A stretch of 64,000 bases of DNA, taken from positions 1 to 64,000 of the forward strand of contig NZ_JARKMZ010000042.1 in the NCBI RefSeq assembly GCF_029360775.1, read 5' to 3'. Position numbers and translations under genes: made by a program. The notes under the pieces were generated by a model. The model did not search any database. It saw nothing but the letters and a program-made list of their open reading frames with translations, and was not told where the DNA came from. Positions 1 to 64,000 of the stretch are shown in pieces. Source of the stretch: Daejeonella sp. H1SJ63 (GTDB taxonomy: Bacteria; Bacteroidota; Bacteroidia; Sphingobacteriales; Sphingobacteriaceae). Every line of letters starts with the position of its first letter. Within the stretch, counting starts at the first letter, position 1.

Positions 1-60
1 TAGAAAGTTACCAACTCTTATTTACATGCCCCTGTGTGTGCTAAAATCTCATGTTCGCTT

Positions 61-155
61 CATCTGTTTATTTTTTGTTTTTAATGGTGAAGAATTGATC
101 ATGATTTAATCATCATACCCCTGCGGGTTTGGGCAAAATCATGATGGCTTCATAT
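61..155. repeat. Dispersed intergenic repeat, copy A
   Basis: About 95 bp that align by eye, in the same orientation, with 60653-60787. Shared blocks are a T-rich start (CATCnGTTTATTTTTT), TTTTAATGGTGA, a GATCATG/ATCATACCCC core and the end ATGATGGnTTCATAT. Copy B carries an extra hairpin insert that is absent here. The core has overlapping ATCATGAT-type dyads, so it could fold. No open frame is preserved. Mechanism of spread unknown. Confidence 0.6.
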
Positions 156-349
156 TTCTTTGTTTTGTTTCCCCAAAAGTAAGGTGCCTCACGGTCTTGC
201 TAAATGACAATTAGGTGGGGAAACAGAAGAACTCGGTAAAAAAGGGGAAATTGTCGGTAAAAGTGCCTGACTCTATTTGAAAGCTCTAAAAACCGGATAT
301 TTACTCCTGAACCAGGCTACGGGAAATCAGAAATACGAGAAAGATTGAA
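156..349. other. Non-coding stretch at window start
   Basis: Together with bases 1-60 this is a stretch of about 350 bases with no credible gene. Short open frames are interrupted repeatedly, and I recognise no RNA gene or transposon end. It may hold decayed coding sequence, but I cannot name a parent. Confidence 0.4.
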
Positions 350-814
350 TTAGGAAAGAAGTTTTTGACGAAGTAAAAACTCAAGCTGATCATTGGAGAC
401 CGCTAGCTTACTGTTCATTTCCTTCAGTTCTTTGGCAGCTGTATAGGCTTCAAATGCTTTTTTAATGGTTTCGTCAAGCTCCTGCTCACTCCAGGGTTTA
501 CTTAAATAATGAAAGATCTTCCCTTTATTTACTGCATCAATAACTGCATTCATATCGGCATACCCGGTTAAAAGAATACGAACCGGTTCCGGATATTTTT
601 CAATTACCTTTTCAAGAAATTCGATACCTGTCATATTGGGCATACGCTGATCCGTAATGATAATCTCTACGGGCTTCGTTTCCAATAATTTCATCGCTGC
701 GTCTGCACTGGAAGCAATCAATATATTATATTTAAGCCGGAAAGTTGCCTTAAAAGAAATAAGGTTATTTTCTTCGTCATCAACATACAGTATATCGATC
801 TTTTTGTCAGACAT
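350..814 (-). CDS. Single-domain response regulator (REC)
   Basis: A 154-residue CheY-like receiver. The acidic pair D12-D13, the phospho-acceptor D55 in DQRMP, the switch threonine in LTGYAD and the lysine in LSKPW are all present. The DQRMP/LTGYAD/KPW style is that of RpfG-like receivers. Residues after about 125 form a short helical tail with no output domain. Its receiver is clearly similar to the N-terminal receiver of the hybrid kinase at 6340-7431, so the two are probably paralogues. It is divergent from the operon starting at 958 and separated by 143 bp. Inference: it takes phosphoryl groups from the kinases of that operon. The family call is secure; the output partner is unknown. Confidence 0.9.
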   Translation of the reverse strand: MSDKKIDILYVDDEENNLISFKATFRLKYNILIASSADAAMKLLETKPVEIIITDQRMPNMTGIEFLEKVIEKYPEPVRILLTGYADMNAVIDAVNKGKIFHYLSKPWSEQELDETIKKAFEAYTAAKELKEMNSKLAVSNDQLEFLLRQKLLS

Positions 815-838
815 TTGGGGGTAACATTAATATTTTAG

Positions 839-867
839 CAAAAATAAGTATAATTAATAAAAACAAG
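839..867 (-). promoter_or_regulatory. Predicted promoter of the response regulator
   Basis: On the minus strand a TATTTTTG element (839-846) matches the Bacteroidota -7 consensus TAnnTTTG, with CTTG at 864-867 as a possible -33 element (17-bp spacing, slightly short). It lies about 25 bp upstream of the ATG at 814. Confidence 0.4.
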
Positions 868-957
868 GTATTTATCAATTAATTTGCATTGCAATAACAT
901 TTTAAACGTTTTAGATACTAAATATAGCATATTCAGCAAAGATTTGCGACTGTAAGA

Positions 958-1767
958 ATGGAAATTCAATTTAACAATGGTAACCCGGTAGTCAGGTTGA
1001 GAGCGTTCAGAGCAATTGATGATCCCAGATCATGTGAATTGTTTATTGAAGGACACAGGAAAGTACTTACCAGCATAGGAGTTGAAAAAGTAACATCCTC
1101 GAACAACGAATGGATGAATAACCCTGCAGCATTCGTGATGATTGTTGAATCATTGGATAAAAAAAATATTTACGGTGGAGCCCGCATTCATGTTGCCGGT
1201 GGTTCAGAACCGCTACCTATTGAACAGGCTACCGGAGCGCTTGACCCTTCAATTTATGATCTGGTTTGGCAATATGCCCAGAATGGTACGGGTGAGGGTT
1301 GCGGACTGTGGAACTCGCGTGAGATTGCAGGATACGGCATTGGAAGTATATTCCTTACCAGAGTTGGTGTAGCCATGTCAACTCAGATCGGGCTGGATTC
1401 ATTATTCGGTCTTTGTGCTCCTTATACTGTAAAAATGGCTCAGAGTGTGGGTTATGAAATAGAATATGGAATAGGAAATAACGGCACCTTCTACTACCCC
1501 AAACTTGATCTGGTTGCAACGGTACTTATCCTCAGGGACTTGAAAAATCTGAGTGCAGCTGATGAAGAAAATAAACGGGCTATCATGGCACTCCGTGATA
1601 ATCTTCAGGGTGTTCGTATTGAAGAGCTCCGGAAGAAAAAAATCGAGATTCACTATGATATTGAAATTCCGAACATGGATCAGTGGGACCTTCAGGCTAC
1701 CATTGCCAATGCAAAGAAAATTGTATCCAGTCAAAAGATCGACGAACGCAACATAAATTTACTTTAG
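958..1767 (+). CDS. GNAT-fold protein resembling acyl-homoserine-lactone / N-acyl amino acid synthases
   Basis: A 269-residue soluble protein with no signal peptide. Residues 1-100 look like the N-terminal half of an autoinducer-synthase/FeeM-type GNAT fold (a FIEGHRKV segment, then a strand leading to GGARIHV). Residues 115-160 hold a GNAT motif A-like stretch, SREIAGYGIGS, followed by a helix and a GYEIEYG strand. The last 70 residues are helical. It is first of five same-strand genes, with a 69-bp gap to the ThiF-nitroreductase gene. Inference: an acyl or amino-acyl transferase making or modifying a small metabolite, possibly a signal. Substrate unknown. It could be an ordinary acetyltransferase. 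I am confident of the GNAT-like fold and unsure of the role. Confidence 0.7.
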   Translation: MEIQFNNGNPVVRLRAFRAIDDPRSCELFIEGHRKVLTSIGVEKVTSSNNEWMNNPAAFVMIVESLDKKNIYGGARIHVAGGSEPLPIEQATGALDPSIYDLVWQYAQNGTGEGCGLWNSREIAGYGIGSIFLTRVGVAMSTQIGLDSLFGLCAPYTVKMAQSVGYEIEYGIGNNGTFYYPKLDLVATVLILRDLKNLSAADEENKRAIMALRDNLQGVRIEELRKKKIEIHYDIEIPNMDQWDLQATIANAKKIVSSQKIDERNINLL

Positions 1768-1836
1768 TTTAGCATTTCATACATGATCTGATAAGCAGTA
1801 AATTCACCCAGTAGTACTACTTAATATTCAAACCCC

Positions 1837-4149
1837 ATGAATAACAGGCTTTCTGAGCTGAAAAAAGCATCCGGACAAATGCAACTTGTCTATAAACCTG
1901 TATTTCTGAGGATCACTGATCACTCAGAAAAGACTGCTCTTGATGAACTGATCGAGAATAATGTCTCTTTTTTTCACGACGAAATTTACGGGCAACTGCA
2001 GGAACTTGTTAAAATGAAGAGTCCTGCACAACGCATCAGGCCCGAAGATTATCCTGAACTCATCAAAAAGCACCTAGCCGGCCGCGACATTAATGCCTAT
2101 GGTGTATGGGTTTATTATCCCTGGAGCCGCAGGTTGGTTCACATGCTTGATGAAGAAGAATTCAAACAGGTAAGAACCAACCGCAATCAGTATAAGATAA
2201 CTGTAAAAGAACAGGAAATATTAAGTACAAAACGCATCGGCATCATTGGATTATCAGTTGGCCAGTCAATCGCCCTGACTTTGGCCATGGAGAGGGGATT
2301 CGGTGAACTTCGCCTTACTGATTTTGATACTCTCGAACTCAGTAACCTGAACCGCATCCGTTCATCTGTTCATAATCTTGGTGTTCCCAAAGTAGTGATC
2401 ACAGCCAGGGAAATTGCTGAAATGGATCCATTTCTTAAGGTAAGCTGTTTTTTTAACGGCCTTACTGAAGAAAATATGAATGATTTTTTCAGTACAAACG
2501 GCAAACTCGATCTTCTGGTAGATGAATGTGATGGTCTGGATATTAAAATCATGGCTCGTTTTAAAGCCCGCGAACTTGGCATTCCGGTAATTATGGACAC
2601 CAGCGACCGGGGAATGCTTGATGTAGAACGTTTTGACCTGGAGCCAAACCGTCCGCTGCTTCACGGAAGCATTGAGAATGTAGATCCTCATACTATAAAG
2701 GGACTTAGCACAGAAGATAAAATTCCAATCATGCTTCAAATGCTTGGGGTGGAAAACATTTCGCTGAGAGCAAAGGCCTCTATGATAGAAGTGGAACAAA
2801 CCATCAATACCTGGCCTCAGCTCGCAAGTTCGGTAGCCCTTGGCGGTGCTGTGGGAGCTGATGTAAGCCGCAGGATATTGCTGGATCAATATCATGCCTC
2901 CGGAAGATACTATATTGACCTTGAAGAACTGATTGGGGATAACAAAACTGAAGCAGAAATACCGCAGAGCAGAGTAAACCCTTACCATCTTCTTAAAGTT
3001 GAGGAAATGAAGCAAATGGCTTCAAAATGTAGTCTTGTAGCCGCTGGTGATGATATTTCTCCGGATAAGGATAGTATCAATAGCTTAGTAGCTGCTGCTG
3101 CTGCTGCCCCATCAACAGGAAACGATCAGCCATGGAAATGGCTTTACAAAGATGGCACCCTATACCTGTTTCATGATGAATTCAGGTCGCATTCTTTTGG
3201 AGATTTCCAGAAAACTGCTTCTTTCATCACTTTTGGAGCAGCCTACGAAAATCTGTTTATTCATGCCTTAAGCTTGGGAATAGAGCCCTATTACAGCTTT
3301 TTCCCGGATAAATCAAATGAAAAACTGGTAGCTGCAATACGTTTTAAGAAACATGCACCCAATGCACTGACAGAACTTTTAAGCCCATTGGATCAGGCAA
3401 TTTACAAGCGTCATACTAATCGGGTAATGGCACCCAGGACTGCAATTCCTCAGGATATTTACTCCCGTTTGGCTTTACTTGCAGAATCTGTCCCGGGAGC
3501 CAGAATGAGGTGTTTCACAGATGAAAATGACATGAAAGGCCTGGCAAGGATTATAGGTGCCTGCGACAGAATGCGCCTCATGCATCCCGAAGGACATTAT
3601 GATTTTGTTCACAGGGAAATGCGCTGGACTCCTGAAGATGCAGAAAAAACACTGACTGGCATTGACATCAGAACCCTTGAACTCGGAAATTCTTTACTGG
3701 CAGCAATGAGTGTTATCAAAAGTGAAAAGGTAATTAATGCCGTTAAGGATCTTGGCGGAGGCAATGCCCTGGGGATGCTTGCCATGCGCACTGTTTCAAC
3801 CGCATCAGCCTTATGCATGATCAGTATACCCGGCTATGAACTCCGGAATTTCTTTGAAGGAGGCCGTTCAATGGAAAGATTCTGGCTGGAGGCTACAAAT
3901 TTAAATCTGGCAATCCATCCTGTTATTTCTCCGCTATATCTTTTTTCGCGTATTTTGCATGGAAATGGCGAAGGACTTGATGAAAAAAACATTAAAGAGC
4001 TTCATTTTTTAAGAGAACAGTTCAACAAAATTACCGGAACAGGGAATAGCGATGCAGAAGTTTTCCTAACCAAAATTGCAATAGCCGAAGAGCCGAAATT
4101 GAAAGCACACCGTTTGCCGGTTAAGGATATTCTGTTCTTTGAAGATTAG
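1837..4149 (+). CDS. ThiF/E1-like adenylyltransferase fused to a nitroreductase-like domain (Rv1355c/MoeY type)
   Basis: A 770-residue cytosolic fusion. Residues 1-130 are an unassigned helical region. Residues 130-400 are a ThiF/MoeB/E1 Rossmann domain with a glycine-rich loop (IGIIGLSVGQS, about 132-142), the acidic DFDTLELSNLNR motif (about 161-172) and DECDGLD (about 230). I see no CxxC zinc pairs and no obvious E1 catalytic cysteine. Residues 410-770 are a nitroreductase-like FMN domain starting with APSTGNDQPW (about 422) and containing RHTNR, like Acg-type nitroreductases. The architecture matches what I recall of the mycobacterial Rv1355c/MoeY family. Inference: ATP-dependent activation of a carboxylate coupled to flavin redox chemistry on the product of the upstream enzyme. 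A run of five GCT codons at 3091-3105 encodes an alanine stretch at the domain junction. Substrate unknown. Confidence 0.85.
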   Translation: MNNRLSELKKASGQMQLVYKPVFLRITDHSEKTALDELIENNVSFFHDEIYGQLQELVKMKSPAQRIRPEDYPELIKKHLAGRDINAYGVWVYYPWSRRLVHMLDEEEFKQVRTNRNQYKITVKEQEILSTKRIGIIGLSVGQSIALTLAMERGFGELRLTDFDTLELSNLNRIRSSVHNLGVPKVVITAREIAEMDPFLKVSCFFNGLTEENMNDFFSTNGKLDLLVDECDGLDIKIMARFKARELGIPVIMDTSDRGMLDVERFDLEPNRPLLHGSIENVDPHTIKGLSTEDKIPIMLQMLGVENISLRAKASMIEVEQTINTWPQLASSVALGGAVGADVSRRILLDQYHASGRYYIDLEELIGDNKTEAEIPQSRVNPYHLLKVEEMKQMASKCSLVAAGDDISPDKDSINSLVAAAAAAPSTGNDQPWKWLYKDGTLYLFHDEFRSHSFGDFQKTASFITFGAAYENLFIHALSLGIEPYYSFFPDKSNEKLVAAIRFKKHAPNALTELLSPLDQAIYKRHTNRVMAPRTAIPQDIYSRLALLAESVPGARMRCFTDENDMKGLARIIGACDRMRLMHPEGHYDFVHREMRWTPEDAEKTLTGIDIRTLELGNSLLAAMSVIKSEKVINAVKDLGGGNALGMLAMRTVSTASALCMISIPGYELRNFFEGGRSMERFWLEATNLNLAIHPVISPLYLFSRILHGNGEGLDEKNIKELHFLREQFNKITGTGNSDAEVFLTKIAIAEEPKLKAHRLPVKDILFFED

Positions 4150-4191
4150 TTCAAATTATCTATAGCCCAGATCCCGAATAAACATTAAGGA

Positions 4192-6339
4192 ATGAAGAGA
4201 TTTTACAGTATTCTGTTCTTATTTACACTGATATGTATTCAACACCTATCAGCACAGGAACCTGTAATATTCAAAGGTAAAAACATAGTTATTGGAAACC
4301 ATATTTCAATATTAGAGGATCCCAGTAATAGCCTGAGCCTGAAAGACATTCAGAAATCAGATGCTTTTATCCCTTCAAGTGTTCCGATTCCAAATCTTCA
4401 GTTAAGCAGTTCAGATTTCTGGATCAAATTCAGCATTAAAAATGAGAGCGATCTGAATAAGATCATTCTTGCGCTTGAATATCCGATGCTCAGTGTCTGC
4501 GAATTTTATTCGATGAGAGATGGGAAAGTTCAGAGCATGAGCTATGATGATCCCTTTTCTAAACGTAAATACAAACATCAGAACTTTATTTTTGATGTAG
4601 ACCTGCCTAAAGGCGAAACTGCAAGTTATTTTATCAGGGTAAAAAGCTCGGAGCAGATGGTACTCCCACTGATTCTGGGACCGCCTAAAGAAATGGCTGA
4701 AAAAATGCTGACCAACGATCTGGTTTGGGGTATTTTTATCGGACTCATCCTGGTGATGGTAATCTATAACCTGTTTATTTACCTTTCGGTTAAAGATTCA
4801 AGTTATCTCTACTATGTTGCCTACAGCTTACTCATTGGACTAACCCAGATAACCCTCGGCGGATTTACCTATCGTTTTGTCCTGTTTGACCATCCTTCAT
4901 GGAATCATTTGGGAATAATCTTATTTCCCGGCCTGGCAGGTATAACTGGAAATCTGTTCATGATGAACTTCCTGCAAACCAAGGATAATACGCCAAAACT
5001 TCATAAGGCAATTTATGTTCCTTTTCTGATATACAGTACTGCCATTATTTTAAGAATACTGGGTTATGATCAGGCAAGTTACAGAGCAATAGATATTGCA
5101 GCCATCACAACAGTACTGCTTACATTTACCGTAACTATTTCACTTTCAAGAAGAGGGTACAGACCTGCAATTCTATTCCTGATCGCATTTAGTATGTTCT
5201 TTACCGGGCTCTTGCTATTCGTTCTGAGGAACCTGGGAATCGTGCCTTATAATGACTTCAGCAATTATACCAAAGAGTTTGGTATCGCTTTAGATGTTGT
5301 TTTACTTGCCTTTGCACTTGCCGACAAGATCAACACCTTTAAACGGGAAAAAGAACGGTCGCAGGAAGAAACATTAAAAGCATTAAAAGAAAATGAAAGA
5401 ATAATCAGGGAGCAAAATGTAATCCTTGAACAAAAGGTAAACGAACGTACACTTGAGTTAAGTGAGACAAACACCGAGTTAAATCAAACGTTAATAGATC
5501 TGAAAGAAGCTGAGGGTCAGCTTGTTGAAGCAGAAAAAATGGCTTCTTTAGGTCAGCTGACTGCCGGAATTGCTCATGAAATAAACAATCCGATAAACTT
5601 CGTAACTTCAAATGTTACTCCACTTAACCGGGATGTCGATATTCTCATCGATTTTATTTCGGAAATGGAGAAAATCGGACTTTCTGATCTTCCTGTTGAA
5701 GAGAAGAAAAGAAAGATCGAAGAACAGAAAGAAGAGTTTGATTATGATTATCTGAAGATCGAAATTGCACAGCTTCTCAAAGGTATTTACGAAGGAGCTT
5801 CAAGAACGTCTGAAATCGTAAAAGGCCTGAGAGTATTCTCTCGTCTGGATGAAGATGATTTGAAAAAAGCAGATATGAATGGTGGTCTGGATTCGACCCT
5901 CATTATTGTAAATAATTTATTAAGTAACAAAATAAAGCTCGAGAAGGTATACAGTGCGATTCCAATGATTGACTGCTATCCGGGAAAGCTGAACCAGGTA
6001 TTTTTAAATATTATTTCGAATGCTATCTATGCGATTAATAAGAAGTTTGGCGATAATCCCGGAGGAATTCTTAAAATCAGCACAAGCAGCAACGAAAAAA
6101 GCGTGTTTGTTAAAATAGAAGATAATGGTATTGGTATGGATGAGGCGACAAAGAAAAAGATCTTTGAGCCATTCTTTACTACCAAGGATGTTGGCGAAGG
6201 CACCGGATTGGGCATGTCAATTGCTTTCAACACAATAAGGAGGCATCAGGGAGAAATACAGGTTAACAGTACCCCGGGACTTGGAACAGAGTTTATCCTT
6301 GAACTGCCTATAGTACTTGAAATTACAGAAGATATTTAA
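4192..6339 (+). CDS. 7TMR-DISM sensor histidine kinase
   Basis: 715 residues. A signal peptide (1-21, ending LSAQ) is followed by a periplasmic beta-rich domain of the 7TMR-DISMED2 type (25-160), seven membrane segments (about 175-385), a coiled coil (390-450), and a kinase core. The phospho-acceptor histidine is in [10 protein letters not shown] (about 461), the N box in [10 protein letters not shown] (about 605), with DNGIGMDE (about 645) and GEGTGLGM (about 668). DISM receptors are known or predicted to bind extracytoplasmic carbohydrate or small ligands. It lies 42 bp after the ThiF-nitroreductase gene and abuts the hybrid gene. Inference: it may sense the product of the two upstream enzymes. 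Domain call secure; ligand unknown. Confidence 0.93.
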
Positions 6340-7431
6340 GTGGAAAAGCAAGACAAAATTAAAATTTTATACGTTGATGATGAGATCAATAACCTGACGG
6401 GTTTCAAGGCTTCATTCAGAATGAACTATAACATTATGATTGCAGTAAATGCAATAGATGCTATGGAACATCTCAACTCAAACCCCGATATCAGGGTGAT
6501 ATTCTGTGATCAGCGTATGCCGGGAAAAACCGGTGTACAGTTTTTTGAAGAGATCAGAAGCCGCTACCCAAAACCCATCAGAATTCTGTTAACAGGATAC
6601 ACAGATATTGATTCGGTTATCGATTCCATAAATTTGGGTAATGTCTTCAGATATGTTAAGAAACCATGGACAGATGCAGATATTCTGGGTGCAATTAACG
6701 AAGCAAATAAATTTTACGTATCCAATTCCCTGCTGGCAGTAAAAAATGAGGAACTTCAGAGAGCTTATAATGAGCTGGATAAATTCTCTTACAGCGTAAC
6801 ACACGATATGCGTGGTCCGCTTCTTAGCATTCTTGGTGCAATTGAAGCAGCACAGCATATGGAAAACATCTCTGAAATCAGGGATATGCTGATGATGATG
6901 AAAACCTCTGTTCGTAATCTGGATGATTTTATTCAGAGTATTCATGATTATTATAATCTTAACAGGGGTGAACTTGAGATCAAACAAATTGATTTTAAGG
7001 AACTTGTAGAGGAGCAGATCCGTATTTTCAGCTTTACTTACCTTGTTAGTGATGTTAAATTTAATACCTCAATAATACAAAAGGAAACTTTCAGGGGAGA
7101 TGAATTATCAATTAAGCTTATCCTCAATAATCTTTTATCCAATGCTTTTAAGTACCAGAAAAAAGATAATAAAGATAAATTTGTTGATCTGAACATTTTG
7201 GTTGAAAATGGATCGGCAATAATTGAGGTATCAGATAATGGAGTAGGAATTGCCGAGAATCTTCTGGGAGATATCTTCAATATGTTCTTCAGAGCAAATT
7301 CACATGAAGTTGGTTCAGGGTTTGGCCTTTATAATGTAAAAGTTGCTGTAACTAAATTAAATGGAAAAATTACCGTAGATTCAGAACTTAATAAAGGAAC
7401 ATGTTTCAGGGTTACCATACAAAATAAGTGA
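6340..7431 (+). CDS. Receiver-histidine kinase hybrid (REC-HisKA-HATPase)
   Basis: 363 residues, cytosolic. An N-terminal receiver (1-125) has D13-D14, D57 in CDQRMP, LTGYTD and KKPW. It is followed by a HisKA domain with histidine in SVTHDMRGP (about 155) and a HATPase_c domain with NNLLSNAFKY, DNGVGI and a GSGFGL glycine loop. The start is GTG at 6340, directly after the TAA of the upstream kinase. The next in-frame ATG (residue 28) would cut the receiver, so GTG is chosen. The zero-base junction implies translational coupling. A receiver placed before the kinase suggests that phosphorylation by the upstream DISM kinase gates this second kinase, giving a relay to the downstream receiver. 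Confidence 0.9.
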   Translation: MEKQDKIKILYVDDEINNLTGFKASFRMNYNIMIAVNAIDAMEHLNSNPDIRVIFCDQRMPGKTGVQFFEEIRSRYPKPIRILLTGYTDIDSVIDSINLGNVFRYVKKPWTDADILGAINEANKFYVSNSLLAVKNEELQRAYNELDKFSYSVTHDMRGPLLSILGAIEAAQHMENISEIRDMLMMMKTSVRNLDDFIQSIHDYYNLNRGELEIKQIDFKELVEEQIRIFSFTYLVSDVKFNTSIIQKETFRGDELSIKLILNNLLSNAFKYQKKDNKDKFVDLNILVENGSAIIEVSDNGVGIAENLLGDIFNMFFRANSHEVGSGFGLYNVKVAVTKLNGKITVDSELNKGTCFRVTIQNK

Positions 7432-7432
7432 G

Positions 7433-7831
7433 ATGTCAGCACCATTTCCACATTTTATAATTATTGATGACAGTCAGCTGGATTGTTTTATCGCTGAAAA
7501 GATCATTCAGAATACAGGAACTTTTTCCAGTGTAAAATCTTATACTGAGGCTACAGATGCACTTGAATCAATAAAAGATTTGGGTGAAAAAATTGATGCC
7601 GTAACCATTATTGTACTCGACATACAAATGCCCCTGATGAATGGGTTTCAGTTTGTTGAGGCCTTCGAACAACTCCCTTCAGAAGTTCAATCAAACTACG
7701 CTATTTTCATGTTCAGCTCATCGATCAATGAAAATGACAAGAACAGAATGGAAAATTATCCCTCAATCAGACGCTTTTATGGTAAACCGATATCAAAGGA
7801 TACTGTAGCAAGAATGATAGAGCAGCTTTGA
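7433..7831 (+). CDS. Single-domain response regulator (REC)
   Basis: 132 residues, one receiver domain with acidic D12-D13, phospho-acceptor D63 in VLDIQMP, the SSS switch region and lysine in YGKPIS. There is no output domain. It starts 1 bp after the hybrid kinase stop and is the last gene of the operon begun at 958. It resembles the lone receiver at 28414-28794 more than the DQRMP-type receivers. Inference: terminal phospho-carrier of the relay, acting by protein contact because no DNA-binding or enzymatic domain is attached. It converges on the peptidase gene, with 19 bp between them. Confidence 0.9.
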   Translation: MSAPFPHFIIIDDSQLDCFIAEKIIQNTGTFSSVKSYTEATDALESIKDLGEKIDAVTIIVLDIQMPLMNGFQFVEAFEQLPSEVQSNYAIFMFSSSINENDKNRMENYPSIRRFYGKPISKDTVARMIEQL

Positions 7832-7850
7832 TACCGGTATAAAAACTATA

Positions 7851-9503
7851 TTATTTCAAGCCAAGAACATCAATCCCCTGTTCAAAAATTACATCTACAG
7901 GAATACCTTTTTTACCCAAACGATCCAGATCAGATTTAAGGTCTGCATGAATTAATGCCATTTCTTTCTGCACTTTCTCAACTGCATCCTTGTCTCCATT
8001 ACCCTGAAGCGTCAGAATCTTATTACTCAGTTCATTCATGGCAGATTCGAACTTTTGACAATTTACCTTGTAAGTTCCATCCTGACTACGCTCAAAAGCA
8101 CCCTGATCGTTAAAGAAATTGAAGCAAAGCATATTCGCCTTGCCATGTGCCTCACCCGCGCCAAAACGAACTGAACGCAGAATACCGGCCATAAATGTGG
8201 TATAATAATCTTTAATATCTCCTTCAAGTTCTCCCTTTTTTAAGAGGCTGCTCACCATATACAATCCCAGGATATCTGCTTTACCCTCTTCAAGCCATGA
8301 ATATTGCTCCTGAAGTGCTTCGCGGACATATCCCTTACCGGTAACTGTTGATTTAATCCCCAATCCGTGGGCAACCTCATGGAACATCACATTCGCAAAA
8401 AAGGCATCAAAATTGATATGTTTACGCTGGCTTTTATCGATTAGTTCCTGAGAAACCGGAACCATAATCTTATCAAACTTAGCCCTCATCGCATTTTTGA
8501 GTTGTGAACGCCGCGTTCCTTTTTTCTGTTGAATCTGCTCATCATTAGGCAGGTTCACAGCGATAGTTTTACCTCCTGAATTACCATCTCCTGCGTAATA
8601 AACCACGTCAAAGGCTGCCAGCTGAGAAGAAGTCCCCGGCCGCTCCTTTTTATAAGCCGCATCAACCGGTAAACCTCTTTGAAGTTCAGGAAGCATACTT
8701 ACATATTTTTCCAGACGCTTACTCCATTCCCTGTCTTTAACCAGAACATAACTTTCAAATGCAGCACGTGCATTGAACAAGCCATCTTCATAGTTTTCAA
8801 TTGGTCCTATGATAATATCCAGTCCGCTATTGGTCATATCCATCCAGGCATAGTCGCTGGCTGTATAATTATCGGTGAGTAATGCTTCTGCACGAAGATT
8901 GAGATAGTTCCTCAACTCGGGCTGTTCAGATATCTTTGCTGCTTCTTTGAGCAGCCCGGCAGCTTTGGAAAGCCCATCTTTAAAATAGACACTATATGGC
9001 ACTGAAATCAATTTCCCTGAACCATCTCTGCGAATCATGGAATAAAGTCCTTTTTTGTCAACTACATCAGACTTTTCAAGTTCTTCCTTAGTCATATTTG
9101 CAGGGTAAAATCCGGATCCTTCAGGTTTTGACCCGATACCTGCAACAAATGGCTTATCGTCATTTAGCCGGTCCCAGGGTCCATAGTTGATCATGATAAA
9201 CGCTCTCGTTTTTTCATCTTTTACAGTAGCGAGCAAGCTATCACGCTGCGGATAAGATTGCTTCCAGAACAATTCATCCATAATCTGTGCAGCCTGAATC
9301 AACAGGGGTAAAACTTTACGTTCAGCTTCTGTAAGTTTAGATATATCTGTACTAAGCTTTACTTTAGCATACATAGGGAGACGCTCTTCTACATACAATT
9401 GCAAGCTGTCTTTATTTCCTTCAGAAGCCTTTTTTTCTGAATTATTTGAACAGGATGCCATTCCCATCATGGCAAAAGTTCCAATTATCAACATTCTTTT
9501 CAT
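7851..9503 (-). CDS. Dipeptidyl-peptidase III-like (M49-like) zinc peptidase, lipoprotein
   Basis: 550 residues with a lipoprotein signal (MASC, cysteine at about 18) and a charged linker. The zinc site is HEVAHG at about 376, with a downstream EEGKAD motif at about 404 as the third ligand. Classical M49 enzymes carry HExxGH and EExxAE about 55 residues apart. This protein has the shorter HExxH form with closer spacing, as in the Bacteroidota proteins usually called dipeptidyl-peptidase 3 family. Likely role: exopeptidase on the outer or periplasmic face that trims short peptides. It stands alone, convergent with the signalling operon and divergent from a TonB-dependent receptor. Family assignment fair; substrate unknown. 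Confidence 0.75.
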   Translation of the reverse strand: MKRMLIIGTFAMMGMASCSNNSEKKASEGNKDSLQLYVEERLPMYAKVKLSTDISKLTEAERKVLPLLIQAAQIMDELFWKQSYPQRDSLLATVKDEKTRAFIMINYGPWDRLNDDKPFVAGIGSKPEGSGFYPANMTKEELEKSDVVDKKGLYSMIRRDGSGKLISVPYSVYFKDGLSKAAGLLKEAAKISEQPELRNYLNLRAEALLTDNYTASDYAWMDMTNSGLDIIIGPIENYEDGLFNARAAFESYVLVKDREWSKRLEKYVSMLPELQRGLPVDAAYKKERPGTSSQLAAFDVVYYAGDGNSGGKTIAVNLPNDEQIQQKKGTRRSQLKNAMRAKFDKIMVPVSQELIDKSQRKHINFDAFFANVMFHEVAHGLGIKSTVTGKGYVREALQEQYSWLEEGKADILGLYMVSSLLKKGELEGDIKDYYTTFMAGILRSVRFGAGEAHGKANMLCFNFFNDQGAFERSQDGTYKVNCQKFESAMNELSNKILTLQGNGDKDAVEKVQKEMALIHADLKSDLDRLGKKGIPVDVIFEQGIDVLGLK

Positions 9504-9593
9504 ATTGGTTGGTTTAAAAAGAATAAATATAAAAAATCCGGCAAGGGTATCCTGAAAATAGCATGCAAATATCTTACGTCCAGCTTACAATCA

Positions 9594-9628
9594 TTTGTAA
9601 AATTGATGAGCTAAAGTGTTTAGCTTTG
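9594..9628 (+). promoter_or_regulatory. Predicted promoter of the TonB receptor-DUF4249 pair
   Basis: TTTG at 9594-9597 and TAGCTTTG at 9621-9628 fit the Bacteroidota -33/-7 pattern with 23-bp spacing. The ATG taken for the receptor lies 63 bp downstream of the -7 box. Confidence 0.45.
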
Positions 9629-9691
9629 CAGAGCTGTTAGAAATTGAAATCTGAATTAACCTTTCAGATATATCCGATTATTTTTTTGCTG

Positions 9692-12022
9692 ATGCTTCGA
9701 ATTAAAAACATCTTAAGAGTATTTATCATTCTTATGGTTTTCTCCATTAATGTTAAAGCTCAGGAAAACTTTACTATAACCGGACTTATAACCGACTCTC
9801 TTTCAGGAGAAACCCTTATCGGTGTTAGCCTGAAATTTACCGGCAAAACCCAGTTGGGAACAAGCACTAATGCCTATGGCTTTTATTCTTATAAATTAAG
9901 TCCGGGGGAATACACCCTAAGTGTAAGTTATATCGGTTACAGATCTGTTAATAAAAAGATCAATGTTGATAAAGACATCAGGCTTGATTTAAAAATGATA
10001 CCCGATAATGTACTGGACGAAATTATCATCAGCTCTGAAAAAAGAAATGATAATTTAATCAATGCTCAAATGGGCATTGCCAAAGTAAATCTCTCGGAGA
10101 TTAAAAATGTCCCGGTTCTGTTTGGTGAACGTGATATTTTAAAGACCATCCAGCTTATTCCGGGTATAAAACCTGCAGGAGAAGGAAACAGCGGATTTTA
10201 TGTAAGAGGAGGTGCTGCAGATCAGAACCTGATTCTGCTGGATGAAGCTCCGGTTTACAATGCCTCACACCTTTTAGGATTCTTCTCTACCTTCAATTCT
10301 GACGCAATTAAAGACGTTAGTGTTTATAAAGGCGGTATGCCTGCACAATATGGGGGAAGGTTATCATCGGTTCTGGATATCAGGATGAATGACGGAAATA
10401 AAAAAGAATACACTGCCGAAGGAGGTATCGGACTGATCTCATCAAGGCTGAAAGTAGAAGGTCCTTTATCCAAAGACAAAAGCTCATTCATGATTAGCGG
10501 ACGGCGTACCTATGCAGATGCCTTTTTAGCTTTTTCAGGAGACAGTTCCATCAAGAATAATACCCTTTATTTTTACGATTTGAATGCCAAGGCAAACTAC
10601 CAGATAGACAGTAAGAATACCCTTTACATGTCGGGATATTTCGGCCGGGATGAACTCGGGCTCAATGAAACTTTCGGCTTTGGATGGGGAAATGCAACCG
10701 CTACCTTACGCTGGAATCATTTATTCAGCAATCGCTTATTCTCAAACACATCCCTGATATACAGCAATTATGATTACAAAATTGAGAATTTCCTCGAAGA
10801 GAACAGCTTCAAAGTAAATTCAAGTATTCGCGATCTGAATCTTAAGCAAGATTTTCAACTATCCCTTAATAACAGCCATAACCTGCGCTTTGGCACGGAT
10901 CTGATCTATCATAGAATCAGGCCGGGCGAAGTGCAGCCGGGTGAAAAATCCAGTGTTAATCTGATCGCGGTTGAAGATAGGAAAGGAAGTGAAATTGCCG
11001 CATATATTTCTGATGAATGGGAGGTAAATGAAAAACTAAATATTGTATACGGATTAAGGACAAGCTCATTCATGCTTTTAGGACCGGGTAATTTTTCATC
11101 TTTTGACAGATCCGGTAATATTACTGCAACCAGTTTTTATCAGGATGGGAAACTTGTTAAAAGTTATTTCAACCTTGAACCAAGGATTTCTGCCGCTTAT
11201 CAATTGAATGAAGAAGCTTCATTTAAAGGATCTTACACCAGAAACAGTCAGAATCTGCATTTAATGTCTAATTCAACTGCCAGCTCGCCAACAGATTTGT
11301 ATATCATGAGCAGTAATAATGTAAAGCCAGAACTTGCTGATCAGATATCGCTCGGCTATTTCAGAAATTTCAATGATGATAAATTTGAGTTTTCTACTGA
11401 AGTATACTACAAAAAATTGCAAAGACAGATCGAATACCGAAGCGGTACAGATCTGAGGGCAAATACAAATGTGGAAGCCGATCTGCTTTATGGAGATGGA
11501 CGTGCATATGGAATTGAATTTTTCCTTAAAAAACGTTTTGGTAAACTGAATGGATGGCTTGGATACACTTTATCAAGAACAGAAAGAAAATTCGATGAAA
11601 TTGAAAATGAAAACTGGTTTCTGGCTAAACAGGATCGCACCCATGATCTTTCAGTAGTTGGAATTTACAAGGCCGGTGAAAGATGGACACTATCGTCGAC
11701 TTTTGTTTATAATACGGGCAATGCAGTAACTTTTCCTGCCGGAAAATATCAGCTGAATAACAATACTGTCTTTTATTATTCGAAAAGAAACTCAGACAGA
11801 ATGCCAAACTATCACCGGTTAGATTTTTCTGCAACATTAGAAGGAAAACCTGGCCGGAAAGTGAATTCAAGCTGGTCTTTTGGCATTTATAATCTTTACA
11901 ACAGGAAGAATGCATTTTCAATCGACTTCAGAGACGATCCTGATGATGCAAGTAAAACACAGGCTGTAAGAACCACTCTGTTTGGAATAATTCCTTCAGT
12001 AACCTGGAATTTTAAATTTTAA
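9692..12022 (+). CDS. TonB-dependent outer-membrane receptor with CarboxypepD_reg-like domain
   Basis: 776 residues from the ATG at 9692. A longer TTG-initiated reading from 9644 would put 16 extra residues before a good signal peptide (MLRIKN...NVKAQ) and is rejected. After the signal comes a carboxypeptidase-regulatory-like beta-sandwich (about 30-105; ITGLITD, YGFYSY, GYRSV), a plug domain (about 120-230; FYVRGGAADQNLILLD) and a TonB receptor barrel to the C-terminal phenylalanine. Substrate unknown. It is immediately followed by a DUF4249 lipoprotein, a pairing common in Bacteroidota and thought to be an importer with a surface partner. Likely co-transcribed with that gene. Confidence 0.92.
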   Translation: MLRIKNILRVFIILMVFSINVKAQENFTITGLITDSLSGETLIGVSLKFTGKTQLGTSTNAYGFYSYKLSPGEYTLSVSYIGYRSVNKKINVDKDIRLDLKMIPDNVLDEIIISSEKRNDNLINAQMGIAKVNLSEIKNVPVLFGERDILKTIQLIPGIKPAGEGNSGFYVRGGAADQNLILLDEAPVYNASHLLGFFSTFNSDAIKDVSVYKGGMPAQYGGRLSSVLDIRMNDGNKKEYTAEGGIGLISSRLKVEGPLSKDKSSFMISGRRTYADAFLAFSGDSSIKNNTLYFYDLNAKANYQIDSKNTLYMSGYFGRDELGLNETFGFGWGNATATLRWNHLFSNRLFSNTSLIYSNYDYKIENFLEENSFKVNSSIRDLNLKQDFQLSLNNSHNLRFGTDLIYHRIRPGEVQPGEKSSVNLIAVEDRKGSEIAAYISDEWEVNEKLNIVYGLRTSSFMLLGPGNFSSFDRSGNITATSFYQDGKLVKSYFNLEPRISAAYQLNEEASFKGSYTRNSQNLHLMSNSTASSPTDLYIMSSNNVKPELADQISLGYFRNFNDDKFEFSTEVYYKKLQRQIEYRSGTDLRANTNVEADLLYGDGRAYGIEFFLKKRFGKLNGWLGYTLSRTERKFDEIENENWFLAKQDRTHDLSVVGIYKAGERWTLSSTFVYNTGNAVTFPAGKYQLNNNTVFYYSKRNSDRMPNYHRLDFSATLEGKPGRKVNSSWSFGIYNLYNRKNAFSIDFRDDPDDASKTQAVRTTLFGIIPSVTWNFKF

Positions 12023-12058
12023 GTGATGGGAGGTTTCTATTTTAAATTTAAACGGGAA

Positions 12059-12862
12059 ATGAGAAAAATAGGTGTAGAACATAAAAGTATACTTATGCTT
12101 TTAGCAGGATTTCTGATGCTTACATCCTGTGAAGAAGTGATCGACCTGGATCTTCAGAAAGCCGGGCCACGCATCGTAATTGATGGCAGTATCAGCAATC
12201 AGAATGAAAATCACGTCGTACGTATCTCCAAAACCATCCCTTTTGATGCACCCAATACTTTCAACGGACTTAAAGGAGCGAAAGTAAGTCTGATTACCCC
12301 CGGCGGAACATCAGTGAGTTTGAGCGAGATCAGTGATGGCATATACAGAAGCCCTCAGTTCAGAGGGACACCCGGAATGACCTACAAACTCGAAGTAATA
12401 GCAGAAGGCAGGGTTTATACCGCCAGTTCCACCATGCCGTATCCGGTTTTACCAGATTCTATTTCCTTTAAAAAGCTTAGTTTCTTTGGCAATACAAGGA
12501 TTTATCCCAATGTGTATTACAAAGATCCTGCAAAAGTTCAGAATCAGTATCGCTATATCCTGAAGGTTAATGATAAACAGCAGGCTGACATCGTTTTTGA
12601 AGACCGTTTTAATGATGGTAATAATGTTTCTGATCTGATCATTTATGACAGTGAAGATGACCTGAAACCGGGTGATGTACTAAATATTGAAATGCAGACC
12701 ATTGACAGAAATGTATTCAAATATTATTACGCTATAGGTCAGATCAAAGGAGAGAATGGCCCCCCGGTTGCTCCTGCAAATCCTGAATCAAATTTCAGCA
12801 ACGGCACTTTAGGTATTTTTAATGCCTTCACCAAATCGTCTGTTACAATAACTTTGAAATAA
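12059..12862 (+). CDS. DUF4249 family lipoprotein
   Basis: 267 residues from ATG 12059. The frame is open from a GTG at 12023 and an ATG at 12026, but 12059 has a purine-rich GGGAA upstream and gives a typical lipoprotein signal (LLAGFLMLTSC). After the lipid-attachment cysteine the protein begins EEVIDLDL, the usual start of DUF4249 proteins, then immunoglobulin-like beta-rich sequence (VIDGSISN, MTYKLEV). It follows the TonB-dependent receptor directly and probably forms an outer-membrane complex with it. Its biochemical function is not known. The C-terminus is NAFTKSSVTITLK with no anchoring motif. The alternative start at 12026 cannot be excluded. Confidence 0.82.
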   Translation: MRKIGVEHKSILMLLAGFLMLTSCEEVIDLDLQKAGPRIVIDGSISNQNENHVVRISKTIPFDAPNTFNGLKGAKVSLITPGGTSVSLSEISDGIYRSPQFRGTPGMTYKLEVIAEGRVYTASSTMPYPVLPDSISFKKLSFFGNTRIYPNVYYKDPAKVQNQYRYILKVNDKQQADIVFEDRFNDGNNVSDLIIYDSEDDLKPGDVLNIEMQTIDRNVFKYYYAIGQIKGENGPPVAPANPESNFSNGTLGIFNAFTKSSVTITLK

Positions 12863-12871
12863 AATACAGAT

Positions 12872-13195
12872 CTAGCTTCCAATAACTTTAATAATCAGAT
12901 TGGACAGTGAATCATCCACAGGAATCTGACAAGCCAACCTGATGTTTTGCCCATTCTGCGCTGAACGTCCAAGGGTGGTTGACTCATTTCTTTTCAATGC
13001 AGCAGCAGAAGCACGTAAGCCTTCAATCTCTACAATACAGGTACCGCATCTGCCCATACCTCCACAGTCGCCAAAATTTTCTGTAAAAAGGCGGTCTGCA
13101 ATAAGGCATTTCAGGTCTCTGTATTCGCCCTGAAAGGTTTGGATATAATGTTCCTCTGAATCATATAAAACAGTCAGGCAGATCTTAAGGGGCAT
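12872..13195 (-). CDS. 2Fe-2S ferredoxin
   Basis: 107 residues with the plant/adrenodoxin-type cluster ligands CGGMGRCGTC and a distal cysteine in RLACQIP. It is a small soluble electron carrier. Its start codon overlaps the stop codon of the upstream RIC gene by one base, so the two are translationally coupled. Inference: it supplies electrons to the RIC-dependent repair of damaged iron-sulfur clusters or to another NO-detoxifying step. It has no fused reductase domain. Family call secure; exact electron donor and acceptor unknown. Confidence 0.9.
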   Translation of the reverse strand: MPLKICLTVLYDSEEHYIQTFQGEYRDLKCLIADRLFTENFGDCGGMGRCGTCIVEIEGLRASAAALKRNESTTLGRSAQNGQNIRLACQIPVDDSLSNLIIKVIGS

Positions 13196-13920
13196 TAACT
13201 GATCATTGCTTGTTCAAGTTCAACTGCTTTTGGGAAAAGTATATTGTTCTCGAGATGGATATGAGTATGAAGATCCTGCTCATAATCCTGCAGCATCTGA
13301 AATGCTACACGATAAGTAGTACATGCGTCTGCAGGTGGATTATAGCCATTACTTAGCTCTGAAATGGCTATGAACCGGTCTCCCTCCACCTCATGTTCCT
13401 GCATCATCATGGCAATTGGATTTTGAACAGTACGAAAATGTGGCTGCTCAAGCTCTCTGTTTTGCCTTTCTGACTCTACCATATTGCGGATATACGGGAA
13501 CAGAATATTTTCTTCCTTCTTCATATGCATGCTTAGCTCTTCTGAAGAAGCCATGAAATGTTTGTAGATATCGAATAACTCTGGATGACGTTCACCATGA
13601 ACCCTGCATAGCTTAGAAAGAAAAAGGTTCAGTTCAGGAATCTTCTCTGTAACATAACGATGATGAGTCTTTTCAATATAATCAGCCAGCAGATCAATTG
13701 GCCACGAATTAAAATCAATGGATGTTTGTCCACCTGAATTCAGGACAGCAAAAACCTCCTTCTCAACCTGCTCCGGATCCAGATTTTTAGCAGAACATGC
13801 CTCTGCAATAGTCATATTCCCCCTGCAGCAAAAATCTATTCCAAATTTTTGAAAAACGCTGGCTGCTTTAAAATTTGCAGCCACCAACGAACCGACAGTA
13901 TAGTTAGTTAATGCCTCCAT
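13195..13920 (-). CDS. ric: Iron-sulfur cluster repair di-iron protein RIC (YtfE/ScdA)
   Basis: 241 residues. An N-terminal ScdA_N domain (1-60) carries the cysteine pair in IDFCCRGN. A hemerythrin-like four-helix bundle (80-235) contains histidines and glutamates spaced for a di-iron centre (HHRYV, HGERHPE, HMKKEENILFP, EHEVEGD, HIHLENNILFP). RIC proteins repair clusters damaged by nitric oxide or peroxide. It is the first gene of a two-gene minus-strand operon with the ferredoxin, and divergent from the truncated haemoglobin gene across 102 bp that contain a dyad. Length is close to ScdA/YtfE. Very confident. Confidence 0.95.
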   Translation of the reverse strand: MEALTNYTVGSLVAANFKAASVFQKFGIDFCCRGNMTIAEACSAKNLDPEQVEKEVFAVLNSGGQTSIDFNSWPIDLLADYIEKTHHRYVTEKIPELNLFLSKLCRVHGERHPELFDIYKHFMASSEELSMHMKKEENILFPYIRNMVESERQNRELEQPHFRTVQNPIAMMMQEHEVEGDRFIAISELSNGYNPPADACTTYRVAFQMLQDYEQDLHTHIHLENNILFPKAVELEQAMIS

Positions 13921-13968
13921 TGCTTATAAATTAGATGAACCTGTAATCAAAGTTAGAAATAATTTCAA

Positions 13969-13988
13969 AAAAGACAATTTTATCTTTT
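13969..13988. promoter_or_regulatory. Candidate operator dyad for the Rrf2 regulator
   Basis: A 20-bp imperfect inverted repeat with half-sites AAAAGACAAT and TTTATCTTTT (8 of 10 positions pair), lying between the divergent RIC and haemoglobin genes and overlapping the -33 region of the haemoglobin promoter. AAGA/TCTT arms are reminiscent of NsrR sites, although this dyad is shorter than the 23-bp NsrR consensus. Regulation by the product of 14463-14918 is inference. Confidence 0.45.
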
Positions 13989-14000
13989 ATAAAAAATCAA

Positions 14001-14008
14001 TACATTTG
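14001..14008 (+). promoter_or_regulatory. Predicted -7 promoter element of the haemoglobin gene
   Basis: TACATTTG exactly matches TAnnTTTG, 14 bp before the ATG at 14023. The -33 region is only T-rich and coincides with the dyad at 13969-13988, as expected for a repressed promoter. Confidence 0.55.
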
Positions 14009-14022
14009 CTTAAATTAATTCA

Positions 14023-14418
14023 ATGGAAATGAAAACAGACATATCCGGAATAGAAGATATTAAGCTCATGGTAGATGACTTTTACTCAAAAGTTCAGCAG
14101 GATGAACTTCTGGCACCTATTTTTAACTTCCGTTTGTCTACGCACTGGGGGCCACACCTTGAAAAAATGTATACTTTCTGGAATGCCGCACTTTTTGGTG
14201 TAAAGGGATATAATGGAAATCCCTTCATTAAACATGCTACCATGGAATTGGGAACAGAGCATTTCGATCATTGGATAAGTATGTTCAATGAAACTATTGA
14301 TACACATTTTGAGGGCCCTGTAGCAGAGGATGCCAAACACAGGGCAGCAATAATGGCTCATATGTTCATGAACAAACTGAAATTTATTGAACAAAATAAT
14401 ATAAAACCCGTATTTTAA
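14023..14418 (+). CDS. Group III truncated haemoglobin
   Basis: 131 residues, the right length for a 2-over-2 globin of group III. The proximal haem histidine is probably in EHFDHWISMF, and the E/F region has the group III-like PFIKHATM. Truncated haemoglobins bind and oxidise nitric oxide or oxygen. It is divergent from RIC-ferredoxin and 44 bp upstream of an Rrf2 regulator on the same strand, which supports a nitrosative-stress role. Family secure; the specific reaction (NO dioxygenase or reductase partner) is inference. Confidence 0.92.
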   Translation: MEMKTDISGIEDIKLMVDDFYSKVQQDELLAPIFNFRLSTHWGPHLEKMYTFWNAALFGVKGYNGNPFIKHATMELGTEHFDHWISMFNETIDTHFEGPVAEDAKHRAAIMAHMFMNKLKFIEQNNIKPVF

Positions 14419-14462
14419 CGAGCAAAATCTTAACCAGATTATCATTAACCAAGATTTATTCA

Positions 14463-14918
14463 ATGATTTCCAAAGCTTGCAAATACGGGATACGTGCTGT
14501 CATTTTTGTTGCTTCAAAAAAGACAGAAGGTTTAAAGTTCAATATCAAACAGATAGCACGAGAGGTTGATGCACCGGAAGCATTTACAGCAAAAATTCTG
14601 CAGTTTTTAAATAAAAATCACGTGATTACCTCTCTTAAAGGTCCGTATGGGGGGTTTTTTATTGAAGATTACCAGCTTGATCAGCCCATCATCAATATTG
14701 TAAATGCAATTGATGGTATGTCAGTCTTCAAAGAATGCGGTCTGGGTTTAAAGCAGTGTTCATCTGTTTATCCCTGCCCGATGCATGATCAGTATAAAAT
14801 TGCACGTGATGCCCTGCTCAATACTTTTCAAAAAACAAGCATCCGCCAACTGGCTGAACAGCTTAATGAAGGAGGCTTTTATATCAATAACCAGAATGTA
14901 CTGGCTGAAAATATTTAG
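14463..14918 (+). CDS. Rrf2-family transcriptional regulator (NsrR/IscR-like)
   Basis: 151 residues. A winged helix-turn-helix (1-70; ISKACKYGIRAV, SLKGPYGGF) is followed by a dimerisation helix and three cysteines at about 91, 98 and 104 (ECGLGLKQC, then YPCPM). This is the pattern that holds an iron-sulfur cluster in NsrR and IscR. The cluster is expected to react with NO and release DNA. The neighbours (truncated haemoglobin, RIC, ferredoxin) make an NO-responsive repressor the most likely role. The likely target is the dyad at 13969-13988. It shares a strand with the haemoglobin gene and is probably co-transcribed, giving autoregulation. Confidence 0.88.
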   Translation: MISKACKYGIRAVIFVASKKTEGLKFNIKQIAREVDAPEAFTAKILQFLNKNHVITSLKGPYGGFFIEDYQLDQPIINIVNAIDGMSVFKECGLGLKQCSSVYPCPMHDQYKIARDALLNTFQKTSIRQLAEQLNEGGFYINNQNVLAENI

Positions 14919-15050
14919 TTAATTTCCTGCTTCCTTTTCAGATCTTAATTTCTATAATCATTAAATCTGTAAAATAAATAGTAATACATTTTAAGTTTAT
15001 TAATCATGGGCTATACATTTTTGTAAATTGCCAGCAATAATATTGGCATC

Positions 15051-15857
15051 ATGCAAATAACATATAACACCATCCTCTTTTCTCTGGCAATCCTGGTACT
15101 GGCATCCTGTGCATCGGGTCCTTACCGTTCGAGTAATAAAATCTATAAAAAACAAAGCAAAGAATTAAGTAAAACCATACGCAAACAACCTGTAAATCCA
15201 ACAGGACTTGATTTTGTTGGTACTACAAATTTCAATCTGCGCAAGCCAAACTATGTGATCATTCACCATACAGCGCAGAATTCTACTGAACAAACACTAA
15301 AAACCTTCACAACAGCTAAGACACAGGTAAGTGCACATTATGTAATCGGGAGAGACGGAGCGGTTTATCAGATGCTGAATGATTACCTGAGAGCCTGGCA
15401 TGGTGGTGCAGCAAAATGGGGTAATGCAACAGATATCAACTCATCCTCTATCGGAATAGAGCTGGATAATAATGGATTTGAACCCTTTTCAGATTCGCAA
15501 ATCAATAGTCTGCTGGGTGTACTGGCAAATTTGAAAAAGACACATAATATTCCTGCTGCAAATTTCATTGGTCATTTAGATATTGCACCGGGAAGAAAAG
15601 TAGATCCCAATGTTAGTTTCCCCTGGAAAAAGCTTGCCGGGAATGGATATGGCCTATGGCAGGACTCCCTTATTACAGAAGAGGTTCCTGAATCATTTAA
15701 TCCGCTTGAGGCACTTCGCATCATTGGTTATGACATCAAAACCCCGGAAAATACCATCAAATCATTTCAACTGCATTTCGTGCAGAAAGAAATTACAGGC
15801 ATTTTAAACGAGGAAGAGAAAAAGATCCTGTTCAATCTATACAAAAAATACCTGTAA
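15051..15857 (+). CDS. N-acetylmuramoyl-L-alanine amidase (amidase_2, AmiD-like lipoprotein)
   Basis: 268 residues with a lipoprotein signal ending LASC (cysteine 20). The amidase_2/PGRP fold spans about 60-195: zinc ligands in VIIHHTAQ and IGHLDIAPGRKVDP, with GRDGAVYQ and SSIGIELDNNG in between. A C-terminal helical segment (about 220-268; IIGYDIK, SFQLHFVQ) resembles the peptidoglycan-binding domain of AmiD. It cleaves the bond between MurNAc and L-Ala in peptidoglycan or muropeptides, probably from the outer-membrane inner leaflet. It converges on glnS with only 4 bp between stops. Confident. Confidence 0.92.
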   Translation: MQITYNTILFSLAILVLASCASGPYRSSNKIYKKQSKELSKTIRKQPVNPTGLDFVGTTNFNLRKPNYVIIHHTAQNSTEQTLKTFTTAKTQVSAHYVIGRDGAVYQMLNDYLRAWHGGAAKWGNATDINSSSIGIELDNNGFEPFSDSQINSLLGVLANLKKTHNIPAANFIGHLDIAPGRKVDPNVSFPWKKLAGNGYGLWQDSLITEEVPESFNPLEALRIIGYDIKTPENTIKSFQLHFVQKEITGILNEEEKKILFNLYKKYL

Positions 15858-15861
15858 AGGA

Positions 15862-17532
15862 TCAGCCCTTCTTTACTTCCCTGGCCCAGGCATCTTTTAA
15901 CGTAACTGTACGGTTGAATACCGGTTTTTCAGGACTTGAATCAACGTCGAGAGTAAAATAACCCTTACGGATAAACTGATAACCACGACCCTGTTCTGCA
16001 TTGATAAGATCAGGCTCAATGATAGCACTGCTGATTACAGATAAACTGTCAGGGTTAATGTATTCCTTAAAGTCGCCTTCCTCATTTGAGGGATCCTCAA
16101 CACGAAATAAACGATCGTATAAACGAATTTCGGCAGTTTTTGCACCCGCAGCACTAACCCAGTGTATGGTGCCTTTTACATTAATACCGCTCGTATCACT
16201 ACCACTTCTCGACTCAGGAATATAGGTACAGTAGATTTCAGAAATTTTTCCTGTTTCATCCTTAACAAATCTTTCGCATTGAATGATATAGGCATGTTTC
16301 AATCGAACCATAAGTCCGGGCCCCAGTCTGAAATATTTTTTGGCAGGCTCTTCCATAAAATCATCTCTCTCAATCCACAGCTCTGAACTGAAAGGAATAG
16401 TCCGTGAACCTTCACCCCCTTCAACTTCCGGATTATTTTCTCCCTCCATCAGTTCAATCTGTCCTTCAGGATAATTGCTGATAATAAGTTTCACCGGATC
16501 CATAACGACCATTCTTCTCCAGGCAGTTTTATTCAGATCCTCACGGATACAAAACTCAAGCAGACTCAGATCAATCAGGTTCTCACGTTTAGCAACGCCA
16601 ATCCGTTCAGCAAAATTTCGTATCGACAGAGGGGTATAACCGCGGCGTCTTAAACCACTGATTGTAGGCATGCGCGGATCATCCCAGCCTGTTACATACT
16701 TTTCATTTACAAGCTGAAGTAGTTTACGCTTGCTCATCACAGTATAGTTGATATTCAGACGGGCAAATTCGTATTGCCTCGAAGGGAATAAATTTAAATG
16801 TTCAATAAACCACTCATACAGGGGGCGATGAGGAACAAATTCAAGCGTACAGATAGAATGAGTTATTTCTTCAATTGCATCAGACTGACCATGTGCAAAA
16901 TCATACATAGGATAGATACACCATTTATCTCCGGTACGATGATGATGGGCATGCTTGATGCGATACATCAGGGGATCACGCAAATGCATATTGGGCGAAG
17001 CCAGATCTATTTTTGCACGCAAAACCTTAGCACCATCCGGATACTTTCCTGATTTCATCTCTTCAAAAAGAGCAATATTCTCTTCAATGCTGCGGCTGCG
17101 GTAAGGCGTAGGCCTTCCGGGTTCAGTTGGGCTACCCTTGGCGGCGGCAATTTCTTCAGCAGTACTGTCATCCACATAGGCAAGGCCCATCCTGATCAGA
17201 CTCATGGCGAAATCATACAGCTTATCAAAATAATCAGAAGAGTACAATTCCTTTTCCCACTCAAATCCAAGCCATTTAATATCCTCTCTGATACTGTCAA
17301 CGTATTCAACATCCTCTGTACTTGGATTGGTATCGTCAAACCTCAGATTAGTTTTACCATTATATTTTCTGGCAATACCAAAATTCAGGCAAATAGACTT
17401 TGCGTGACCAATATGCAGGTATCCATTAGGCTCAGGAGGGAATCGCGTAAGAATACGACCACCATGTTTACCATTACTCAGATCCTCTTCAATGATCTCT
17501 TCTAAAAAATTTAATGATCTTTCTTCACTCAT
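15862..17532 (-). CDS. glnS: Glutaminyl-tRNA synthetase
   Basis: 556 residues, the normal length for GlnRS. Class I signatures are present: PEPNGYLHIGHAKS near the N-terminus and VMSKRKL in the KMSKS position. The anticodon-binding beta-barrels follow (about 340-556). Conserved GlnRS blocks such as LRFDDTNP, DDPRMPT and LRRRGYTP distinguish it from GluRS. The enzyme charges tRNA-Gln directly, so the organism need not depend on the GatCAB route for glutamine. Single gene, convergent with the amidase, with its own promoter upstream. Very confident. Confidence 0.97.
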   Translation of the reverse strand: MSEERSLNFLEEIIEEDLSNGKHGGRILTRFPPEPNGYLHIGHAKSICLNFGIARKYNGKTNLRFDDTNPSTEDVEYVDSIREDIKWLGFEWEKELYSSDYFDKLYDFAMSLIRMGLAYVDDSTAEEIAAAKGSPTEPGRPTPYRSRSIEENIALFEEMKSGKYPDGAKVLRAKIDLASPNMHLRDPLMYRIKHAHHHRTGDKWCIYPMYDFAHGQSDAIEEITHSICTLEFVPHRPLYEWFIEHLNLFPSRQYEFARLNINYTVMSKRKLLQLVNEKYVTGWDDPRMPTISGLRRRGYTPLSIRNFAERIGVAKRENLIDLSLLEFCIREDLNKTAWRRMVVMDPVKLIISNYPEGQIELMEGENNPEVEGGEGSRTIPFSSELWIERDDFMEEPAKKYFRLGPGLMVRLKHAYIIQCERFVKDETGKISEIYCTYIPESRSGSDTSGINVKGTIHWVSAAGAKTAEIRLYDRLFRVEDPSNEEGDFKEYINPDSLSVISSAIIEPDLINAEQGRGYQFIRKGYFTLDVDSSPEKPVFNRTVTLKDAWAREVKKG

Positions 17533-17551
17533 ACTCTGATTTAAGAGGGGA

Positions 17552-17587
17552 CAAAAGTAGCAAAATTTAAGTTTAGCTTACAGCAAA
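17552..17587 (-). promoter_or_regulatory. Predicted glnS promoter
   Basis: On the minus strand TACTTTTG (17552-17559) is an exact TAnnTTTG -7 element, with TTTG at 17584-17587 as the -33 element (24-bp spacing, long). The glnS ATG lies 19 bp downstream of the -7 box, so the leader would be about a dozen bases. Confidence 0.5.
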
Positions 17588-17660
17588 TTAGGTTCTTATC
17601 TTTTGTCAGCCAGCAGAGAATTAATAAAAGTTATCAATACAATTTTCTTCTTACTTTTAC

Positions 17661-18092
17661 ATGAAATCAATTATGACAAGGTCTTTAAATCGCCCTATTC
17701 GTGTACTTGTTGCCAAGGTTGGCCTGGATGGGCACGATCGCGGCGCAAAGATCATAGCCAGCACCCTGAGGGATGCCGGCATGGAAGTAATTTATACCGG
17801 ATTAAGGCAAACGCCCGAAATGGTAGTTAATGCAGCACTTCAGGAAGATGTGGATGCAATTGGAATATCTATCCTTTCAGGTGCACATATGACTGTTTTT
17901 CCAAAAATCATCCACCTGATGAAAGAAAAAGGCATGAACGATGTTTTACTTACGGGTGGTGGTATTATACCTGACGAGGATATGAAATTACTGAATGAAA
18001 TGGGTGTTGGTAAACTTTTCCAGCCGGGAACAAATACCCACGAAATTGTAGATTACATCACTGGTCAGGTTGCTGATAAGAGGGTATTCTGA
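17661..18092 (+). CDS. Stand-alone cobalamin-binding domain protein (small subunit of a B12-dependent acyl-CoA mutase)
   Basis: 143 residues, equal to the C-terminal B12-binding domain of methylmalonyl-CoA mutase. The histidine that ligates cobalt is in [10 protein letters not shown], followed by the SILSGAH loop and LLTGGG, the classic DxHxxG/SxL/GG set. Such separate small subunits pair with a large catalytic subunit in isobutyryl-CoA or 2-hydroxyisobutyryl-CoA mutases, and in some split methylmalonyl-CoA mutases. No large subunit is in this window. It sits 51 bp before a crotonase. Start at ATG 17661 (MKSIMT); a second ATG four codons on is possible. Confidence 0.88.
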
Positions 18093-18143
18093 GCATTTAA
18101 AAAAGAATTTTTCGGGGGCTCAGAACATTTTAATCTAAACATT

Positions 18144-18926
18144 ATGGACTATATCAATTTGCTCGTAGAAAAGCGCGACCGAATTTTATTCATCACAATA
18201 AACCGCGAAAGCAAGTTAAATGCACTCAACAAGGCCACGCTTGCTGAAATTCACGACGTCATTACCGAATCCTTTCACGATGAAGAAGTAGCCGGAATTA
18301 TTATTACCGGAGCAGGACAAAAGGCCTTTGTTGCCGGTGCTGATATCTCAGAATTTGCAGATTTCAATGCAGATGAAGGCCGGGAACTGGCCCGCGAAGG
18401 ACAAAGTAAGGTATTTGATGTTATTGAAAACAGTGAAAAGCCGGTGATAGCAGCCATCAATGGCTTTGCTCTTGGCGGAGGACTTGAACTGGCTATGGCA
18501 TGCCATATTCGGCTGGCTGTTTCAACTGCCAAAATGGGCTTACCCGAAGTAAGTCTGGGACTGATTCCGGGATACGGAGGAACACAGCGTCTTTCATATT
18601 TGGTTGGCAAAGGCAAAGCCATGGAGATGATTCTTACTGCCGATATGGTAAATGCCGAAGAAGCTTTCAGAACCGGACTGGTCAATCATGTTGTTGAGCC
18701 TGACCTGCTAATGCATAAAGCAGAAGAAATCATGAAAAAAATCATGACACGTTCACCATTCGCAGTGGGATGTGCTATTAGAGCGGTAAATGCAGCATTC
18801 ACAGAGGGTCAGAACGGATATGAAACGGAAATTACCGAATTCTCAAATTGCTTTGATTCAGATGATTTCAGAGAAGGAGTTGCAGCATTCCTTCAAAAGC
18901 GAAAAGCTGAATTTACTGGCAAGTAA
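18144..18926 (+). CDS. Enoyl-CoA hydratase/isomerase family protein (crotonase)
   Basis: 260 residues, the family's usual length. The oxyanion-hole segments AGADISEF and GFALGGGLELAMAC and the second acid region PEVSLGLIPGYGGTQRL are conserved, so both catalytic glutamates appear present. It hydrates 2-enoyl-CoA thioesters in beta-oxidation or branched-chain degradation. CHIRLA replaces the more common CDIRIA. It lies just downstream of the B12-binding protein on the same strand, which suggests shared acyl-CoA metabolism. Substrate chain length cannot be read from the sequence. Confidence 0.92.
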   Translation: MDYINLLVEKRDRILFITINRESKLNALNKATLAEIHDVITESFHDEEVAGIIITGAGQKAFVAGADISEFADFNADEGRELAREGQSKVFDVIENSEKPVIAAINGFALGGGLELAMACHIRLAVSTAKMGLPEVSLGLIPGYGGTQRLSYLVGKGKAMEMILTADMVNAEEAFRTGLVNHVVEPDLLMHKAEEIMKKIMTRSPFAVGCAIRAVNAAFTEGQNGYETEITEFSNCFDSDDFREGVAAFLQKRKAEFTGK

Positions 18927-19036
18927 AACTAAACGGCCATCGATAAAAGTGTAGAAAAAATTTCCCGCTTTTTATTAAAATCCGTAAATTGCTCTGAATT
19001 ATCCAACAGGCACCCGCTTTTTTCTGAAACTAACTA

Positions 19037-20437
19037 ATGAATAAAATATTAATAATTGACGATGAGATTAATATAGGTTTACTTCTGTCCAGATTTCTTA
19101 CAAAAAATGGGTTTGAAGTACGTACCTGTACCAGTGGGATGAATGCCCTTGATATAATGAGCAAAGAACCTTTCAATCTGGTACTTTGTGATTTCCGTCT
19201 GGAAGATACAGATGGAAGAGAAATGCTCCGTAAAATAAAAATTTCATACCCTGAAACCGGAGTAATTATCATTACAGGTTATTCAGATATCAAACTCGCA
19301 GTAGAACTAATCAAAATGGGAGCCTTTGACTATATCACGAAGCCCCTTTATCCTGATGAGATACTGAATACAATTAATAAAGCCATTGAGGCTCAAAAAA
19401 TTATCAATCAGGCAGGCAGCAGTCTTGCTGAAAATGAGAATAAAAACCGCGATACCAATATCATCCCTGAGGAGTTTGTTGTTGGAAAAAGTGCCGCCTC
19501 GCTTGAGCTGATTAAACAGATTAAACTGGTTGCACCAACCAATTACAGTGTTATTCTTAATGGTGAAAGCGGAACAGGCAAAGAATCCGTTGCCAAAAGC
19601 ATACATTATAACAGTCCGAGGAAAGATAAACCATTCATCGCCATGGACTGCGGTTCCCTAACCAAAGATCTTGCCGGCAGTGAGTTTTTCGGTCATGAAA
19701 AGGGCTCATTTACGGGTGCTCTTTACACAAAGATCGGACATTTTGAAATGGCAAATGGCGGTACTCTCTTCCTCGATGAAGTAGGAAACCTTTCTTATGA
19801 AATTCAGGCAGCACTACTCAGAACTGTTCAGGAACGTAAAGTAAAACGAATCGGAAGTACCAAAGAGATTGATCTGGATGTCCGTATTCTGGTTGCAACA
19901 AACGAAAATCTTACTGAGTCTATTCAGAAAGGCCGGTTCAGAGAAGATCTTTTCCACCGTTTTAATGAATTTAATATTACTGTACCACCTGTGCGTGAAC
20001 GTGGAAAAGATATCATGATTTTTGCAGAACATTTTCTGAAAGAGGCAAATGCAGAACTGAACAGAAATGTTTCTGAATTTGCTGCCGATGTTGTTGAATG
20101 CCTTATGACCTATAACTGGCCCGGAAATGTCAGGGAATTAAAAAATGTAATCAGGCGTGCCACACTTTTAAGTGAAGGAAATGAAATACAATTGAAAGCA
20201 TTACCTCTTGAAATTTCAACTTTTGCAAAAGCTTCAGCTATTGAGAATGCTTTGGGTACAACTATTCCCGTGAATTCAAATAAACATGATCTTAAAAGCG
20301 CGGCATTGGAAGCTGAATATGAAACCATTTTGAATGTACTCAGAGAGGTTAATTTCAATAAAAGTAAAGCAGCAAAGATTTTAAATATTGACCGAAAAAC
20401 ATTGTATAATAAAATGAAAGCGATCAATCTGGAATAA
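19037..20437 (+). CDS. NtrC-family sigma-54-dependent response regulator
   Basis: 466 residues in three domains. The receiver (1-120) has D8-D9, phospho-acceptor D52 in LVLCDFRL and lysine in ITKPLYP. The AAA+ domain (about 155-390) has Walker A GESGTGKE, the sigma-54 contact loop GSFTGA (a common variant of GAFTGA) and Walker B GGTLFLDEVG. A Fis-type helix-turn-helix ends the protein (about 420-466; NKSKAAKILNIDRKTLYNKM). It activates sigma-54 promoters after phosphorylation. No kinase gene is adjacent, so its partner is elsewhere. I did not find a convincing -24/-12 promoter in the window. Confidence 0.95.
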   Translation: MNKILIIDDEINIGLLLSRFLTKNGFEVRTCTSGMNALDIMSKEPFNLVLCDFRLEDTDGREMLRKIKISYPETGVIIITGYSDIKLAVELIKMGAFDYITKPLYPDEILNTINKAIEAQKIINQAGSSLAENENKNRDTNIIPEEFVVGKSAASLELIKQIKLVAPTNYSVILNGESGTGKESVAKSIHYNSPRKDKPFIAMDCGSLTKDLAGSEFFGHEKGSFTGALYTKIGHFEMANGGTLFLDEVGNLSYEIQAALLRTVQERKVKRIGSTKEIDLDVRILVATNENLTESIQKGRFREDLFHRFNEFNITVPPVRERGKDIMIFAEHFLKEANAELNRNVSEFAADVVECLMTYNWPGNVRELKNVIRRATLLSEGNEIQLKALPLEISTFAKASAIENALGTTIPVNSNKHDLKSAALEAEYETILNVLREVNFNKSKAAKILNIDRKTLYNKMKAINLE

Positions 20438-20658
20438 CAGGGCCTTCTTGAAAAAAATATATGTATGATCCTTTAATGCCCGAGGAAATATCAGAAAATA
20501 AAAGATTGAAAATATTTATTCAGCCAATATTACAATTTAATACAGGGCTAATATTAGAGTGCTAAAATTGTATCTTAATATGTAAAACTGTATTCTGAAT
20601 AATAAAATCAGTATATTTAAGAAACTCCAATTAACCGATATTCTAAATAATTTGAACC
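20438..20658. other. AT-rich intergenic region
   Basis: 221 bp between the NtrC-type regulator and the YtxH gene. It presumably carries the promoter of the YtxH-holin operon, but I see no exact TAnnTTTG element, no sigma-54 -24/-12 site and no RNA gene. Confidence 0.35.
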
Positions 20659-20976
20659 ATGAGCGACAACTCCAAAATTCTAGCAGCATTACTGGCAGGA
20701 CTGGCTGCAGGTGTAGCAATAGGAATATTATTTGCTCCTGATAAAGGATCTGAAACCCGTGACAAATTGAATGATTCACTCAAAAACCTTGGTGATAGTA
20801 TCAAAGACCGGGCGGCTGATGAAATCGGCAATTTGACAGAATTTAAAGAAAAAGTTGTAGAAGGTATAAAGTCAAAACTAAAGTCTGCTGAAGAAGAGTA
20901 TACAAGTGCCGGCGATGCCCTAAGTCATGCAGCTCAAAAGGCAGAGAAAACAATAAAAAAGGCTACCCATTCTTAA
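20659..20976 (+). CDS. YtxH domain-containing small membrane protein
   Basis: 105 residues. One N-terminal transmembrane helix (ILAALLAGLAAGVAIGILFAP, about 6-26) is directly followed by APDKGSETR, the YtxH hallmark, then a long lysine- and alanine-rich amphipathic helix (40-105). YtxH proteins are often linked to general or envelope stress. It is the first of three tightly packed genes (12-bp gap to the next) that look like an envelope operon. The exact function is unknown. Confidence 0.88.
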   Translation: MSDNSKILAALLAGLAAGVAIGILFAPDKGSETRDKLNDSLKNLGDSIKDRAADEIGNLTEFKEKVVEGIKSKLKSAEEEYTSAGDALSHAAQKAEKTIKKATHS

Positions 20977-20988
20977 ATTTTATTTTTT

Positions 20989-21336
20989 ATGGCAGAGCAG
21001 GATTTAGATCCGGAACAACTTGTTGAAAAGGTAAAAGAATATGTGCATGTTCGCAAGGAATTGACCATACTCAATGCTGTAGACAAGGGATCGCAATTAA
21101 TGGCAGGATTGATTACCGATGGACTGGTACTCATTCTTGCGGTTCTCGCATTTTTATTTGCCAGCCTTGCTCTGGGCTTTTATCTGTCTGAGATTCTCGG
21201 GAATTCCTATGCCGGATTTCTTATCGTTGCGGGAATTTATTTATTAGCCGCTTTGATTCTGAATTCCATCAAAGAGAAATTCATTGAGAAGAGGATCATT
21301 AATGTTATAATCGAAAAATTTTTCAGGGATAGATGA
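20989..21336 (+). CDS. Phage holin-X-like small membrane protein
   Basis: 115 residues with a charged N-terminal helix (VEKVKEYVHVRKE) and two transmembrane helices (about 45-70 and 77-97), then a basic tail. This is the layout of the holin-X/YqjE-type superfamily. Despite the name there is no phage context. In Bacteroidota and Proteobacteria such proteins sit beside YtxH or YqjD-type proteins as envelope components. The stop overlaps the start of the next gene (ATGA), so translation is coupled. Role unknown. Confidence 0.78.
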   Translation: MAEQDLDPEQLVEKVKEYVHVRKELTILNAVDKGSQLMAGLITDGLVLILAVLAFLFASLALGFYLSEILGNSYAGFLIVAGIYLLAALILNSIKEKFIEKRIINVIIEKFFRDR

Positions 21337-21800
21337 TGAAAGCAAAAATCCGGAATATTGATGAGCTGAGAGCTGAAATTCTTCGACTGAGAGAACAGCG
21401 TGTTGAAATGGAAGCGGATATGCAGGTTGAGGTGAACAAGATTGTATCAAAATTCAAAATGCCTCTCATGCTTATTGGCAAATTGAGCGACTGGGCGGGT
21501 GCATTTGCAGGTGTGAAAATGAACAAGGATGGTACTTCTGAAGGCGGCGACTGGATTTCGGGCATTTTCAGAGTAGGTTTACCGTTTCTGATGAATAGGT
21601 TCGTATTCCCTAAATCAGGATATTTAACTAAGACCATACTTGGATTTCTAACTGACAAAGCTGCCAATACAGTCAACAAAGATCTGTTAAGCGGTATAAT
21701 AGATAAAATATCAGAGGTTATTAAACTCCCTAAAAGCAGGAAAAAAAATGGTCCGGAGCTGGCCGATTACGGTATCCCGCCCGACAGCGAAACCTATTAA
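21333..21800 (+). CDS. Hypothetical protein, coiled-coil N-terminus, third gene of the YtxH operon
   Basis: 155 residues, not recognised. Residues 1-45 form an acidic-basic coiled coil (RNIDELRAEILRLREQR), followed by moderately hydrophobic stretches (about 95-120; GLPFLMNRFVFPKSGY) and a polar C-terminus. It overlaps the holin-like gene by 4 bp and ends just before a hairpin terminator. Its position suggests it works with the YtxH and holin-X-like proteins at the inner membrane. No catalytic motif seen. Confidence 0.75.
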   Translation: MMKAKIRNIDELRAEILRLREQRVEMEADMQVEVNKIVSKFKMPLMLIGKLSDWAGAFAGVKMNKDGTSEGGDWISGIFRVGLPFLMNRFVFPKSGYLTKTILGFLTDKAANTVNKDLLSGIIDKISEVIKLPKSRKKNGPELADYGIPPDSETY

Positions 21801-21812
21801 AAAAAAGCACTT

Positions 21813-21833
21813 AAGAAACTCCGGAGTTTTCTT
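21813..21833. terminator. Bidirectional hairpin terminator
   Basis: The self-complementary AAACTCC/GGAGTTT arms, extended by AAG/CTT, lie between the convergent YtxH operon and GDP-fucose synthase gene. Flanking A- and T-rich stretches suit termination on both strands. Confidence 0.5.
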
Positions 21834-21834
21834 C

Positions 21835-22761
21835 TTAATAATTCTTTACAAAATCACTGTAAACGATCCTGATTCCTTCTTCAAGTTCAATCTTGTGCCT
21901 CCAGCCTCTTGCATGAAGTTTGGAAACATCCATCAGCTTACGGGGCGTACCATCCGGTCTGCTGGTATCAAAAACAAGTTCGCCCTCATATCCTGATACC
22001 TCCTTAATCAGCAAAGCAAGATTCTTAATAGAGATATCTTTCCCTGTACCAATATTGATAAATTCAGCTTCATCATAATTTTGCATCAGATAAAAACAGG
22101 CATCAGCAAGGTCATCAGAAAACAAAAATTCGCGGAGCGGATTTCCGGTTCCCAAAACAACAACCTCCGCTGAAGAGTTTAGTTTTGCCTCATAAAACTT
22201 CCGGATCAGAGCTGGCAAAACATGTGAATTCTGTGGATGGTAATTATCATTAAAACCATAAAGATTGGTAGGCATTGCTGATATAAAATTACAGCCATAT
22301 TGCGTCCTGTAAGCCTCACACATTTTAATACCGGCAATCTTGGCAATAGCATATGGCTCATTGGTAGGTTCAAGCAAACCTGTAAGCAGATATTCCTCCT
22401 TAAGCGGCTGCGGAGCAAACTTAGGATAGATACAACTTGAGCCCAGAAACATCAGTTTTTTTACATTATTCAGATAAGACTGATGGATTACATTATTCTG
22501 AATAGCAAGGTTCTCATACAAAAAATCAGCTTTGTACGTGCTGTTAGCCAGGATACCACCCACTTTTGCGGCAGCAAGAAAAACATAATCAGGCTTTTCA
22601 GCAGCAAAAAAATCAGCAACTGCCTGCTGATTCCTTAAGTCGAGCTCTGACGAGGTTCTTAACAAAAGATTATGATAACCTTCCTTTTCGAGTTTGCGGT
22701 GAATAGCAGAGCCAACCATTCCTCGGTGACCGGCAATATATATTTTAGCAGCTTTTTCCAA
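21835..22761 (-). CDS. fcl: GDP-L-fucose synthase
   Basis: 308 residues, an extended SDR (NAD-dependent epimerase) fold. The nucleotide-binding [10 protein letters not shown] is at the N-terminus, the catalytic YAIAKIAG (YxxxK) at about 137, and SSCIYPK in the serine position. The GDP-fucose synthase signatures ([34 protein letters not shown]) are present. It converts GDP-4-keto-6-deoxymannose to GDP-L-fucose for surface glycans. The usual partner gmd is not in the window, so the gene is uncoupled from its pathway here. A TATCTTTG -7 element lies upstream at 22780-22787. Very confident. Confidence 0.96.
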
Positions 22762-22779
22762 TATTATAGACTATGAAAG

Positions 22780-22787
22780 CAAAGATA
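22780..22787 (-). promoter_or_regulatory. Predicted -7 element of fcl
   Basis: Minus-strand TATCTTTG exactly matches TAnnTTTG, 18 bp before the fcl ATG. No clear -33 TTTG is seen at the usual distance. Confidence 0.4.
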
Positions 22788-22817
22788 AAACTATTTTTAC
22801 AGGCTTTATTATAAGAA

Positions 22818-23468
22818 ATGGGTAAGGATAAACTACGGCGGTTTGCTGAGATCGCAACTTTCGATAATGTTATTGAGCTGGAGAACGGAAAGCCGCTGAA
22901 AGGTAACTGGGCAAAGCAGCAATTCAAAAATAATATGCCGCTGATTCTGGAACTGGGATGCGGAAAAGGCGAGTATACTGTCAATCTTGCAAAGCTATAC
23001 CCTGATAAGAATTTTATAGGGATAGACTATAAAGGAAACCGCATCTGGAGAGGCGCTAAAACTGCTATTGAGGAAAATATTCCGAATGTTGCCTTTCTTA
23101 GGATTCAGATCGAAAACCTGCTCGACTACTTTTCAGAAGATGAGGTGGATGAAATCTGGATTACCTTTCCTGATCCGCAGCCCCAAATCAGCCGTGAAAA
23201 AAAACGTCTGACTTCACCACGCTTTCTGGAAAAATATAAAAGTATCCTCAAAAATGGCGGTCCGGTACACCTTAAAACAGACAGCGACCTCCTGTATGCT
23301 TACACGAGTGAAAAAATTAAAGAGCTCGGACTCATCGCCCATATACAAACTGATGATCTGTATGCTTCGGCCCTGCCTGATGAAGTGCTTTCAATAAAAA
23401 CATATTACGAGAAGAAGTATCTTGCCCACAACAAAAATATTAACTATCTGAAGTTCAGCTTTGAATAA
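22818..23468 (+). CDS. trmB: tRNA (guanine-N7-)-methyltransferase
   Basis: 216 residues with a SAM-binding Rossmann fold: LELGCGKGEYT (about 41-51), FIGIDYKGNRIWRG, and the TrmB signature ITFPDPQPQ (about 115; usually PDPWPK). Further blocks are RLTSPRFLEKY and LKTDSDLLY. It methylates G46 in the variable loop of tRNAs. The PDPQPQ variant is usual in Bacteroidota TrmB. It directly abuts the alkyltransferase-like gene (next ATG starts right after TAA), so the pair is probably one transcript. Very confident. Confidence 0.94.
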   Translation: MGKDKLRRFAEIATFDNVIELENGKPLKGNWAKQQFKNNMPLILELGCGKGEYTVNLAKLYPDKNFIGIDYKGNRIWRGAKTAIEENIPNVAFLRIQIENLLDYFSEDEVDEIWITFPDPQPQISREKKRLTSPRFLEKYKSILKNGGPVHLKTDSDLLYAYTSEKIKELGLIAHIQTDDLYASALPDEVLSIKTYYEKKYLAHNKNINYLKFSFE

Positions 23469-23804
23469 ATGGAAGATATCAGCTTTTATGATCAGGTTTA
23501 CCAGGTTGTACGATTAATTCCAAAAGGAAGAGTGAGCTCCTATGGAGCCATCGCGTCTTATCTGGGAACAAAAGGTTCTGCAAGAATGGTAGGCTACGCC
23601 ATGAATGCAGCACATACAGCTTCTCCTCCGGTTCCGGCTCAAAGAGTAGTAAACAGAAACGGTATGCTTACCGGGAAATTCCACTTTGGCAGCCCCAACC
23701 TGATGCAGCAATTGCTTGAAAACGAAGGGGTGAAAATTGAAGATGACAAAGTAGCCGACTTTAAAAACTTATTCTGGGACCCGGCTATAGAGCTTGAACT
23801 TTAA
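23469..23804 (+). CDS. Alkyltransferase-like protein (ATL, MGMT family without catalytic cysteine)
   Basis: 111 residues, the size of the MGMT DNA-binding domain alone. It keeps the helix-turn-helix (IPKGRVSSYGAIASYLG) and the active-site loop with PAQRVVNRNG. The alkyl-accepting cysteine of PCHR is replaced, giving PAQR. Such ATL proteins bind O6-alkylguanine without repairing it and hand it to nucleotide-excision repair. It starts immediately after the trmB stop codon. Tag and PolA follow within 1.1 kb, so this may be an alkylation-repair neighbourhood. Confident. Confidence 0.9.
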   Translation: MEDISFYDQVYQVVRLIPKGRVSSYGAIASYLGTKGSARMVGYAMNAAHTASPPVPAQRVVNRNGMLTGKFHFGSPNLMQQLLENEGVKIEDDKVADFKNLFWDPAIELEL

Positions 23805-23845
23805 ACTGAAAATTCACAGAACCAATTAAAACCAAATTTGAAGAT

Positions 23846-24190
23846 ATGGGAAAGATGATTGAAGAATTCAACAGCTATCGCAGTAAAATGAATGAGCGCA
23901 TCATGGAATCTGCTAATACCAATATCAAACGTTTCTTTGCTCTGGATACCACCACTTATGCCGATGGCGCTCTGGATGTTAAAACTAAAGAAATGCTGGG
24001 ACTGGTGGCATCTATGGTTTTACGATGCGACGATTGCATTAAATACCACCTGGGCAAATGCCATGAAGAAGGAGTAAGCAGCGAAGAAATGAATGAAATC
24101 TTTATGATTGCAAACCTTGTTGGGGGCTCGATCGTTATTCCTCATTATCGCAGGGCTGTTGAATACTGGGACGAACTGAACGCTCAATAA
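23846..24190 (+). CDS. Carboxymuconolactone decarboxylase/AhpD-like protein
   Basis: 114 residues, all helical. The redox motif LRCDDCIKYH (CxxC followed by histidine) matches the AhpD-like active site, so a peroxidase or thiol-disulfide role is more likely than lactone decarboxylation. It lies 41 bp after the ATL gene and 40 bp before tag on the same strand. Substrate unknown. Confidence 0.85.
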   Translation: MGKMIEEFNSYRSKMNERIMESANTNIKRFFALDTTTYADGALDVKTKEMLGLVASMVLRCDDCIKYHLGKCHEEGVSSEEMNEIFMIANLVGGSIVIPHYRRAVEYWDELNAQ

Positions 24191-24230
24191 TCCGAAAGAA
24201 TTTATTAGATTTCATTACTTAAACCATAAA

Positions 24231-24800
24231 ATGGAGCAGGAATCAAAGATTATCAGATGCGGATGGTGCGGAAACGACCCTCTTTACATCAATTATCATG
24301 ATCAGGAATGGGGGAAGCCGGTTTATGATGACCCAACTCTTTTTGAATTTTTGATACTGGAAAGCGCACAGGCTGGTTTAAGCTGGATCACCATTCTTAG
24401 AAAACGTGAAAATTACAGAAAAGCTTTTGCAGAATTTGATGCTGTAAAGGTAGCTGCCTTTACTGAAGAAGATGTCGAACGCTTATTACAGGATAAAGGA
24501 ATTATTAGAAACCGCCTTAAAATAACTTCTGCCATACAAAATGCACAATTATTCCTGGATATTCAAAAGGAATTTGGTTCATTCTCTGATTACATTTGGG
24601 GATACCTTCCGGGTAAAATCCCAATCACTAACCACTGGAAAAGCTTAAAGGAACTTCCTGCCAGAACAGAGCTTTCTGACCGGATCAGTGCCGATATGAA
24701 AAAAAGGGGCTTTAAATTTTTCGGAACCACTATCTGTTATGCCCATATGCAGGCCACAGGAATGATAAATGACCATATTGAAGGATGCATAGCCCGATAA
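24231..24800 (+). CDS. tag: DNA-3-methyladenine glycosylase I
   Basis: 189 residues, full length for Tag. Zinc ligands and the substrate pocket are recognisable: RCGWCGNDPLYINYHDQEWG (4 to 18 residues from the start of the conserved block), LESAQAGLSW with the catalytic-region glutamate, and the C-terminal H and C ligands in CYAHMQATG and DHIEGC. It excises 3-methyladenine from alkylated DNA. It is followed 11 bp later by polA, so the two are likely co-transcribed, joining base excision to repair synthesis. Very confident. Confidence 0.95.
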   Translation: MEQESKIIRCGWCGNDPLYINYHDQEWGKPVYDDPTLFEFLILESAQAGLSWITILRKRENYRKAFAEFDAVKVAAFTEEDVERLLQDKGIIRNRLKITSAIQNAQLFLDIQKEFGSFSDYIWGYLPGKIPITNHWKSLKELPARTELSDRISADMKKRGFKFFGTTICYAHMQATGMINDHIEGCIAR

Positions 24801-24811
24801 ATTATACATAA

Positions 24812-27625
24812 ATGAAAAAACTATTTCTTTTAGATGCTTTTGCATTAATATATCGTGCTCATTTTGCACTGAGCAAGAACCCAAGATTTACCTCTTCCGG
24901 ATTGAATACATCGGCCATTATGGGCTTTACCAATACCCTGCTGGAGGTTCTTAAAAAGGAAAAACCAAGTCATATGGCTGTGGTATTCGACACCGATGCT
25001 CCTACTGAACGCCATACCGATTTCAGTGATTATAAAGCACACCGTCAGGCTATGCCCGAAGATTTGTCGGCAGCCATTCCATACATTATCAGACTGGTCG
25101 AAGGATTTAATATTCCGGTTATTTTTTCTGATGGTTATGAAGCTGACGACCTGATCGGAACACTGGCAAAAAAAGCAGAAAAAGAAGGATTTACCGTATT
25201 CTGTATGACACCGGATAAGGATTATGCACAGCTGGTATCTGAAAATATTTTTATCTATAAACCGGCCCGGATGGGTAATGGGGTAGAAATTCAGGGTGTT
25301 AAAGAGATCCTCGAGAAATGGGAGATCGATCATGTTGAGCAGGTCATTGATATTCTTGGGCTTTGGGGCGATGCTGTGGATAATATCCCCGGAATTCCGG
25401 GCATAGGCGAAAAAACTGCCAAGCAGCTGATCAAACAATACGGGTCGATGGAGAATATTATCAAAAACAGTCATGAGTTGAAAGGGAAACTTCGTGAAAA
25501 CGTAGAGACCTTTGCAGAACAGGGTCTGATCTCCAAAAAACTGGCAACCATCATGCTCAATGCTCCTGTTGAACTTGATGTTGACGCATTACATGTTGAC
25601 GAACCCACCCGCGAGGTTCTGGAGCCTCTTTTTGCAGAACTGGAATTCAGAACACTCGGAAAGAGGGTTTTTGGAGAGGAGTTTAATGTGCTGGAAATGA
25701 AATCTGTACCGGCAAGCGGACAAATGGATTTATTTGGCTCATATAGCTCTTCTACTCCTTCCGAAACGATCTCAAACAATGAAACTGACGATATTGTAAA
25801 GCCTGTCAATTTTAAAAACATAAGTAATACAGATCACACTTACGAGCTGGCTGATACCCCCGAAAAAAGAGCTGAGCTGATCTCCACACTTAAATTGCAG
25901 AAACAAATTTGTTTCGATACAGAAACAACCGGACTGGACGCCAATGATTGCGAGCTTGTGGGACTTTCATTCAGCATCAAACCCGGAGAGGCATGGTATA
26001 TCCCGCTTTCTGCAAATCAGGATGAATGCAGAAAAGTAGTTAATGAGTTCAAAGAAGTTCTTGAAAATAAAGGGATAGCAAAAGTTGGTCAGAATATTAA
26101 ATATGATATTCTGGTATTAAAATGGTACGGTATAGAAATTCAGGGTGAACTATTTGATACCATGCTTGCCCACTATCTGATTGATCCGGATTCGAGGCAT
26201 AATATGGACTTACTGGCAGAAAACTATCTGGGCTATTCTCCGGTAAGTATTACCACTCTGATAGGTTCAAAAGGTAAGAATCAGGGTAATATGAGAGATG
26301 TTGAATTGGAAAAGCTTAAGGAATATGCTGCTGAAGACGCTGACATCACGCTTCAGCTGAAAAATACCTTTGAGCCTATTCTAAAAAATGTCAATGCAGA
26401 TAAGCTGGCCCATGATATTGAGAATCCACTGATTTATGTGCTGGCTGATATTGAGCACGAAGGAGTAAAAATAGACCAGAATGCATTGACAGAGTTTTCT
26501 AAAACCCTCAAAACGGAGGTCAGACAGATTGAACAAAATATCTACGAAAAGGCAGGTGTAAAATTCAATATTGCTTCCCCAAAACAGCTTGGAGAGGTGT
26601 TATTCGATAAACTGCAGCTGGATCCGAAAGCAAAAAAAACAAAAACCGGTCAGTACCAAACCGGTGAAGATGTGCTTACCCAGCTTGCAGGCAAAAGTGA
26701 TATCGTGGCAGATATCCTGGATTTCAGACAGTTGCAAAAACTGAAATCTACCTATGTGGATGCTCTTCCATTAATGATTAACAAGAAAACGGGCCGTATT
26801 CATACCTCTTATAATCAGGCAGTTGCATCAACCGGGAGATTAAGTTCCAACAACCCCAACCTACAGAATATTCCGATCAGAACAGAACGTGGCCGTGAAG
26901 TAAGAAAAGCGTTTATTGCCAGAGATGATGATCATATTTTACTGTCTGCTGATTATTCCCAGATCGAACTAAGAATCATAGCTGAAATCAGTAAAGATGA
27001 GAATATGATGGAAGCTTTTGTTCTGGGACAGGATATTCACACAGCAACAGCGGCGAGAGTTTATGGAATACCTTTGGAAGATGTTAATTCTACCCAACGA
27101 AGAAATGCAAAAGCAGTGAACTTCGGAATAATTTACGGACAGTCTGCCTTCGGACTTTCACAAAACCTCGGTATACCAAGAAAAGAAGCTGCCGAAATTA
27201 TAGAGAACTACTTCAATACCTATCCCGGCATTAAAAAATACATGAGCGATACCATGAATTTTGCACGTGAAAATGGTTATGTTGAAACAATAATGGGCAG
27301 AAGACGCTATCTGAGAGATATCAATTCAGCTAATCAGACTGTCAGGGGGTTTGCCGAACGAAATGCCATTAATGCGCCTATTCAGGGATCTGCTGCCGAC
27401 ATGATCAAAATTGCCATGATCAAAATCCATGAGGATATCAGGGATCAAAAATTACTGTCAAAAATGACTATGCAGGTGCATGACGAATTGGTATTTGATG
27501 TACTGAAGTCTGAAAAAGAAATTTTGAAGCAGATCATTACCGATCGTATGAAAAATGCCATAAAAATGAAAGTCCCGATCCTGGTGGAAGTTGGAGAAGG
27601 CAGTAACTGGCTGGAAGCACATTAA
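24812..27625 (+). CDS. polA: DNA polymerase I
   Basis: 937 residues, complete three-domain PolA. The 5'-3' exonuclease/flap domain spans 1-290 (DGYEADDLIGT, GDAVDNIPGIPGIGEKTA). The 3'-5' proofreading domain spans about 345-530 and keeps the acidic CFDTETTGLD motif, so proofreading is probably active. The polymerase domain spans 560-937: motif A SADYSQIELR, motif B RRNAKAVNFGIIYG with the phenylalanine typical of dideoxy-discriminating enzymes, and motif C MQVHDELVFD. It fills gaps in repair and removes Okazaki primers. It lies just after tag and is followed by the glg remnant. Very confident. Confidence 0.97.
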   Translation: MKKLFLLDAFALIYRAHFALSKNPRFTSSGLNTSAIMGFTNTLLEVLKKEKPSHMAVVFDTDAPTERHTDFSDYKAHRQAMPEDLSAAIPYIIRLVEGFNIPVIFSDGYEADDLIGTLAKKAEKEGFTVFCMTPDKDYAQLVSENIFIYKPARMGNGVEIQGVKEILEKWEIDHVEQVIDILGLWGDAVDNIPGIPGIGEKTAKQLIKQYGSMENIIKNSHELKGKLRENVETFAEQGLISKKLATIMLNAPVELDVDALHVDEPTREVLEPLFAELEFRTLGKRVFGEEFNVLEMKSVPASGQMDLFGSYSSSTPSETISNNETDDIVKPVNFKNISNTDHTYELADTPEKRAELISTLKLQKQICFDTETTGLDANDCELVGLSFSIKPGEAWYIPLSANQDECRKVVNEFKEVLENKGIAKVGQNIKYDILVLKWYGIEIQGELFDTMLAHYLIDPDSRHNMDLLAENYLGYSPVSITTLIGSKGKNQGNMRDVELEKLKEYAAEDADITLQLKNTFEPILKNVNADKLAHDIENPLIYVLADIEHEGVKIDQNALTEFSKTLKTEVRQIEQNIYEKAGVKFNIASPKQLGEVLFDKLQLDPKAKKTKTGQYQTGEDVLTQLAGKSDIVADILDFRQLQKLKSTYVDALPLMINKKTGRIHTSYNQAVASTGRLSSNNPNLQNIPIRTERGREVRKAFIARDDDHILLSADYSQIELRIIAEISKDENMMEAFVLGQDIHTATAARVYGIPLEDVNSTQRRNAKAVNFGIIYGQSAFGLSQNLGIPRKEAAEIIENYFNTYPGIKKYMSDTMNFARENGYVETIMGRRRYLRDINSANQTVRGFAERNAINAPIQGSAADMIKIAMIKIHEDIRDQKLLSKMTMQVHDELVFDVLKSEKEILKQIITDRMKNAIKMKVPILVEVGEGSNWLEAH

Positions 27626-27773
27626 ATCATAGAAAACAAGGGCACTATTCGATTTATTTGAGGCTGTAATCAAACATTTGTAGCTTTTTATGAAAATGAC
27701 AGAAGGCTACGCTATGCTAAAAATCAGTCTGAGCCAAAGCAATTTAATTCATTTTTCTTTAGCTATTGAATTT

Positions 27774-27870
27774 ATGAATGTAATACATCTCAGCGCAGAA
27801 TGTTATCCTGTTGCCAAAGTTGGCGGATTGGGTGATGTTCTTCTTGGTGCCCTGCCCAGAGGTATCTTTG
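27774..27870 (+). pseudogene. glgA: Remnant of glycogen synthase glgA (N-terminus only)
   Basis: ATG at 27774 begins MNVIHLSAECYPVAKVGG, then LGDVLLGALP, the canonical start of GlgA with one extra leucine. The next codons shift frame: the reading R-Y-L, expected after GALP, continues in the +2 frame. About 31 residues of a protein of about 480 survive. An enclosing open frame from 27690 adds an unrelated 28-residue leader. The ADP-glucose-binding KVGGLG is present, but the rest of the enzyme is gone, so this cannot be functional. It is followed within about 20 bp by the C-terminus of glgC. Confidence 0.8.
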
Positions 27871-28075
27871 TGAATCAGGAGCCCCGGTTATGAGAATAGG
27901 TGAATGCTGTTATATCAAAAATGCAATAATTGATAAAAACTGCTTCATAGGAAACGACGTTCGTATCAATGGTGATCCGCATTTAAGTAATGGCGATTTC
28001 AAGACACATACCATAAAAGAGGGTATTGTGGTGGTGAAAAAACTGGCGATCATTCCAAACGGAACGGTAATCTGA
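27870..28075 (+). pseudogene. glgC: Remnant of glucose-1-phosphate adenylyltransferase glgC (C-terminus only)
   Basis: The frame reading ESGAPVMRIGECCYIKNA, then IIDKNCFIGNDVRING and KEGIVVVKKLAIIPNGTVI, is the C-terminal left-handed beta-helix end of ADP-glucose pyrophosphorylase. Only about 65 of some 420 residues remain, ending at a normal stop. It lies in the same orientation as the glgA start, so an internal deletion of roughly 2.5 kb from a glgA-glgC operon explains the pair. An ATG at 27890 could start a 61-residue peptide, but nothing suggests a function. An assembly error is the main alternative. Confidence 0.8.
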
Positions 28076-28089
28076 AAAGTTAAAGAATA

Positions 28090-28395
28090 TTACTTACCAA
28101 ATAAACCACCAAGTCCACCCATCATATCGCGGGTAACTGCCTGCATTTCTGTCTGGTTAACATTTTCTGCCTGCTCAAGTGCCTTGTTAACTGCAGTAGC
28201 AAGAAGTTCCTCAAGTTCTTCCTGATCTGCAGAGCGCATAAAATCGGGGTCAAGAGATATAGCGGTTATACGTTTATTTGCTGTAGAAATCACTTTTATC
28301 TTCCCACCTTCAACTTCCGCAGAAACAGAAATATTATCGAGACGTTTTTTTATCTCTTCGGCTTTTTGCTGAGCCTGTAATAGTTTGTCGAACAT
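28090..28395 (-). CDS. YbaB/EbfC-family nucleoid-associated protein
   Basis: 101 residues, the family's size. It starts MFDKLLQAQQKAEEIKKRL, has the SVSAEVEGGKIKVISTANKRI core and the conserved DPDFMRS segment, and ends in the glycine- and methionine-rich tail MMGGLGGLFGK typical of YbaB. It binds DNA as a tweezer-shaped dimer. It is often near dnaX or recR, neither of which is here. Its start is 18 bp from the stop of the upstream response regulator on the same strand. Confident. Confidence 0.93.
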   Translation of the reverse strand: MFDKLLQAQQKAEEIKKRLDNISVSAEVEGGKIKVISTANKRITAISLDPDFMRSADQEELEELLATAVNKALEQAENVNQTEMQAVTRDMMGGLGGLFGK

Positions 28396-28413
28396 ATCAA
28401 TAAAGGTACTTAA

Positions 28414-28794
28414 TCAAAGGGTAGTCCTGATCATTTCAGGAGAGAGAGGTTTCGAAATAAATCCCTTCACTGTTGTAAAATCCTGAGATTTTTGCTTATC
28501 CTTATCATCCACAGAAGAAGTAACGATGTAAATACGAACTTCTTTTTTAAAGTCTTTAACGATTTTTTCAAAAGCTTGCAGAAAATCCCATCCATCTACT
28601 ACAGGCATATTCAGATCAAGCAGAATTACATCAGGAAGTAATTCTTTATTACCAGCATTTTGATTTAAAAACTCGAGTGCCTTTTCTGCTTCAGTATAGC
28701 TGACATACTCATCATAAATGCGGTGCTTAGCAATCATGATCTGTGCTATACGCTGATGAATAGGATCATCGTCAATTATAAACACTCTGCTCAT
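28414..28794 (-). CDS. Single-domain response regulator (REC)
   Basis: 126 residues, one receiver with D8-D9-D10, phospho-acceptor D60 in LLDLNMP, the TSS switch region and lysine in ISKPLS. No output domain. It is of the same type as the lone receiver at 7433-7831 and unlike the DQRMP receivers. No kinase is adjacent. Immediately upstream of ybaB on the minus strand. The receiver call is secure; partner unknown. Confidence 0.9.
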   Translation of the reverse strand: MSRVFIIDDDPIHQRIAQIMIAKHRIYDEYVSYTEAEKALEFLNQNAGNKELLPDVILLDLNMPVVDGWDFLQAFEKIVKDFKKEVRIYIVTSSVDDKDKQKSQDFTTVKGFISKPLSPEMIRTTL

Positions 28795-28868
28795 CTATTC
28801 TCACTGTTATATTTATATAAAATTACGCAAATTAAATCCTTACTCAAGAAATAGATTCTCAAATAAAG

Positions 28869-30083
28869 TTAATCATCATCAGACAGGGATTCACCATTAC
28901 CGGTGTATGCACTTCGCCTTACCACCGGCATTCCTGCGAGATTAAAAAGCCCGTCAAGTTTTAGTAAACTTCCATTAGTCAGGTTACTTAACAATATAAT
29001 CGTGACGTCTTTATCCAGTTGTCGCAGATAAATATGCCTGAAACCATGCCACCACCCGGTGTGGTAAACTACTTTATGCTTTCCATTAACAAAAGTACGC
29101 CATCCGTATCCATAATTAAAATGACCTCTCTGCATTTCGTTATGCGGGGCATACATTGAATCCTGGGTCGACTTCTTTAAAAGCATTCCTTTACGCATAG
29201 CTCTGTCAAAAAGAAACAGATCATGTAAAGTGCTGTAAATGCCTTTATCACCTACCGGTCCATCAAGAAAATTCTGAGCAACTGATCGTCTCCATGTCCG
29301 GTCATGCCCAACCACATCGACAGGAATTTTAGGATACTCCGCTTTAGAATAAACGGCAGTTTGCTTCATTCCAAGAGGTTTAAAAATACTTTCAGCCATA
29401 AACTGAGAGAATTTTTTTCCGCTTACCTTTTCAATGATGGCTGCAAGAACCATGTAATTGGAATTATTATAATGGAATTTTCTGTCAGGTTTCATGTATG
29501 GGTTTGGCTTATGCTCAGCGATAAGCTTCATCACATCCTGATTCGTAATTCCGGGGCGTTCATCCTTTTTTTGTGCTTTCCAAAGATCGTCTACAAAATA
29601 GACATAGTTCATCATCCCTGAACGATGGGTTAAAAGCCTTTCAACAGTTATACTGTCATAAGGGAAATCCGGGAAAAACTCTTTCACATCCTGATTCAGT
29701 TTAAGTTTTCCATCCTCAACAAGCATCATAATAGCCGTTGCAGTAAAGGGCTTGGAAACAGAGGCCAGCTCAAACACTGAATTAATTTTCAAACTATCTC
29801 TGTGCAGATGATCAGCCCAGCCGATAGCCCTTTCGTAAATAATTTTTCCCTTCCTGGCTACCAGAATATTCCCATTAAATCCGGATCTGCGATGCAGGTT
29901 CATCATAAACTCATCTATCCTTTTGTCTGCTTTCGCCGGATCATATTTAAGAACAGTGCTGTCAATCTGATCATCAACTGAGCTTCTCTCTTTTTTTCTG
30001 CTTACTGTTGGGTCTGAGCTGCATGACTGTACAGTAACAGCAAGTGCAAATAATACCGCGGCTTTACGGAAATAATGAATCAT
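28869..30083 (-). CDS. Serine hydrolase of the beta-lactamase/class C PBP family, lipoprotein
   Basis: 404 residues with a lipoprotein signal (VTVQSCSS). The active-site SxxK is in ASVSKPFTAT (about 110), the YxN in HYNNSNYM (about 203) and the HTG triad motif in VVYHTGWWHG (about 354). These are the AmpC/EstB-like motifs. It could hydrolyse peptidoglycan peptides, esters or D-amino-acid amides. Nothing in the context points to an antibiotic-resistance role. It stands alone and is divergent from fumC across 188 bp. Family secure; substrate unknown. Confidence 0.88.
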   Translation of the reverse strand: MIHYFRKAAVLFALAVTVQSCSSDPTVSRKKERSSVDDQIDSTVLKYDPAKADKRIDEFMMNLHRRSGFNGNILVARKGKIIYERAIGWADHLHRDSLKINSVFELASVSKPFTATAIMMLVEDGKLKLNQDVKEFFPDFPYDSITVERLLTHRSGMMNYVYFVDDLWKAQKKDERPGITNQDVMKLIAEHKPNPYMKPDRKFHYNNSNYMVLAAIIEKVSGKKFSQFMAESIFKPLGMKQTAVYSKAEYPKIPVDVVGHDRTWRRSVAQNFLDGPVGDKGIYSTLHDLFLFDRAMRKGMLLKKSTQDSMYAPHNEMQRGHFNYGYGWRTFVNGKHKVVYHTGWWHGFRHIYLRQLDKDVTIILLSNLTNGSLLKLDGLFNLAGMPVVRRSAYTGNGESLSDDD

Positions 30084-30238
30084 TGAATGGATATGGAATA
30101 TGATTAATGCGGAAAATTAGAAAATATTATAAACAGCCCGGCAAAAGAGTTATAAACAACGTCTGAATTTCTTATACTTTTTACAAACATCATATTGGAA
30201 AATCTGAATTTTTGGCCTTAACAGAAGGTAAAAAAATC

Positions 30239-30246
30239 TAAATTTG
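30239..30246 (+). promoter_or_regulatory. Predicted -7 element of fumC
   Basis: TAAATTTG exactly matches TAnnTTTG, 25 bp before the ATG at 30272. TTTG at 30211-30214 could be the -33 element with 24-bp spacing, slightly long. The intergenic region 30084-30271 shows nothing else I can name. Confidence 0.5.
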
Positions 30247-30271
30247 CAGCAAAATTTAAATTCCTATTCCA

Positions 30272-31669
30272 ATGAGTTACAGAGTAGAACATGATACCAT
30301 GGGCGAGGTAAGGGTACCCGCTGATAAATACTGGGGTGCACAAACCGAACGTTCAAGAAATAATTTCAAAATTGGTCCTGAGGCATCAATGCCGAAAGAA
30401 ATTATCGAAGCTTTCGCATATTTGAAAAAAGCAGCTGCCTATACTAATACAGACAGCGGAATTTTACCTGCTGAAAAGCGCGACCTTATCGCTCAGGTTT
30501 GTGATGAGATCCTCGCCGGGGAATTAAATGATCAGTTTCCTCTGGTAATCTGGCAAACGGGTTCAGGAACCCAGTCGAACATGAACGTTAATGAGGTTAT
30601 CGCTAACCGCGCTCATGTTTTACAGGGCAATAAGCTTGGAGAAGGCAAGACTTTTGTTCACCCTAATGATGATGTGAATAAATCTCAGTCTTCAAATGAC
30701 ACTTACCCAACTGCAATGCATATTGCAGCATATAAAATGGTTTCTGAAGTAACTATTCCCGGAGTTGAAAAACTTCGTGATGCACTTCAGATCAAGGTTG
30801 ATAAATTTAAGGATGTAGTAAAAATTGGTCGTACTCACCTGATGGATGCAACACCGCTTACTCTGGGTCAGGAGTTTTCGGGTTATGTTTCTCAGCTTAA
30901 CCACGGATTAAAAGCCCTGAGAAATACATTGGATCATTTATCAGAACTTGCACTTGGCGGAACTGCTGTGGGTACGGGAATCAATACCCCGCAGGGCTAT
31001 GATGTGAAAGTTGCTGATTATATCGCACAATTCACAGGCCTTCCTTTCATCACCGCTGAAAATAAATTTGAAGCTTTGGCCGCTCATGATGCAATTGTTG
31101 AAAGCCATGGTGCATTGAAGCAAATCGCCGTTTCCCTGATGAAAATTGCCAATGATATCCGTATGCTGGCTTCGGGTCCACGTTCAGGTATCGGCGAGAT
31201 CCATATTCCGGATAATGAGCCGGGATCATCCATCATGCCGGGAAAAGTTAATCCTACACAAAATGAGGCAGTAACCATGGTTGCAGCACAGGTGATGGGT
31301 AATGATGTTGCAATCAGCGTAGGCGGATCAAACGGACATTATGAACTGAACGTGTTCAAGCCGGTTATGGCAGCAAACTTCCTCCAGTCAGCGCGCCTGA
31401 TTGGTGATGCATGTGTTTCATTTACCGTAAATTGCGTAGAGGGAATTGAGCCTAACTATGACGGTATCAAGAAACACCTTGAAAATTCATTGATGCTGGT
31501 AACAGCCTTGAATCCGCATATCGGCTATGAAAATGCAGCTAAAATTGCCAAAACAGCTTTGAAAGAAAATAAATCACTCAGAGAAGCTGCTATTCAGCTT
31601 GGCTTATTGACCAATGAGCAGTTTGATCAGTGGGTACGTCCTGAAGATATGATTGGCGGATTAAAGTAA
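30272..31669 (+). CDS. fumC: Class II fumarate hydratase
   Basis: 465 residues, full length for FumC. The fumarase/aspartase superfamily signature [11 protein letters not shown] is at about 316, with the [19 protein letters not shown] block (about 97) and [10 protein letters not shown] (about 185). It interconverts fumarate and malate in the TCA cycle without an iron-sulfur cluster. [10 protein letters not shown] and the catalytic SS loop are intact. A strong hairpin terminator follows. Single-gene transcript. Very confident. Confidence 0.97.
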
Positions 31670-31677
31670 TAATCAAC

Positions 31678-31707
31678 ACACTCCGCTCTTACCGGGCGGA
31701 GTGTTTT
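31678..31707 (+). terminator. Rho-independent terminator after fumC
   Basis: A perfect 9-bp stem, ACACTCCGC paired with GCGGAGTGT, with a 9-base loop, followed by TTTT. It begins 9 bases after the fumC stop codon. Confidence 0.85.
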
Positions 31708-31718
31708 AAAACCTAACT

Positions 31719-32222
31719 ATGGCAAAATACGCTTGTTTATTGATATCCATACTGAGCGTTCTTGCTTTTAGCTCCTGTAGATTCAATCCGAACCTTCAGG
31801 GAAAAGGAACTGATTCGCTTCAGGGGATCTGGGAAGAAGACAGCGTTGATTATCAGAATGAACGTTTGCAGTATTCCAAACATCAATTTCGCATTACCTG
31901 CGATTCCGTTTACATCACAATAAAGACCTTCACTAAAGTAAATACCTATCCTGATTCCTGTTTCAACAATGGAAGCTGGACAGAATATGCCAAAGGAACA
32001 TACCTCACACAAAACGACACTCTTATTTTCAATACTACCTTCACAAAATCCAATTTCAAGCAAAAGATATCAGGCTGTTACCGTATTGGTCAGTATCTGC
32101 CTGCTTTTGTGATCAAAAAAAATACTGCCGACAGTTTGTACCTGGAAAGCACTCAGCAACACCAGCAGATCAAAATGTCGCTGAAGGAAAAAATTGTTTG
32201 TGTTCAGAAGCCATTAAACTAA
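31719..32222 (+). CDS. Hypothetical lipoprotein (lipocalin-like beta-rich)
   Basis: 167 residues with a lipoprotein signal ending AFSSC (cysteine 20). The body is beta-rich with a GIWEEDSV segment and repeated aromatic strands (KHQFRITCDSVYITI), a pattern like small Bacteroidota lipocalin-like lipoproteins. It starts 12 bp after the fumC terminator and 7 bp before the S1/P1 nuclease, so it probably heads a transcript with that gene. Function unknown. Confidence 0.75.
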   Translation: MAKYACLLISILSVLAFSSCRFNPNLQGKGTDSLQGIWEEDSVDYQNERLQYSKHQFRITCDSVYITIKTFTKVNTYPDSCFNNGSWTEYAKGTYLTQNDTLIFNTTFTKSNFKQKISGCYRIGQYLPAFVIKKNTADSLYLESTQQHQQIKMSLKEKIVCVQKPLN

Positions 32223-32229
32223 ACCAATC

Positions 32230-33027
32230 ATGAGATACTGTTCAATAAAAAAATTACTCCTTTCATGCCTCTTGTTTTATATTCCACTTCAAAGTATGGC
32301 CTGGGGAATGCTTGGACACAGGGTTGTAGGGCAAATCGCTGAAACTTATCTGAACAAAAAAACAACAAACGAAATCAAAAAAATTCTGGGTAACGAGAGT
32401 CTGGCAATGGCAAGCAACTGGGCCGACTTCATTAAGTCTGAGCCTTCCTATAATTACCTGAGCAACTGGCATTATATTAACCTGCCGGCCGGATTGAAAT
32501 CTGAACAGCTAAACTATGCTTTAGCACAGGATACCGTTACCGATGCATTTACCCGTATAAACTTCCTTAGTGCCGAACTGAAAAATAAGGCCCTTGCACA
32601 GGAGAAAAAAGTAATGTATCTGAGAATTCTGATCCATCTGGTTGGCGACATTCATCAGCCTATGCATACCGGTCGTTTCGAAGATCTGGGAGGAAATAAA
32701 ATTCAGTTAACCTGGTTCGGACAGAATACAAACCTTCACCGCATCTGGGACAGCGATATGATTGAACATCAGCAGCTCAGTTATACAGAATACGCCAGCT
32801 CAGTTAATTTTATTGATAAAAATGAACTCCACAACCTGCAATCACAGGGTGCAGCTCAATGGGTAGCTGATTCATACAAGATCAGTGAAAAATTGTATGC
32901 AAATGTAAAATCAGGTGATAAATTAAGCTACAGATACATTTACGATAATATCGAAACTGCCAATCAGCAATTGCTGAAAGGAGGAATTCACCTTGCTGCA
33001 ACACTGAATAACATTTTTTCTAAATAA
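32230..33027 (+). CDS. S1/P1-type nuclease
   Basis: 265 residues with a signal peptide ending just before AWGMLGHR. The mature N-terminal tryptophan ligates zinc in this family. Other zinc ligands are visible: the histidine in LGHRVV, H in SNWHYIN, the HLVGDIHQPMHTG block (about 138-150) and DLGGN. It is a secreted trinuclear-zinc nuclease that degrades single-stranded DNA and RNA, probably in the periplasm, for phosphate or nucleoside salvage. It lies between a lipoprotein and the low-molecular-weight phosphatase with short gaps. Very confident. Confidence 0.94.
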   Translation: MRYCSIKKLLLSCLLFYIPLQSMAWGMLGHRVVGQIAETYLNKKTTNEIKKILGNESLAMASNWADFIKSEPSYNYLSNWHYINLPAGLKSEQLNYALAQDTVTDAFTRINFLSAELKNKALAQEKKVMYLRILIHLVGDIHQPMHTGRFEDLGGNKIQLTWFGQNTNLHRIWDSDMIEHQQLSYTEYASSVNFIDKNELHNLQSQGAAQWVADSYKISEKLYANVKSGDKLSYRYIYDNIETANQQLLKGGIHLAATLNNIFSK

Positions 33028-33045
33028 AATAATCCGATCATTGCC

Positions 33046-33489
33046 ATGAAGATATTAATGGTTTGTCTGGGAAACATTTGCCGATCACCTTTGGCGCATG
33101 GTGTGATGGAATATATGGTTAAAGAACACGGCCTTAACTGGCAAATCGACTCTGCCGGAACCGGTGGATGGCATGTTGGCCAGCAACCGGATAGCCGATC
33201 GATAGCTGTCGCAAAAAAATATGGTGTGGATATCAGCGGTCAGGTCTGCAGAAAATTTGACAACAGTGACTTTGAAGCTTTTGATCAGATTCTGGTAATG
33301 GATCTGAATAATCTTGAGGATGTAAGAAGCATGGCAAGAAATGAATCAGATCGTCAAAAAGTCAGTTTATTTTTAAAAAAAGGCATTGTTCCTGATCCTT
33401 ATTATAATGATGATCAGTTTGACCCGGTCTACCAAATGATTGAAAAACGATGCAGTGAAATTATTGAGGAATTTAAAGTCTCGATATAA
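33046..33489 (+). CDS. Low-molecular-weight protein-tyrosine phosphatase
   Basis: 147 residues, the family's normal size. The P-loop is VCLGNICRSPLA (C7, R13, followed by SP) and the general acid is in VPDPYYND (about 115). It dephosphorylates phosphotyrosine, often on capsule or exopolysaccharide kinases (Wzc-type), though no such kinase is nearby. It lies 18 bp after the nuclease and 26 bp before hisS on the same strand, an arrangement that looks like a loose operon without shared function. Confidence 0.94.
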   Translation: MKILMVCLGNICRSPLAHGVMEYMVKEHGLNWQIDSAGTGGWHVGQQPDSRSIAVAKKYGVDISGQVCRKFDNSDFEAFDQILVMDLNNLEDVRSMARNESDRQKVSLFLKKGIVPDPYYNDDQFDPVYQMIEKRCSEIIEEFKVSI

Positions 33490-33515
33490 TCATCAGCAAA
33501 TTATAAAATTAATGT

Positions 33516-34904
33516 ATGGCAATTATCAAACCATCGATACCTAAAGGAACCCGCGATTTTTCTGCATCAGAAATGGTGAAGCGCAACCACATTTTCAATA
33601 CCATCAGCTCGGTATTTAAGAAATTTGGCTACCAGGAGATTCAGACTCCCACAATGGAAAATCTCACAACTCTTACCGGAAAATATGGGGATGAAGGAGA
33701 TAAACTGATTTTTAAGGTTTTAAACTCAGGAGATTTCCTTTCGAATATCCCTGAAGAAAAACTTACCGGCCGCAACTCACAACAATTAATATCAGACATC
33801 TGTGAGAAGGCCCTGCGTTACGACCTGACCGTCCCTTTTGCACGCTATGTGGTAATGCACCGTAACGAGATATCCTTTCCATTTAAACGGTTCCAAATCC
33901 AGCCGGTTTGGCGTGCCGATCGCCCTCAGAAGGGAAGATATCGCGAATTTTATCAGTGCGATGCCGATGTAGTGGGTTCAGAAAGTCTGATCAATGAAGC
34001 AGAGTTTGTACTGATCTACCACGAGGCATTAAGTAAACTGGGACTGAAAGATTTTACCATTAAAATCAATAACCGTAAAATCCTATCCGGAATAGCCGAG
34101 ATCATTGGAAAGCCAGAGCTGATCATTGATATGACTGTTGCAATCGATAAACTTGACAAGATCGGCTTTGAAGGTGTAACCAAAGAGCTCATCGAACGTG
34201 GTTTTACTGATGCAGATATCGAAACACTTAAGCCTATCATTGCCTTAAAAGGATCGAATGAAGAGAAATTGAACAGCCTTCGTTCAGTCCTTGCAGTATC
34301 CGAAACCGGTTTGAAAGGAATTTCTGAAATTGAAACCATCTTTTCATATCTGGCCCGGCTCTCAATACTCAATACTCAATACTCAATACTCAATGTAGAA
34401 CTTGATATTACCCTCGCACGCGGACTGAACTACTATACCGGTGCCATTTTCGAAGTTAAAACCAATGAAGTGGCTATGGGCAGTATCGGCGGAGGTGGCA
34501 GGTACGATGACCTAACAGGCATGTTCGGACTCAGCAATCTGACAGGTGTTGGGATTTCATTTGGTGCCGACCGCATTTATGATGTACTGGAAGAATTAAA
34601 CCTGTTCCCGGAAAGTGCCACCGAAAGTACAAAAGTACTAATCAGCAATTTTGATGCAGAGGCAGAGAAATATGCATTACCGGTACTTCAGCAAATCAGA
34701 AATGCAGGAATCAGTGCAGAAATCTATCCTTCATCTGCAAAATTGAAAAAGCAGATGGCTTATGCTGATGATAAGAGCATTCCTTATGTCATCCTGATAG
34801 GAAGTGATGAAATGGAATCAGGACTCTTAACCTTAAAGAATATGAAAAACGGAGAGCAGCAAAAAGTATCTGTTGAAGAGATCATTGCTCTTTTAGGTGG
34901 TTAA
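33516..34904 (+). CDS. hisS: Histidyl-tRNA synthetase
   Basis: 462 residues, class II synthetase. Motif 2 is in [21 protein letters not shown], shown here only by its key part [12 protein letters not shown]. The histidine-specific block [10 protein letters not shown] (about 304) and motif 3 [14 protein letters not shown] (about 325-338) are present. The anticodon-binding domain is at 370-462. Residues about 282-293 are encoded by a 7-bp tandem repeat (34361-34394), giving the odd peptide [11 protein letters not shown] in a surface loop before the conserved region. The enzyme appears complete despite this insertion. Very confident of identity. Confidence 0.96.
34361..34394 (+). repeat. 7-bp tandem repeat (CTCAATA, nearly 5 copies) inside hisS
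   Basis: Four perfect copies of CTCAATA plus a partial fifth. Because 7 is not a multiple of 3, three units encode one 7-residue period (SILNTQY). Gain or loss of one unit would shift the hisS frame. Confidence 0.95.
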
Positions 34905-34906
34905 GT

Positions 34907-35887
34907 CTATTTGATATTTTCAGCCAGAGCCTTCATAAAATCCTCCGGAATTTCCAGATGTGGAATATGTCCTGAATTATTGAATTCGATGAGTTTTGCC
35001 CCGGGTATCTTAGCCGCTGTTTGTTTGCCCAGCTGATTATACAGTCCGTACTTTTTCTGATTTTCTGCACTAAGTCTTGCTTTTCCTACGATAGTTTTAT
35101 CCTGGGTACCGATAAGTAGAAGTACCGGAACCTTAAGCATGGGAAACTCGTGAACAACAGGCTGTTCATAAATCATCTGAGCAGTCAGAGCAGAAACTTT
35201 AGCATACCTTGGAAATTCGGAACTGCCATTGATCCCGGCTGCGATCCTCACCAGCTCATCATACTCCGGTTTCCATTGTACAAAATAAGAACTCTGGTAA
35301 TATCTTTTTATGCTTTCGGCACTTGCCTTAAGCTCTGTCTGATATAATGCCTCATTGCTGGCATAAGGTACAAACATCCGGTAGTCCTCAAGTCCGATCG
35401 GGTTTTCCAGAACCAGCTGAGAAGTTCTTTCAGGATAGAGCAACGCAAAACGTGTAGCAAGCATCCCACCCATTGAATGCCCCATAATAACAGCTTGCTG
35501 GATTTTCAGACTATCCATCAGCTGTTTGTTATATGATGCCATTCTGTGAAAACTGTAATTCACAATTGGTCGCGAAGATTTTCCAAATCCGATCTGATCA
35601 GGAACCAGCACCCGGTAACCTTTTTCACTAAATGCTTTAATAACATTTGTCCAGTAATACCCTGCAAAATTCTTTCCATGGAAAAGCATCAGGGTTTTAC
35701 CATTAGGTTTTTGAGGCTTCACGTCCATATAAATCATACGCACATCCTCACCGTCAATATTCAGCGGCAGATAACTAATGGGATATGGATAATCAACATT
35801 CTCAAGAGTAACAGATAAAACCTGAGCAGATTGAGAGTATACCGTTAACGATGTAATCAATAATAAAGCAGTAAATAATCTTCTCAT
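34907..35887 (-). CDS. Secreted alpha/beta hydrolase
   Basis: 326 residues from ATG 35887. A longer frame from 35926 would add 13 residues ahead of a clear signal peptide (MRRLFTALLLITSLTVYSQ) and is rejected. The fold is alpha/beta hydrolase: oxyanion strand LMLFHGKNFAGY, nucleophile elbow GHSMGG (about 150), acid region LLIGTQDKTI and catalytic histidine in NSGHIPHLE near the end. Exported to the periplasm. Substrate unknown; possibly an ester, lactone or epoxide. It converges on hisS with 2 bp between stops. Confidence 0.88.
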   Translation of the reverse strand: MRRLFTALLLITSLTVYSQSAQVLSVTLENVDYPYPISYLPLNIDGEDVRMIYMDVKPQKPNGKTLMLFHGKNFAGYYWTNVIKAFSEKGYRVLVPDQIGFGKSSRPIVNYSFHRMASYNKQLMDSLKIQQAVIMGHSMGGMLATRFALLYPERTSQLVLENPIGLEDYRMFVPYASNEALYQTELKASAESIKRYYQSSYFVQWKPEYDELVRIAAGINGSSEFPRYAKVSALTAQMIYEQPVVHEFPMLKVPVLLLIGTQDKTIVGKARLSAENQKKYGLYNQLGKQTAAKIPGAKLIEFNNSGHIPHLEIPEDFMKALAENIK

Positions 35888-36018
35888 AATCAATATTTTA
35901 TAATAAAAATAGGATTTTAATTGCACCCCCGGTAAACCATCCTGAATATTCTAACGTAACTGATAAAAACCGAATCAATCTGAAATTAGACAATTAATAA
36001 GCATTAAACCAAAAAATT

Positions 36019-36465
36019 ATGGAACGTAAAGATTTTCTTGCCGCTTTAGGCTTAAGTGCCGGTTCATTAGTTATCACTTCTTGCCTCGGAGCTTGCGGTA
36101 AAGGTGATACCGGATCCCCAACTACAAACAATCCTACCCCCACAATACCGGGGAGTAAGGTAGATTTCACTTTGGATGTGAGTACTAATACAGACATCAG
36201 TACCAGGGGATGGACTATTATGAATAGTGTAATCATCGCTAAAAACGGATCAAGCTACATTGCTTTATCCTCAGTTTGTACTCATCAGGGGAATCCTCTC
36301 ACTTATAACTCTTCAAATAATACTTTCCCTTGCTCACTCACCGATGCCGCACATGGTTCTGTTTTTGATTCCAATGGTGCAAAAGTTCAGGGACCGGCCA
36401 CTTCCAATGTAAAAAAATACAGCACAACATTAAGCGGAAATTCATTAAGAGTATTTGAAGCCTGA
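36019..36465 (+). CDS. Rieske-type (2Fe-2S) protein with an altered cluster box
   Basis: 148 residues. The N-terminus (MERKDFLAALGLSAG, then ITSC) looks like a lipoprotein or Tat-like signal, though no twin arginine is present. The body has Rieske box I CTHQGN and box II region PCSLTDAAHGSVF, then GAKVQGPA. Canonical boxes are CTHxGC and CPCHGS. Here the two disulfide cysteines are both missing and the second ligand pair is spaced C-x6-H in place of C-x2-H. It may bind the cluster in a modified way or have lost it. First gene of an operon with a beta-barrel protein and a YceI protein, so electron transfer in the envelope is the likely theme. Confidence 0.8.
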   Translation: MERKDFLAALGLSAGSLVITSCLGACGKGDTGSPTTNNPTPTIPGSKVDFTLDVSTNTDISTRGWTIMNSVIIAKNGSSYIALSSVCTHQGNPLTYNSSNNTFPCSLTDAAHGSVFDSNGAKVQGPATSNVKKYSTTLSGNSLRVFEA

Positions 36466-36484
36466 TTCTAAATAATTTCCGAAT

Positions 36485-37360
36485 ATGAGAAAGATCATCT
36501 TCATGATATGTTTTATCATTCCTTTTAGTGCATTGGCACAGGATGATCTGATGAAGCTCATTGCAGACAGCAATGAGGTTTTTGTCAGGACCGCCACGTT
36601 CAAAGCCACACGGGTCATTAATGGACATTCTGTGGAAACGGTGGGTAAAAATAATTTAGACTTTATTATATCTCATCGTTTTGATCGGGTAAATCGTGGT
36701 TTTGAAGAATTTTTCGGACTTGATGCTGCAACAAACCGGCTTGGCCTGGAATACGGAATCAATGACCGGCTGATGCTGGGAATAGGCAGAAGTTCATTTC
36801 AGAAAACCTTCGACTATTTTGCAAAGTATAAACTGATTCGTCAAACATCCGGTGCAGCAAATGTTCCTGTATCTGTATCATTATTAAGCGGGTATATGAT
36901 ACGCACGCAAAATACCAGTCCGCAGCTTTCATCAAACAACCGAAGCAGTTATACCGCGCAGATCCTGATTGCAAGAAAATTCAGTGAATCCCTTTCCTTA
37001 CAGCTTTCGCCTACCCTGATCCACAGAAACAGGCCGGATATTTTTACAGATAATAAAACAGTTCTGGCAACCGGGATCGGAGGAAGAATGAAATTAACCA
37101 AACGAACCTCAGTTAATGGTGAATACAACTATGTATTGCCCAATCAGATTGATGACTCTTATACCAACAACCTTTCGTTCAGCTTTGATCTTGAAACAGG
37201 CGGACATGTTTTTCAACTGCTGTTTACTAATTCATTTGGAATGACTGAGCGGCAATTCATTACGGAAACAAACGGAAGCTGGGGCAGCGGAGATATTCAT
37301 TTTGGGTTTAATATTTCAAGAACGTTTTCTTTCGGAAAAGAAAAGAAATTAAAACCATGA
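36485..37360 (+). CDS. DUF5777-like outer-membrane beta-barrel protein
   Basis: 291 residues with a signal peptide ending ALAQ. The body is built of alternating amphipathic beta strands with aromatic girdles (LGLEYGINDRLMLGIGRSSF, shown only at its key strand) and ends in FSFGKEKKLKP, as expected for a Bacteroidota outer-membrane barrel of the DUF5777 type. It lies 19 bp after the Rieske-like gene and overlaps the YceI gene by 4 bp (ATGA). Function unknown; family name from memory. Confidence 0.78.
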   Translation: MRKIIFMICFIIPFSALAQDDLMKLIADSNEVFVRTATFKATRVINGHSVETVGKNNLDFIISHRFDRVNRGFEEFFGLDAATNRLGLEYGINDRLMLGIGRSSFQKTFDYFAKYKLIRQTSGAANVPVSVSLLSGYMIRTQNTSPQLSSNNRSSYTAQILIARKFSESLSLQLSPTLIHRNRPDIFTDNKTVLATGIGGRMKLTKRTSVNGEYNYVLPNQIDDSYTNNLSFSFDLETGGHVFQLLFTNSFGMTERQFITETNGSWGSGDIHFGFNISRTFSFGKEKKLKP

Positions 37361-37908
37361 CACGCTATATTTTAGTAATGGCATTTTCTATGGCATTGAA
37401 TACTGCCATGGCTCAGGGTATTTTGTACAACGCAATAAAAAGTGAGTTTAGTTTTTTCTCCAAAGCACCCCTTGAGGATATCGAAGCAAAAAATACACGC
37501 GCAGCTTCGATCATCAATGCTTCAAACCGAGAGGTGGTGGTACGTATCCCTGTATCCCAGTTTCAGTTCAGCAACAAGCTTATGCAGCAGCATTTTAATG
37601 AAAACTATATGGAAAGTGAGAAATATCCTTACGCCACTTTCAAAGGTAAAATCAATGAAATAATTGATCTGAGTAAATCAGGTGTTTATTCGGTAAGTGC
37701 AAATGGAATACTGAACATTCATGGCGTTGACCAGAATAGGAAGCTGACCGCCAAACTTAGTGTGGGTGAAAACTCCATGCAGCTTGAAACAAAATTTGAG
37801 GTGATGCTTGCAGACCATCAAATTGAGGTGCCCAAACTGGTCTTTAAAAAAATTGCTGAAAAAATTGAAGTAAGTGCCAGCCTTAATTATGTCCCCCTTA
37901 AGAAATAG
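37357..37908 (+). CDS. YceI family periplasmic protein
   Basis: 183 residues with a signal peptide (MTRYILVMAFSMALNTAMAQ). The lipocalin-like YceI fold is visible: SEFSFFSKAPLEDIEA, FQFSNKLMQQHFNENYMES and YPYATFKG, then NGILNIHGV. YceI proteins bind isoprenoid or fatty-acid chains in the periplasm. It overlaps the barrel gene by 4 bp, so it is translationally coupled, and it ends the Rieske-barrel-YceI operon just before a strong terminator. A lipid or quinone-like ligand shared with the Rieske protein is inference. Confidence 0.93.
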   Translation: MTRYILVMAFSMALNTAMAQGILYNAIKSEFSFFSKAPLEDIEAKNTRAASIINASNREVVVRIPVSQFQFSNKLMQQHFNENYMESEKYPYATFKGKINEIIDLSKSGVYSVSANGILNIHGVDQNRKLTAKLSVGENSMQLETKFEVMLADHQIEVPKLVFKKIAEKIEVSASLNYVPLKK

Positions 37909-37925
37909 TTAATTCCATAAATCCT

Positions 37926-37966
37926 AAAAAGCAAAAACCCGGTATGATGCCGGGTTTTTGCTTTTT
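37926..37966. terminator. Strong bidirectional terminator
   Basis: A 16-17-bp stem, AAAAGCAAAAACCCGG against CCGGGTTTTTGCTTTT, around a 7-base loop between the convergent yceI and CocE/NonD genes. The A- and T-runs serve as the poly-U tract for both strands. Confidence 0.9.
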
Positions 37967-37984
37967 AAATACTTTCGATTACAA

Positions 37985-39922
37985 TTATTCTACCGCGCGA
38001 ACCATTGGCAGTACAATACTGCTCAGACGAGGTCCTCCATGATGAATAGTTTGCTGAGCAACACGAACTCTGTCGCTGCTTCCAAAAGGATCTCCGGTAT
38101 TTGGATTCCTGTCAAACTGAGGAAAATTGCTTGAGGTAATATCTACACGCATACGGTGACCTGGCTTAAACACATTGGCAGTACCTGTCATTTCTATTTC
38201 ATACTCATAAACCTGATTTGGAGTAAGCAATTTGATCTTATCCAGACCCTCACGGAATCTTGCTCTTAAAATACCTTCAGAAATTGGCATTGCCCTTCCA
38301 TCAGGATAAACATCAACAAGCTTGATCATCCAGTCAGTATCAGGACCATCAGTTGCTGCAAACAACTTCATTTTTACCGGACCAGCAATGGTTACAGCTG
38401 ATTTCAGGAAATCGGAAGAATAAACCAGTACATCCTCCCGGCGCTCCAAAGGACGCTGATCATAAGGCCCCGCCTGAGTTGGAGTACCGCAGCAATTATT
38501 GCCACCCAAAGTCATAACAGGAGATTTAGGATCGTAAGTGTATTTATCGGCAGCAGCCTTTTTAGGCGCCTCAAAGCTTAATTCACCATCTCCCCGAACT
38601 GAATTTGCATTTCCATTACTGGTCAGATAAAGATTCTTATACTGAGTACCCGGAACAGGATAATCCTTTTCGCTTCTCCATTTATCTACCCCCATATAAA
38701 ACAATTTCACCGGATCTTCGCTCTCAATTCCGTTCTTAATTCCTTTCAGATGGTAATCGTAGAATTGTAATTCCCGTTCAAACATTTTCATGTTCGCTGT
38801 CGGACCAAAATCAACAGTACCAAAAGCCTGTGAAGGGCCATGACCCCATGGACCAATAATCATACGGGCACTGGCACGCGCTTCGGGTGTGGCAGCTTTG
38901 TTCCTCATACCGATATAGCCATTGATCGTTCCCATCAGGAAAATATCAAACCAGCCTCCATAGGTATGGGCCGGAACATTCATCTTCGAAAAATTCTCTT
39001 CATCACTGATTGATTTCCAGTAATCATCATAGCTTTCATGATCAATCCAGTCGCGATAATGTTTAACCGCATAGCCCGCGCTTTTCAGATCGCCATCCTT
39101 CAGCGGAAGATGCCATAATATATTTTCATATTTCAGCTCTTCAGGAGTATATGCTTCTGTATGCCAGTACTGTGGAAGCATGATACGGTTAGGCATACGT
39201 ACAACACCCCAGCCATAGTTAAAGCTTAAACGGAAAGCTCCGCCCATAGTTAACCAGTTTGCGTAAATATTGGTTGAAGCAACACCGGGGAAAGTAGCCA
39301 CAAGATGCGGAGGCGTCTGGCTCATTGCTGCCCATTGATTATGACCCAGATAACTTCCACCCTGCAAAGCAACCTTTCCATTAGAGAATGGCTGTTTCGC
39401 TGCCCACTCTATAATATCATAACCATCTTTACCTTCATCCTTGAACGGATACCACTGCCCTTCACTTTCGTATCTTCCTCTCACATCAGCAAAAACAACT
39501 GCATATCCCTGCTGTGCAAATCTGATCTTATCCTGATGCCCGCCATCACGCTGTACACCATAACAGGTACGGATTACAATTGTTGGATATTTGCCTGGTT
39601 TTGCAGGCATATACACATCAGCATAGAGCTTTACCCCATCGCGCATAGGAACAGGTTTGAAGCGTTCTATTTTAATCTCATTGTTAACAGAATTTTTGAG
39701 GAGCCCGGGAATTGAATTGGCTGTTTGCTGAGGATTTACAGTAACAAGTTCTGATTTTTCAGAAGCAGGTTCTGCAATTTCGAACCGGTTGTTGATACCA
39801 AACGAGTTCTTTAGATAAGAAGCAATCTCATTGCCTGTACTGACCAGCTTATCGGCCTGAGCCAAAGCAGTTACAGCCAGAGAGAAAAAAAGGATTAGAA
39901 TCAGGGATTTAAATTTTTTCAT
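37985..39922 (-). CDS. CocE/NonD family secreted hydrolase (S15-like)
   Basis: 645 residues from ATG 39922. A frame open from 39994 adds 24 residues ahead of the signal peptide (MKKFKSLILILFFSLAVTALAQ) and is rejected. The alpha/beta hydrolase domain has VPMRDGVKLYADVY, the nucleophile elbow GGSYLGHNQW, and a C-terminal jelly-roll X-Pro dipeptidyl-peptidase C domain (PVKMKLFAATDGPDTDW). Members cleave acyl esters, N-acyl amides or X-Pro peptides. CCGTPTQ holds an unusual cysteine pair in the linker. Periplasmic or secreted. Substrate unknown. Confidence 0.9.
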   Translation of the reverse strand: MKKFKSLILILFFSLAVTALAQADKLVSTGNEIASYLKNSFGINNRFEIAEPASEKSELVTVNPQQTANSIPGLLKNSVNNEIKIERFKPVPMRDGVKLYADVYMPAKPGKYPTIVIRTCYGVQRDGGHQDKIRFAQQGYAVVFADVRGRYESEGQWYPFKDEGKDGYDIIEWAAKQPFSNGKVALQGGSYLGHNQWAAMSQTPPHLVATFPGVASTNIYANWLTMGGAFRLSFNYGWGVVRMPNRIMLPQYWHTEAYTPEELKYENILWHLPLKDGDLKSAGYAVKHYRDWIDHESYDDYWKSISDEENFSKMNVPAHTYGGWFDIFLMGTINGYIGMRNKAATPEARASARMIIGPWGHGPSQAFGTVDFGPTANMKMFERELQFYDYHLKGIKNGIESEDPVKLFYMGVDKWRSEKDYPVPGTQYKNLYLTSNGNANSVRGDGELSFEAPKKAAADKYTYDPKSPVMTLGGNNCCGTPTQAGPYDQRPLERREDVLVYSSDFLKSAVTIAGPVKMKLFAATDGPDTDWMIKLVDVYPDGRAMPISEGILRARFREGLDKIKLLTPNQVYEYEIEMTGTANVFKPGHRMRVDITSSNFPQFDRNPNTGDPFGSSDRVRVAQQTIHHGGPRLSSIVLPMVRAVE

Positions 39923-40007
39923 GTTTTTTAAGATTAATGGCTTAAATAAATATGAAAAAATAAATCCGTGATTCCAATACCTTAAACTCAGCAATAGAAC
40001 CTGTTAT

Positions 40008-42314
40008 TTATTTGATTCTCAACGGCAAATAAAGTCCAAACGAAACGTTTCTGCCCTGATTGAAATAACCTGCATTTCGATCTGCCTCATCTAAGCGGCC
40101 AGGTTTGAAACGGCTCAGGTGATCATAATAGGCTTTATCAAACAGATTATTAACAGAAATATTCAGCCTTAAAGGCTGATTTTTCATCATAACAGTGGTG
40201 CCAACGCCCAGGCCAAGCAGGGTATAAGATCCTGTTGGGGTTTCAAAGGCATCAATCCTGTTCTGTTTAAAAACATTATCCAGAGTGATTGAAAAATATG
40301 TTCTCTTCAGGCCTTTAAATTGGGGCTCTAACCTCACCTCATTTCTCAGCACAGCTGCCGGAATAAAGGGTAAAGGTTTATCAGTTGCACGGTTAAGCCC
40401 CCGGGTATAAGAAAAGCTATTCTCAAAATGAATGAGCTCAGCCGGATGCAGGGTTAATCCCGCCTCAATCCCCGACAAGTTTGCATGATCCTGCACAAAA
40501 CGATGTACTGGTAAACGATCGGCATCAATCAAAATTGTTTCATTATTGATTTGACGATTATAAATGTAATTATCAATGTAATTATTAAATGCTCCCAGAC
40601 TCGCGCTCAGCACATTATTATTGAATTCAAAGGCAAAATCAGCATAATAACTGTTTTCCGGATTGAGATCATTGTTTCCAATCTCATAACGGAATGTTCC
40701 TTCGTGAACACCGTCAGAACTTAATTCAGCGATATTCGGCGAACGAAATGCTGATCCAAGGTTAGCTTTAAAATTAAAATGATCATTAAACTCCTTTGTA
40801 AATCCGGCAGCACCACTCATATTGGAAAAGCTGTTTCTGAAATTACTGAACTTAGGGCTTCCATCTTCCATCATCTGATCAGCACTGATACTACGGGTAT
40901 CAAAACGTAATCCAAGATTAAACGTAATGCTTTCCCATGATTTCTTTGCATAAGCAAAAAGTCCGAGTTCTTTAGATTTATAATCAGGAATCAATAGCTC
41001 TTCTGCTTTATTCTTATTGTATTGCAATGAGCCCGCCAAACCAATTACCGGTTCCCAGCCATTATTTTCATTGAAATAATATTTGAAATCAGTACTGTAC
41101 GTTTTCAGATCAAAAAACAGGGAAGGGCTGCTTCTGTCATCTTCAAGCTCTCTGCGCTGATTATTCTGGTAAGCCATTATTGTTCTCAATCTTCCGTTTC
41201 CAAGCAAAACATGACTGTTCAGTGCTATTTTGTTATGACGGATATCCTGAAAAGGCAATAAAAGGGAACGATCTTTTAATTGATTATCTGTGAGAACAGA
41301 TCCATTCTCATCTTCAAACTGGCCATCTGCATTTCTGGCAAAATCAGGCAGACCAACATTACTGTTAAAACTTGAAAGGTTAAGATGTGCATAACCCCAT
41401 TTTTTATTGAATCCAAGCTGTCCGCTGAAATTAGTTTCATCAAATCCTGTATTGGCAATTCTTCCACCCGGAGCATTGTAGCTATATGCGCTCTTTAAAG
41501 ATGCACGTCCACGCCAGATAAAGCCTTTACTATTTCCCTGAAGCATAGCCGTACTTGAGCTAAGCCCATTATTTAATTGATAGCTTGAGATCAGTTCACC
41601 CCGAATTTGTCCTTCCTGAGATGGCAATGGCTCAAGCACATTAATAACCCCCCCTAAAGCATCTGAACCATATAATAAACTGGCAGCACCACGCAAAACC
41701 TCCACACGGTCAGCACTGAACTGATCAACCTCCATTCCATGCTCGTCGCCCCATTGCTGACCCTCCTGTTTGGCGCCATCAACAAGGGTAACCACACGGT
41801 TATAGCTTAGTCCGCGAATAACCGGCTTTGAAATACCACCACCGGTACTTACCTGCGAAACTCCAGGAATCCTGGCAATTGCATCAATGAGGTTAGAGGA
41901 AGGACGATTAATTAACTGATCTTTGGTAACCGAAGAAACAGCAGTACTGTTTTTTCGGTTATCAGAACTGAATGCGGTACCGGTAACCACAATTTCCTTA
42001 GCCTCAATAATACTTGGGAACAATTCAAACTCAAGAGCCTGATTCTGCGAAAAATCAATGGTTTGGATCAGGGTCTTATAGCCAACATATCTAATCTCGA
42101 TCAGGAACTTCCCCTTATCAGGCATATTACGAAACATAAATTTACCATCAATATCTGTAGATACAGATATTTTAAGATCAGGTATAGTAACAATAGCTGC
42201 AGGCAATGACTCTCTGGTATTCCCATCGATTACCCTGCCTTCGATTGGAATTAAATTAGCATAAACGCCTGTATATGATAATAATAATAAAAAGTATAAA
42301 AAAATAGACTTCAT
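40008..42314 (-). CDS. TonB-dependent receptor (probably metal or siderophore-type)
   Basis: 768 residues from ATG 42314; the frame is open from 42380 but the signal peptide starts at MKSIFLYFLLLLSYTG. An N-terminal CarboxypepD_reg-like domain (IEGRVIDGNT to YVGYKT) is followed by a plug with VVTGTAFSSDNRK, PVIRGLSYNRVVTLVDGA and VEVLRGAASLLYGSDALGG, and a barrel ending in phenylalanine-rich strands (NVSFGLYLPLRIK). The plug and the lack of a SusD partner resemble metal or vitamin receptors (HmuR/CirA-like), not SusC. It follows a small CxxC protein on the same strand; together they suggest metal uptake. Substrate unproven. Confidence 0.9.
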   Translation of the reverse strand: MKSIFLYFLLLLSYTGVYANLIPIEGRVIDGNTRESLPAAIVTIPDLKISVSTDIDGKFMFRNMPDKGKFLIEIRYVGYKTLIQTIDFSQNQALEFELFPSIIEAKEIVVTGTAFSSDNRKNSTAVSSVTKDQLINRPSSNLIDAIARIPGVSQVSTGGGISKPVIRGLSYNRVVTLVDGAKQEGQQWGDEHGMEVDQFSADRVEVLRGAASLLYGSDALGGVINVLEPLPSQEGQIRGELISSYQLNNGLSSSTAMLQGNSKGFIWRGRASLKSAYSYNAPGGRIANTGFDETNFSGQLGFNKKWGYAHLNLSSFNSNVGLPDFARNADGQFEDENGSVLTDNQLKDRSLLLPFQDIRHNKIALNSHVLLGNGRLRTIMAYQNNQRRELEDDRSSPSLFFDLKTYSTDFKYYFNENNGWEPVIGLAGSLQYNKNKAEELLIPDYKSKELGLFAYAKKSWESITFNLGLRFDTRSISADQMMEDGSPKFSNFRNSFSNMSGAAGFTKEFNDHFNFKANLGSAFRSPNIAELSSDGVHEGTFRYEIGNNDLNPENSYYADFAFEFNNNVLSASLGAFNNYIDNYIYNRQINNETILIDADRLPVHRFVQDHANLSGIEAGLTLHPAELIHFENSFSYTRGLNRATDKPLPFIPAAVLRNEVRLEPQFKGLKRTYFSITLDNVFKQNRIDAFETPTGSYTLLGLGVGTTVMMKNQPLRLNISVNNLFDKAYYDHLSRFKPGRLDEADRNAGYFNQGRNVSFGLYLPLRIK

Positions 42315-42396
42315 TTCTATTTTATATGAATAAGTAAATAAATTGAACAAACATGCAGGTGCAAAAACACCGCATAACAATAAAGAAAGGAAATAC

Positions 42397-42741
42397 TTAT
42401 TCGGTTGGGGGACCCCTTAAACTGCTGAGGAGCAGTTCCGCAAAATAGGAAGTAACTTCATTATTCAGAAAAACAGACATCATTGGAGTAAGTCTGATCT
42501 TTTCATTAAATGATGTTTTGGTAAAAGTCTTATCGATATGTACAGCACATACCCAGCAATAATCTGCTTTGTTCTGAACATTAACCTTCTCCTTACTACT
42601 GGAATATAACTGATCTGCTGAAGAGGAAGAAGGAATTGGATCGTGATTGTGAAAGAAATCGAGGGGAAGCAGCACAGTAGAAAAGCTCAGTAAGAGTATT
42701 ACCGAGAAGCTTAATCCAAACTTCTTTTTAAATGCTTTCAT
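42397..42741 (-). CDS. Small exported protein with HNHD and CWVC motifs (DUF2946-like)
   Basis: 114 residues from ATG 42741; a TTG at 42753 would add four residues. One N-terminal hydrophobic segment (about 8-27) is followed by FFHNHDP, then DYCWVCAVHIDK and the ending LRGPPTE. A His/Cys-rich small protein ending in a RGPP-type tail next to a TonB receptor resembles DUF2946-like copper- or metal-associated proteins. It precedes the receptor by 82 bp on the same strand. Inference: metal binding in the envelope. The family link is tentative. Confidence 0.72.
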   Translation of the reverse strand: MKAFKKKFGLSFSVILLLSFSTVLLPLDFFHNHDPIPSSSSADQLYSSSKEKVNVQNKADYCWVCAVHIDKTFTKTSFNEKIRLTPMMSVFLNNEVTSYFAELLLSSLRGPPTE

Positions 42742-42755
42742 TACAGTCTTCAAAA

Positions 42756-42763
42756 CAAATTTA
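42756..42763 (-). promoter_or_regulatory. Predicted -7 element of the CxxC protein/TonB receptor unit
   Basis: Minus-strand TAAATTTG exactly matches TAnnTTTG, 14 bp before the ATG at 42741. It supports the ATG start over the upstream TTG, which would lie too close. The remaining intergenic region to 42983 shows no other feature. Confidence 0.45.
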
Positions 42764-42983
42764 CTAAAAAAGGGAGAAATTATATAATGATGCTAAAAGT
42801 ATGCTGTAACATTTCTATATGAGACTGCATGTAAGCTGACATCGGATACCTCTGAAGCATTTGGATAAGACTATGATAATGGGCATATTTAATTAAAATT
42901 CGGGTATCAGGGAACAAGCACTACAGCAATCTGAGAAATAAACCGTAAGGGATAAAGTTTCATCAAAGTCTTGAATTCTAAAC

Positions 42984-43538
42984 ATGAAAATTAAAGCAAT
43001 CATTCTATTCGTCCTGCTTTCAGGCCCGGTATTTGGACAAAAAGTACAAAAAAATTTCTGGAAAGATCCCTTTCCACGAAAACCTTCAGGCGTATGGGAA
43101 TTTTATGACTTCAAGGGAGAGTTAGAACAAACTTATGATTTTACAAAGGATAGCCTTATTTATCAGAAAACCTTTCCTCAGGCTTCTAATGTAAAATATC
43201 GGGCAATAACCGGATCTGATACTCTTTTAACAAAATTGGATACTCCTCCGATTTTAATTGGTGGTTCAGCTGTGGTAATGAGAACATTAACAAATAACCT
43301 TAAATATCCACCCGAAGCCAGGGAAAGAAGAATTCAGGGCAGGGTGATCATCTCATTTATGGTTGCGTCTGACGGAAAGGCTTCTGATTTTAAGATCCAA
43401 ACGGGCATTGGAAGTGCTTGCGATGAAGAAGCTCTCAGAGTGATCAAACTAATCCATAATAAATGGTATCCGGGTATCTTAAATGGTAAAAGAGTAAGTA
43501 CTATTTATACAATCCCGGTGTTTTTCAGGTTAGGGTAA
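42984..43538 (+). CDS. TonB C-terminal domain protein
   Basis: 184 residues with a cleavable-looking signal (MKIKAIILFVLLSGPVFGQ). Residues 95-184 are a TonB_C domain: KYPPEARERRIQGRVIISF, AFE-like acidic site CDEEALRVIK, and WYPGILNGKRV. There is no proline-rich spacer. Most energy transducers keep an uncleaved membrane anchor, so this one may be periplasmic, or its first helix may serve as the anchor. It is divergent from the receptor at 40008-42314 and could interact with it, which is inference. Confidence 0.85.
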   Translation: MKIKAIILFVLLSGPVFGQKVQKNFWKDPFPRKPSGVWEFYDFKGELEQTYDFTKDSLIYQKTFPQASNVKYRAITGSDTLLTKLDTPPILIGGSAVVMRTLTNNLKYPPEARERRIQGRVIISFMVASDGKASDFKIQTGIGSACDEEALRVIKLIHNKWYPGILNGKRVSTIYTIPVFFRLG

Positions 43539-43819
43539 TACTCAGCTGTCTTGCCCGTTGTCTCACCTGAATAATTTAGTCTCAGGCATGCAATCAGGTT
43601 GTTTTTTCGTCTATATGAGTTTTCGAATGATAGCAGCAAATCAGGCACAGGCATGGCCAATCAGCAGGTTAATAAAAAGAAAGAGCGGAATGAAAATAAA
43701 GATTTGAATCAATTCACCTCAATCTTTTAATACTGATATTGGTCAGCAGATGATATGCACGGCAGCTCCGATCAGGAAATAAATTTCAGAATTTGAATAT
43801 AATCTTGTTAAATTCAGTT
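43539..43819. other. Intergenic region without recognised feature
   Basis: 281 bp between the TonB-like gene and the GntP permease. No open frame of note, no RNA gene and no clear promoter motif. A TTG-initiated upstream extension of the permease (from 43793) falls inside it and is not accepted. Confidence 0.3.
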
Positions 43820-45157
43820 ATGCTATCATTTATACTACTCGTAGTCAGTGTTATACTGCTTATTCTACTCACCGCAAAATGGCACCTTCATCCATTTTTA
43901 GCACTATTATTCGTTGCCCTGTTCTTTGGATTTGTTTCAGGAATGGATGCAGATACCATTATTAAGTCTGTAAATGATGGGTTTGGCAATACCCTGGGTA
44001 AAATTGGTATTGTGATTGCCCTGGGGGTAATCATCGGAGCGTTTCTGGAATATTCAGGAGGAGCTTACAAACTGGCTGAAATTGTCCTGAATTTAATTGG
44101 TAAAAAACGGGTACACGAAGCTATGGGTATTGCAGGATTTATTGTTTCCATTCCGGTATTTGCCGATAGCGGATTCATCATTCTAAGCCCGCTGAATAAA
44201 AGTTTAACTAAAAAAGCGGGCCTTTCAATTGTTGGAACGGCAGTAGCTTTGATTCTTGGCCTGATGATATCTCATGTTTTAATTCCGCCAACTCCTGGTC
44301 CGATTGCCGCCGCCGGCATTATTGGAGCTGATGTGGGTTTAGTGATGCTCATGGGACTTATCATAGGATCCTTTTCGCTGGTAGTAGCCATCATTTACTC
44401 AAAATTGTATGCTGCAAAAACTTATATCGATCCCAGTCCTGAGTTATCTGAAGAAATTATACAGGAAAAAATCAGAAATGCACCGGGGGCACTCAAATCA
44501 TTTCTACCAATCATAACACCAATAATTTTGATTATCGGAAAATCTGTGGTGGAGTTAGCTTTTGCAGGAGAGAATCAGGATGACTGGTGGTTTAAATTGA
44601 TTGGCTTTCTGGGTACTCCGGTAATTGCCCTACTGGCCGGGATGCTTTTTGTATTCCTGATACCTAAGAAACTGGATAAGGAAATACTTTCAACTACGGG
44701 ATGGGTGGGGAAAGCAATCAATGATGCCTCAACAATCATTATTATTTCGGGTGCCGGCGGAATTTTTGGCGCCATCCTTCAGAACAGTGGAATAGCCGCC
44801 ACAATGGCTAATGGATTATCAGAAGCTAATATCGGAATATGGCTGCCCTTTTTATTGTGTGCTGCCATTAAAACAGCACAGGGCTCATCTACTGTTGCAC
44901 TGATTACTACCGCATCTATCATCGCTCCCATGTTACCGGGTATGGGATTTGAAACAGAAATTGACAAGGCATTGATTGTTATGGCCATTGGAGCCGGGGC
45001 AATGTCTGTATCCCATGCAAACGACAGTGGATTCTGGATTACTACTCAGTTCTCAGGAATCGATGTAAAAACAGGATATCGTACTTATACACTTGGTACA
45101 TTAGTGGTGGGGGTTTCAACGGCAATATTTGTTTATATCGCCACTCTTATCGTTTGA
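43820..45157 (+). CDS. GntP-family gluconate:H+ symporter
   Basis: 445 residues from ATG 43820. The protein is hydrophobic throughout, with 12 or more membrane segments. GntP hallmarks are present: GFGNTLGKIGIVIALG, IPVFADSGFIILSPL and the NDSGFW motif near residue 405 (HANDSGFWITTQF). It imports gluconate or related sugar acids with protons. It stands alone, with no gluconate kinase nearby, so the exact substrate (gluconate, idonate, glycerate and others) is open. Family secure. Confidence 0.93.
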   Translation: MLSFILLVVSVILLILLTAKWHLHPFLALLFVALFFGFVSGMDADTIIKSVNDGFGNTLGKIGIVIALGVIIGAFLEYSGGAYKLAEIVLNLIGKKRVHEAMGIAGFIVSIPVFADSGFIILSPLNKSLTKKAGLSIVGTAVALILGLMISHVLIPPTPGPIAAAGIIGADVGLVMLMGLIIGSFSLVVAIIYSKLYAAKTYIDPSPELSEEIIQEKIRNAPGALKSFLPIITPIILIIGKSVVELAFAGENQDDWWFKLIGFLGTPVIALLAGMLFVFLIPKKLDKEILSTTGWVGKAINDASTIIIISGAGGIFGAILQNSGIAATMANGLSEANIGIWLPFLLCAAIKTAQGSSTVALITTASIIAPMLPGMGFETEIDKALIVMAIGAGAMSVSHANDSGFWITTQFSGIDVKTGYRTYTLGTLVVGVSTAIFVYIATLIV

Positions 45158-45264
45158 TCAAATTCGTTTATCGATAGAAAAATGCATTTTGGAAGCAATA
45201 AAAAAAGCATAAAAGCAGTCTTTACTCATTCGTGATAAAATCGCTGAGTTAAGGATACCCTCTT

Positions 45265-46278
45265 TTAACTCTCCAGAATTCCGATCTGTGCCAGCACTTC
45301 AAATTCTTTCACCGGAAACTCAGCATCATTTCTGACAGTCTGAACCACACAATCAAAAAGATCCATATATTTTCCAACAGCAGACGGGATATATTCAACG
45401 GTCTTTTCTCCCTGATCACTGTAAACGGTCAGTTTAGCTTCCATGCCGGGCTTCTCAACTCCAAAACCTTCATCAGAAGGCTTACCTCCTGCAAGCAGCT
45501 GATCTTCCTGAGTATCACAGAATGCTTTGATAAATGTGCCTTTAGTCCCGTTAATGATAATTCCCGGCAAAGGATCAGCTACAAGCAAACTGGTTGTAAT
45601 GAATACATTAGTGTGATTGGGATAAATCAAATGAATATGGCCGTAATCATCAACAAGAGAGTTTTTACGATAAACCCCGGTGGTTTTAATAAATTCTTCC
45701 GGCTCACCAAAAATACATATCGCCTGATCGAGCAAATGTGCAGCCAGATCATAAACAACTCCTGCAGCAGGAATTGGCGTCTCTTTAAATACTTTCGGAC
45801 CGATTTCTGCGCGATAGCGGTCATAACGCAAATGAACCTCAATGATTTGTCCCAGGCGGCCGCTGTTAATAATATCGCGTGTTACTGCAAAATCGCTTGA
45901 AAAACGACGATTCTGATACACCATCACCTTTCGGCCAAGCTCTCTTCCCAGTTCAAAAACTTCCAGGGCCTCTTCAACCGTTGGTGCAAAAGGCTTTTCA
46001 ACCAGAATATCTTTTCCGGCCATCAAGGCTCTGCGCGAATAATCTACATGTGTATTACTGGGTGTATTTACAATCACCAGCTCTATTTCAGGATCGCTTA
46101 ATACTTCGTCAAGCGTATCATAACTGATAATATCAGGATAATCAGCATGAACTTTCTTAGTGTTATGCTCCAGTACTCCCTTTAGCTGAAATCCTGCATG
46201 AAGGTTTACGAAAGGGGCATGAAATATCTTTCCTGACATTCCATACGATAAAATAGCGGTAACGATAGGTTTTTGCAT
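45265..46278 (-). CDS. Gfo/Idh/MocA family NAD(P)-dependent oxidoreductase
   Basis: 337 residues from ATG 46278. The frame opens at 46314, but the first 12 residues lie upstream of a promoter-like element, so the shorter start is preferred. The Rossmann loop is SYGMSGKIFHAPF, the catalytic EKP motif is ILVEKPFAPT (about 95) and DLAAHLLDQA carries the active-site histidine. It resembles scyllo-inositol dehydrogenase (IolW/YdgJ)-like enzymes. It oxidises or reduces a sugar or inositol. The neighbouring GntP permease is convergent and need not be functionally linked. Confidence 0.9.
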   Translation of the reverse strand: MQKPIVTAILSYGMSGKIFHAPFVNLHAGFQLKGVLEHNTKKVHADYPDIISYDTLDEVLSDPEIELVIVNTPSNTHVDYSRRALMAGKDILVEKPFAPTVEEALEVFELGRELGRKVMVYQNRRFSSDFAVTRDIINSGRLGQIIEVHLRYDRYRAEIGPKVFKETPIPAAGVVYDLAAHLLDQAICIFGEPEEFIKTTGVYRKNSLVDDYGHIHLIYPNHTNVFITTSLLVADPLPGIIINGTKGTFIKAFCDTQEDQLLAGGKPSDEGFGVEKPGMEAKLTVYSDQGEKTVEYIPSAVGKYMDLFDCVVQTVRNDAEFPVKEFEVLAQIGILES

Positions 46279-46281
46279 AAG

Positions 46282-46289
46282 CAAATATA
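46282..46289 (-). promoter_or_regulatory. Predicted -7 element only 3 bp from the Gfo/Idh ATG
   Basis: Minus-strand TATATTTG exactly matches TAnnTTTG; TTGG near 46311-46314 is a possible -33 element (22-bp spacing). Only three bases separate the box from the ATG at 46278, so the message would be leaderless or nearly so. Confidence 0.5.
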
Positions 46290-46400
46290 GTATTTGGGAG
46301 GAATACTGTACCAATTTAAGCGATGAACATTACAGCCTAAACTATACTTTAAGGATAGAAATGCTCCGCTGATATTCCTTTTTTTTACAGACATTTGTGC

Positions 46401-46739
46401 ATGACCCCAGCAGAAATAAATGCAAAATGGAAACAACTTCAGGAGCGCATAGCCAGCGACTTTGATTCAGAAATTCCCGATATGAAAGTCATGCTTTTCC
46501 TGATCGGTGTTCAGGAACTTGGCAAAGGACCCGCTAAATTCAGCAAACGTCAGAAAGAAGAGCTTATGCATATTGCTACCTGCCGTTTGTTCGGTGAGAT
46601 GGGATTCTATGAACTGGAAGGAACAGACCAGGATGGATGGCCTCACTGGAAACTGATAAAGCCTATTCCTGCCTACACTCTGTTAGAGCAGGAAATGATT
46701 ATGAAATCTCTGATGGTTTCCTATTTTGACACACTTTAG
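46401..46739 (+). CDS. Conserved hypothetical protein
   Basis: 112 residues from ATG 46401 (a TTG at 46395 is possible but weaker). Not recognised. It is soluble, helical and acidic-aromatic, with blocks MKVMLFLIGVQELG, FSKRQKEELMHIATCRL and DGWPHWKLIKPIP, and no signal or metal motif. It resembles the small uncharacterised proteins found in many Bacteroidota next to housekeeping genes. It lies 49 bp before the exonuclease III gene on the same strand. GACATTTG, a near match to the -7 element, lies 3 bp before its ATG. Confidence 0.78.
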   Translation: MTPAEINAKWKQLQERIASDFDSEIPDMKVMLFLIGVQELGKGPAKFSKRQKEELMHIATCRLFGEMGFYELEGTDQDGWPHWKLIKPIPAYTLLEQEMIMKSLMVSYFDTL

Positions 46740-46788
46740 AATTAAAAAGAAAAGGGAATCAGCTGCTTATTGAAAAGAAATTTAACAA

Positions 46789-47556
46789 ATGAAGATCATT
46801 ACTTATAACGTCAACGGAATTCGTTCTGCATTAAGCAAGAACTGGCTTTCCTGGTTACAGGCGGCTAATCCCGATGTAGTTTGCCTGCAGGAAATCAAAG
46901 CAACACCCGATCAGCTTACAGACCTTCTGCTGCTTGAACAAATGGGCTACGAACATTACTGGAACCCGGCAGAAAAAAAAGGTTACAGCGGTACAGCCAT
47001 CTTCACCAAAGTGAGTCCTAAACATGTTGAATATGGCTCCGGAATGGAAGACTACGATCGTGAAGGACGCATAATCAGAGCCGATTTTGAAGGTTGTTCT
47101 GTAATGAGCACCTATTTCCCATCCGGATCAAGCGGAGAGGAACGTCAGGATTTTAAATTCCGTTTTCTGGAAGATTTCAGGGAGTATTCGGATAAATTGA
47201 AACTTGATTATCCAAATCTGGTGATATCAGGAGATTATAATATTTGCCATCGTCCGATCGATATTCATAACCCCAAATCGAATGCAAACTCCTCCGGGTT
47301 CCTTCCGGAAGAACGCGAATGGATGGAAGATTTCATTAGCTCCGGCTACATCGATTCTTTCAGACATTTCAACACCGAGCCACATAATTATACCTGGTGG
47401 AGTTTCAGGGCAAATGCAAGAGCCAAAAACCTGGGTTGGCGCATTGATTATAATATGGTATCTGAAGGACTTCGTGATAAACTTAAACGTGCGGCTATCC
47501 TGCCGGAAGCAAGGCATTCAGATCATTGTCCGGTATTGCTGGAACTGAGTTTATAG
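46789..47556 (+). CDS. xth: Exodeoxyribonuclease III / AP endonuclease
   Basis: 255 residues, ExoIII size. Signature blocks of the Mg-dependent endonuclease/exonuclease/phosphatase fold are present: TYNVNGIRSA, VCLQEIKA, KKGYSGTAIF, SGDYNICHRPIDIHNP, WRIDYNMVS and the catalytic RHSDHCPV. It cuts at abasic sites and removes 3'-blocking groups in base-excision repair. It stands beside a 5-FTHF cyclo-ligase gene that converges on it. Very confident. Confidence 0.95.
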   Translation: MKIITYNVNGIRSALSKNWLSWLQAANPDVVCLQEIKATPDQLTDLLLLEQMGYEHYWNPAEKKGYSGTAIFTKVSPKHVEYGSGMEDYDREGRIIRADFEGCSVMSTYFPSGSSGEERQDFKFRFLEDFREYSDKLKLDYPNLVISGDYNICHRPIDIHNPKSNANSSGFLPEEREWMEDFISSGYIDSFRHFNTEPHNYTWWSFRANARAKNLGWRIDYNMVSEGLRDKLKRAAILPEARHSDHCPVLLELSL

Positions 47557-47612
47557 ACAAGAATTTGAGGAAACAGATAATAAGGTACTGCAGGATAGAG
47601 ATTAACAGAAAC

Positions 47613-48185
47613 TTAAAATTCCCAGATCTTTCCCGGACAGATGCAGGAATCCAGTTTAATGTCGAACTCATTCAAACCGGTTATTTCATCAACAGGGTCA
47701 AAGTATGAAAGACCCATTTTATGTACATCATGACGGCATTTGCTTAGAAAACGGTCGTAAAAACCCTTACCATAACCTGCACGGTTGCCTTTTTTGTCAA
47801 AAACGATTAAAGGAACAAATACCAGATCAATCTGATCTGATGAAATAATTTTACCGTGAATTGGTTCCGGAATATCAAACTTATTCCGGCCGAGGATGGT
47901 GTAATCATGATCGTAGAGAACATTTTCCATTTCAAGCTTCTCAAAATTGGTTCTTGGTATCAGAATCCTTAAGTCAGGAAAGGCTTGTTTAAAATAATTC
48001 AGAATGGAAAAGGTATCGATCTCGTTATGTTTTCTGATTGGCAGAAAAACATGAATTGTTCTGAATTGTGACCAATCCACAAGCTTTACCTGTTCCATCA
48101 ACTCTTCAGTCAGCATCCAGTAGCGGGCGCGAGATAAATTTTGCCGTCTTTCAAGAAATTGTTTTCGTAGGGTAGCTTTGTCCAC
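47613..48185 (-). CDS. 5-formyltetrahydrofolate cyclo-ligase
   Basis: 190 residues, the family's normal size. The basic N-terminus ends in RKQFLERRQNLS, and the ATP/phosphate-binding segment is GNRAGYGKGFYDRFL (about 135). LVFVPLIVFDKKGNR precedes it. It converts 5-formyl-THF to 5,10-methenyl-THF using ATP, salvaging folate. It is convergent with xth and downstream of the efp terminator, so it has its own promoter or is read through. Known as fau/ygfA/MTHFS. Confident. Confidence 0.93.
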   Translation of the reverse strand: MDKATLRKQFLERRQNLSRARYWMLTEELMEQVKLVDWSQFRTIHVFLPIRKHNEIDTFSILNYFKQAFPDLRILIPRTNFEKLEMENVLYDHDYTILGRNKFDIPEPIHGKIISSDQIDLVFVPLIVFDKKGNRAGYGKGFYDRFLSKCRHDVHKMGLSYFDPVDEITGLNEFDIKLDSCICPGKIWEF

Positions 48186-48254
48186 AATACGAATGTAAAA
48201 AACAATCTGAAATTCGGATAAAGATAGCTGATAAATTCCTGTAAAAAACAGAAC

Positions 48255-48290
48255 ATAAAAAACGGCCTCTCCACCTCTGAAAAGACCGTC
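48255..48290 (-). terminator. Rho-independent terminator after efp
   Basis: On the minus strand ACGGTCTTTTC pairs with GAGAGGCCGT (some G-U pairs) around a 7-base loop, followed by six Ts. It sits about 26 bp after the efp stop codon. Confidence 0.7.
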
Positions 48291-48315
48291 TAATCAACCT
48301 AAACCAAACACTAAA

Positions 48316-48876
48316 CTATTTTACTCTTTCAATATAGTCACCGGTACGGGTATCAACTCTAACCTTATCACCCTGATTTACGAAAAGAGGCACACGTATT
48401 TCAACACCCGTTGATACGGTTGCACTTTTCAACGCATTGGTTGAGGTATCACCCTTAACCGCCGGTTCTGTATATGTAATTTCCAATTCAACACTTGTAG
48501 GTGCCTGCGCCATGATCGGCTCATCACTCTCCATAGAAACAATCACATTCATTCCTTCTTTCAGGAATTTAGCTGAAGGACCGAATAATTTCTTTTCAAC
48601 ACTGATCTGCTCGAAAGTATTATTATCCATTACGATAAAGTAATCACCTTCTTCGTATAAATACTGATAATCATTAGTCTCAACACGGCAAATTTCAACC
48701 TGCTCATCTGTTCCTAATCTGGCTTCAACTATTTTTCCTGTTTTGATGTTACGCAGTTTACCGATGTAAAAAGCGCCACCTTTACCGGGCGTACGGTGAA
48801 TAATTTCATCAACCGTCACTAATTCACCATTGTAACGTAGAATATTTCCGGATTTTATTTCTGAAGCTTTTGCCAT
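48316..48876 (-). CDS. efp: Elongation factor P
   Basis: 186 residues from ATG 48876, standard for EF-P. A longer frame from 48930 runs through the promoter and is rejected. The KOW-like N-domain (MAKASEIKSGN) holds the loop lysine K32 in TPGKGGAF, which may be modified. The two OB domains follow, with the C-terminal signature LFVNQGDKVRVDTRTGDYIERV, cited here only by its core GDKVRVDTRTG. It relieves ribosome stalling at proline runs. It follows the lpx operon and a lone ABC ATPase on the same strand but has its own promoter. Very confident. Confidence 0.96.
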   Translation of the reverse strand: MAKASEIKSGNILRYNGELVTVDEIIHRTPGKGGAFYIGKLRNIKTGKIVEARLGTDEQVEICRVETNDYQYLYEEGDYFIVMDNNTFEQISVEKKLFGPSAKFLKEGMNVIVSMESDEPIMAQAPTSVELEITYTEPAVKGDTSTNALKSATVSTGVEIRVPLFVNQGDKVRVDTRTGDYIERVK

Positions 48877-48899
48877 AATGTAATGCTGGTTTCGAGCCG

Positions 48900-48930
48900 C
48901 AAAGATAAGGGCAAAAAACAAAAAATCCAA
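48900..48930 (-). promoter_or_regulatory. Predicted efp promoter
   Basis: Minus-strand TATCTTTG (48900-48907) exactly matches TAnnTTTG and TTG (48928-48930) provides the -33 element with 20-bp spacing. It supports the ATG at 48876, because the longer frame would start inside the promoter. Confidence 0.65.
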
Positions 48931-48977
48931 CAGCGAATTTAATTTCCGGAATACAGTAAATTATTGAGGGTCAGAGC

Positions 48978-49595
48978 TTATTTAAAGTCTGTTACATTCA
49001 AGCTGGAAGTACAGAAGCTATACTCCTGCTCCTGATTGGAGCATACGATTAATAAACGGTCTGAAGAAAATTCTGAAACAAGATCAAGATACCATTCAGA
49101 ACCCTGCTTATCAAGATTGGATGCAGGCTCATCCAGCATAATAATATCGGTATCTGAAGCAAAAGCCAAAGCAAGCTTAACTCTTTGCTTCATACCTGAA
49201 GAAAAATTTTTTATTATCTTAAATTCTGAGCTTTTGAAACCAAGGAGTTCAATAAGGCCATCTCTGTCAAGTCCTGCACGATAATTTTTGAACCTGAAAT
49301 GAAATTCAATTAGTTCATGAAGCGTAAATTCTTCAATTAGTTCCAGATAAGGGGCAGCAAGACTTAAATTGCTGAAAATATTCTCCTGCTCTATTACCTT
49401 TCCGGAATGATGGTAACTAATGCTTCCTTCAGAACTGCTCAGGCTTCCTGAAATGATTTGCAGCAATGTTGATTTACCTGCTCCATTGGCACCCAGAATA
49501 GCGTATGAGTTACCGCTCTCAAATTCATAGCTTATATTTCTGAAGATCCACTCGCGGTTAAACCGGCGTCCAATTTTTTCCAGACTAATTTTCAT
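48978..49595 (-). CDS. ABC transporter ATP-binding protein, lone
   Basis: 205 residues, a single nucleotide-binding domain. Walker A is GANGAGKSTL (about 35), the signature motif is FSSGMKQRVKLALA (about 130) and Walker B is IIMLDEPASNLD (about 155), followed by a C-terminal histidine-less switch region (CSNQEQEYS). The usual H-loop histidine is replaced. No permease lies beside it. It sits between lpxA and efp on the same strand. Because it is small it may pair with a membrane subunit elsewhere or act as a soluble ATPase. Family secure, function unknown. Confidence 0.88.
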   Translation of the reverse strand: MKISLEKIGRRFNREWIFRNISYEFESGNSYAILGANGAGKSTLLQIISGSLSSSEGSISYHHSGKVIEQENIFSNLSLAAPYLELIEEFTLHELIEFHFRFKNYRAGLDRDGLIELLGFKSSEFKIIKNFSSGMKQRVKLALAFASDTDIIMLDEPASNLDKQGSEWYLDLVSEFSSDRLLIVCSNQEQEYSFCTSSLNVTDFK

Positions 49596-49624
49596 ATCGG
49601 CGGCAGGTCTTTCAGGAACAGGGT

Positions 49625-50410
49625 TTAGGAATTACCAAAGCCCTTCATTACCCCTCTGTTCGAGTTGCGGATAAAATCAAGGATCTCATCACGGATTTCT
49701 GTAGGCTCGCGATCAGTCTCAATAATATCCAATGCTTTGGTAATATTATATTTCTTAAGGAAAATAGTCCGGTATATATCCTGAATCTCATTGATCTGCT
49801 CTGAAGTAAATCCTCTTCTTCTCAAACCAACTGAGTTTATTCCAACATAAGACAAAGGTTCCCTTCCGGCTTTAGTATAGGGAGGTACATCTTTACGCAC
49901 AAGAGAACCACCAGAAATGATAGAATGTGCACCGATTGATACAAACTGATGAACAGCTGATGTACCGCCAATAAATGCATAATCCTGTACTTCAATATGT
50001 CCGGCAAGCTGTACCGAATTGGCAATGATCACATTATTTCCGATCACACAATCATGGGCAATATGAACATAGGCCATCAACAGGCAGTTAGATCCTATTG
50101 TAGTAGTGTTTTTATCCAGCGCGGTTCCCCTGTTCAGGGTAACGCATTCGCGGATAATTGTATTATCACCCACTGTCACGGTAGATGCTTCACCTTTGTA
50201 TTTCAAATCCTGGGGAGGAGCAGAAATTACAGCGCCCGGAAAAATACGGCAATTTTTGCCGATACGGGCACCGTCCATAATAGTTACATTTGATCCAATC
50301 CAGGTCCCTTCACCAATGACAACGTCTTTGTAAATGGTTACGAATGGTTCGATCACTACGTTCTCAGCAATTCTGGCCTGAGGGTGGATGTATGCTAAGG
50401 GTTGGATCAT
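49625..50410 (-). CDS. lpxA: Acyl-ACP--UDP-N-acetylglucosamine O-acyltransferase
   Basis: 261 residues, left-handed beta-helix with hexapeptide repeats (IHPQARIAENVVI onward) and a helical C-terminus. The catalytic histidine is in AYVHIAHDCVIG and the LpxA-specific SGGSLVRKDVPPYTKAGREP follows, cited by its core VRKDVPPYTKAG. It adds the first 3-hydroxyacyl chain in lipid A synthesis. It overlaps the stop of lpxC-fabZ by 4 bp, so translation is coupled. Very confident. Confidence 0.96.
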   Translation of the reverse strand: MIQPLAYIHPQARIAENVVIEPFVTIYKDVVIGEGTWIGSNVTIMDGARIGKNCRIFPGAVISAPPQDLKYKGEASTVTVGDNTIIRECVTLNRGTALDKNTTTIGSNCLLMAYVHIAHDCVIGNNVIIANSVQLAGHIEVQDYAFIGGTSAVHQFVSIGAHSIISGGSLVRKDVPPYTKAGREPLSYVGINSVGLRRRGFTSEQINEIQDIYRTIFLKKYNITKALDIIETDREPTEIRDEILDFIRNSNRGVMKGFGNS

Positions 50411-51819
50411 TCTTTTGTTTCAGTTTCTTTAACTCTGATAATTTGTGCCATCATTTCTGCTTCCACTACAACCTTTTCGCCAACCATACCGGTACCTCTC
50501 ATCTGACAAATGCCTCGTCTGATAGGTTCCATTAAATCGCAACGGAAAACTATTGTATCACCGGGCAATACCTGCGCACGGAATCTTACTTTATCTATTT
50601 TTAAGAAATAAGTCAGGTAGTTCCTCGGATCAGGCACAGTACTCAAAACCAGAATTCCTCCGGTTTGTGCCATAGCCTCAATCTGAACAACTCCGGGTAA
50701 AACCGGAGCACCCGGAAAATGTCCTTTAAAAAACTCTTCATTCATTGTAACATTCTTAACTCCCACAACATGGGTTTTAGAAAGTTCAAGAATTTTATCA
50801 ATGAACAGAAAAGGTTGCCTGTGTGGCAGAATATTCATGATCTGAACCACATCATATAATGGGGTTGCAGCCGGATCATATATCTGAACATGCTTTTTGG
50901 TTCTGTCTTTTTTGATTTGTGCTTTGATCTTTTTCGCAAATGCAACATTCGCTGCATGACCGGGCCTTGCAGCCATGATATGCCCTTTCAAAGGAACACC
51001 AACCAAAGCAAGATCCCCAATCATATCCAATAATTTATGACGGGCAGGCTCATTCTGGTAACGAAGTTCAATATTATTCAGAATTCCTTCTCTTGCAATA
51101 TCTATATCATCGCGATTAAATAACTTGGCAAGACCCTTCAATTCATCCTTACTCACCTCCTTATCTACAACAACAATTGCATTATTCAGGTCTCCGCCTT
51201 TAATCAGGTCATTCTTCAAAAGCATTTCAAGTTCATGAAGAAAACAGAAAGTCCGGCATGAAGCAATCTCTTTCTTAAATTCCGAAATGGTGGTAATTGC
51301 TGCATGCTGACTACCAAGAACAGGCGAGTTATAATCGATCATGCAAGTGAAACGGTAATCATCCAATGGCATAGCAACCATTTCAACTTTACGGTCAGGC
51401 TCAGAATAATGAATGTTATGTGGAATACTGTAGCATTCTCTGTCTGCATCCTGGTCTAAAAAACCAACTTTCTCCAGTGCCTCAACAAATTCGATAGAAC
51501 TACCGTCCATAATCGGAATCTCAGGTCCATCGAGCTCAATAAGTACATTATCCAATTCTACGCCAACCAAACCGGCAAGTACATGCTCAACAGTATGTAC
51601 GCTTGCGCCATTCTGAGTAAGGGTTGTACCACGGGAGGTATCCGTTACATTGTCAACATCCGCATCAACTACCGGAGAACCCGGAAGATCAATTCGTTTA
51701 AACTTATAACCATGATTTTCCGGTGCAGGTTTGAAGGTCATCGTAGCCGGCTGACCGGTATGCAAACCAACCCCATTAACAGAAATTTCAGATTTAATTG
51801 TTCTTTGTTTTACATTCAT
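50407..51819 (-). CDS. lpxC-fabZ: Bifunctional LpxC deacetylase / FabZ dehydratase
   Basis: 470 residues. The LpxC domain spans 1-305 with zinc ligands in SVHTVEHVLAGL and HKLLDMIGDLAL, and the catalytic GHIMAARPGH. The FabZ domain spans 320-470 with LPHRQPFLFIDKI and GHFPGAPVLPGVVQIEAMAQ. This fusion is characteristic of Bacteroidota and joins UDP-3-O-acyl-GlcNAc deacetylation (lipid A) to 3-hydroxyacyl-ACP dehydration (fatty acid synthesis), a metabolic branch point. Between lpxD (upstream) and lpxA (4-bp overlap). Very confident. Confidence 0.97.
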   Translation of the reverse strand: MNVKQRTIKSEISVNGVGLHTGQPATMTFKPAPENHGYKFKRIDLPGSPVVDADVDNVTDTSRGTTLTQNGASVHTVEHVLAGLVGVELDNVLIELDGPEIPIMDGSSIEFVEALEKVGFLDQDADRECYSIPHNIHYSEPDRKVEMVAMPLDDYRFTCMIDYNSPVLGSQHAAITTISEFKKEIASCRTFCFLHELEMLLKNDLIKGGDLNNAIVVVDKEVSKDELKGLAKLFNRDDIDIAREGILNNIELRYQNEPARHKLLDMIGDLALVGVPLKGHIMAARPGHAANVAFAKKIKAQIKKDRTKKHVQIYDPAATPLYDVVQIMNILPHRQPFLFIDKILELSKTHVVGVKNVTMNEEFFKGHFPGAPVLPGVVQIEAMAQTGGILVLSTVPDPRNYLTYFLKIDKVRFRAQVLPGDTIVFRCDLMEPIRRGICQMRGTGMVGEKVVVEAEMMAQIIRVKETETKE

Positions 51820-51848
51820 AACATTGATCTGATCTAGTCAGAAACTGA

Positions 51849-52886
51849 TCATTTTAAACGTTCTTTTAAGATATTTTCAAGTTCTTCAATCCTCTTCTCA
51901 AGCTCAGGCAAACGCTTGGTAACTACCAGATATTTTAAAGAGTCTCTGTAAGTTGCCAGAGGATGGCCATTCCAACTTTTATTCTCTTCCTTAATTGAAT
52001 TATTTACTCCTGATTTTGCTCCGATATTACTACCGTTGGCAATAGTGATATGCCCAACTATACCTACCTGACCTCCGATAACACAATTCTCACCAACCTT
52101 AGTACTGCCTGAAATTCCGGTCTGAGCTGCGATAACCGTGTTTGAGCCAATCTCAACATTATGCGCAATCTGGATAAGATTATCAAGTTTTACTCCCTTA
52201 CGAATGATTGTTGAACCCATAGTAGCTCTGTCAATAGTAGTGTTAGATCCTATTTCAACGTTTTCTTCTATAATAACGTTACCAATCTGACTAACTTTTC
52301 GATAAGCACCATCTCCATTATTTGCAAAACCAAAACCATCACTGCCAATAATCACACCCGAATGAATGATGCTGTTATCGCCAATGACACAGTTAAAATA
52401 TACATTTACACAGGCATACAAAGTTACATTTTTACCTATGATCACATTATCTGCCAGATAAGTATTCGGATAAATTTTACTGCCATCGCCAACCTCAACA
52501 TTAGGCCCGATGTAAGCAAAAGCACCTATATAAACATCTTTCCCAATCTTCGCTGTAGGATGAATAAAGCTGGGATCTTCAATCCCGACCTTTTTTGATT
52601 TGGTTAATTCGTCGTATTTCTCTAACAGTACAGAAAATGCACTGTATGCATTCTTAACTCTGATCAGTGTTGCATTGATCGGCTGAGCCGGCACAAAATC
52701 CTCATTTACAATAATTATTGAGGCTCCTGAGCTGTAAACGTACTGTTCATATTTAGAGTTCGCCAGAAATGATAAAGAACCTGTGGTTGCCTCTTCTATT
52801 TTGGCTAGCTTATTTACTGTCACCTCAGGGTTACCTTCAACAGTTCCTTCGAGTAAAATTCCAATCTGATGTGCAGTTATTTGCAT
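51849..52886 (-). CDS. lpxD: UDP-3-O-(3-hydroxymyristoyl)glucosamine N-acyltransferase
   Basis: 345 residues. An N-terminal uridine-binding domain (1-95; [13 protein letters not shown]) is followed by about ten hexapeptide coils with the catalytic histidine in [13 protein letters not shown], and a C-terminal coiled-coil helix. It adds the second acyl chain to lipid A precursor. It is the first gene of the lpxD-lpxC/fabZ-lpxA operon, and its ATG lies only 4 bp after a perfect -7 element, implying a leaderless or nearly leaderless message. Very confident of identity. Confidence 0.96.
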
Positions 52887-52890
52887 CTGG

Positions 52891-52921
52891 CAAATTTATG
52901 TGTTATTAGTTAACGAACAAA
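52891..52921 (-). promoter_or_regulatory. Predicted promoter of the lpx operon
   Basis: Minus-strand TAAATTTG (52891-52898) and TTTG (52918-52921) give an exact Bacteroidota promoter with 19-bp spacing. The lpxD ATG begins four bases after the -7 box, so transcription probably starts at or next to the start codon. Confidence 0.7.
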
Positions 52922-52946
52922 GTTTGAAATGTTCGCCGTTCATTTA

Positions 52947-54176
<1,230 letters not shown>

Positions 54177-54271
54177 GATGTGAATCTAAAGGCACAAAAA
54201 TTGTTAATTTTAATGACAATTGAGTGTATTTATGAGTCAGTAGGTTCAGAAATTGTTAATTTTACATTGAA

Positions 54272-55825
54272 ATGCAGGAAACAACGATATTATGGGCCGA
54301 TGATGAAATCGATCTGTTAAAGCCACACATATTATTTCTGAATGAAAAGGGCTATAAGATCAGTACTGTAACAAACGGTAATGATGCTTTGGAGATTTTC
54401 AATAAGGAACATTTTGACCTTGTTTTTCTGGATGAAAATATGCCGGGTCTGACCGGTCTGGAAACTCTGGCCAGAATAAAAACCATTGACCCTGATGTTC
54501 CCATTGTTCTGATCACCAAGAATGAGGAAGAATACATGATGGAAGATGCAATCGGTTTTAAAATCGATGATTATCTCATCAAGCCGGTTAACCCGAAGCA
54601 AATTCTTCTGACCATCAAGAAACTGATAGACAACAAAAGGCTGGTCAGTGAAAAAACCTCTATGGCATACCGTCAGGACTTTCGCACCCTGGGTATGACA
54701 CTCAACGAAAAACTGAGTTTTTCAGAATGGGTTGATGTATATAAAAAACTGGTATACTGGGAACTTTCACTTGAAAAACTGGAAGATGAGGGCATGCATG
54801 AAATCCTGACCGTGCAGAAATCAGAAGCCAATGTTCAGTTCTCAAAGTTTATCGAAAAAAATTATCTCAACTGGTGCAAAAAACCGGAAGAAGGACCCGT
54901 AACATCCAATCAGCTTTTCGTTAAGAAAGTGTTTCCGGCACTTGAACCTAAAAAACCAACTTTCTTTATTCTGATAGATAACCTGAGATACGATCAGTGG
55001 AAAATGATCAATTCATTATTGATGGATTATTACCGGATTGAGGAGGAAGATAGTTATTACAGTATTTTGCCTACTGCAACTCAGTACGCCAGAAACGCCA
55101 TTTTCTCAGGGCTAATGCCTCTTGAAATGGAGCGGCGTTTTCCGGATATGTGGCAAAATGATGAGGATGAAGGTGGAAAGAATCTGTTTGAAGAGAAGTT
55201 TCTTGCAGATCAGATTCAACGGGTAATGCGTAAAGATTGTAAATACTCGTATAATAAGATTCTGACTTTTGAGCAAGGGAAAAATATTATAGATAATCTC
55301 AATAATCTGATGGGTAACGATCTGAATGTGATCGTCTATAATTTTGTGGATATGTTATCACATGCCCGCACAGATATGGCAATGATACGCGAACTGGCAA
55401 ATGATGAAGCTGCTTATCGCTCCCTGACTCTTTCCTGGTTTGAACATTCGCCATTACTGGAGGCGCTGAAAAAACTTTCTCAGAAAAATATAAAACTGAT
55501 TATTACCACAGATCACGGAACCATCAGGGTAAAACATCCGAGCAAGGTAATCGGCGACCGGAATACCAATTCGAATTTAAGATACAAGCAGGGTAAAAAC
55601 CTGAATTTCAATGCCAAAGAAGTCTTCCATATCAAAAATCCGCATGAAGCAAAACTTCCAAAACTTCATATGAGTTCAAGTTTTATCTTTGCCAAAGAAG
55701 ACAGCTATTTCGTTTATCCAAACAACTATAATCAGTTCGTAAACTATTATAACGAAACTTTTCAGCATGGCGGAATCTCTATGGAAGAAATGATCGTTCC
55801 TTACGCAACTTATAGTCCGAAATAA
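54272..55825 (+). CDS. porX: PorX-type response regulator with PglZ domain
   Basis: 517 residues. The receiver (1-120) has D10-D11, phospho-acceptor D54 in FLDENMPG and lysine in LIKPVNP. A helical linker leads to a PglZ/alkaline-phosphatase-like domain (about 210-510) with metal-ligand segments FILIDNLRYDQW and IITTDHGTIRV, plus a histidine in HGGISMEEM. PorX controls the type IX secretion system together with the kinase PorY and sigma factor SigP, and its PglZ domain has phosphodiesterase activity on oligonucleotides (family knowledge). porY is not in the window. Divergent from the HD gene across about 95 bp. Very confident. Confidence 0.96.
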   Translation: MQETTILWADDEIDLLKPHILFLNEKGYKISTVTNGNDALEIFNKEHFDLVFLDENMPGLTGLETLARIKTIDPDVPIVLITKNEEEYMMEDAIGFKIDDYLIKPVNPKQILLTIKKLIDNKRLVSEKTSMAYRQDFRTLGMTLNEKLSFSEWVDVYKKLVYWELSLEKLEDEGMHEILTVQKSEANVQFSKFIEKNYLNWCKKPEEGPVTSNQLFVKKVFPALEPKKPTFFILIDNLRYDQWKMINSLLMDYYRIEEEDSYYSILPTATQYARNAIFSGLMPLEMERRFPDMWQNDEDEGGKNLFEEKFLADQIQRVMRKDCKYSYNKILTFEQGKNIIDNLNNLMGNDLNVIVYNFVDMLSHARTDMAMIRELANDEAAYRSLTLSWFEHSPLLEALKKLSQKNIKLIITTDHGTIRVKHPSKVIGDRNTNSNLRYKQGKNLNFNAKEVFHIKNPHEAKLPKLHMSSSFIFAKEDSYFVYPNNYNQFVNYYNETFQHGGISMEEMIVPYATYSPK

Positions 55826-55850
55826 AGCCATCCGGAATACTATTGTGTTT

Positions 55851-56267
55851 ATGAAAATTAAACTGAACAGCGAGCTTGAATTGCCTGAAGCGGCATCTGC
55901 TCTTCTGAATTTTGCAGGTGATGAAAAGGTCTTTCTTCTGGAGGGAGAAATGGGCGCCGGTAAAACCACATTGATTAAAACAATTTGCCGGAATCTTGGT
56001 GTCTCGGATACGGCAAGCAGTCCGACCTATTCTATTGTCAATGAGTATGAATACCCCGGAGGCAAAGTCTATCATTTCGATTTTTTCAGAATAAAAAACG
56101 AAATTGAAGCATTCGATATCGGTTTTGAAGAATATCTGGACTCAGGAGAATATTGCTTTATAGAGTGGCCTGACATGATTAGTAACCTCTGGCCCCTGCA
56201 TTACATTCGTATCAGAATTGATCAGGATGAAGATGGCAGCCGCATCATCTGTGCTGACAAAATATAA
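55851..56267 (+). CDS. tsaE: tRNA threonylcarbamoyladenosine biosynthesis ATPase TsaE
   Basis: 138 residues from ATG 55851; a GTG at 55845 would add two residues. Walker A is EGEMGAGKTTLIK (about 28), with SSPTYSIVNEY and the Walker B-like HFDFFR, then CFIEWPD. TsaE supplies ATPase activity to the TsaBDE complex making t6A37 on ANN-decoding tRNAs. It starts 25 bp after porX, and alanine dehydrogenase follows 61 bp later. Very confident. Confidence 0.95.
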   Translation: MKIKLNSELELPEAASALLNFAGDEKVFLLEGEMGAGKTTLIKTICRNLGVSDTASSPTYSIVNEYEYPGGKVYHFDFFRIKNEIEAFDIGFEEYLDSGEYCFIEWPDMISNLWPLHYIRIRIDQDEDGSRIICADKI

Positions 56268-56328
56268 GCCTCTTTCTTCCCCGCTTTTTTAAAAAATTCG
56301 TACCTTCCATTTCCTTATTGAAACCTAA

Positions 56329-57543
56329 ATGAAGAGTGAATTTTCTGACATTGCAAAACAGGCCATGATGCAACCGCAGGAGGCGATGTTAGAGGTTAAA
56401 AACAAGAAGAACAGTCTTTATATCGGCATTCCTAAAGAAACTTCCTTTCAGGAAAACAGAATTGCTTTAACTCCTTTATCAGTTGGCTTACTTGTTCAAA
56501 ACGGACATGAAGTAGTTATTGAAGCCGGTGCAGGAATTGCTGCTAACTTCAATGATAATCATTACAGCGAACAGGGGGCAAGAATTGTTTACGATAAAAA
56601 AGAGGTTTATAAAGCCGATCTGATCATCAAAATTGCTCCGCCAACGCCTGATGAAGTAGGAATGATGAAAACCGGACAGGTTCTATTCTCAGCTTTGCAG
56701 ATGTCAACCATGAAACCTGATTTTCTTCATTCGCTAATGAAGAAAAACATTACTGCGCTTTCATTTGAATATCTGCGTGATGAAGGCAATATTTTGAGTG
56801 TGGTACGGGCAATGAGCGAGATTGTCGGAGCAACTTCTGTTCTGATTGCTGCTGAATACCTGAGCAATGTTTTTGAAGGCAAGGGATTAATGCTTGGCGG
56901 CATCACCGGGGTTCCACCAACAGAAATTGTTATTCTCGGCGCCGGAACAGTGGGTGAATATGCTGCCCGCACTGCCATAGCTCTGGGTGCTGAAGTGAAG
57001 GTTTTTGATAGCTCGATATACAGGCTTCGCCGCCTGCAGAATAATATAGGCAGCAGGGTTTTCACTTCGGTTATTCAACCGGTAGTGCTTCAAAAAGCTA
57101 TTTGCAGCTGTGACGTAGCCATAGGAGCAATCCGGGCCAGCCATGGAAGAAGCCCCTGCATAGTTTCAGAAGAAACAGTCAGCAAAATGAAACCCAATTC
57201 TGTAATTATTGATGTAAGTATTGATCAGGGAGGATGTTTCGAAACATCAGAGGTAACAAACCATACCGTTCCAACATTCAGGAAGTATGATGTAATCCAT
57301 TACTGCGTTCCGAATATCGCATCAAGAGTTTCGCGTACTGCAACTTATGCATTAACCAATATTTTCACCCCGATCATTCTCGATATCGGAGAAATGGGTG
57401 GTATAATGAACCTGATCTGGGAAAAACCTGGTATTCGTAATGCCATCTATCTCTATCAGGGTAAGCTTACAAATAAAGACCTCTCAGACCGCTTTAACAT
57501 ACCGGTAAAGGATCTGGATCTTTTAATTGTGTCCAATCGCTGA
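56329..57543 (+). CDS. ald: Alanine dehydrogenase
   Basis: 404 residues, about 35 longer than the usual 370 because of an N-terminal extension (1-35). The core begins IGIPKETSFQENRIALTP (cited by GIPKETSFQENR), has the substrate-binding segment SFEYLRD, the NAD site VILGAGTVGEYAARTA (about 205), and IDVSIDQGG. It interconverts L-alanine and pyruvate with NAD and ammonia. Its stop overlaps the start of the D-Ala-D-Ala dipeptidase gene by one base, linking alanine release from dipeptides to alanine oxidation. Confident of family; the alternative is a related pyridine nucleotide transhydrogenase-like protein, disfavoured by length. Confidence 0.92.
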   Translation: MKSEFSDIAKQAMMQPQEAMLEVKNKKNSLYIGIPKETSFQENRIALTPLSVGLLVQNGHEVVIEAGAGIAANFNDNHYSEQGARIVYDKKEVYKADLIIKIAPPTPDEVGMMKTGQVLFSALQMSTMKPDFLHSLMKKNITALSFEYLRDEGNILSVVRAMSEIVGATSVLIAAEYLSNVFEGKGLMLGGITGVPPTEIVILGAGTVGEYAARTAIALGAEVKVFDSSIYRLRRLQNNIGSRVFTSVIQPVVLQKAICSCDVAIGAIRASHGRSPCIVSEETVSKMKPNSVIIDVSIDQGGCFETSEVTNHTVPTFRKYDVIHYCVPNIASRVSRTATYALTNIFTPIILDIGEMGGIMNLIWEKPGIRNAIYLYQGKLTNKDLSDRFNIPVKDLDLLIVSNR

Positions 57544-58220
57544 TGAAGAAGATCTTGTTCTTATTCTTACTTTTTTGTTCTGCCGGAACAAAAGCGCAGA
57601 AAAATAATCCTTACGGACTTCAGATTATCAATGATCTTAAAGCCTACAGGGAATATGTCAAAGCAGACAGCAGTAAAGAACTGCTAGAACTCAAAAAATA
57701 TATTCCCGGAATTAAGCTGGACATCCGTTATGCCACCAAAAATAATTTTACCGGACAGGCAGTTTATAAACAGGCAAGGGCATTTGCAAGACGGCCGGTT
57801 ACAGAGGCATTAAAAAATGTTCAGGATGAACTGAAAAAATCAGGGTTGGGTCTGAAGATCTTTGACGGATACCGTCCCTATACAGTTACAACTAAGTTTT
57901 TCGCAATTGCTAATGATAAGAGCTTTGTTGCCAATCCTAAAGACGGTTCCAGACATAATCGTGGCTGTGCCATTGACCTCACCCTGATCAATCTTAAAAC
58001 CGGAAAGGAACTGGCAATGCCGACCCCTTACGATAGCTTTGCTCCTGAAGCCGCATCTGATTTTAAAAATCTTCCGGAAGAAGTGATTAAAAACAGAGAA
58101 CTACTGCAGACTGTGATGGAAAAAAATAATTTCAGGGTGCTGAACAATGAATGGTGGCACTTTGATTTTATCGGCTGGAGAAACTTCGAGCTGATGGATA
58201 TCCCTTTTGAGGATCTTTAA
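57543..58220 (+). CDS. D-alanyl-D-alanine dipeptidase (VanX/DdpX family, M15D)
   Basis: 225 residues with a signal peptide (MKKILFLFLLFCSAGTKAQ). The M15 zinc site is SRHNRGCAIDLTL (SxHxxGxAxD, about 138) and EWWHFDF (about 200), with an arginine in DGYRPY. It hydrolyses D-Ala-D-Ala or similar D,D-dipeptides; exported, so a catabolic or recycling role is more likely than vancomycin resistance (no vanH/vanA here). It overlaps ald by one base, a sign of coupled translation. It converges with the AONS-like gene, overlapping by 4 bp. Very confident of family. Confidence 0.94.
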   Translation: MKKILFLFLLFCSAGTKAQKNNPYGLQIINDLKAYREYVKADSSKELLELKKYIPGIKLDIRYATKNNFTGQAVYKQARAFARRPVTEALKNVQDELKKSGLGLKIFDGYRPYTVTTKFFAIANDKSFVANPKDGSRHNRGCAIDLTLINLKTGKELAMPTPYDSFAPEAASDFKNLPEEVIKNRELLQTVMEKNNFRVLNNEWWHFDFIGWRNFELMDIPFEDL

Positions 58221-59230
58221 GATTTAAAATCATTGATCAGATTGGCCAGAATACCCAATTCTTCTGCTGTATGAATACTGCTGATTACGATGCGGTGCAG
58301 CGATTTACCTTTCGGGTCGGGATAAGGAAAAGATGAAAAGTTTATACCATTTTTCGAAAGATGTATAGCCAGCTGATCATCCGGGACTAAAAACACCGGA
58401 AAGTCGGGTATAAAGAACAACTTCTCCTTAGAAATCAGCAGATCTGTGAACAATCTTAAATTATGGCGCAGTTTCTTCAACTCATTGGAATAAATACTCC
58501 CGGCATTCGTAAAAGCAAATAATGCCCCGGGTGAAGGAGGTGAACTTCCTGCATAAACAGGCGTGTTTCGTAATTCCTGAATTGTATCTATGTCGCTTAG
58601 AATAATTCCTGCATCTGTACCTAATGCCTTAGCCAATGAAGAAATTACAATGGTTTTGATGTTTACCAGATCAGGCAATCTTTTAAAGACTCCCTCCCCG
58701 TTTTCGCCGGTGATGCCGATGCCATGGGAATCGTCTACCAAAAGCACCGGATTGCGAGATGGATCAATCTTTTTAAGCCAGCTGAAATCATAAATTTCAG
58801 GAATCAAATTATTGACTGAATTACTGATGATCATACATGGCTCTGAAGAACTGTTAACCCTGTGAACTGTTTGTTCTGCCCAGTCACTGAACTTCATCTT
58901 CGGTGGATTCGAAATTCCAGGCCAGAGTGCCGGATGTGTTTCGGGTGCATAGATCAGTTCATGAGAAGGGCTGTAATTCTGAACAACAAGCTGTGCTGAC
59001 AAATATCCGCTGGATACAAGAATAGAATCTCCGGCTCCAAATCGTTTTGCAGCTGCATTTTCAGCAATCGAAAAAATATCAAGCGTTATATTATTGTTTC
59101 TGGATGCTCCATGATTTACACCATAGATCTCCATTCCCCTGATGAAAAGTTTTCTGAATTCTTCGTTATGAGGCATCCCCAGATAGGCAGTACCGCCAAA
59201 AAAGAGTGAAATATTAGTTTGCTGCTGCAT
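58217..59230 (-). CDS. Class I/II PLP-dependent acyltransferase/aminotransferase (AONS-like)
   Basis: 337 residues, about 45 shorter than typical 8-amino-7-oxononanoate synthases (about 385), the missing part being at the N-terminus. The PLP-binding region is intact: LVDDSHGIGITG (aspartate and histidine stacking) and ISSLAKALGTDAG with the Schiff-base lysine. GYLSAQLVVQ is the AONS-type glycine loop. Likely a 2-oxoamine synthase condensing an amino acid with an acyl-CoA, or a divergent biotin-pathway enzyme. No other bio gene is here. The short N-terminus may alter substrate access. Family secure, substrate open. Confidence 0.85.
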   Translation of the reverse strand: MQQQTNISLFFGGTAYLGMPHNEEFRKLFIRGMEIYGVNHGASRNNNITLDIFSIAENAAAKRFGAGDSILVSSGYLSAQLVVQNYSPSHELIYAPETHPALWPGISNPPKMKFSDWAEQTVHRVNSSSEPCMIISNSVNNLIPEIYDFSWLKKIDPSRNPVLLVDDSHGIGITGENGEGVFKRLPDLVNIKTIVISSLAKALGTDAGIILSDIDTIQELRNTPVYAGSSPPSPGALFAFTNAGSIYSNELKKLRHNLRLFTDLLISKEKLFFIPDFPVFLVPDDQLAIHLSKNGINFSSFPYPDPKGKSLHRIVISSIHTAEELGILANLINDFKS

Positions 59231-59341
59231 TTTTAATTTATTTCAGTTTGTTTGCCTGCATGATGTGCTTTTCTGTACCGTCTGGTAATGACTTGTGCAA
59301 ACTTAAAAGCAGTATAATGACGTAAAACAGCTTCATTAAAA

Positions 59342-60655
59342 TCAATAATTTTGATGAATCCAGGTAATTACTTTTTCCATTTCAGCCCTTACATCTGCAG
59401 TTGCTGCAGTAAAATTATTATTCATAAACGAAAAGATAAGCTTCCGGCCATTGCCGGTGATCAGATATCCGGTCAGGTTATGATTATTGGAAAGGCTACC
59501 GGTTTTGGCAAAAACAAATGGCTTCTCAGATTTATACAGGTTTCTTAATGTCCCGGTCTTTCCGCCCTGAGGTAAAAGATCAAAAAGCCTGTTTTCATTA
59601 CCTGCCTCATCGTAAATTTTTTCGCAGAGCTTTACCATACTTCTGGGGGTAAAAAGATTTTGCCGTGAAAGTCCGGAACCGTCAACCCATAACGCTTTAT
59701 CAGGCAAATCATTCAAATAATTTTTTAACATATAATCAATAACCACAGATGTTTTCATTTCCATTCCTCTTGATGCTGCAATATTCAACAGGATTTGTTC
59801 GGCGATGAAATTATCGCTGGGGAGCAGCATATGTTTGTAAAGTGTATCTGAGGGAATGCTAAACCATGTTTTAACATCTGCAGGTACCTTCATACTTATA
59901 AAACCCGAATAATTGGGGAGATTTTGCTGCAGCAAATCACTGACCAGCTCAGTGCTTACTTTAAATGGAACTATCTGACTAAACCCCGAAGGAGCCTCAG
60001 CCTTCGGTTGAAAAAATTCATTACTCAGTAAATCACGTCTGATACGGAACCTTCCTGCAGGTGCTGAAACTTCAGTATTTAACCTGAAAGCGGGCGAATT
60101 AAAAGTGGGGTTTGTGCGAATACCCTGTTCATTTTTGCTGAAACGAACGATATTGCCATATACCGGAAGCTCAGACATTTCTGGCTGATAATATTCATTA
60201 TAATCATCATAAGTCCAGCCCACACCATAAAAATCGCCTGTAAACCTGCCTGCCGACCAGTAGATCTTCTTTCGGGAAGCATTCAGCTTCTTTAAAACAG
60301 GCTGACTTGCAAAATCGGAGTTTAAAAACCCTGGATCACCGGTACCCCAAATAATCAGGGAATCGCCCCGTTCTACATAATTCAAACCGGCGATGGAATC
60401 TTTAAGTAATTTTAATCCTGCGTAAAATGTAAACAATTTGGTATTCGAAGCAGGAGTAAAATGTTTGTCGCTGTTCTGCCCTGCAATCATTTTCCTGTTC
60501 TTAAGATCATACAAGGCAAAACCCGTAAAATGCTCATTCAGAACATCCGACTGACGGAGCATTCTCAGAATCTTTGAAGGTCTTATTTTTTTGGCACTTA
60601 ACCCTTCAGAATTGCAAAATATAATCAGGACTATAAAAACATACTTTATTTTCAT
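59342..60655 (-). CDS. dacB: D-alanyl-D-alanine carboxypeptidase/endopeptidase (PBP4, DacB family)
   Basis: 437 residues with a signal peptide (MKIKYVFIVLIIFCNSEGLSA). The penicillin-binding motifs are in order: SxxK in TPASNTKLF (about 67), SxN in LLPSDNFIAEQ (about 278) and KTG in VFAKTGSLSN (about 382). The domain between SxxK and SxN is the large PBP4 insertion. It trims or cleaves peptidoglycan peptides in the periplasm. Its start codon abuts dispersed repeat copy B. Near the D-Ala-D-Ala dipeptidase, suggesting a wall-recycling theme. Very confident. Confidence 0.95.
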   Translation of the reverse strand: MKIKYVFIVLIIFCNSEGLSAKKIRPSKILRMLRQSDVLNEHFTGFALYDLKNRKMIAGQNSDKHFTPASNTKLFTFYAGLKLLKDSIAGLNYVERGDSLIIWGTGDPGFLNSDFASQPVLKKLNASRKKIYWSAGRFTGDFYGVGWTYDDYNEYYQPEMSELPVYGNIVRFSKNEQGIRTNPTFNSPAFRLNTEVSAPAGRFRIRRDLLSNEFFQPKAEAPSGFSQIVPFKVSTELVSDLLQQNLPNYSGFISMKVPADVKTWFSIPSDTLYKHMLLPSDNFIAEQILLNIAASRGMEMKTSVVIDYMLKNYLNDLPDKALWVDGSGLSRQNLFTPRSMVKLCEKIYDEAGNENRLFDLLPQGGKTGTLRNLYKSEKPFVFAKTGSLSNNHNLTGYLITGNGRKLIFSFMNNNFTAATADVRAEMEKVITWIHQNY

Positions 60656-60787
60656 CCGTTTATTTTTTTGTTTTTTAATGGTGATGAACCTGCCTGCGGC
60701 AAGCAGGCCTACCTGCCGGTAGGCAGATCATGTTTTGATAATCATACCCCCGGCGAAGGGATTAACAAAATTATGATGGTTTCATAT
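60653..60787. repeat. Dispersed intergenic repeat, copy B, with inserted hairpin module
   Basis: About 135 bp matching 61-155 in the same orientation, with an insert of about 36 bp between the shared TTTTAATGGTGA and GATCATG blocks. The edge at 60653-60655 is the ATG of dacB read on the other strand, so the element forms the entire region just upstream of that gene. It may supply the dacB 5' leader. Confidence 0.65.
60689..60724. repeat. Palindromic REP-like hairpin pair
   Basis: Two adjacent hairpins: CCTGCCTGCGGCAAGCAGG (5-bp arms plus weaker pairs) and GCCTACCTGCCGGTAGGC (perfect 7-bp stem, 4-base loop, 60707-60724). CCTGCC/GGCAGG palindromes are a common dispersed motif of Bacteroidota. 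It is an insert inside repeat copy B. Confidence 0.8.
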
Positions 60788-61002
60788 CAAGATTAAAAAA
60801 GACATACTATCTCCCCAATAAGAAGGAAATAAATGTAAAAGATAAGTTATAAAGCCTAAAATTAGCAAAGAATTATCGAATGCTATTTGCCATTCATTGA
60901 CAATGATCAGAAATCCTTGATAAATAATCGGTTGTAGCCGCGTAACTTGTTAAGCTTTTTTTAGTCTTTTTAATACCAATCGCTCTTAAAAGTAGCAGGT
61001 CA
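60788..61002. other. Intergenic region without recognised feature
   Basis: With repeat copy B, this makes 347 bp without a gene between dacB and the aspartyl protease. It should hold the protease promoter, but no exact TAnnTTTG was found. No RNA gene recognised. Confidence 0.35.
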
Positions 61003-62229
61003 TTGAGAAAATCCATTTTCATATCGGTATGTTTTCTTTTGCTGCACATCAAGGTGCATGCACAGAAGTTTGAGTTTAACGGAAATAAGAAGCGGGAAAC
61101 AATTTCTTTTAGGATGATCAAAAATCTGATGATCATTCCTCTGACAATCAATGGAAAAGGGCCGTTTAACTTTGTACTGGATACAGGTGTAGGACTTATG
61201 ATCATCTCTGATCCGAGACTGATAGATTCTTTACAGATTTCAAATCTGAAAAGCATAAAAATCTCCGGACTTGGAGAGGGCGAAGACTTAAGCGCCTATA
61301 TTAGTCCGGGCATTGAACTGGCCTTGGAAAGTACAAAAGCCGAAAATATTTCTGCAGCTGTACTTAAAACCGACGTCTTTGAGCTCTCAAATTATGCCGG
61401 TATCAACATCCATGGACTGATTGGTTATGAATTTTTCAATAGTTTTATTGTCCGTATAAATTTCATAAACAATACCCTTACCCTATTCCGGCCCGAAACC
61501 AATCATGTTCCACGAAAGGGTTTTAGAATACCAATTAGTATTGAAGAAAGGAAGCCTTATGTCATTTCAGAAATAGTATTGGAATCGGGAGAGAAACTTA
61601 CAGGAAAATTCATAATTGATACGGGTGCCGGCCATCCGGTTTCACTTGAAACAAACGACGGCGTTCCATTTAAATTACCCGAAAATAAAATTAATGCTAA
61701 TCTGGGAATTGGCCTTACCGGCCCGATTAATGGATATGTTGGCAGGATCAAATCCCTGAAAATTGGAAAATATATACTTGAGGATGTAATTACGGCTTTC
61801 CCTGATCACAAGGATCTTTCGTCTGGAATATATCCTGTAAGCAGAAACGGGAATATGGGTATTGCTGTACTCAAAAGGTTCAATGTGGTGTTCGATTACC
61901 ACCGATCTTCAATATATATTAAACCATCTTTTAAGCATAAAGAGCCTTTTGAACATGACATGACAGGTATGGAGCTCAGCTCGGCAGGTGACAATTTTGA
62001 AAAGCTGATTATTAACAGGGTTGAGCCAAACTCATCAGCAGATATTGCAGGCCTTGAAAAAGGGGATGAAATTTTAGCAATTAATTTCAAGCCTGTCAGT
62101 GAAATGAAAGAAAATGAAATTGAAAACATGTTCAAACCCGGAGATGAAAGAAATTTTGTAATCGATATTATCCGGACAAGTTCAAAAACAATTGAAAGGG
62201 TTATTCTTAGGCTAAAAAAGAGAATATAA
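61003..62229 (+). CDS. Retropepsin-like aspartyl protease with C-terminal PDZ domain
   Basis: 408 residues. The start is TTG at 61003, after an AGCAGGT purine-rich stretch, and gives a normal signal peptide (MRKSIFISVCFLLLHIKVHAQ); there is no ATG that would keep it. Two aspartyl-protease half-motifs are visible: FVLDTGVG (about 60) and FIIDTGAGHPVS (about 205). Residues about 310-400 form a PDZ domain (INRVEPNSSADIAGLEKGDEI, cited by PNSSADIAGLEKGD). Periplasmic or surface protease, possibly processing other envelope proteins. Its substrate is unknown. It precedes the zinc metalloprotease by 108 bp. Confidence 0.88.
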   Translation: MRKSIFISVCFLLLHIKVHAQKFEFNGNKKRETISFRMIKNLMIIPLTINGKGPFNFVLDTGVGLMIISDPRLIDSLQISNLKSIKISGLGEGEDLSAYISPGIELALESTKAENISAAVLKTDVFELSNYAGINIHGLIGYEFFNSFIVRINFINNTLTLFRPETNHVPRKGFRIPISIEERKPYVISEIVLESGEKLTGKFIIDTGAGHPVSLETNDGVPFKLPENKINANLGIGLTGPINGYVGRIKSLKIGKYILEDVITAFPDHKDLSSGIYPVSRNGNMGIAVLKRFNVVFDYHRSSIYIKPSFKHKEPFEHDMTGMELSSAGDNFEKLIINRVEPNSSADIAGLEKGDEILAINFKPVSEMKENEIENMFKPGDERNFVIDIIRTSSKTIERVILRLKKRI

Positions 62230-62337
62230 AATTTAAAAAATCACTTTTACTCTGAAATGAATGAATTTCTATCCTTTAGTCAGAGCAAATTATAAATTTG
62301 TAAATTCCTAAATAATTAACCAATAATTAAATTAAGT

Positions 62338-64000
62338 ATGACAAATAAGCTACGCAAGCTCCGGTTCGCGGCATTGACTGCATTGGCAATTGCATCCAGT
62401 CTGAACAATTTACAGGCTCAGGACCGAAAAAAGGGTAATGCTCCGGCTCCGGAAGCTGCTAAACCGGTAACACCCCCGGCACCTTCTGCTCCAAAGAGTG
62501 GAATAAAACCCTATAAAGAGGTCATCACGGATAAAGCAAAGACAGATAATGGATTATTCAAGGTACATCGACTGGATGGTAAATATTTCTTTGAGATTCC
62601 TGATTCTTTGTTCAATCGTGAAATGCTGGTAGTTACAAGATATTCCAAAGCACCAGCTGTTGACGGCACCTATGGTGGTGAAGAACTAAATGAGCAAATC
62701 TGGAAATGGCAGAAGAGGGATAAGCAGGTATTTATCAGGGTTCCGTCTTACAGAAATATCGCTGCAGAGAATTCAGATATGCTTCAGTCTGTTAAAAACT
62801 CCAATCTCGATGCAGTACTTTCCTCCTTCGATATCAAAGCGATCAACAGGGATTCAAATTCTGTTGTAATCGATGTCACCGACCTCTATGCAAAAGATGT
62901 ACAGTCGCTTGGATTACCGCAACAGGTAAGAACTCAATATAAAATAACCACGATGGATGAAAGCCGTACCTATGTGGATACGATAAAGTCTTACCCTGTC
63001 AATATTGAAGTCCGCTCATTAAAAACTTATCGTGCAACTGATCCTCCGGGTGATAAAACTTTGGGCTCAATGACGGTTGAGATTCATAACTCCATGTTAT
63101 TGCTACCAAAGGTTCCTTTCAAACCACGTTTTTCGGATGATAGAGTGGGATTTTTCGGACAAAGCCAGACTGATTACGGACTGGATGCTCAAAAAGCACA
63201 GGTAACCCGTTATATCCACCGCTGGAAGCTGGAACCTAAAGATCCCGAAGCATATAAGCGCGGTGAGCTGGTTGAACCTAAAAAACAAATTGTTTACTAT
63301 ATCGATCCTGCAACCCCGGTAAAATGGAGACCGTATCTGATTGATGGTGTTAAGGATTGGAATGCAGCCTTTGAAGCAGCAGGCTTTAAGAATGCAATTA
63401 CAGCTCTTGAACCACCAACTAACGATCCGGACTGGTCGCCGGAAGATGCGCGTTATTCAGTAATCCGATATTTTGCGTCAAATATCGCCAATGCTTACGG
63501 TCCGCATATTTCAGATCCCCGTTCAGGTGAGATTATGGAATCTGATATTGGCTGGTATCACAATGTGATGAACCTTCTTCGTAACTGGTTTTTCGTACAA
63601 ACTGCCGCGATCAATCCTGAAGCAAGAAATCCTAAATTCAAAGACGAGCTGATGGGCCAGCTTATCCGGTTTGTTTCATCGCATGAAGTTGGACATACTC
63701 TTGGTCTGCCTCATAACTTTGGATCCAGCGTTGCCTATCCGGTAGACTCATTACGCTCAGCATCATTCACAAAAAGAATGGGAGGAACAGCACCATCCAT
63801 CATGGATTATGCCCGTTTCAATTATATCGCTCAGCCCGGAGATGAGGGTGTAGTTTTATACCCGGGTATTGGCGAATACGATAAATGGGCGGTTAAATGG
63901 GGATATAGCTGGTTCGACAATAAAACTCCGGAAGAAGAGGCTGCCATTCTCAATAAATGGACAATTGAAAGAGCAGGCAAGCCTGTTTATTTCTACGGTC
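62338..64000 (+). CDS. Zinc-dependent metalloprotease (DUF5117/DUF5118/DUF4953 type), 3' truncated by window end
   Basis: At least 554 residues, open to the window edge. A signal peptide (ending NNLQAQ) is followed by a proline/alanine-rich linker (30-60), a beta-rich pre-domain (about 60-300; PDSLFNREMLVVTRYSK, cited by FNREMLVVTR) and a metzincin zinc motif HEVGHTLGLPH (HExxHxxGxxH) at about 451-461, with a downstream methionine turn in SIMDYARF. This is the layout of the large secreted Bacteroidota metalloproteases of the DUF5117-DUF4953 type. Normal members reach about 830 residues, so some 280 lie beyond the window. Very likely genuine. Confidence 0.92.
   Translation, partial: MTNKLRKLRFAALTALAIASSLNNLQAQDRKKGNAPAPEAAKPVTPPAPSAPKSGIKPYKEVITDKAKTDNGLFKVHRLDGKYFFEIPDSLFNREMLVVTRYSKAPAVDGTYGGEELNEQIWKWQKRDKQVFIRVPSYRNIAAENSDMLQSVKNSNLDAVLSSFDIKAINRDSNSVVIDVTDLYAKDVQSLGLPQQVRTQYKITTMDESRTYVDTIKSYPVNIEVRSLKTYRATDPPGDKTLGSMTVEIHNSMLLLPKVPFKPRFSDDRVGFFGQSQTDYGLDAQKAQVTRYIHRWKLEPKDPEAYKRGELVEPKKQIVYYIDPATPVKWRPYLIDGVKDWNAAFEAAGFKNAITALEPPTNDPDWSPEDARYSVIRYFASNIANAYGPHISDPRSGEIMESDIGWYHNVMNLLRNWFFVQTAAINPEARNPKFKDELMGQLIRFVSSHEVGHTLGLPHNFGSSVAYPVDSLRSASFTKRMGGTAPSIMDYARFNYIAQPGDEGVVLYPGIGEYDKWAVKWGYSWFDNKTPEEEAAILNKWTIERAGKPVYFYG

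Follow-up and report, generated by a model that had tools for sequence, protein, structure and literature searches.

An operon of Daejeonella that probably makes and perceives an N-acyl amino acid derivative

We find that an operon in Daejeonella sp. H1SJ63 probably both produces and senses a lipid-like derivative of an N-acyl amino acid, a reading to which we give a probability of about 0.7. The operon lies in the window, the 64,000-nucleotide stretch of contig NZ_JARKMZ010000042.1 that was analyzed, and its five ORFs (A, X, K7, RK and r1; Table 1) are all intact on the forward strand. A first-pass annotation of this DNA had described five tightly packed genes joining two biosynthetic enzymes to a sensor kinase, a receiver-kinase hybrid and a lone receiver. 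The gene order and the intergenic gaps of 69, 42, 0 and 1 bp were confirmed when re-measured; RK starts with a GTG immediately after the TAA of K7. All five genes are present, but a sixth had been missed, the divergent lone receiver r0, which is conserved in the cluster. Of the 95 tallied A loci, 91 have it labeled within the fetched stretch, and it was also seen in the 96th (L108, a locus of the order sample that was read by hand), and its C-terminal tail is strongly conserved in an alignment of 92 rows. A receiver related to r1 was labeled in the fetched stretch of 58/95 tallied loci; in a few it lies beyond the cluster. A consensus scan gave no promoter or terminator signal in excess of shuffles.

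Table 1. Features of the cluster, with positions in the window.
Feature	Position	Strand	Assignment
r0, divergent lone receiver, 154 aa	350..814	-	REC (PF00072, E 5e-20) and a conserved C-terminal tail
Intergenic region r0/A, 143 bp	815..957	.	Read directly; presumed site of both promoters
A, GNAT-fold N-acyltransferase, 269 aa	958..1767	+	Probable N-acyl amino acid synthase, from an AlphaFold model
X, fusion of ThiF-like cyclase and nitroreductase-superfamily flavin oxidase (TrzS / Rv1355c family), 770 aa	1837..4149	+	NF005901
K7, 7TMR-DISM sensor histidine kinase, 715 aa	4192..6339	+	PF07696 (E 1.9e-29), PF07695 (E 1.4e-48), PF02518 (E 1.3e-21)
RK, soluble receiver-histidine kinase hybrid, 363 aa	6340..7431	+	PF00072, HisKA, HATPase
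r1, lone receiver, 132 aa	7433..7831	+	REC only (PF00072, E 7e-11)

The pairing of A and K7 is conserved far beyond chance. Using a sample of 201 genomes from the order to which the window belongs, 96 of which carry A, we found K7 in the same cluster as A at 95/96 loci; the count was 13/13 in a sample of the phylum and 75/80 among named loci (the best 80 of at least 587). The co-occurrence of the enzymes with a DISM kinase, on which the idea of a signal made and read by one operon had been made to depend, is therefore borne out, and synthase and presumed receptor kinase are linked across species as they are in quorum-sensing systems. Of the five loci lacking K7 among those best 80 named loci, three run into a contig edge and L221 starts its contig within the enzyme gene; at L100 of the order sample (genome G049), A and X are present and the kinase is absent. 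An X-type ThiF protein is present in 80 of the 201 genomes, equal to the number of A clusters that carry one (80). Named genera with the cluster include Pedobacter, Mucilaginibacter, Dyadobacter and Arachidicoccus (from the best 80 of at least 587 loci), and it also occurs in further families of Bacteroidota in the phylum sample and in the named strain Daejeonella lutea. The kinase link was seen in Bacteroidota only. A plasmid search returned 13 actinobacterial records, and no DISM kinase is annotated in four actinobacterial plasmid stretches, for which the gene table is incomplete.

Sequence searches with A were uninformative, yielding no Pfam family, matches at chance level in NCBIfam and PHROG, and no significant PDB match, and its identity therefore came from fold prediction. 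The AlphaFold model of A (pLDDT 89) places FeeM first among solved folds in Foldseek (E 3.4e-7), with a Z of 16.7 and an rmsd of 2.6 over 174 residues against FeeM 2g0b. The AHL synthases BjaI (Z 16.4), RpaI (15.7) and LasI (15.0) come next; two plain GNATs score 16.2 and 15.6, which leaves a small margin. The predicted structure thus agrees with the earlier suggestion of a LuxI/FeeM-like protein, and A is probably an N-acyl amino acid synthase.

The second enzyme, X, contains a ThiF domain by HMM and falls in the NCBIfam 'Rv1355c family' NF005901 with 834 bits against a cut-off of 476 (E 8.5e-251). Its nitroreductase part reaches 19 bits in Pfam, under the cut-off of 23.5, and residues 412-697 match the Acg nitroreductase 2ymv. 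The E1 residues D162, N170, R173, K185 and D232 of X align with D62, N70, R73, K86 and D130 of E. coli MoeB, residues with a role in ATP binding, and D232 presumably corresponds to D217 of the M. smegmatis TrzS. Of the enzyme families first assigned, ThiF/E1, nitroreductase (by NF005901) and DISM hold by HMM and GNAT by predicted fold, with the qualification that in Pfam A has no match and the nitroreductase is below cut-off.

The chemistry of the operon can be inferred from published homologues. TrzS is a ThiF/flavin enzyme that cyclizes and oxidizes N-acyl amino acids (PMC12856293), and the related TyzB and TyzC perform the same cyclization and oxidation as separate proteins (PMC10404671). 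Since X belongs to the TrzS family and TrzS leads to N-acyl oxazolones, an N-acyl oxazolone is the likely product here. The first-pass annotation knew of no described system with exactly this set of genes. Its enzyme pair does have precedent, because TrzAS, OxzAB and TyzACB are all pathways that make N-acyl oxazolones (PMC12856293, PMC10404671); for the full combination of these enzymes with a DISM kinase, no description was found in the open-licence PMC literature, although an account elsewhere is possible. Nor was any paper found there that joins 7TM-DISM proteins to oxazolones, or an operon with an N-acyl amino acid synthase to a histidine kinase. A has no BLAST similarity to the gene adjoining a Rhodococcus Rv1355c-family protein, a gene that is not established as TrzA. 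A Rhodococcus plasmid homologue sits near a GGDEF gene, and M. tuberculosis trzAS adjoins genes predicted to function in c-di-GMP turnover (PMC12856293).

K7 is composed of an ectodomain (about residues 25-172), a 7TM region (about 173-385), a coiled coil, and HisKA and HATPase domains. The 7TMR-DISMED2, 7TMR-DISM_7TM and HATPase models match above cut-off and HisKA (PF00512) just below it. The sensor half is modeled with a pLDDT of 91, and its ectodomain matches RetS 3jyb with a Z of 16.4. A weak fold likeness of the 7TM region to Wntless and GPCRs was discarded as evidence because helical bundles reach such scores by topology. In RK, REC and HATPase were detected with a HisKA match slightly under cut-off, and the His and Asp boxes are conserved in the family consensus. 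HMM searches found no output domain and no DNA-binding domain in any receiver of the cluster; r0 and r1 are plain receivers and RK ends in a kinase.

If the sensor reads the product, its sequence is expected to vary with the enzyme that finishes the product. The clusters carry one of several finishing enzymes, namely a ThiF-nitroreductase fusion, ThiF alone, a SAM methyltransferase or an ICMT-type methyltransferase, and come in two orders, A-X-K7, with X and the sensor half contiguous, and X-A-K7, with A between them. We were able to use 94 of the 96 loci, leaving out L087, where a contig end truncates the kinase, and L100, which has none. Over these loci the 7TM tree requires 5 changes of enzyme type (minimum 3), the A tree 14 and the kinase-domain tree 19-20, compared with 39-50 in shuffles. 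L086 (genome G003) is an exception, with ThiF alone and a sensor resembling that of the window-type fusion; it was kept in the trees and the enzyme-type test and, not being a fusion, stands outside the nitroreductase Mantel tests. The group table covers 51 of the 94 loci, in A-X order only and with L086 left out.

Partial Mantel tests, in which permutation corrects for shared ancestry incompletely, gave a correlation of 0.59 between 7TM and nitroreductase when ThiF, A and the kinase domain were controlled (n = 50; 0/5000 permutations). The value was 0.80 in the 17 A-X-K7 loci and 0.68 in the 33 X-A-K7 loci (0/5000 in each). The kinase domain, by comparison, correlates with the nitroreductase at 0.02 when ThiF, A and 7TM are controlled. 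A second set was drawn from the best 80 of at least 587 named loci: the three proteins were all recovered for 71, 54 did not closely duplicate the first sample, and removal of near duplicates left 50. This set gave partial correlations of 0.65 for 7TM and -0.07 for the kinase domain. Some association of the kinase domain with enzyme type remains: controlling for A alone, it correlates with enzyme type at 0.33 (0/2000 permutations) and with the nitroreductase at 0.18 (1/5000; 0.04 in A-X-K7 and 0.32 in X-A-K7). A itself correlates with the nitroreductase at 0.25 (0/5000), and at 0.16 (64/5000) in the 50 further loci from the best 80 of at least 587. Within one genus, as labeled in the genome listing of the order sample, 7TM values are 0.63-0.64 for the same enzyme type versus 0.32 for a different type, and kinase-domain values are 0.67-0.78 versus 0.69. 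Two congeners with flanking genes in common, one of ThiF type and the other of methyltransferase type, differ in enzyme and sensor and share 81% of the kinase domain, 86% of RK and 92% of r0. Altogether, the sensor half co-varies with the finishing enzyme and the kinase half does so far less, which supports the proposal that the compound is both made and perceived by the operon. As a carrier of specificity the ectodomain was set aside, being weaker than 7TM in most tests; the exception is the 17 A-X-K7 fusion loci, where it reaches 0.89 versus 0.80. The idea that ThiF-only genomes keep a window-type nitroreductase elsewhere likewise gained no support: a search run with no positive control found it in 0/10 ThiF-type and 0/2 methyltransferase-type genomes.

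These observations suggest the following mechanism. A would take a fatty acyl group off a thioester carrier and attach it to an amino acid; X would then activate the carboxylate with ATP, close the oxazolone ring and oxidize it with the flavin domain. The 7TM region of K7 would detect the finished compound, possibly with the help of the RetS-like ectodomain, and phosphate would pass from K7 to RK and to the lone receivers r0 and r1, which may change cell behavior via a target outside the operon. Perception by K7 is what the co-variation points to; K7 may bind the product as a ligand, and the product may be released and act between cells. The finishing enzyme and the sensor half would form a matched cassette, swapped as a unit across Bacteroidota with A, the kinase half, RK and r0 left in place, so that each lineage would make and read its own version. 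We speculate that all of the finishing enzymes mask the carboxylate, as a ring or as a methyl ester, to yield a neutral, membrane-soluble signal, and it is equally a matter of speculation whether this compound serves as a cell-to-cell signal or as a self-monitor. Somewhat short of even odds, and thus tentative, is a broader proposal: an undescribed signaling system of Bacteroidota in which the N-acyl amino acids of a FeeM-like synthase, masked at the carboxylate by one of several unrelated enzymes (an oxazolone cyclase with or without oxidase, a SAM methyltransferase or an ICMT-type carboxyl methyltransferase), are detected by a 7TM histidine kinase that exchanges its sensor along with the masking enzyme, creating private chemical dialects like agr pherotypes.

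The same perception step is found in an alternative that differs in role, in which K7 gauges the cell's own membrane lipid product to tune synthesis or envelope physiology, with no signal passing between cells. The odds of the two overlap, and we regard this feedback as possible, with the odds running moderately against it. Co-variation of sensor and enzyme is equally expected, no exporter was recognized among the genes of the cluster in the window, and in actinobacteria the acylated intermediate is mainly in the supernatant and the oxazolone in the cells, where tryptazolones are mostly retained and a stress role is discussed (PMC12856293). However, cassettes of enzyme and sensor that are exchangeable within a genus look more like private signals than like a housekeeping lipid, and the receivers lack a DNA-binding domain for direct control of the operon.

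Rather unlikely is that K7 senses an unrelated cue, such as envelope stress or a sugar in the RetS-like ectodomain, and merely regulates the biosynthetic genes beside it. The RetS ectodomain fold is described as carbohydrate-binding-like, which underlies the idea of a sugar ligand, and K7 shares this fold. Additionally, a kinase paralogue without synthase was found in at least 12 of 105 GNAT-negative genomes (a lower bound, with five candidates fully scored per genome); r0 adjoins it in 11 of these 12 and a contig end cuts the other, and G145 has a kinase-RK-r0 copy without synthase. The kinase family is therefore able to function without the synthase. An unrelated cue nevertheless gives no reason why the sensor, above all the 7TM region, should track the finishing enzyme so much more closely than the kinase domain does. 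More doubtful still is a purely physical association, with neighboring DNA swapped as a block and no functional match. In A-X-K7 loci the sensor half of K7 comes immediately after the finishing enzyme; one pair of crossovers therefore moves both, and block recombination adds to the association. In X-A-K7 loci A intervenes, yet 7TM follows the nitroreductase (0.68) more closely than it follows A (0.32), and the 5 label changes that suffice over 94 loci are close to the minimum of 3. It is very improbable that the enzymes have a central metabolite or cofactor as their substrate, next to an unrelated kinase cluster: the ThiF part resembles the molybdopterin and thiamine enzymes MoeB and ThiF, but A has the FeeM fold, TrzS and the separate TyzB and TyzC cyclize and oxidize N-acyl amino acids (PMC12856293, PMC10404671), and methyltransferases replace the ThiF enzyme in the same cluster, a replacement at odds with a fixed cofactor pathway.

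The joint change of finishing enzyme and sensing half is the trace expected of a private chemical signal. If synthesis and sensing by one operon is true, oxazolones gain a biological role and 7TMR-DISM receptors, for most of which we know of no ligand, gain a lipid-like one; the locus pairs both questions and is testable in cultured, non-pathogenic bacteria such as Daejeonella lutea. Matched cassettes predict a partner molecule for each receptor type, and exchange of sensors should change specificity. Confirmation would add a synthase-receptor route of signaling for Bacteroidota.

Several known systems resemble parts of this locus. LuxM-LuxN and CqsA-CqsS each consist of an autoinducer synthase and a membrane sensor kinase, and here a synthase likewise stands beside a presumed receptor kinase; the operon would probably work like such a pair. 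In agr and ComQXP variation affects the signal-producing genes and the sensor half jointly and spares the kinase half, a pattern that the co-variation seen here resembles at the sequence level. Those two operons also hold a response regulator with an output domain, whereas no DNA-binding regulator is in this operon, and from all four systems it differs in chemistry and receptor fold. FeeM, BjaI, RpaI and LasI have their fold in common with A (Z 15-16.7) at only 6-14% identity, a likeness at the level of a predicted fold. K7 is similar to the 7TMR-DISM kinase RetS in its DISMED2 ectodomain and DISM-family 7TM region but, in contrast to such kinases, is genetically tied to a biosynthetic pathway, and its sensor tracks the enzyme type. 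Lastly, as in TrzAS, OxzAB and TyzACB, an enzyme of the NCBIfam family of TrzS adjoins a protein with the predicted fold of an amino acid N-acyltransferase; here, however, a 7TMR-DISM kinase relay is linked to the enzyme pair, whose finishing member is exchangeable.

All five same-strand genes of the operon described in the first-pass annotation are intact on the + strand with the spacing reported there (69, 42, 0 and 1 bp), and HMM families could be assigned to four of them (X, K7, RK and r1). That description overlooked a sixth member, the divergent receiver r0, which we count as part of the cluster because it is retained beside it in relatives, being labelled in 91 of 95 tallied loci and seen in the 96th locus too. 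The C-terminal tail of r0 is strongly conserved (92 rows) and may serve for docking to its target. A Pfam scan of all six proteins detected no DNA-binding domain. Among the matches listed, the nearest named relatives are Daejeonella (Sphingobacteriaceae), with at most 85% identity over X. A lipoprotein-like peptidase family M49 gene lies downstream (7851-9503, - strand); a homologue adjoins the cluster in L034 and is somewhat more distant in L047, two loci of the same genus.

Genes of the cluster (A, GNAT-fold protein; X, ThiF/nitroreductase fusion; K7, 7TMR-DISM kinase; RK, receiver-kinase hybrid; r1 and r0, lone receivers)
Gene	Coordinates	Strand	Place	Families
A	958-1767	+	first gene	no Pfam family (HMM scan)
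X	1837-4149	+	second gene	ThiF + nitroreductase; NCBIfam NF005901 'Rv1355c family', 834 bits vs cut-off 476
K7	4192-6339	+	third gene	7TMR-DISMED2 + 7TMR-DISM_7TM + histidine kinase (HMM scan)
RK	6340-7431	+	fourth gene	receiver + kinase (HMM scan)
r1	7433-7831	+	fifth gene	receiver (HMM scan)
r0	350-814	-	divergent, sixth cluster gene	lone receiver

The expectation that the enzymes and the DISM kinase co-occur across Bacteroidota held in three samples. In an order sample of 201 genomes, whose displayed rows all come from one family, A is present in 96, and K7 lies within the cluster in 95 of these 96 loci (95 retrieved neighbourhoods, with the window standing for its own genome); the sole exception, G049 (L100), has A and X without such a kinase. 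Scoring five candidates per genome, we found the kinase (E <= 1e-70) in 95/96 genomes with A versus 12/105 without it. X-type ThiF proteins (E <= 1e-30) occur in 80/201 genomes, which equals the number of A clusters bearing one: 52 fusions and 28 with ThiF alone. The remaining 16 A clusters carry a SAM methyltransferase of ~254 aa in the same slot. In the phylum sample, A was found in 13/395 genomes, 9 of them outside the family, and K7 shares its cluster in 13/13. Among named loci found with X, some of which are first-sample genomes under their names, A and K7 are both present in 75 of the best 80 of at least 587, including Pedobacter, Mucilaginibacter, Dyadobacter, Arachidicoccus, Chitinophagaceae and others; of the other five, three stop at a contig edge, one contig starts inside X (L221) and one is a real exception (L213). 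The kinase of Arachidicoccus ginsenosidivorans (L161, 9416-11541) is broken into two ORFs (551 + 162 aa) by a frameshift or sequencing error.

Sequence searches with A found no Pfam family and no significant PDB match, and NCBIfam and PHROG hits at chance level only. A model built from 61 relatives (pLDDT 89) has as its closest solved fold the N-acyl amino acid synthase FeeM (Z 16.7). Next among the synthases come BjaI (16.4), RpaI (15.7) and LasI (15.0), all of the AHL type, in agreement with the suspected LuxI/FeeM likeness, though two plain GNATs reach 16.2 and 15.6, so that FeeM's lead is small. X belongs to the same family as TrzS (NF005901 match), an enzyme for which a 2025 paper (PMC12856293) describes cyclisation and oxidation of N-acyl amino acids to oxazolones. 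Residues D162, N170, R173, K185 and D232 of X are counterparts of the E. coli MoeB active-site residues D62, N70, R73, K86 and D130. From the family of X, these kept residues and the FeeM-like fold of A, we infer that the operon converts an N-acyl amino acid to an oxazolone. A tyrosine-derived oxazolone is the product of TyzACB (PMC10404671).

In G573 and G322, from another family, a 213-aa ICMT-family protein is encoded between A and K7 (PF04140, E 3.5e-18 and 1.5e-19, with PEMT scoring nearly equally), so that four enzyme kinds occupy one slot: cyclase-oxidase, cyclase, SAM methyltransferase and ICMT-like methyltransferase. Each of the four would mask the N-acyl amino acid at its carboxylate, by forming a ring or an ester, and the masked compound would be neutral and membrane-soluble. 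Locus L218 (2358-5465) has a methyltransferase, a family 2 glycosyltransferase and an NAD-dependent epimerase between X and A, perhaps for extra tailoring.

The sensor half of K7 follows the finishing enzyme that fills the slot. For 94 loci, labelled as window-type fusion, other fusion, ThiF alone or methyltransferase, the ectodomain, 7TM and kinase domain of K7 were analysed separately. FastTree trees required 5 label changes for the 7TM, 7 for the ectodomain, 20 for the kinase domain and 14 for A (with IQ-TREE, 5 for the 7TM, 19 for the kinase domain and 14 for A), against a possible minimum of 3 and 39 to 50 for shuffled labels (50 shuffles per tree). Because 7TM and kinase domain belong to one protein, species history does not account for this pattern. 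One locus, L086, is an exception, with ThiF alone but a window-type-like sensor.

Among fusions the nitroreductase domain is far more variable than ThiF, and its distances correlate with those of the 7TM when ThiF, A and kinase domain are controlled (partial r 0.59, 50 fusion loci; 0.80 in A-X-K7 order, n=17; 0.68 in X-A-K7 order, n=33; each matched by 0/5000 permutations), versus 0.02 for the kinase domain with ThiF, A and 7TM controlled. Fifty further loci, none close to the first sample, gave 0.65 and -0.07. Since the permutations leave shared ancestry in, we rest the argument on how sensor and kinase domain differ rather than on the permutation count. Nor is contiguity alone sufficient, because the link persists with A in between: in X-A-K7 clusters 7TM correlates with nitroreductase at 0.68 versus 0.32 with A. 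The kinase domain is partly tied to enzyme type and not fully free (0.33 with A alone controlled, 0/2000; 0.18 for nitroreductase); with A and kinase domain controlled, enzyme type gave 0.41 for the 7TM and 0.24 for the ectodomain. A is also correlated with nitroreductase (0.25 in the first sample, 0.16 in the further 50 loci).

The pattern is clearest within one genus of 28 loci, of which 13 are of methyltransferase type and 15 of ThiF type. Within these two types the 7TMs have average identities of 0.63 and 0.64, between them 0.32; the corresponding values for the kinase domains are 0.78, 0.67 and 0.69. Trees of 7TM and ectodomain need 1 type change, those of kinase domain and A 3, and those of RK and r0 4. 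The congeners L056 and L060 have four flanking genes in common and are similar in A (71%, BLAST), kinase domain (81%), RK (86%) and r0 (92%), whereas their finishing enzymes are methyltransferase versus ThiF and their 7TMs merely 33% identical. K7 therefore appears to swap its sensor half jointly with the enzyme upstream.

A model of K7 residues 1-400 (pLDDT 91) combines an ectodomain like that of RetS (3jyb, Z 16.4) with a 7TM bundle, whose matches to Wntless and GPCRs are weak and may reflect topology only. Across 51 A-X loci (L086 omitted), eight positions are conserved within each of four enzyme groups with at least three different residues between groups. The 7TM holds seven of them and the ectodomain the eighth, whereas the kinase domain contributes none despite its 124 of the 200 group-conserved positions. 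This distribution makes the 7TM the best candidate for the ligand-reading part. The system may serve either signalling between cells or self-monitoring of a lipid.

Kinases in the 12 A-negative genomes, all of one genus, are more distant paralogues without RK or synthase. A divergent r0 adjoins 11 of the 12, a contig end cutting the other; the ancestral partner of this DISM kinase family is apparently r0. Three A-positive genomes (G119, G066, G101) carry such a paralogue in addition to the cluster kinase (L129-L143 for both groups together). Besides its full cluster, G145 contains a further kinase-RK-r0 set that lacks a synthase (L145, 3421-7220) and could be an eavesdropping receptor.

The earlier remark that no described system with exactly this gene set was known agrees with our searches of the open-licence PMC literature, in which we found neither such a set nor any DISM kinase described together with a pathway for oxazolones or N-acyl amino acids. 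The trzAS genes of M. tuberculosis have predicted c-di-GMP genes alongside, according to PMC12856293; a Rhodococcus plasmid is alike in having an Rv1355c-family gene near a GGDEF gene (L240, 4030-8232). On a Streptomyces plasmid (L242, 5152-8066), a 622-codon ThiF-family gene overlaps a beta-ketoacyl-ACP synthase III gene, possibly a different acylating partner. The enzymes are of known kind, as is the layout of a synthase adjoining a receptor kinase. In agr and ComQXP, maker and sensor half are exchanged as a matched pair, and the finishing enzyme and sensor half of K7 appear to be exchanged likewise.
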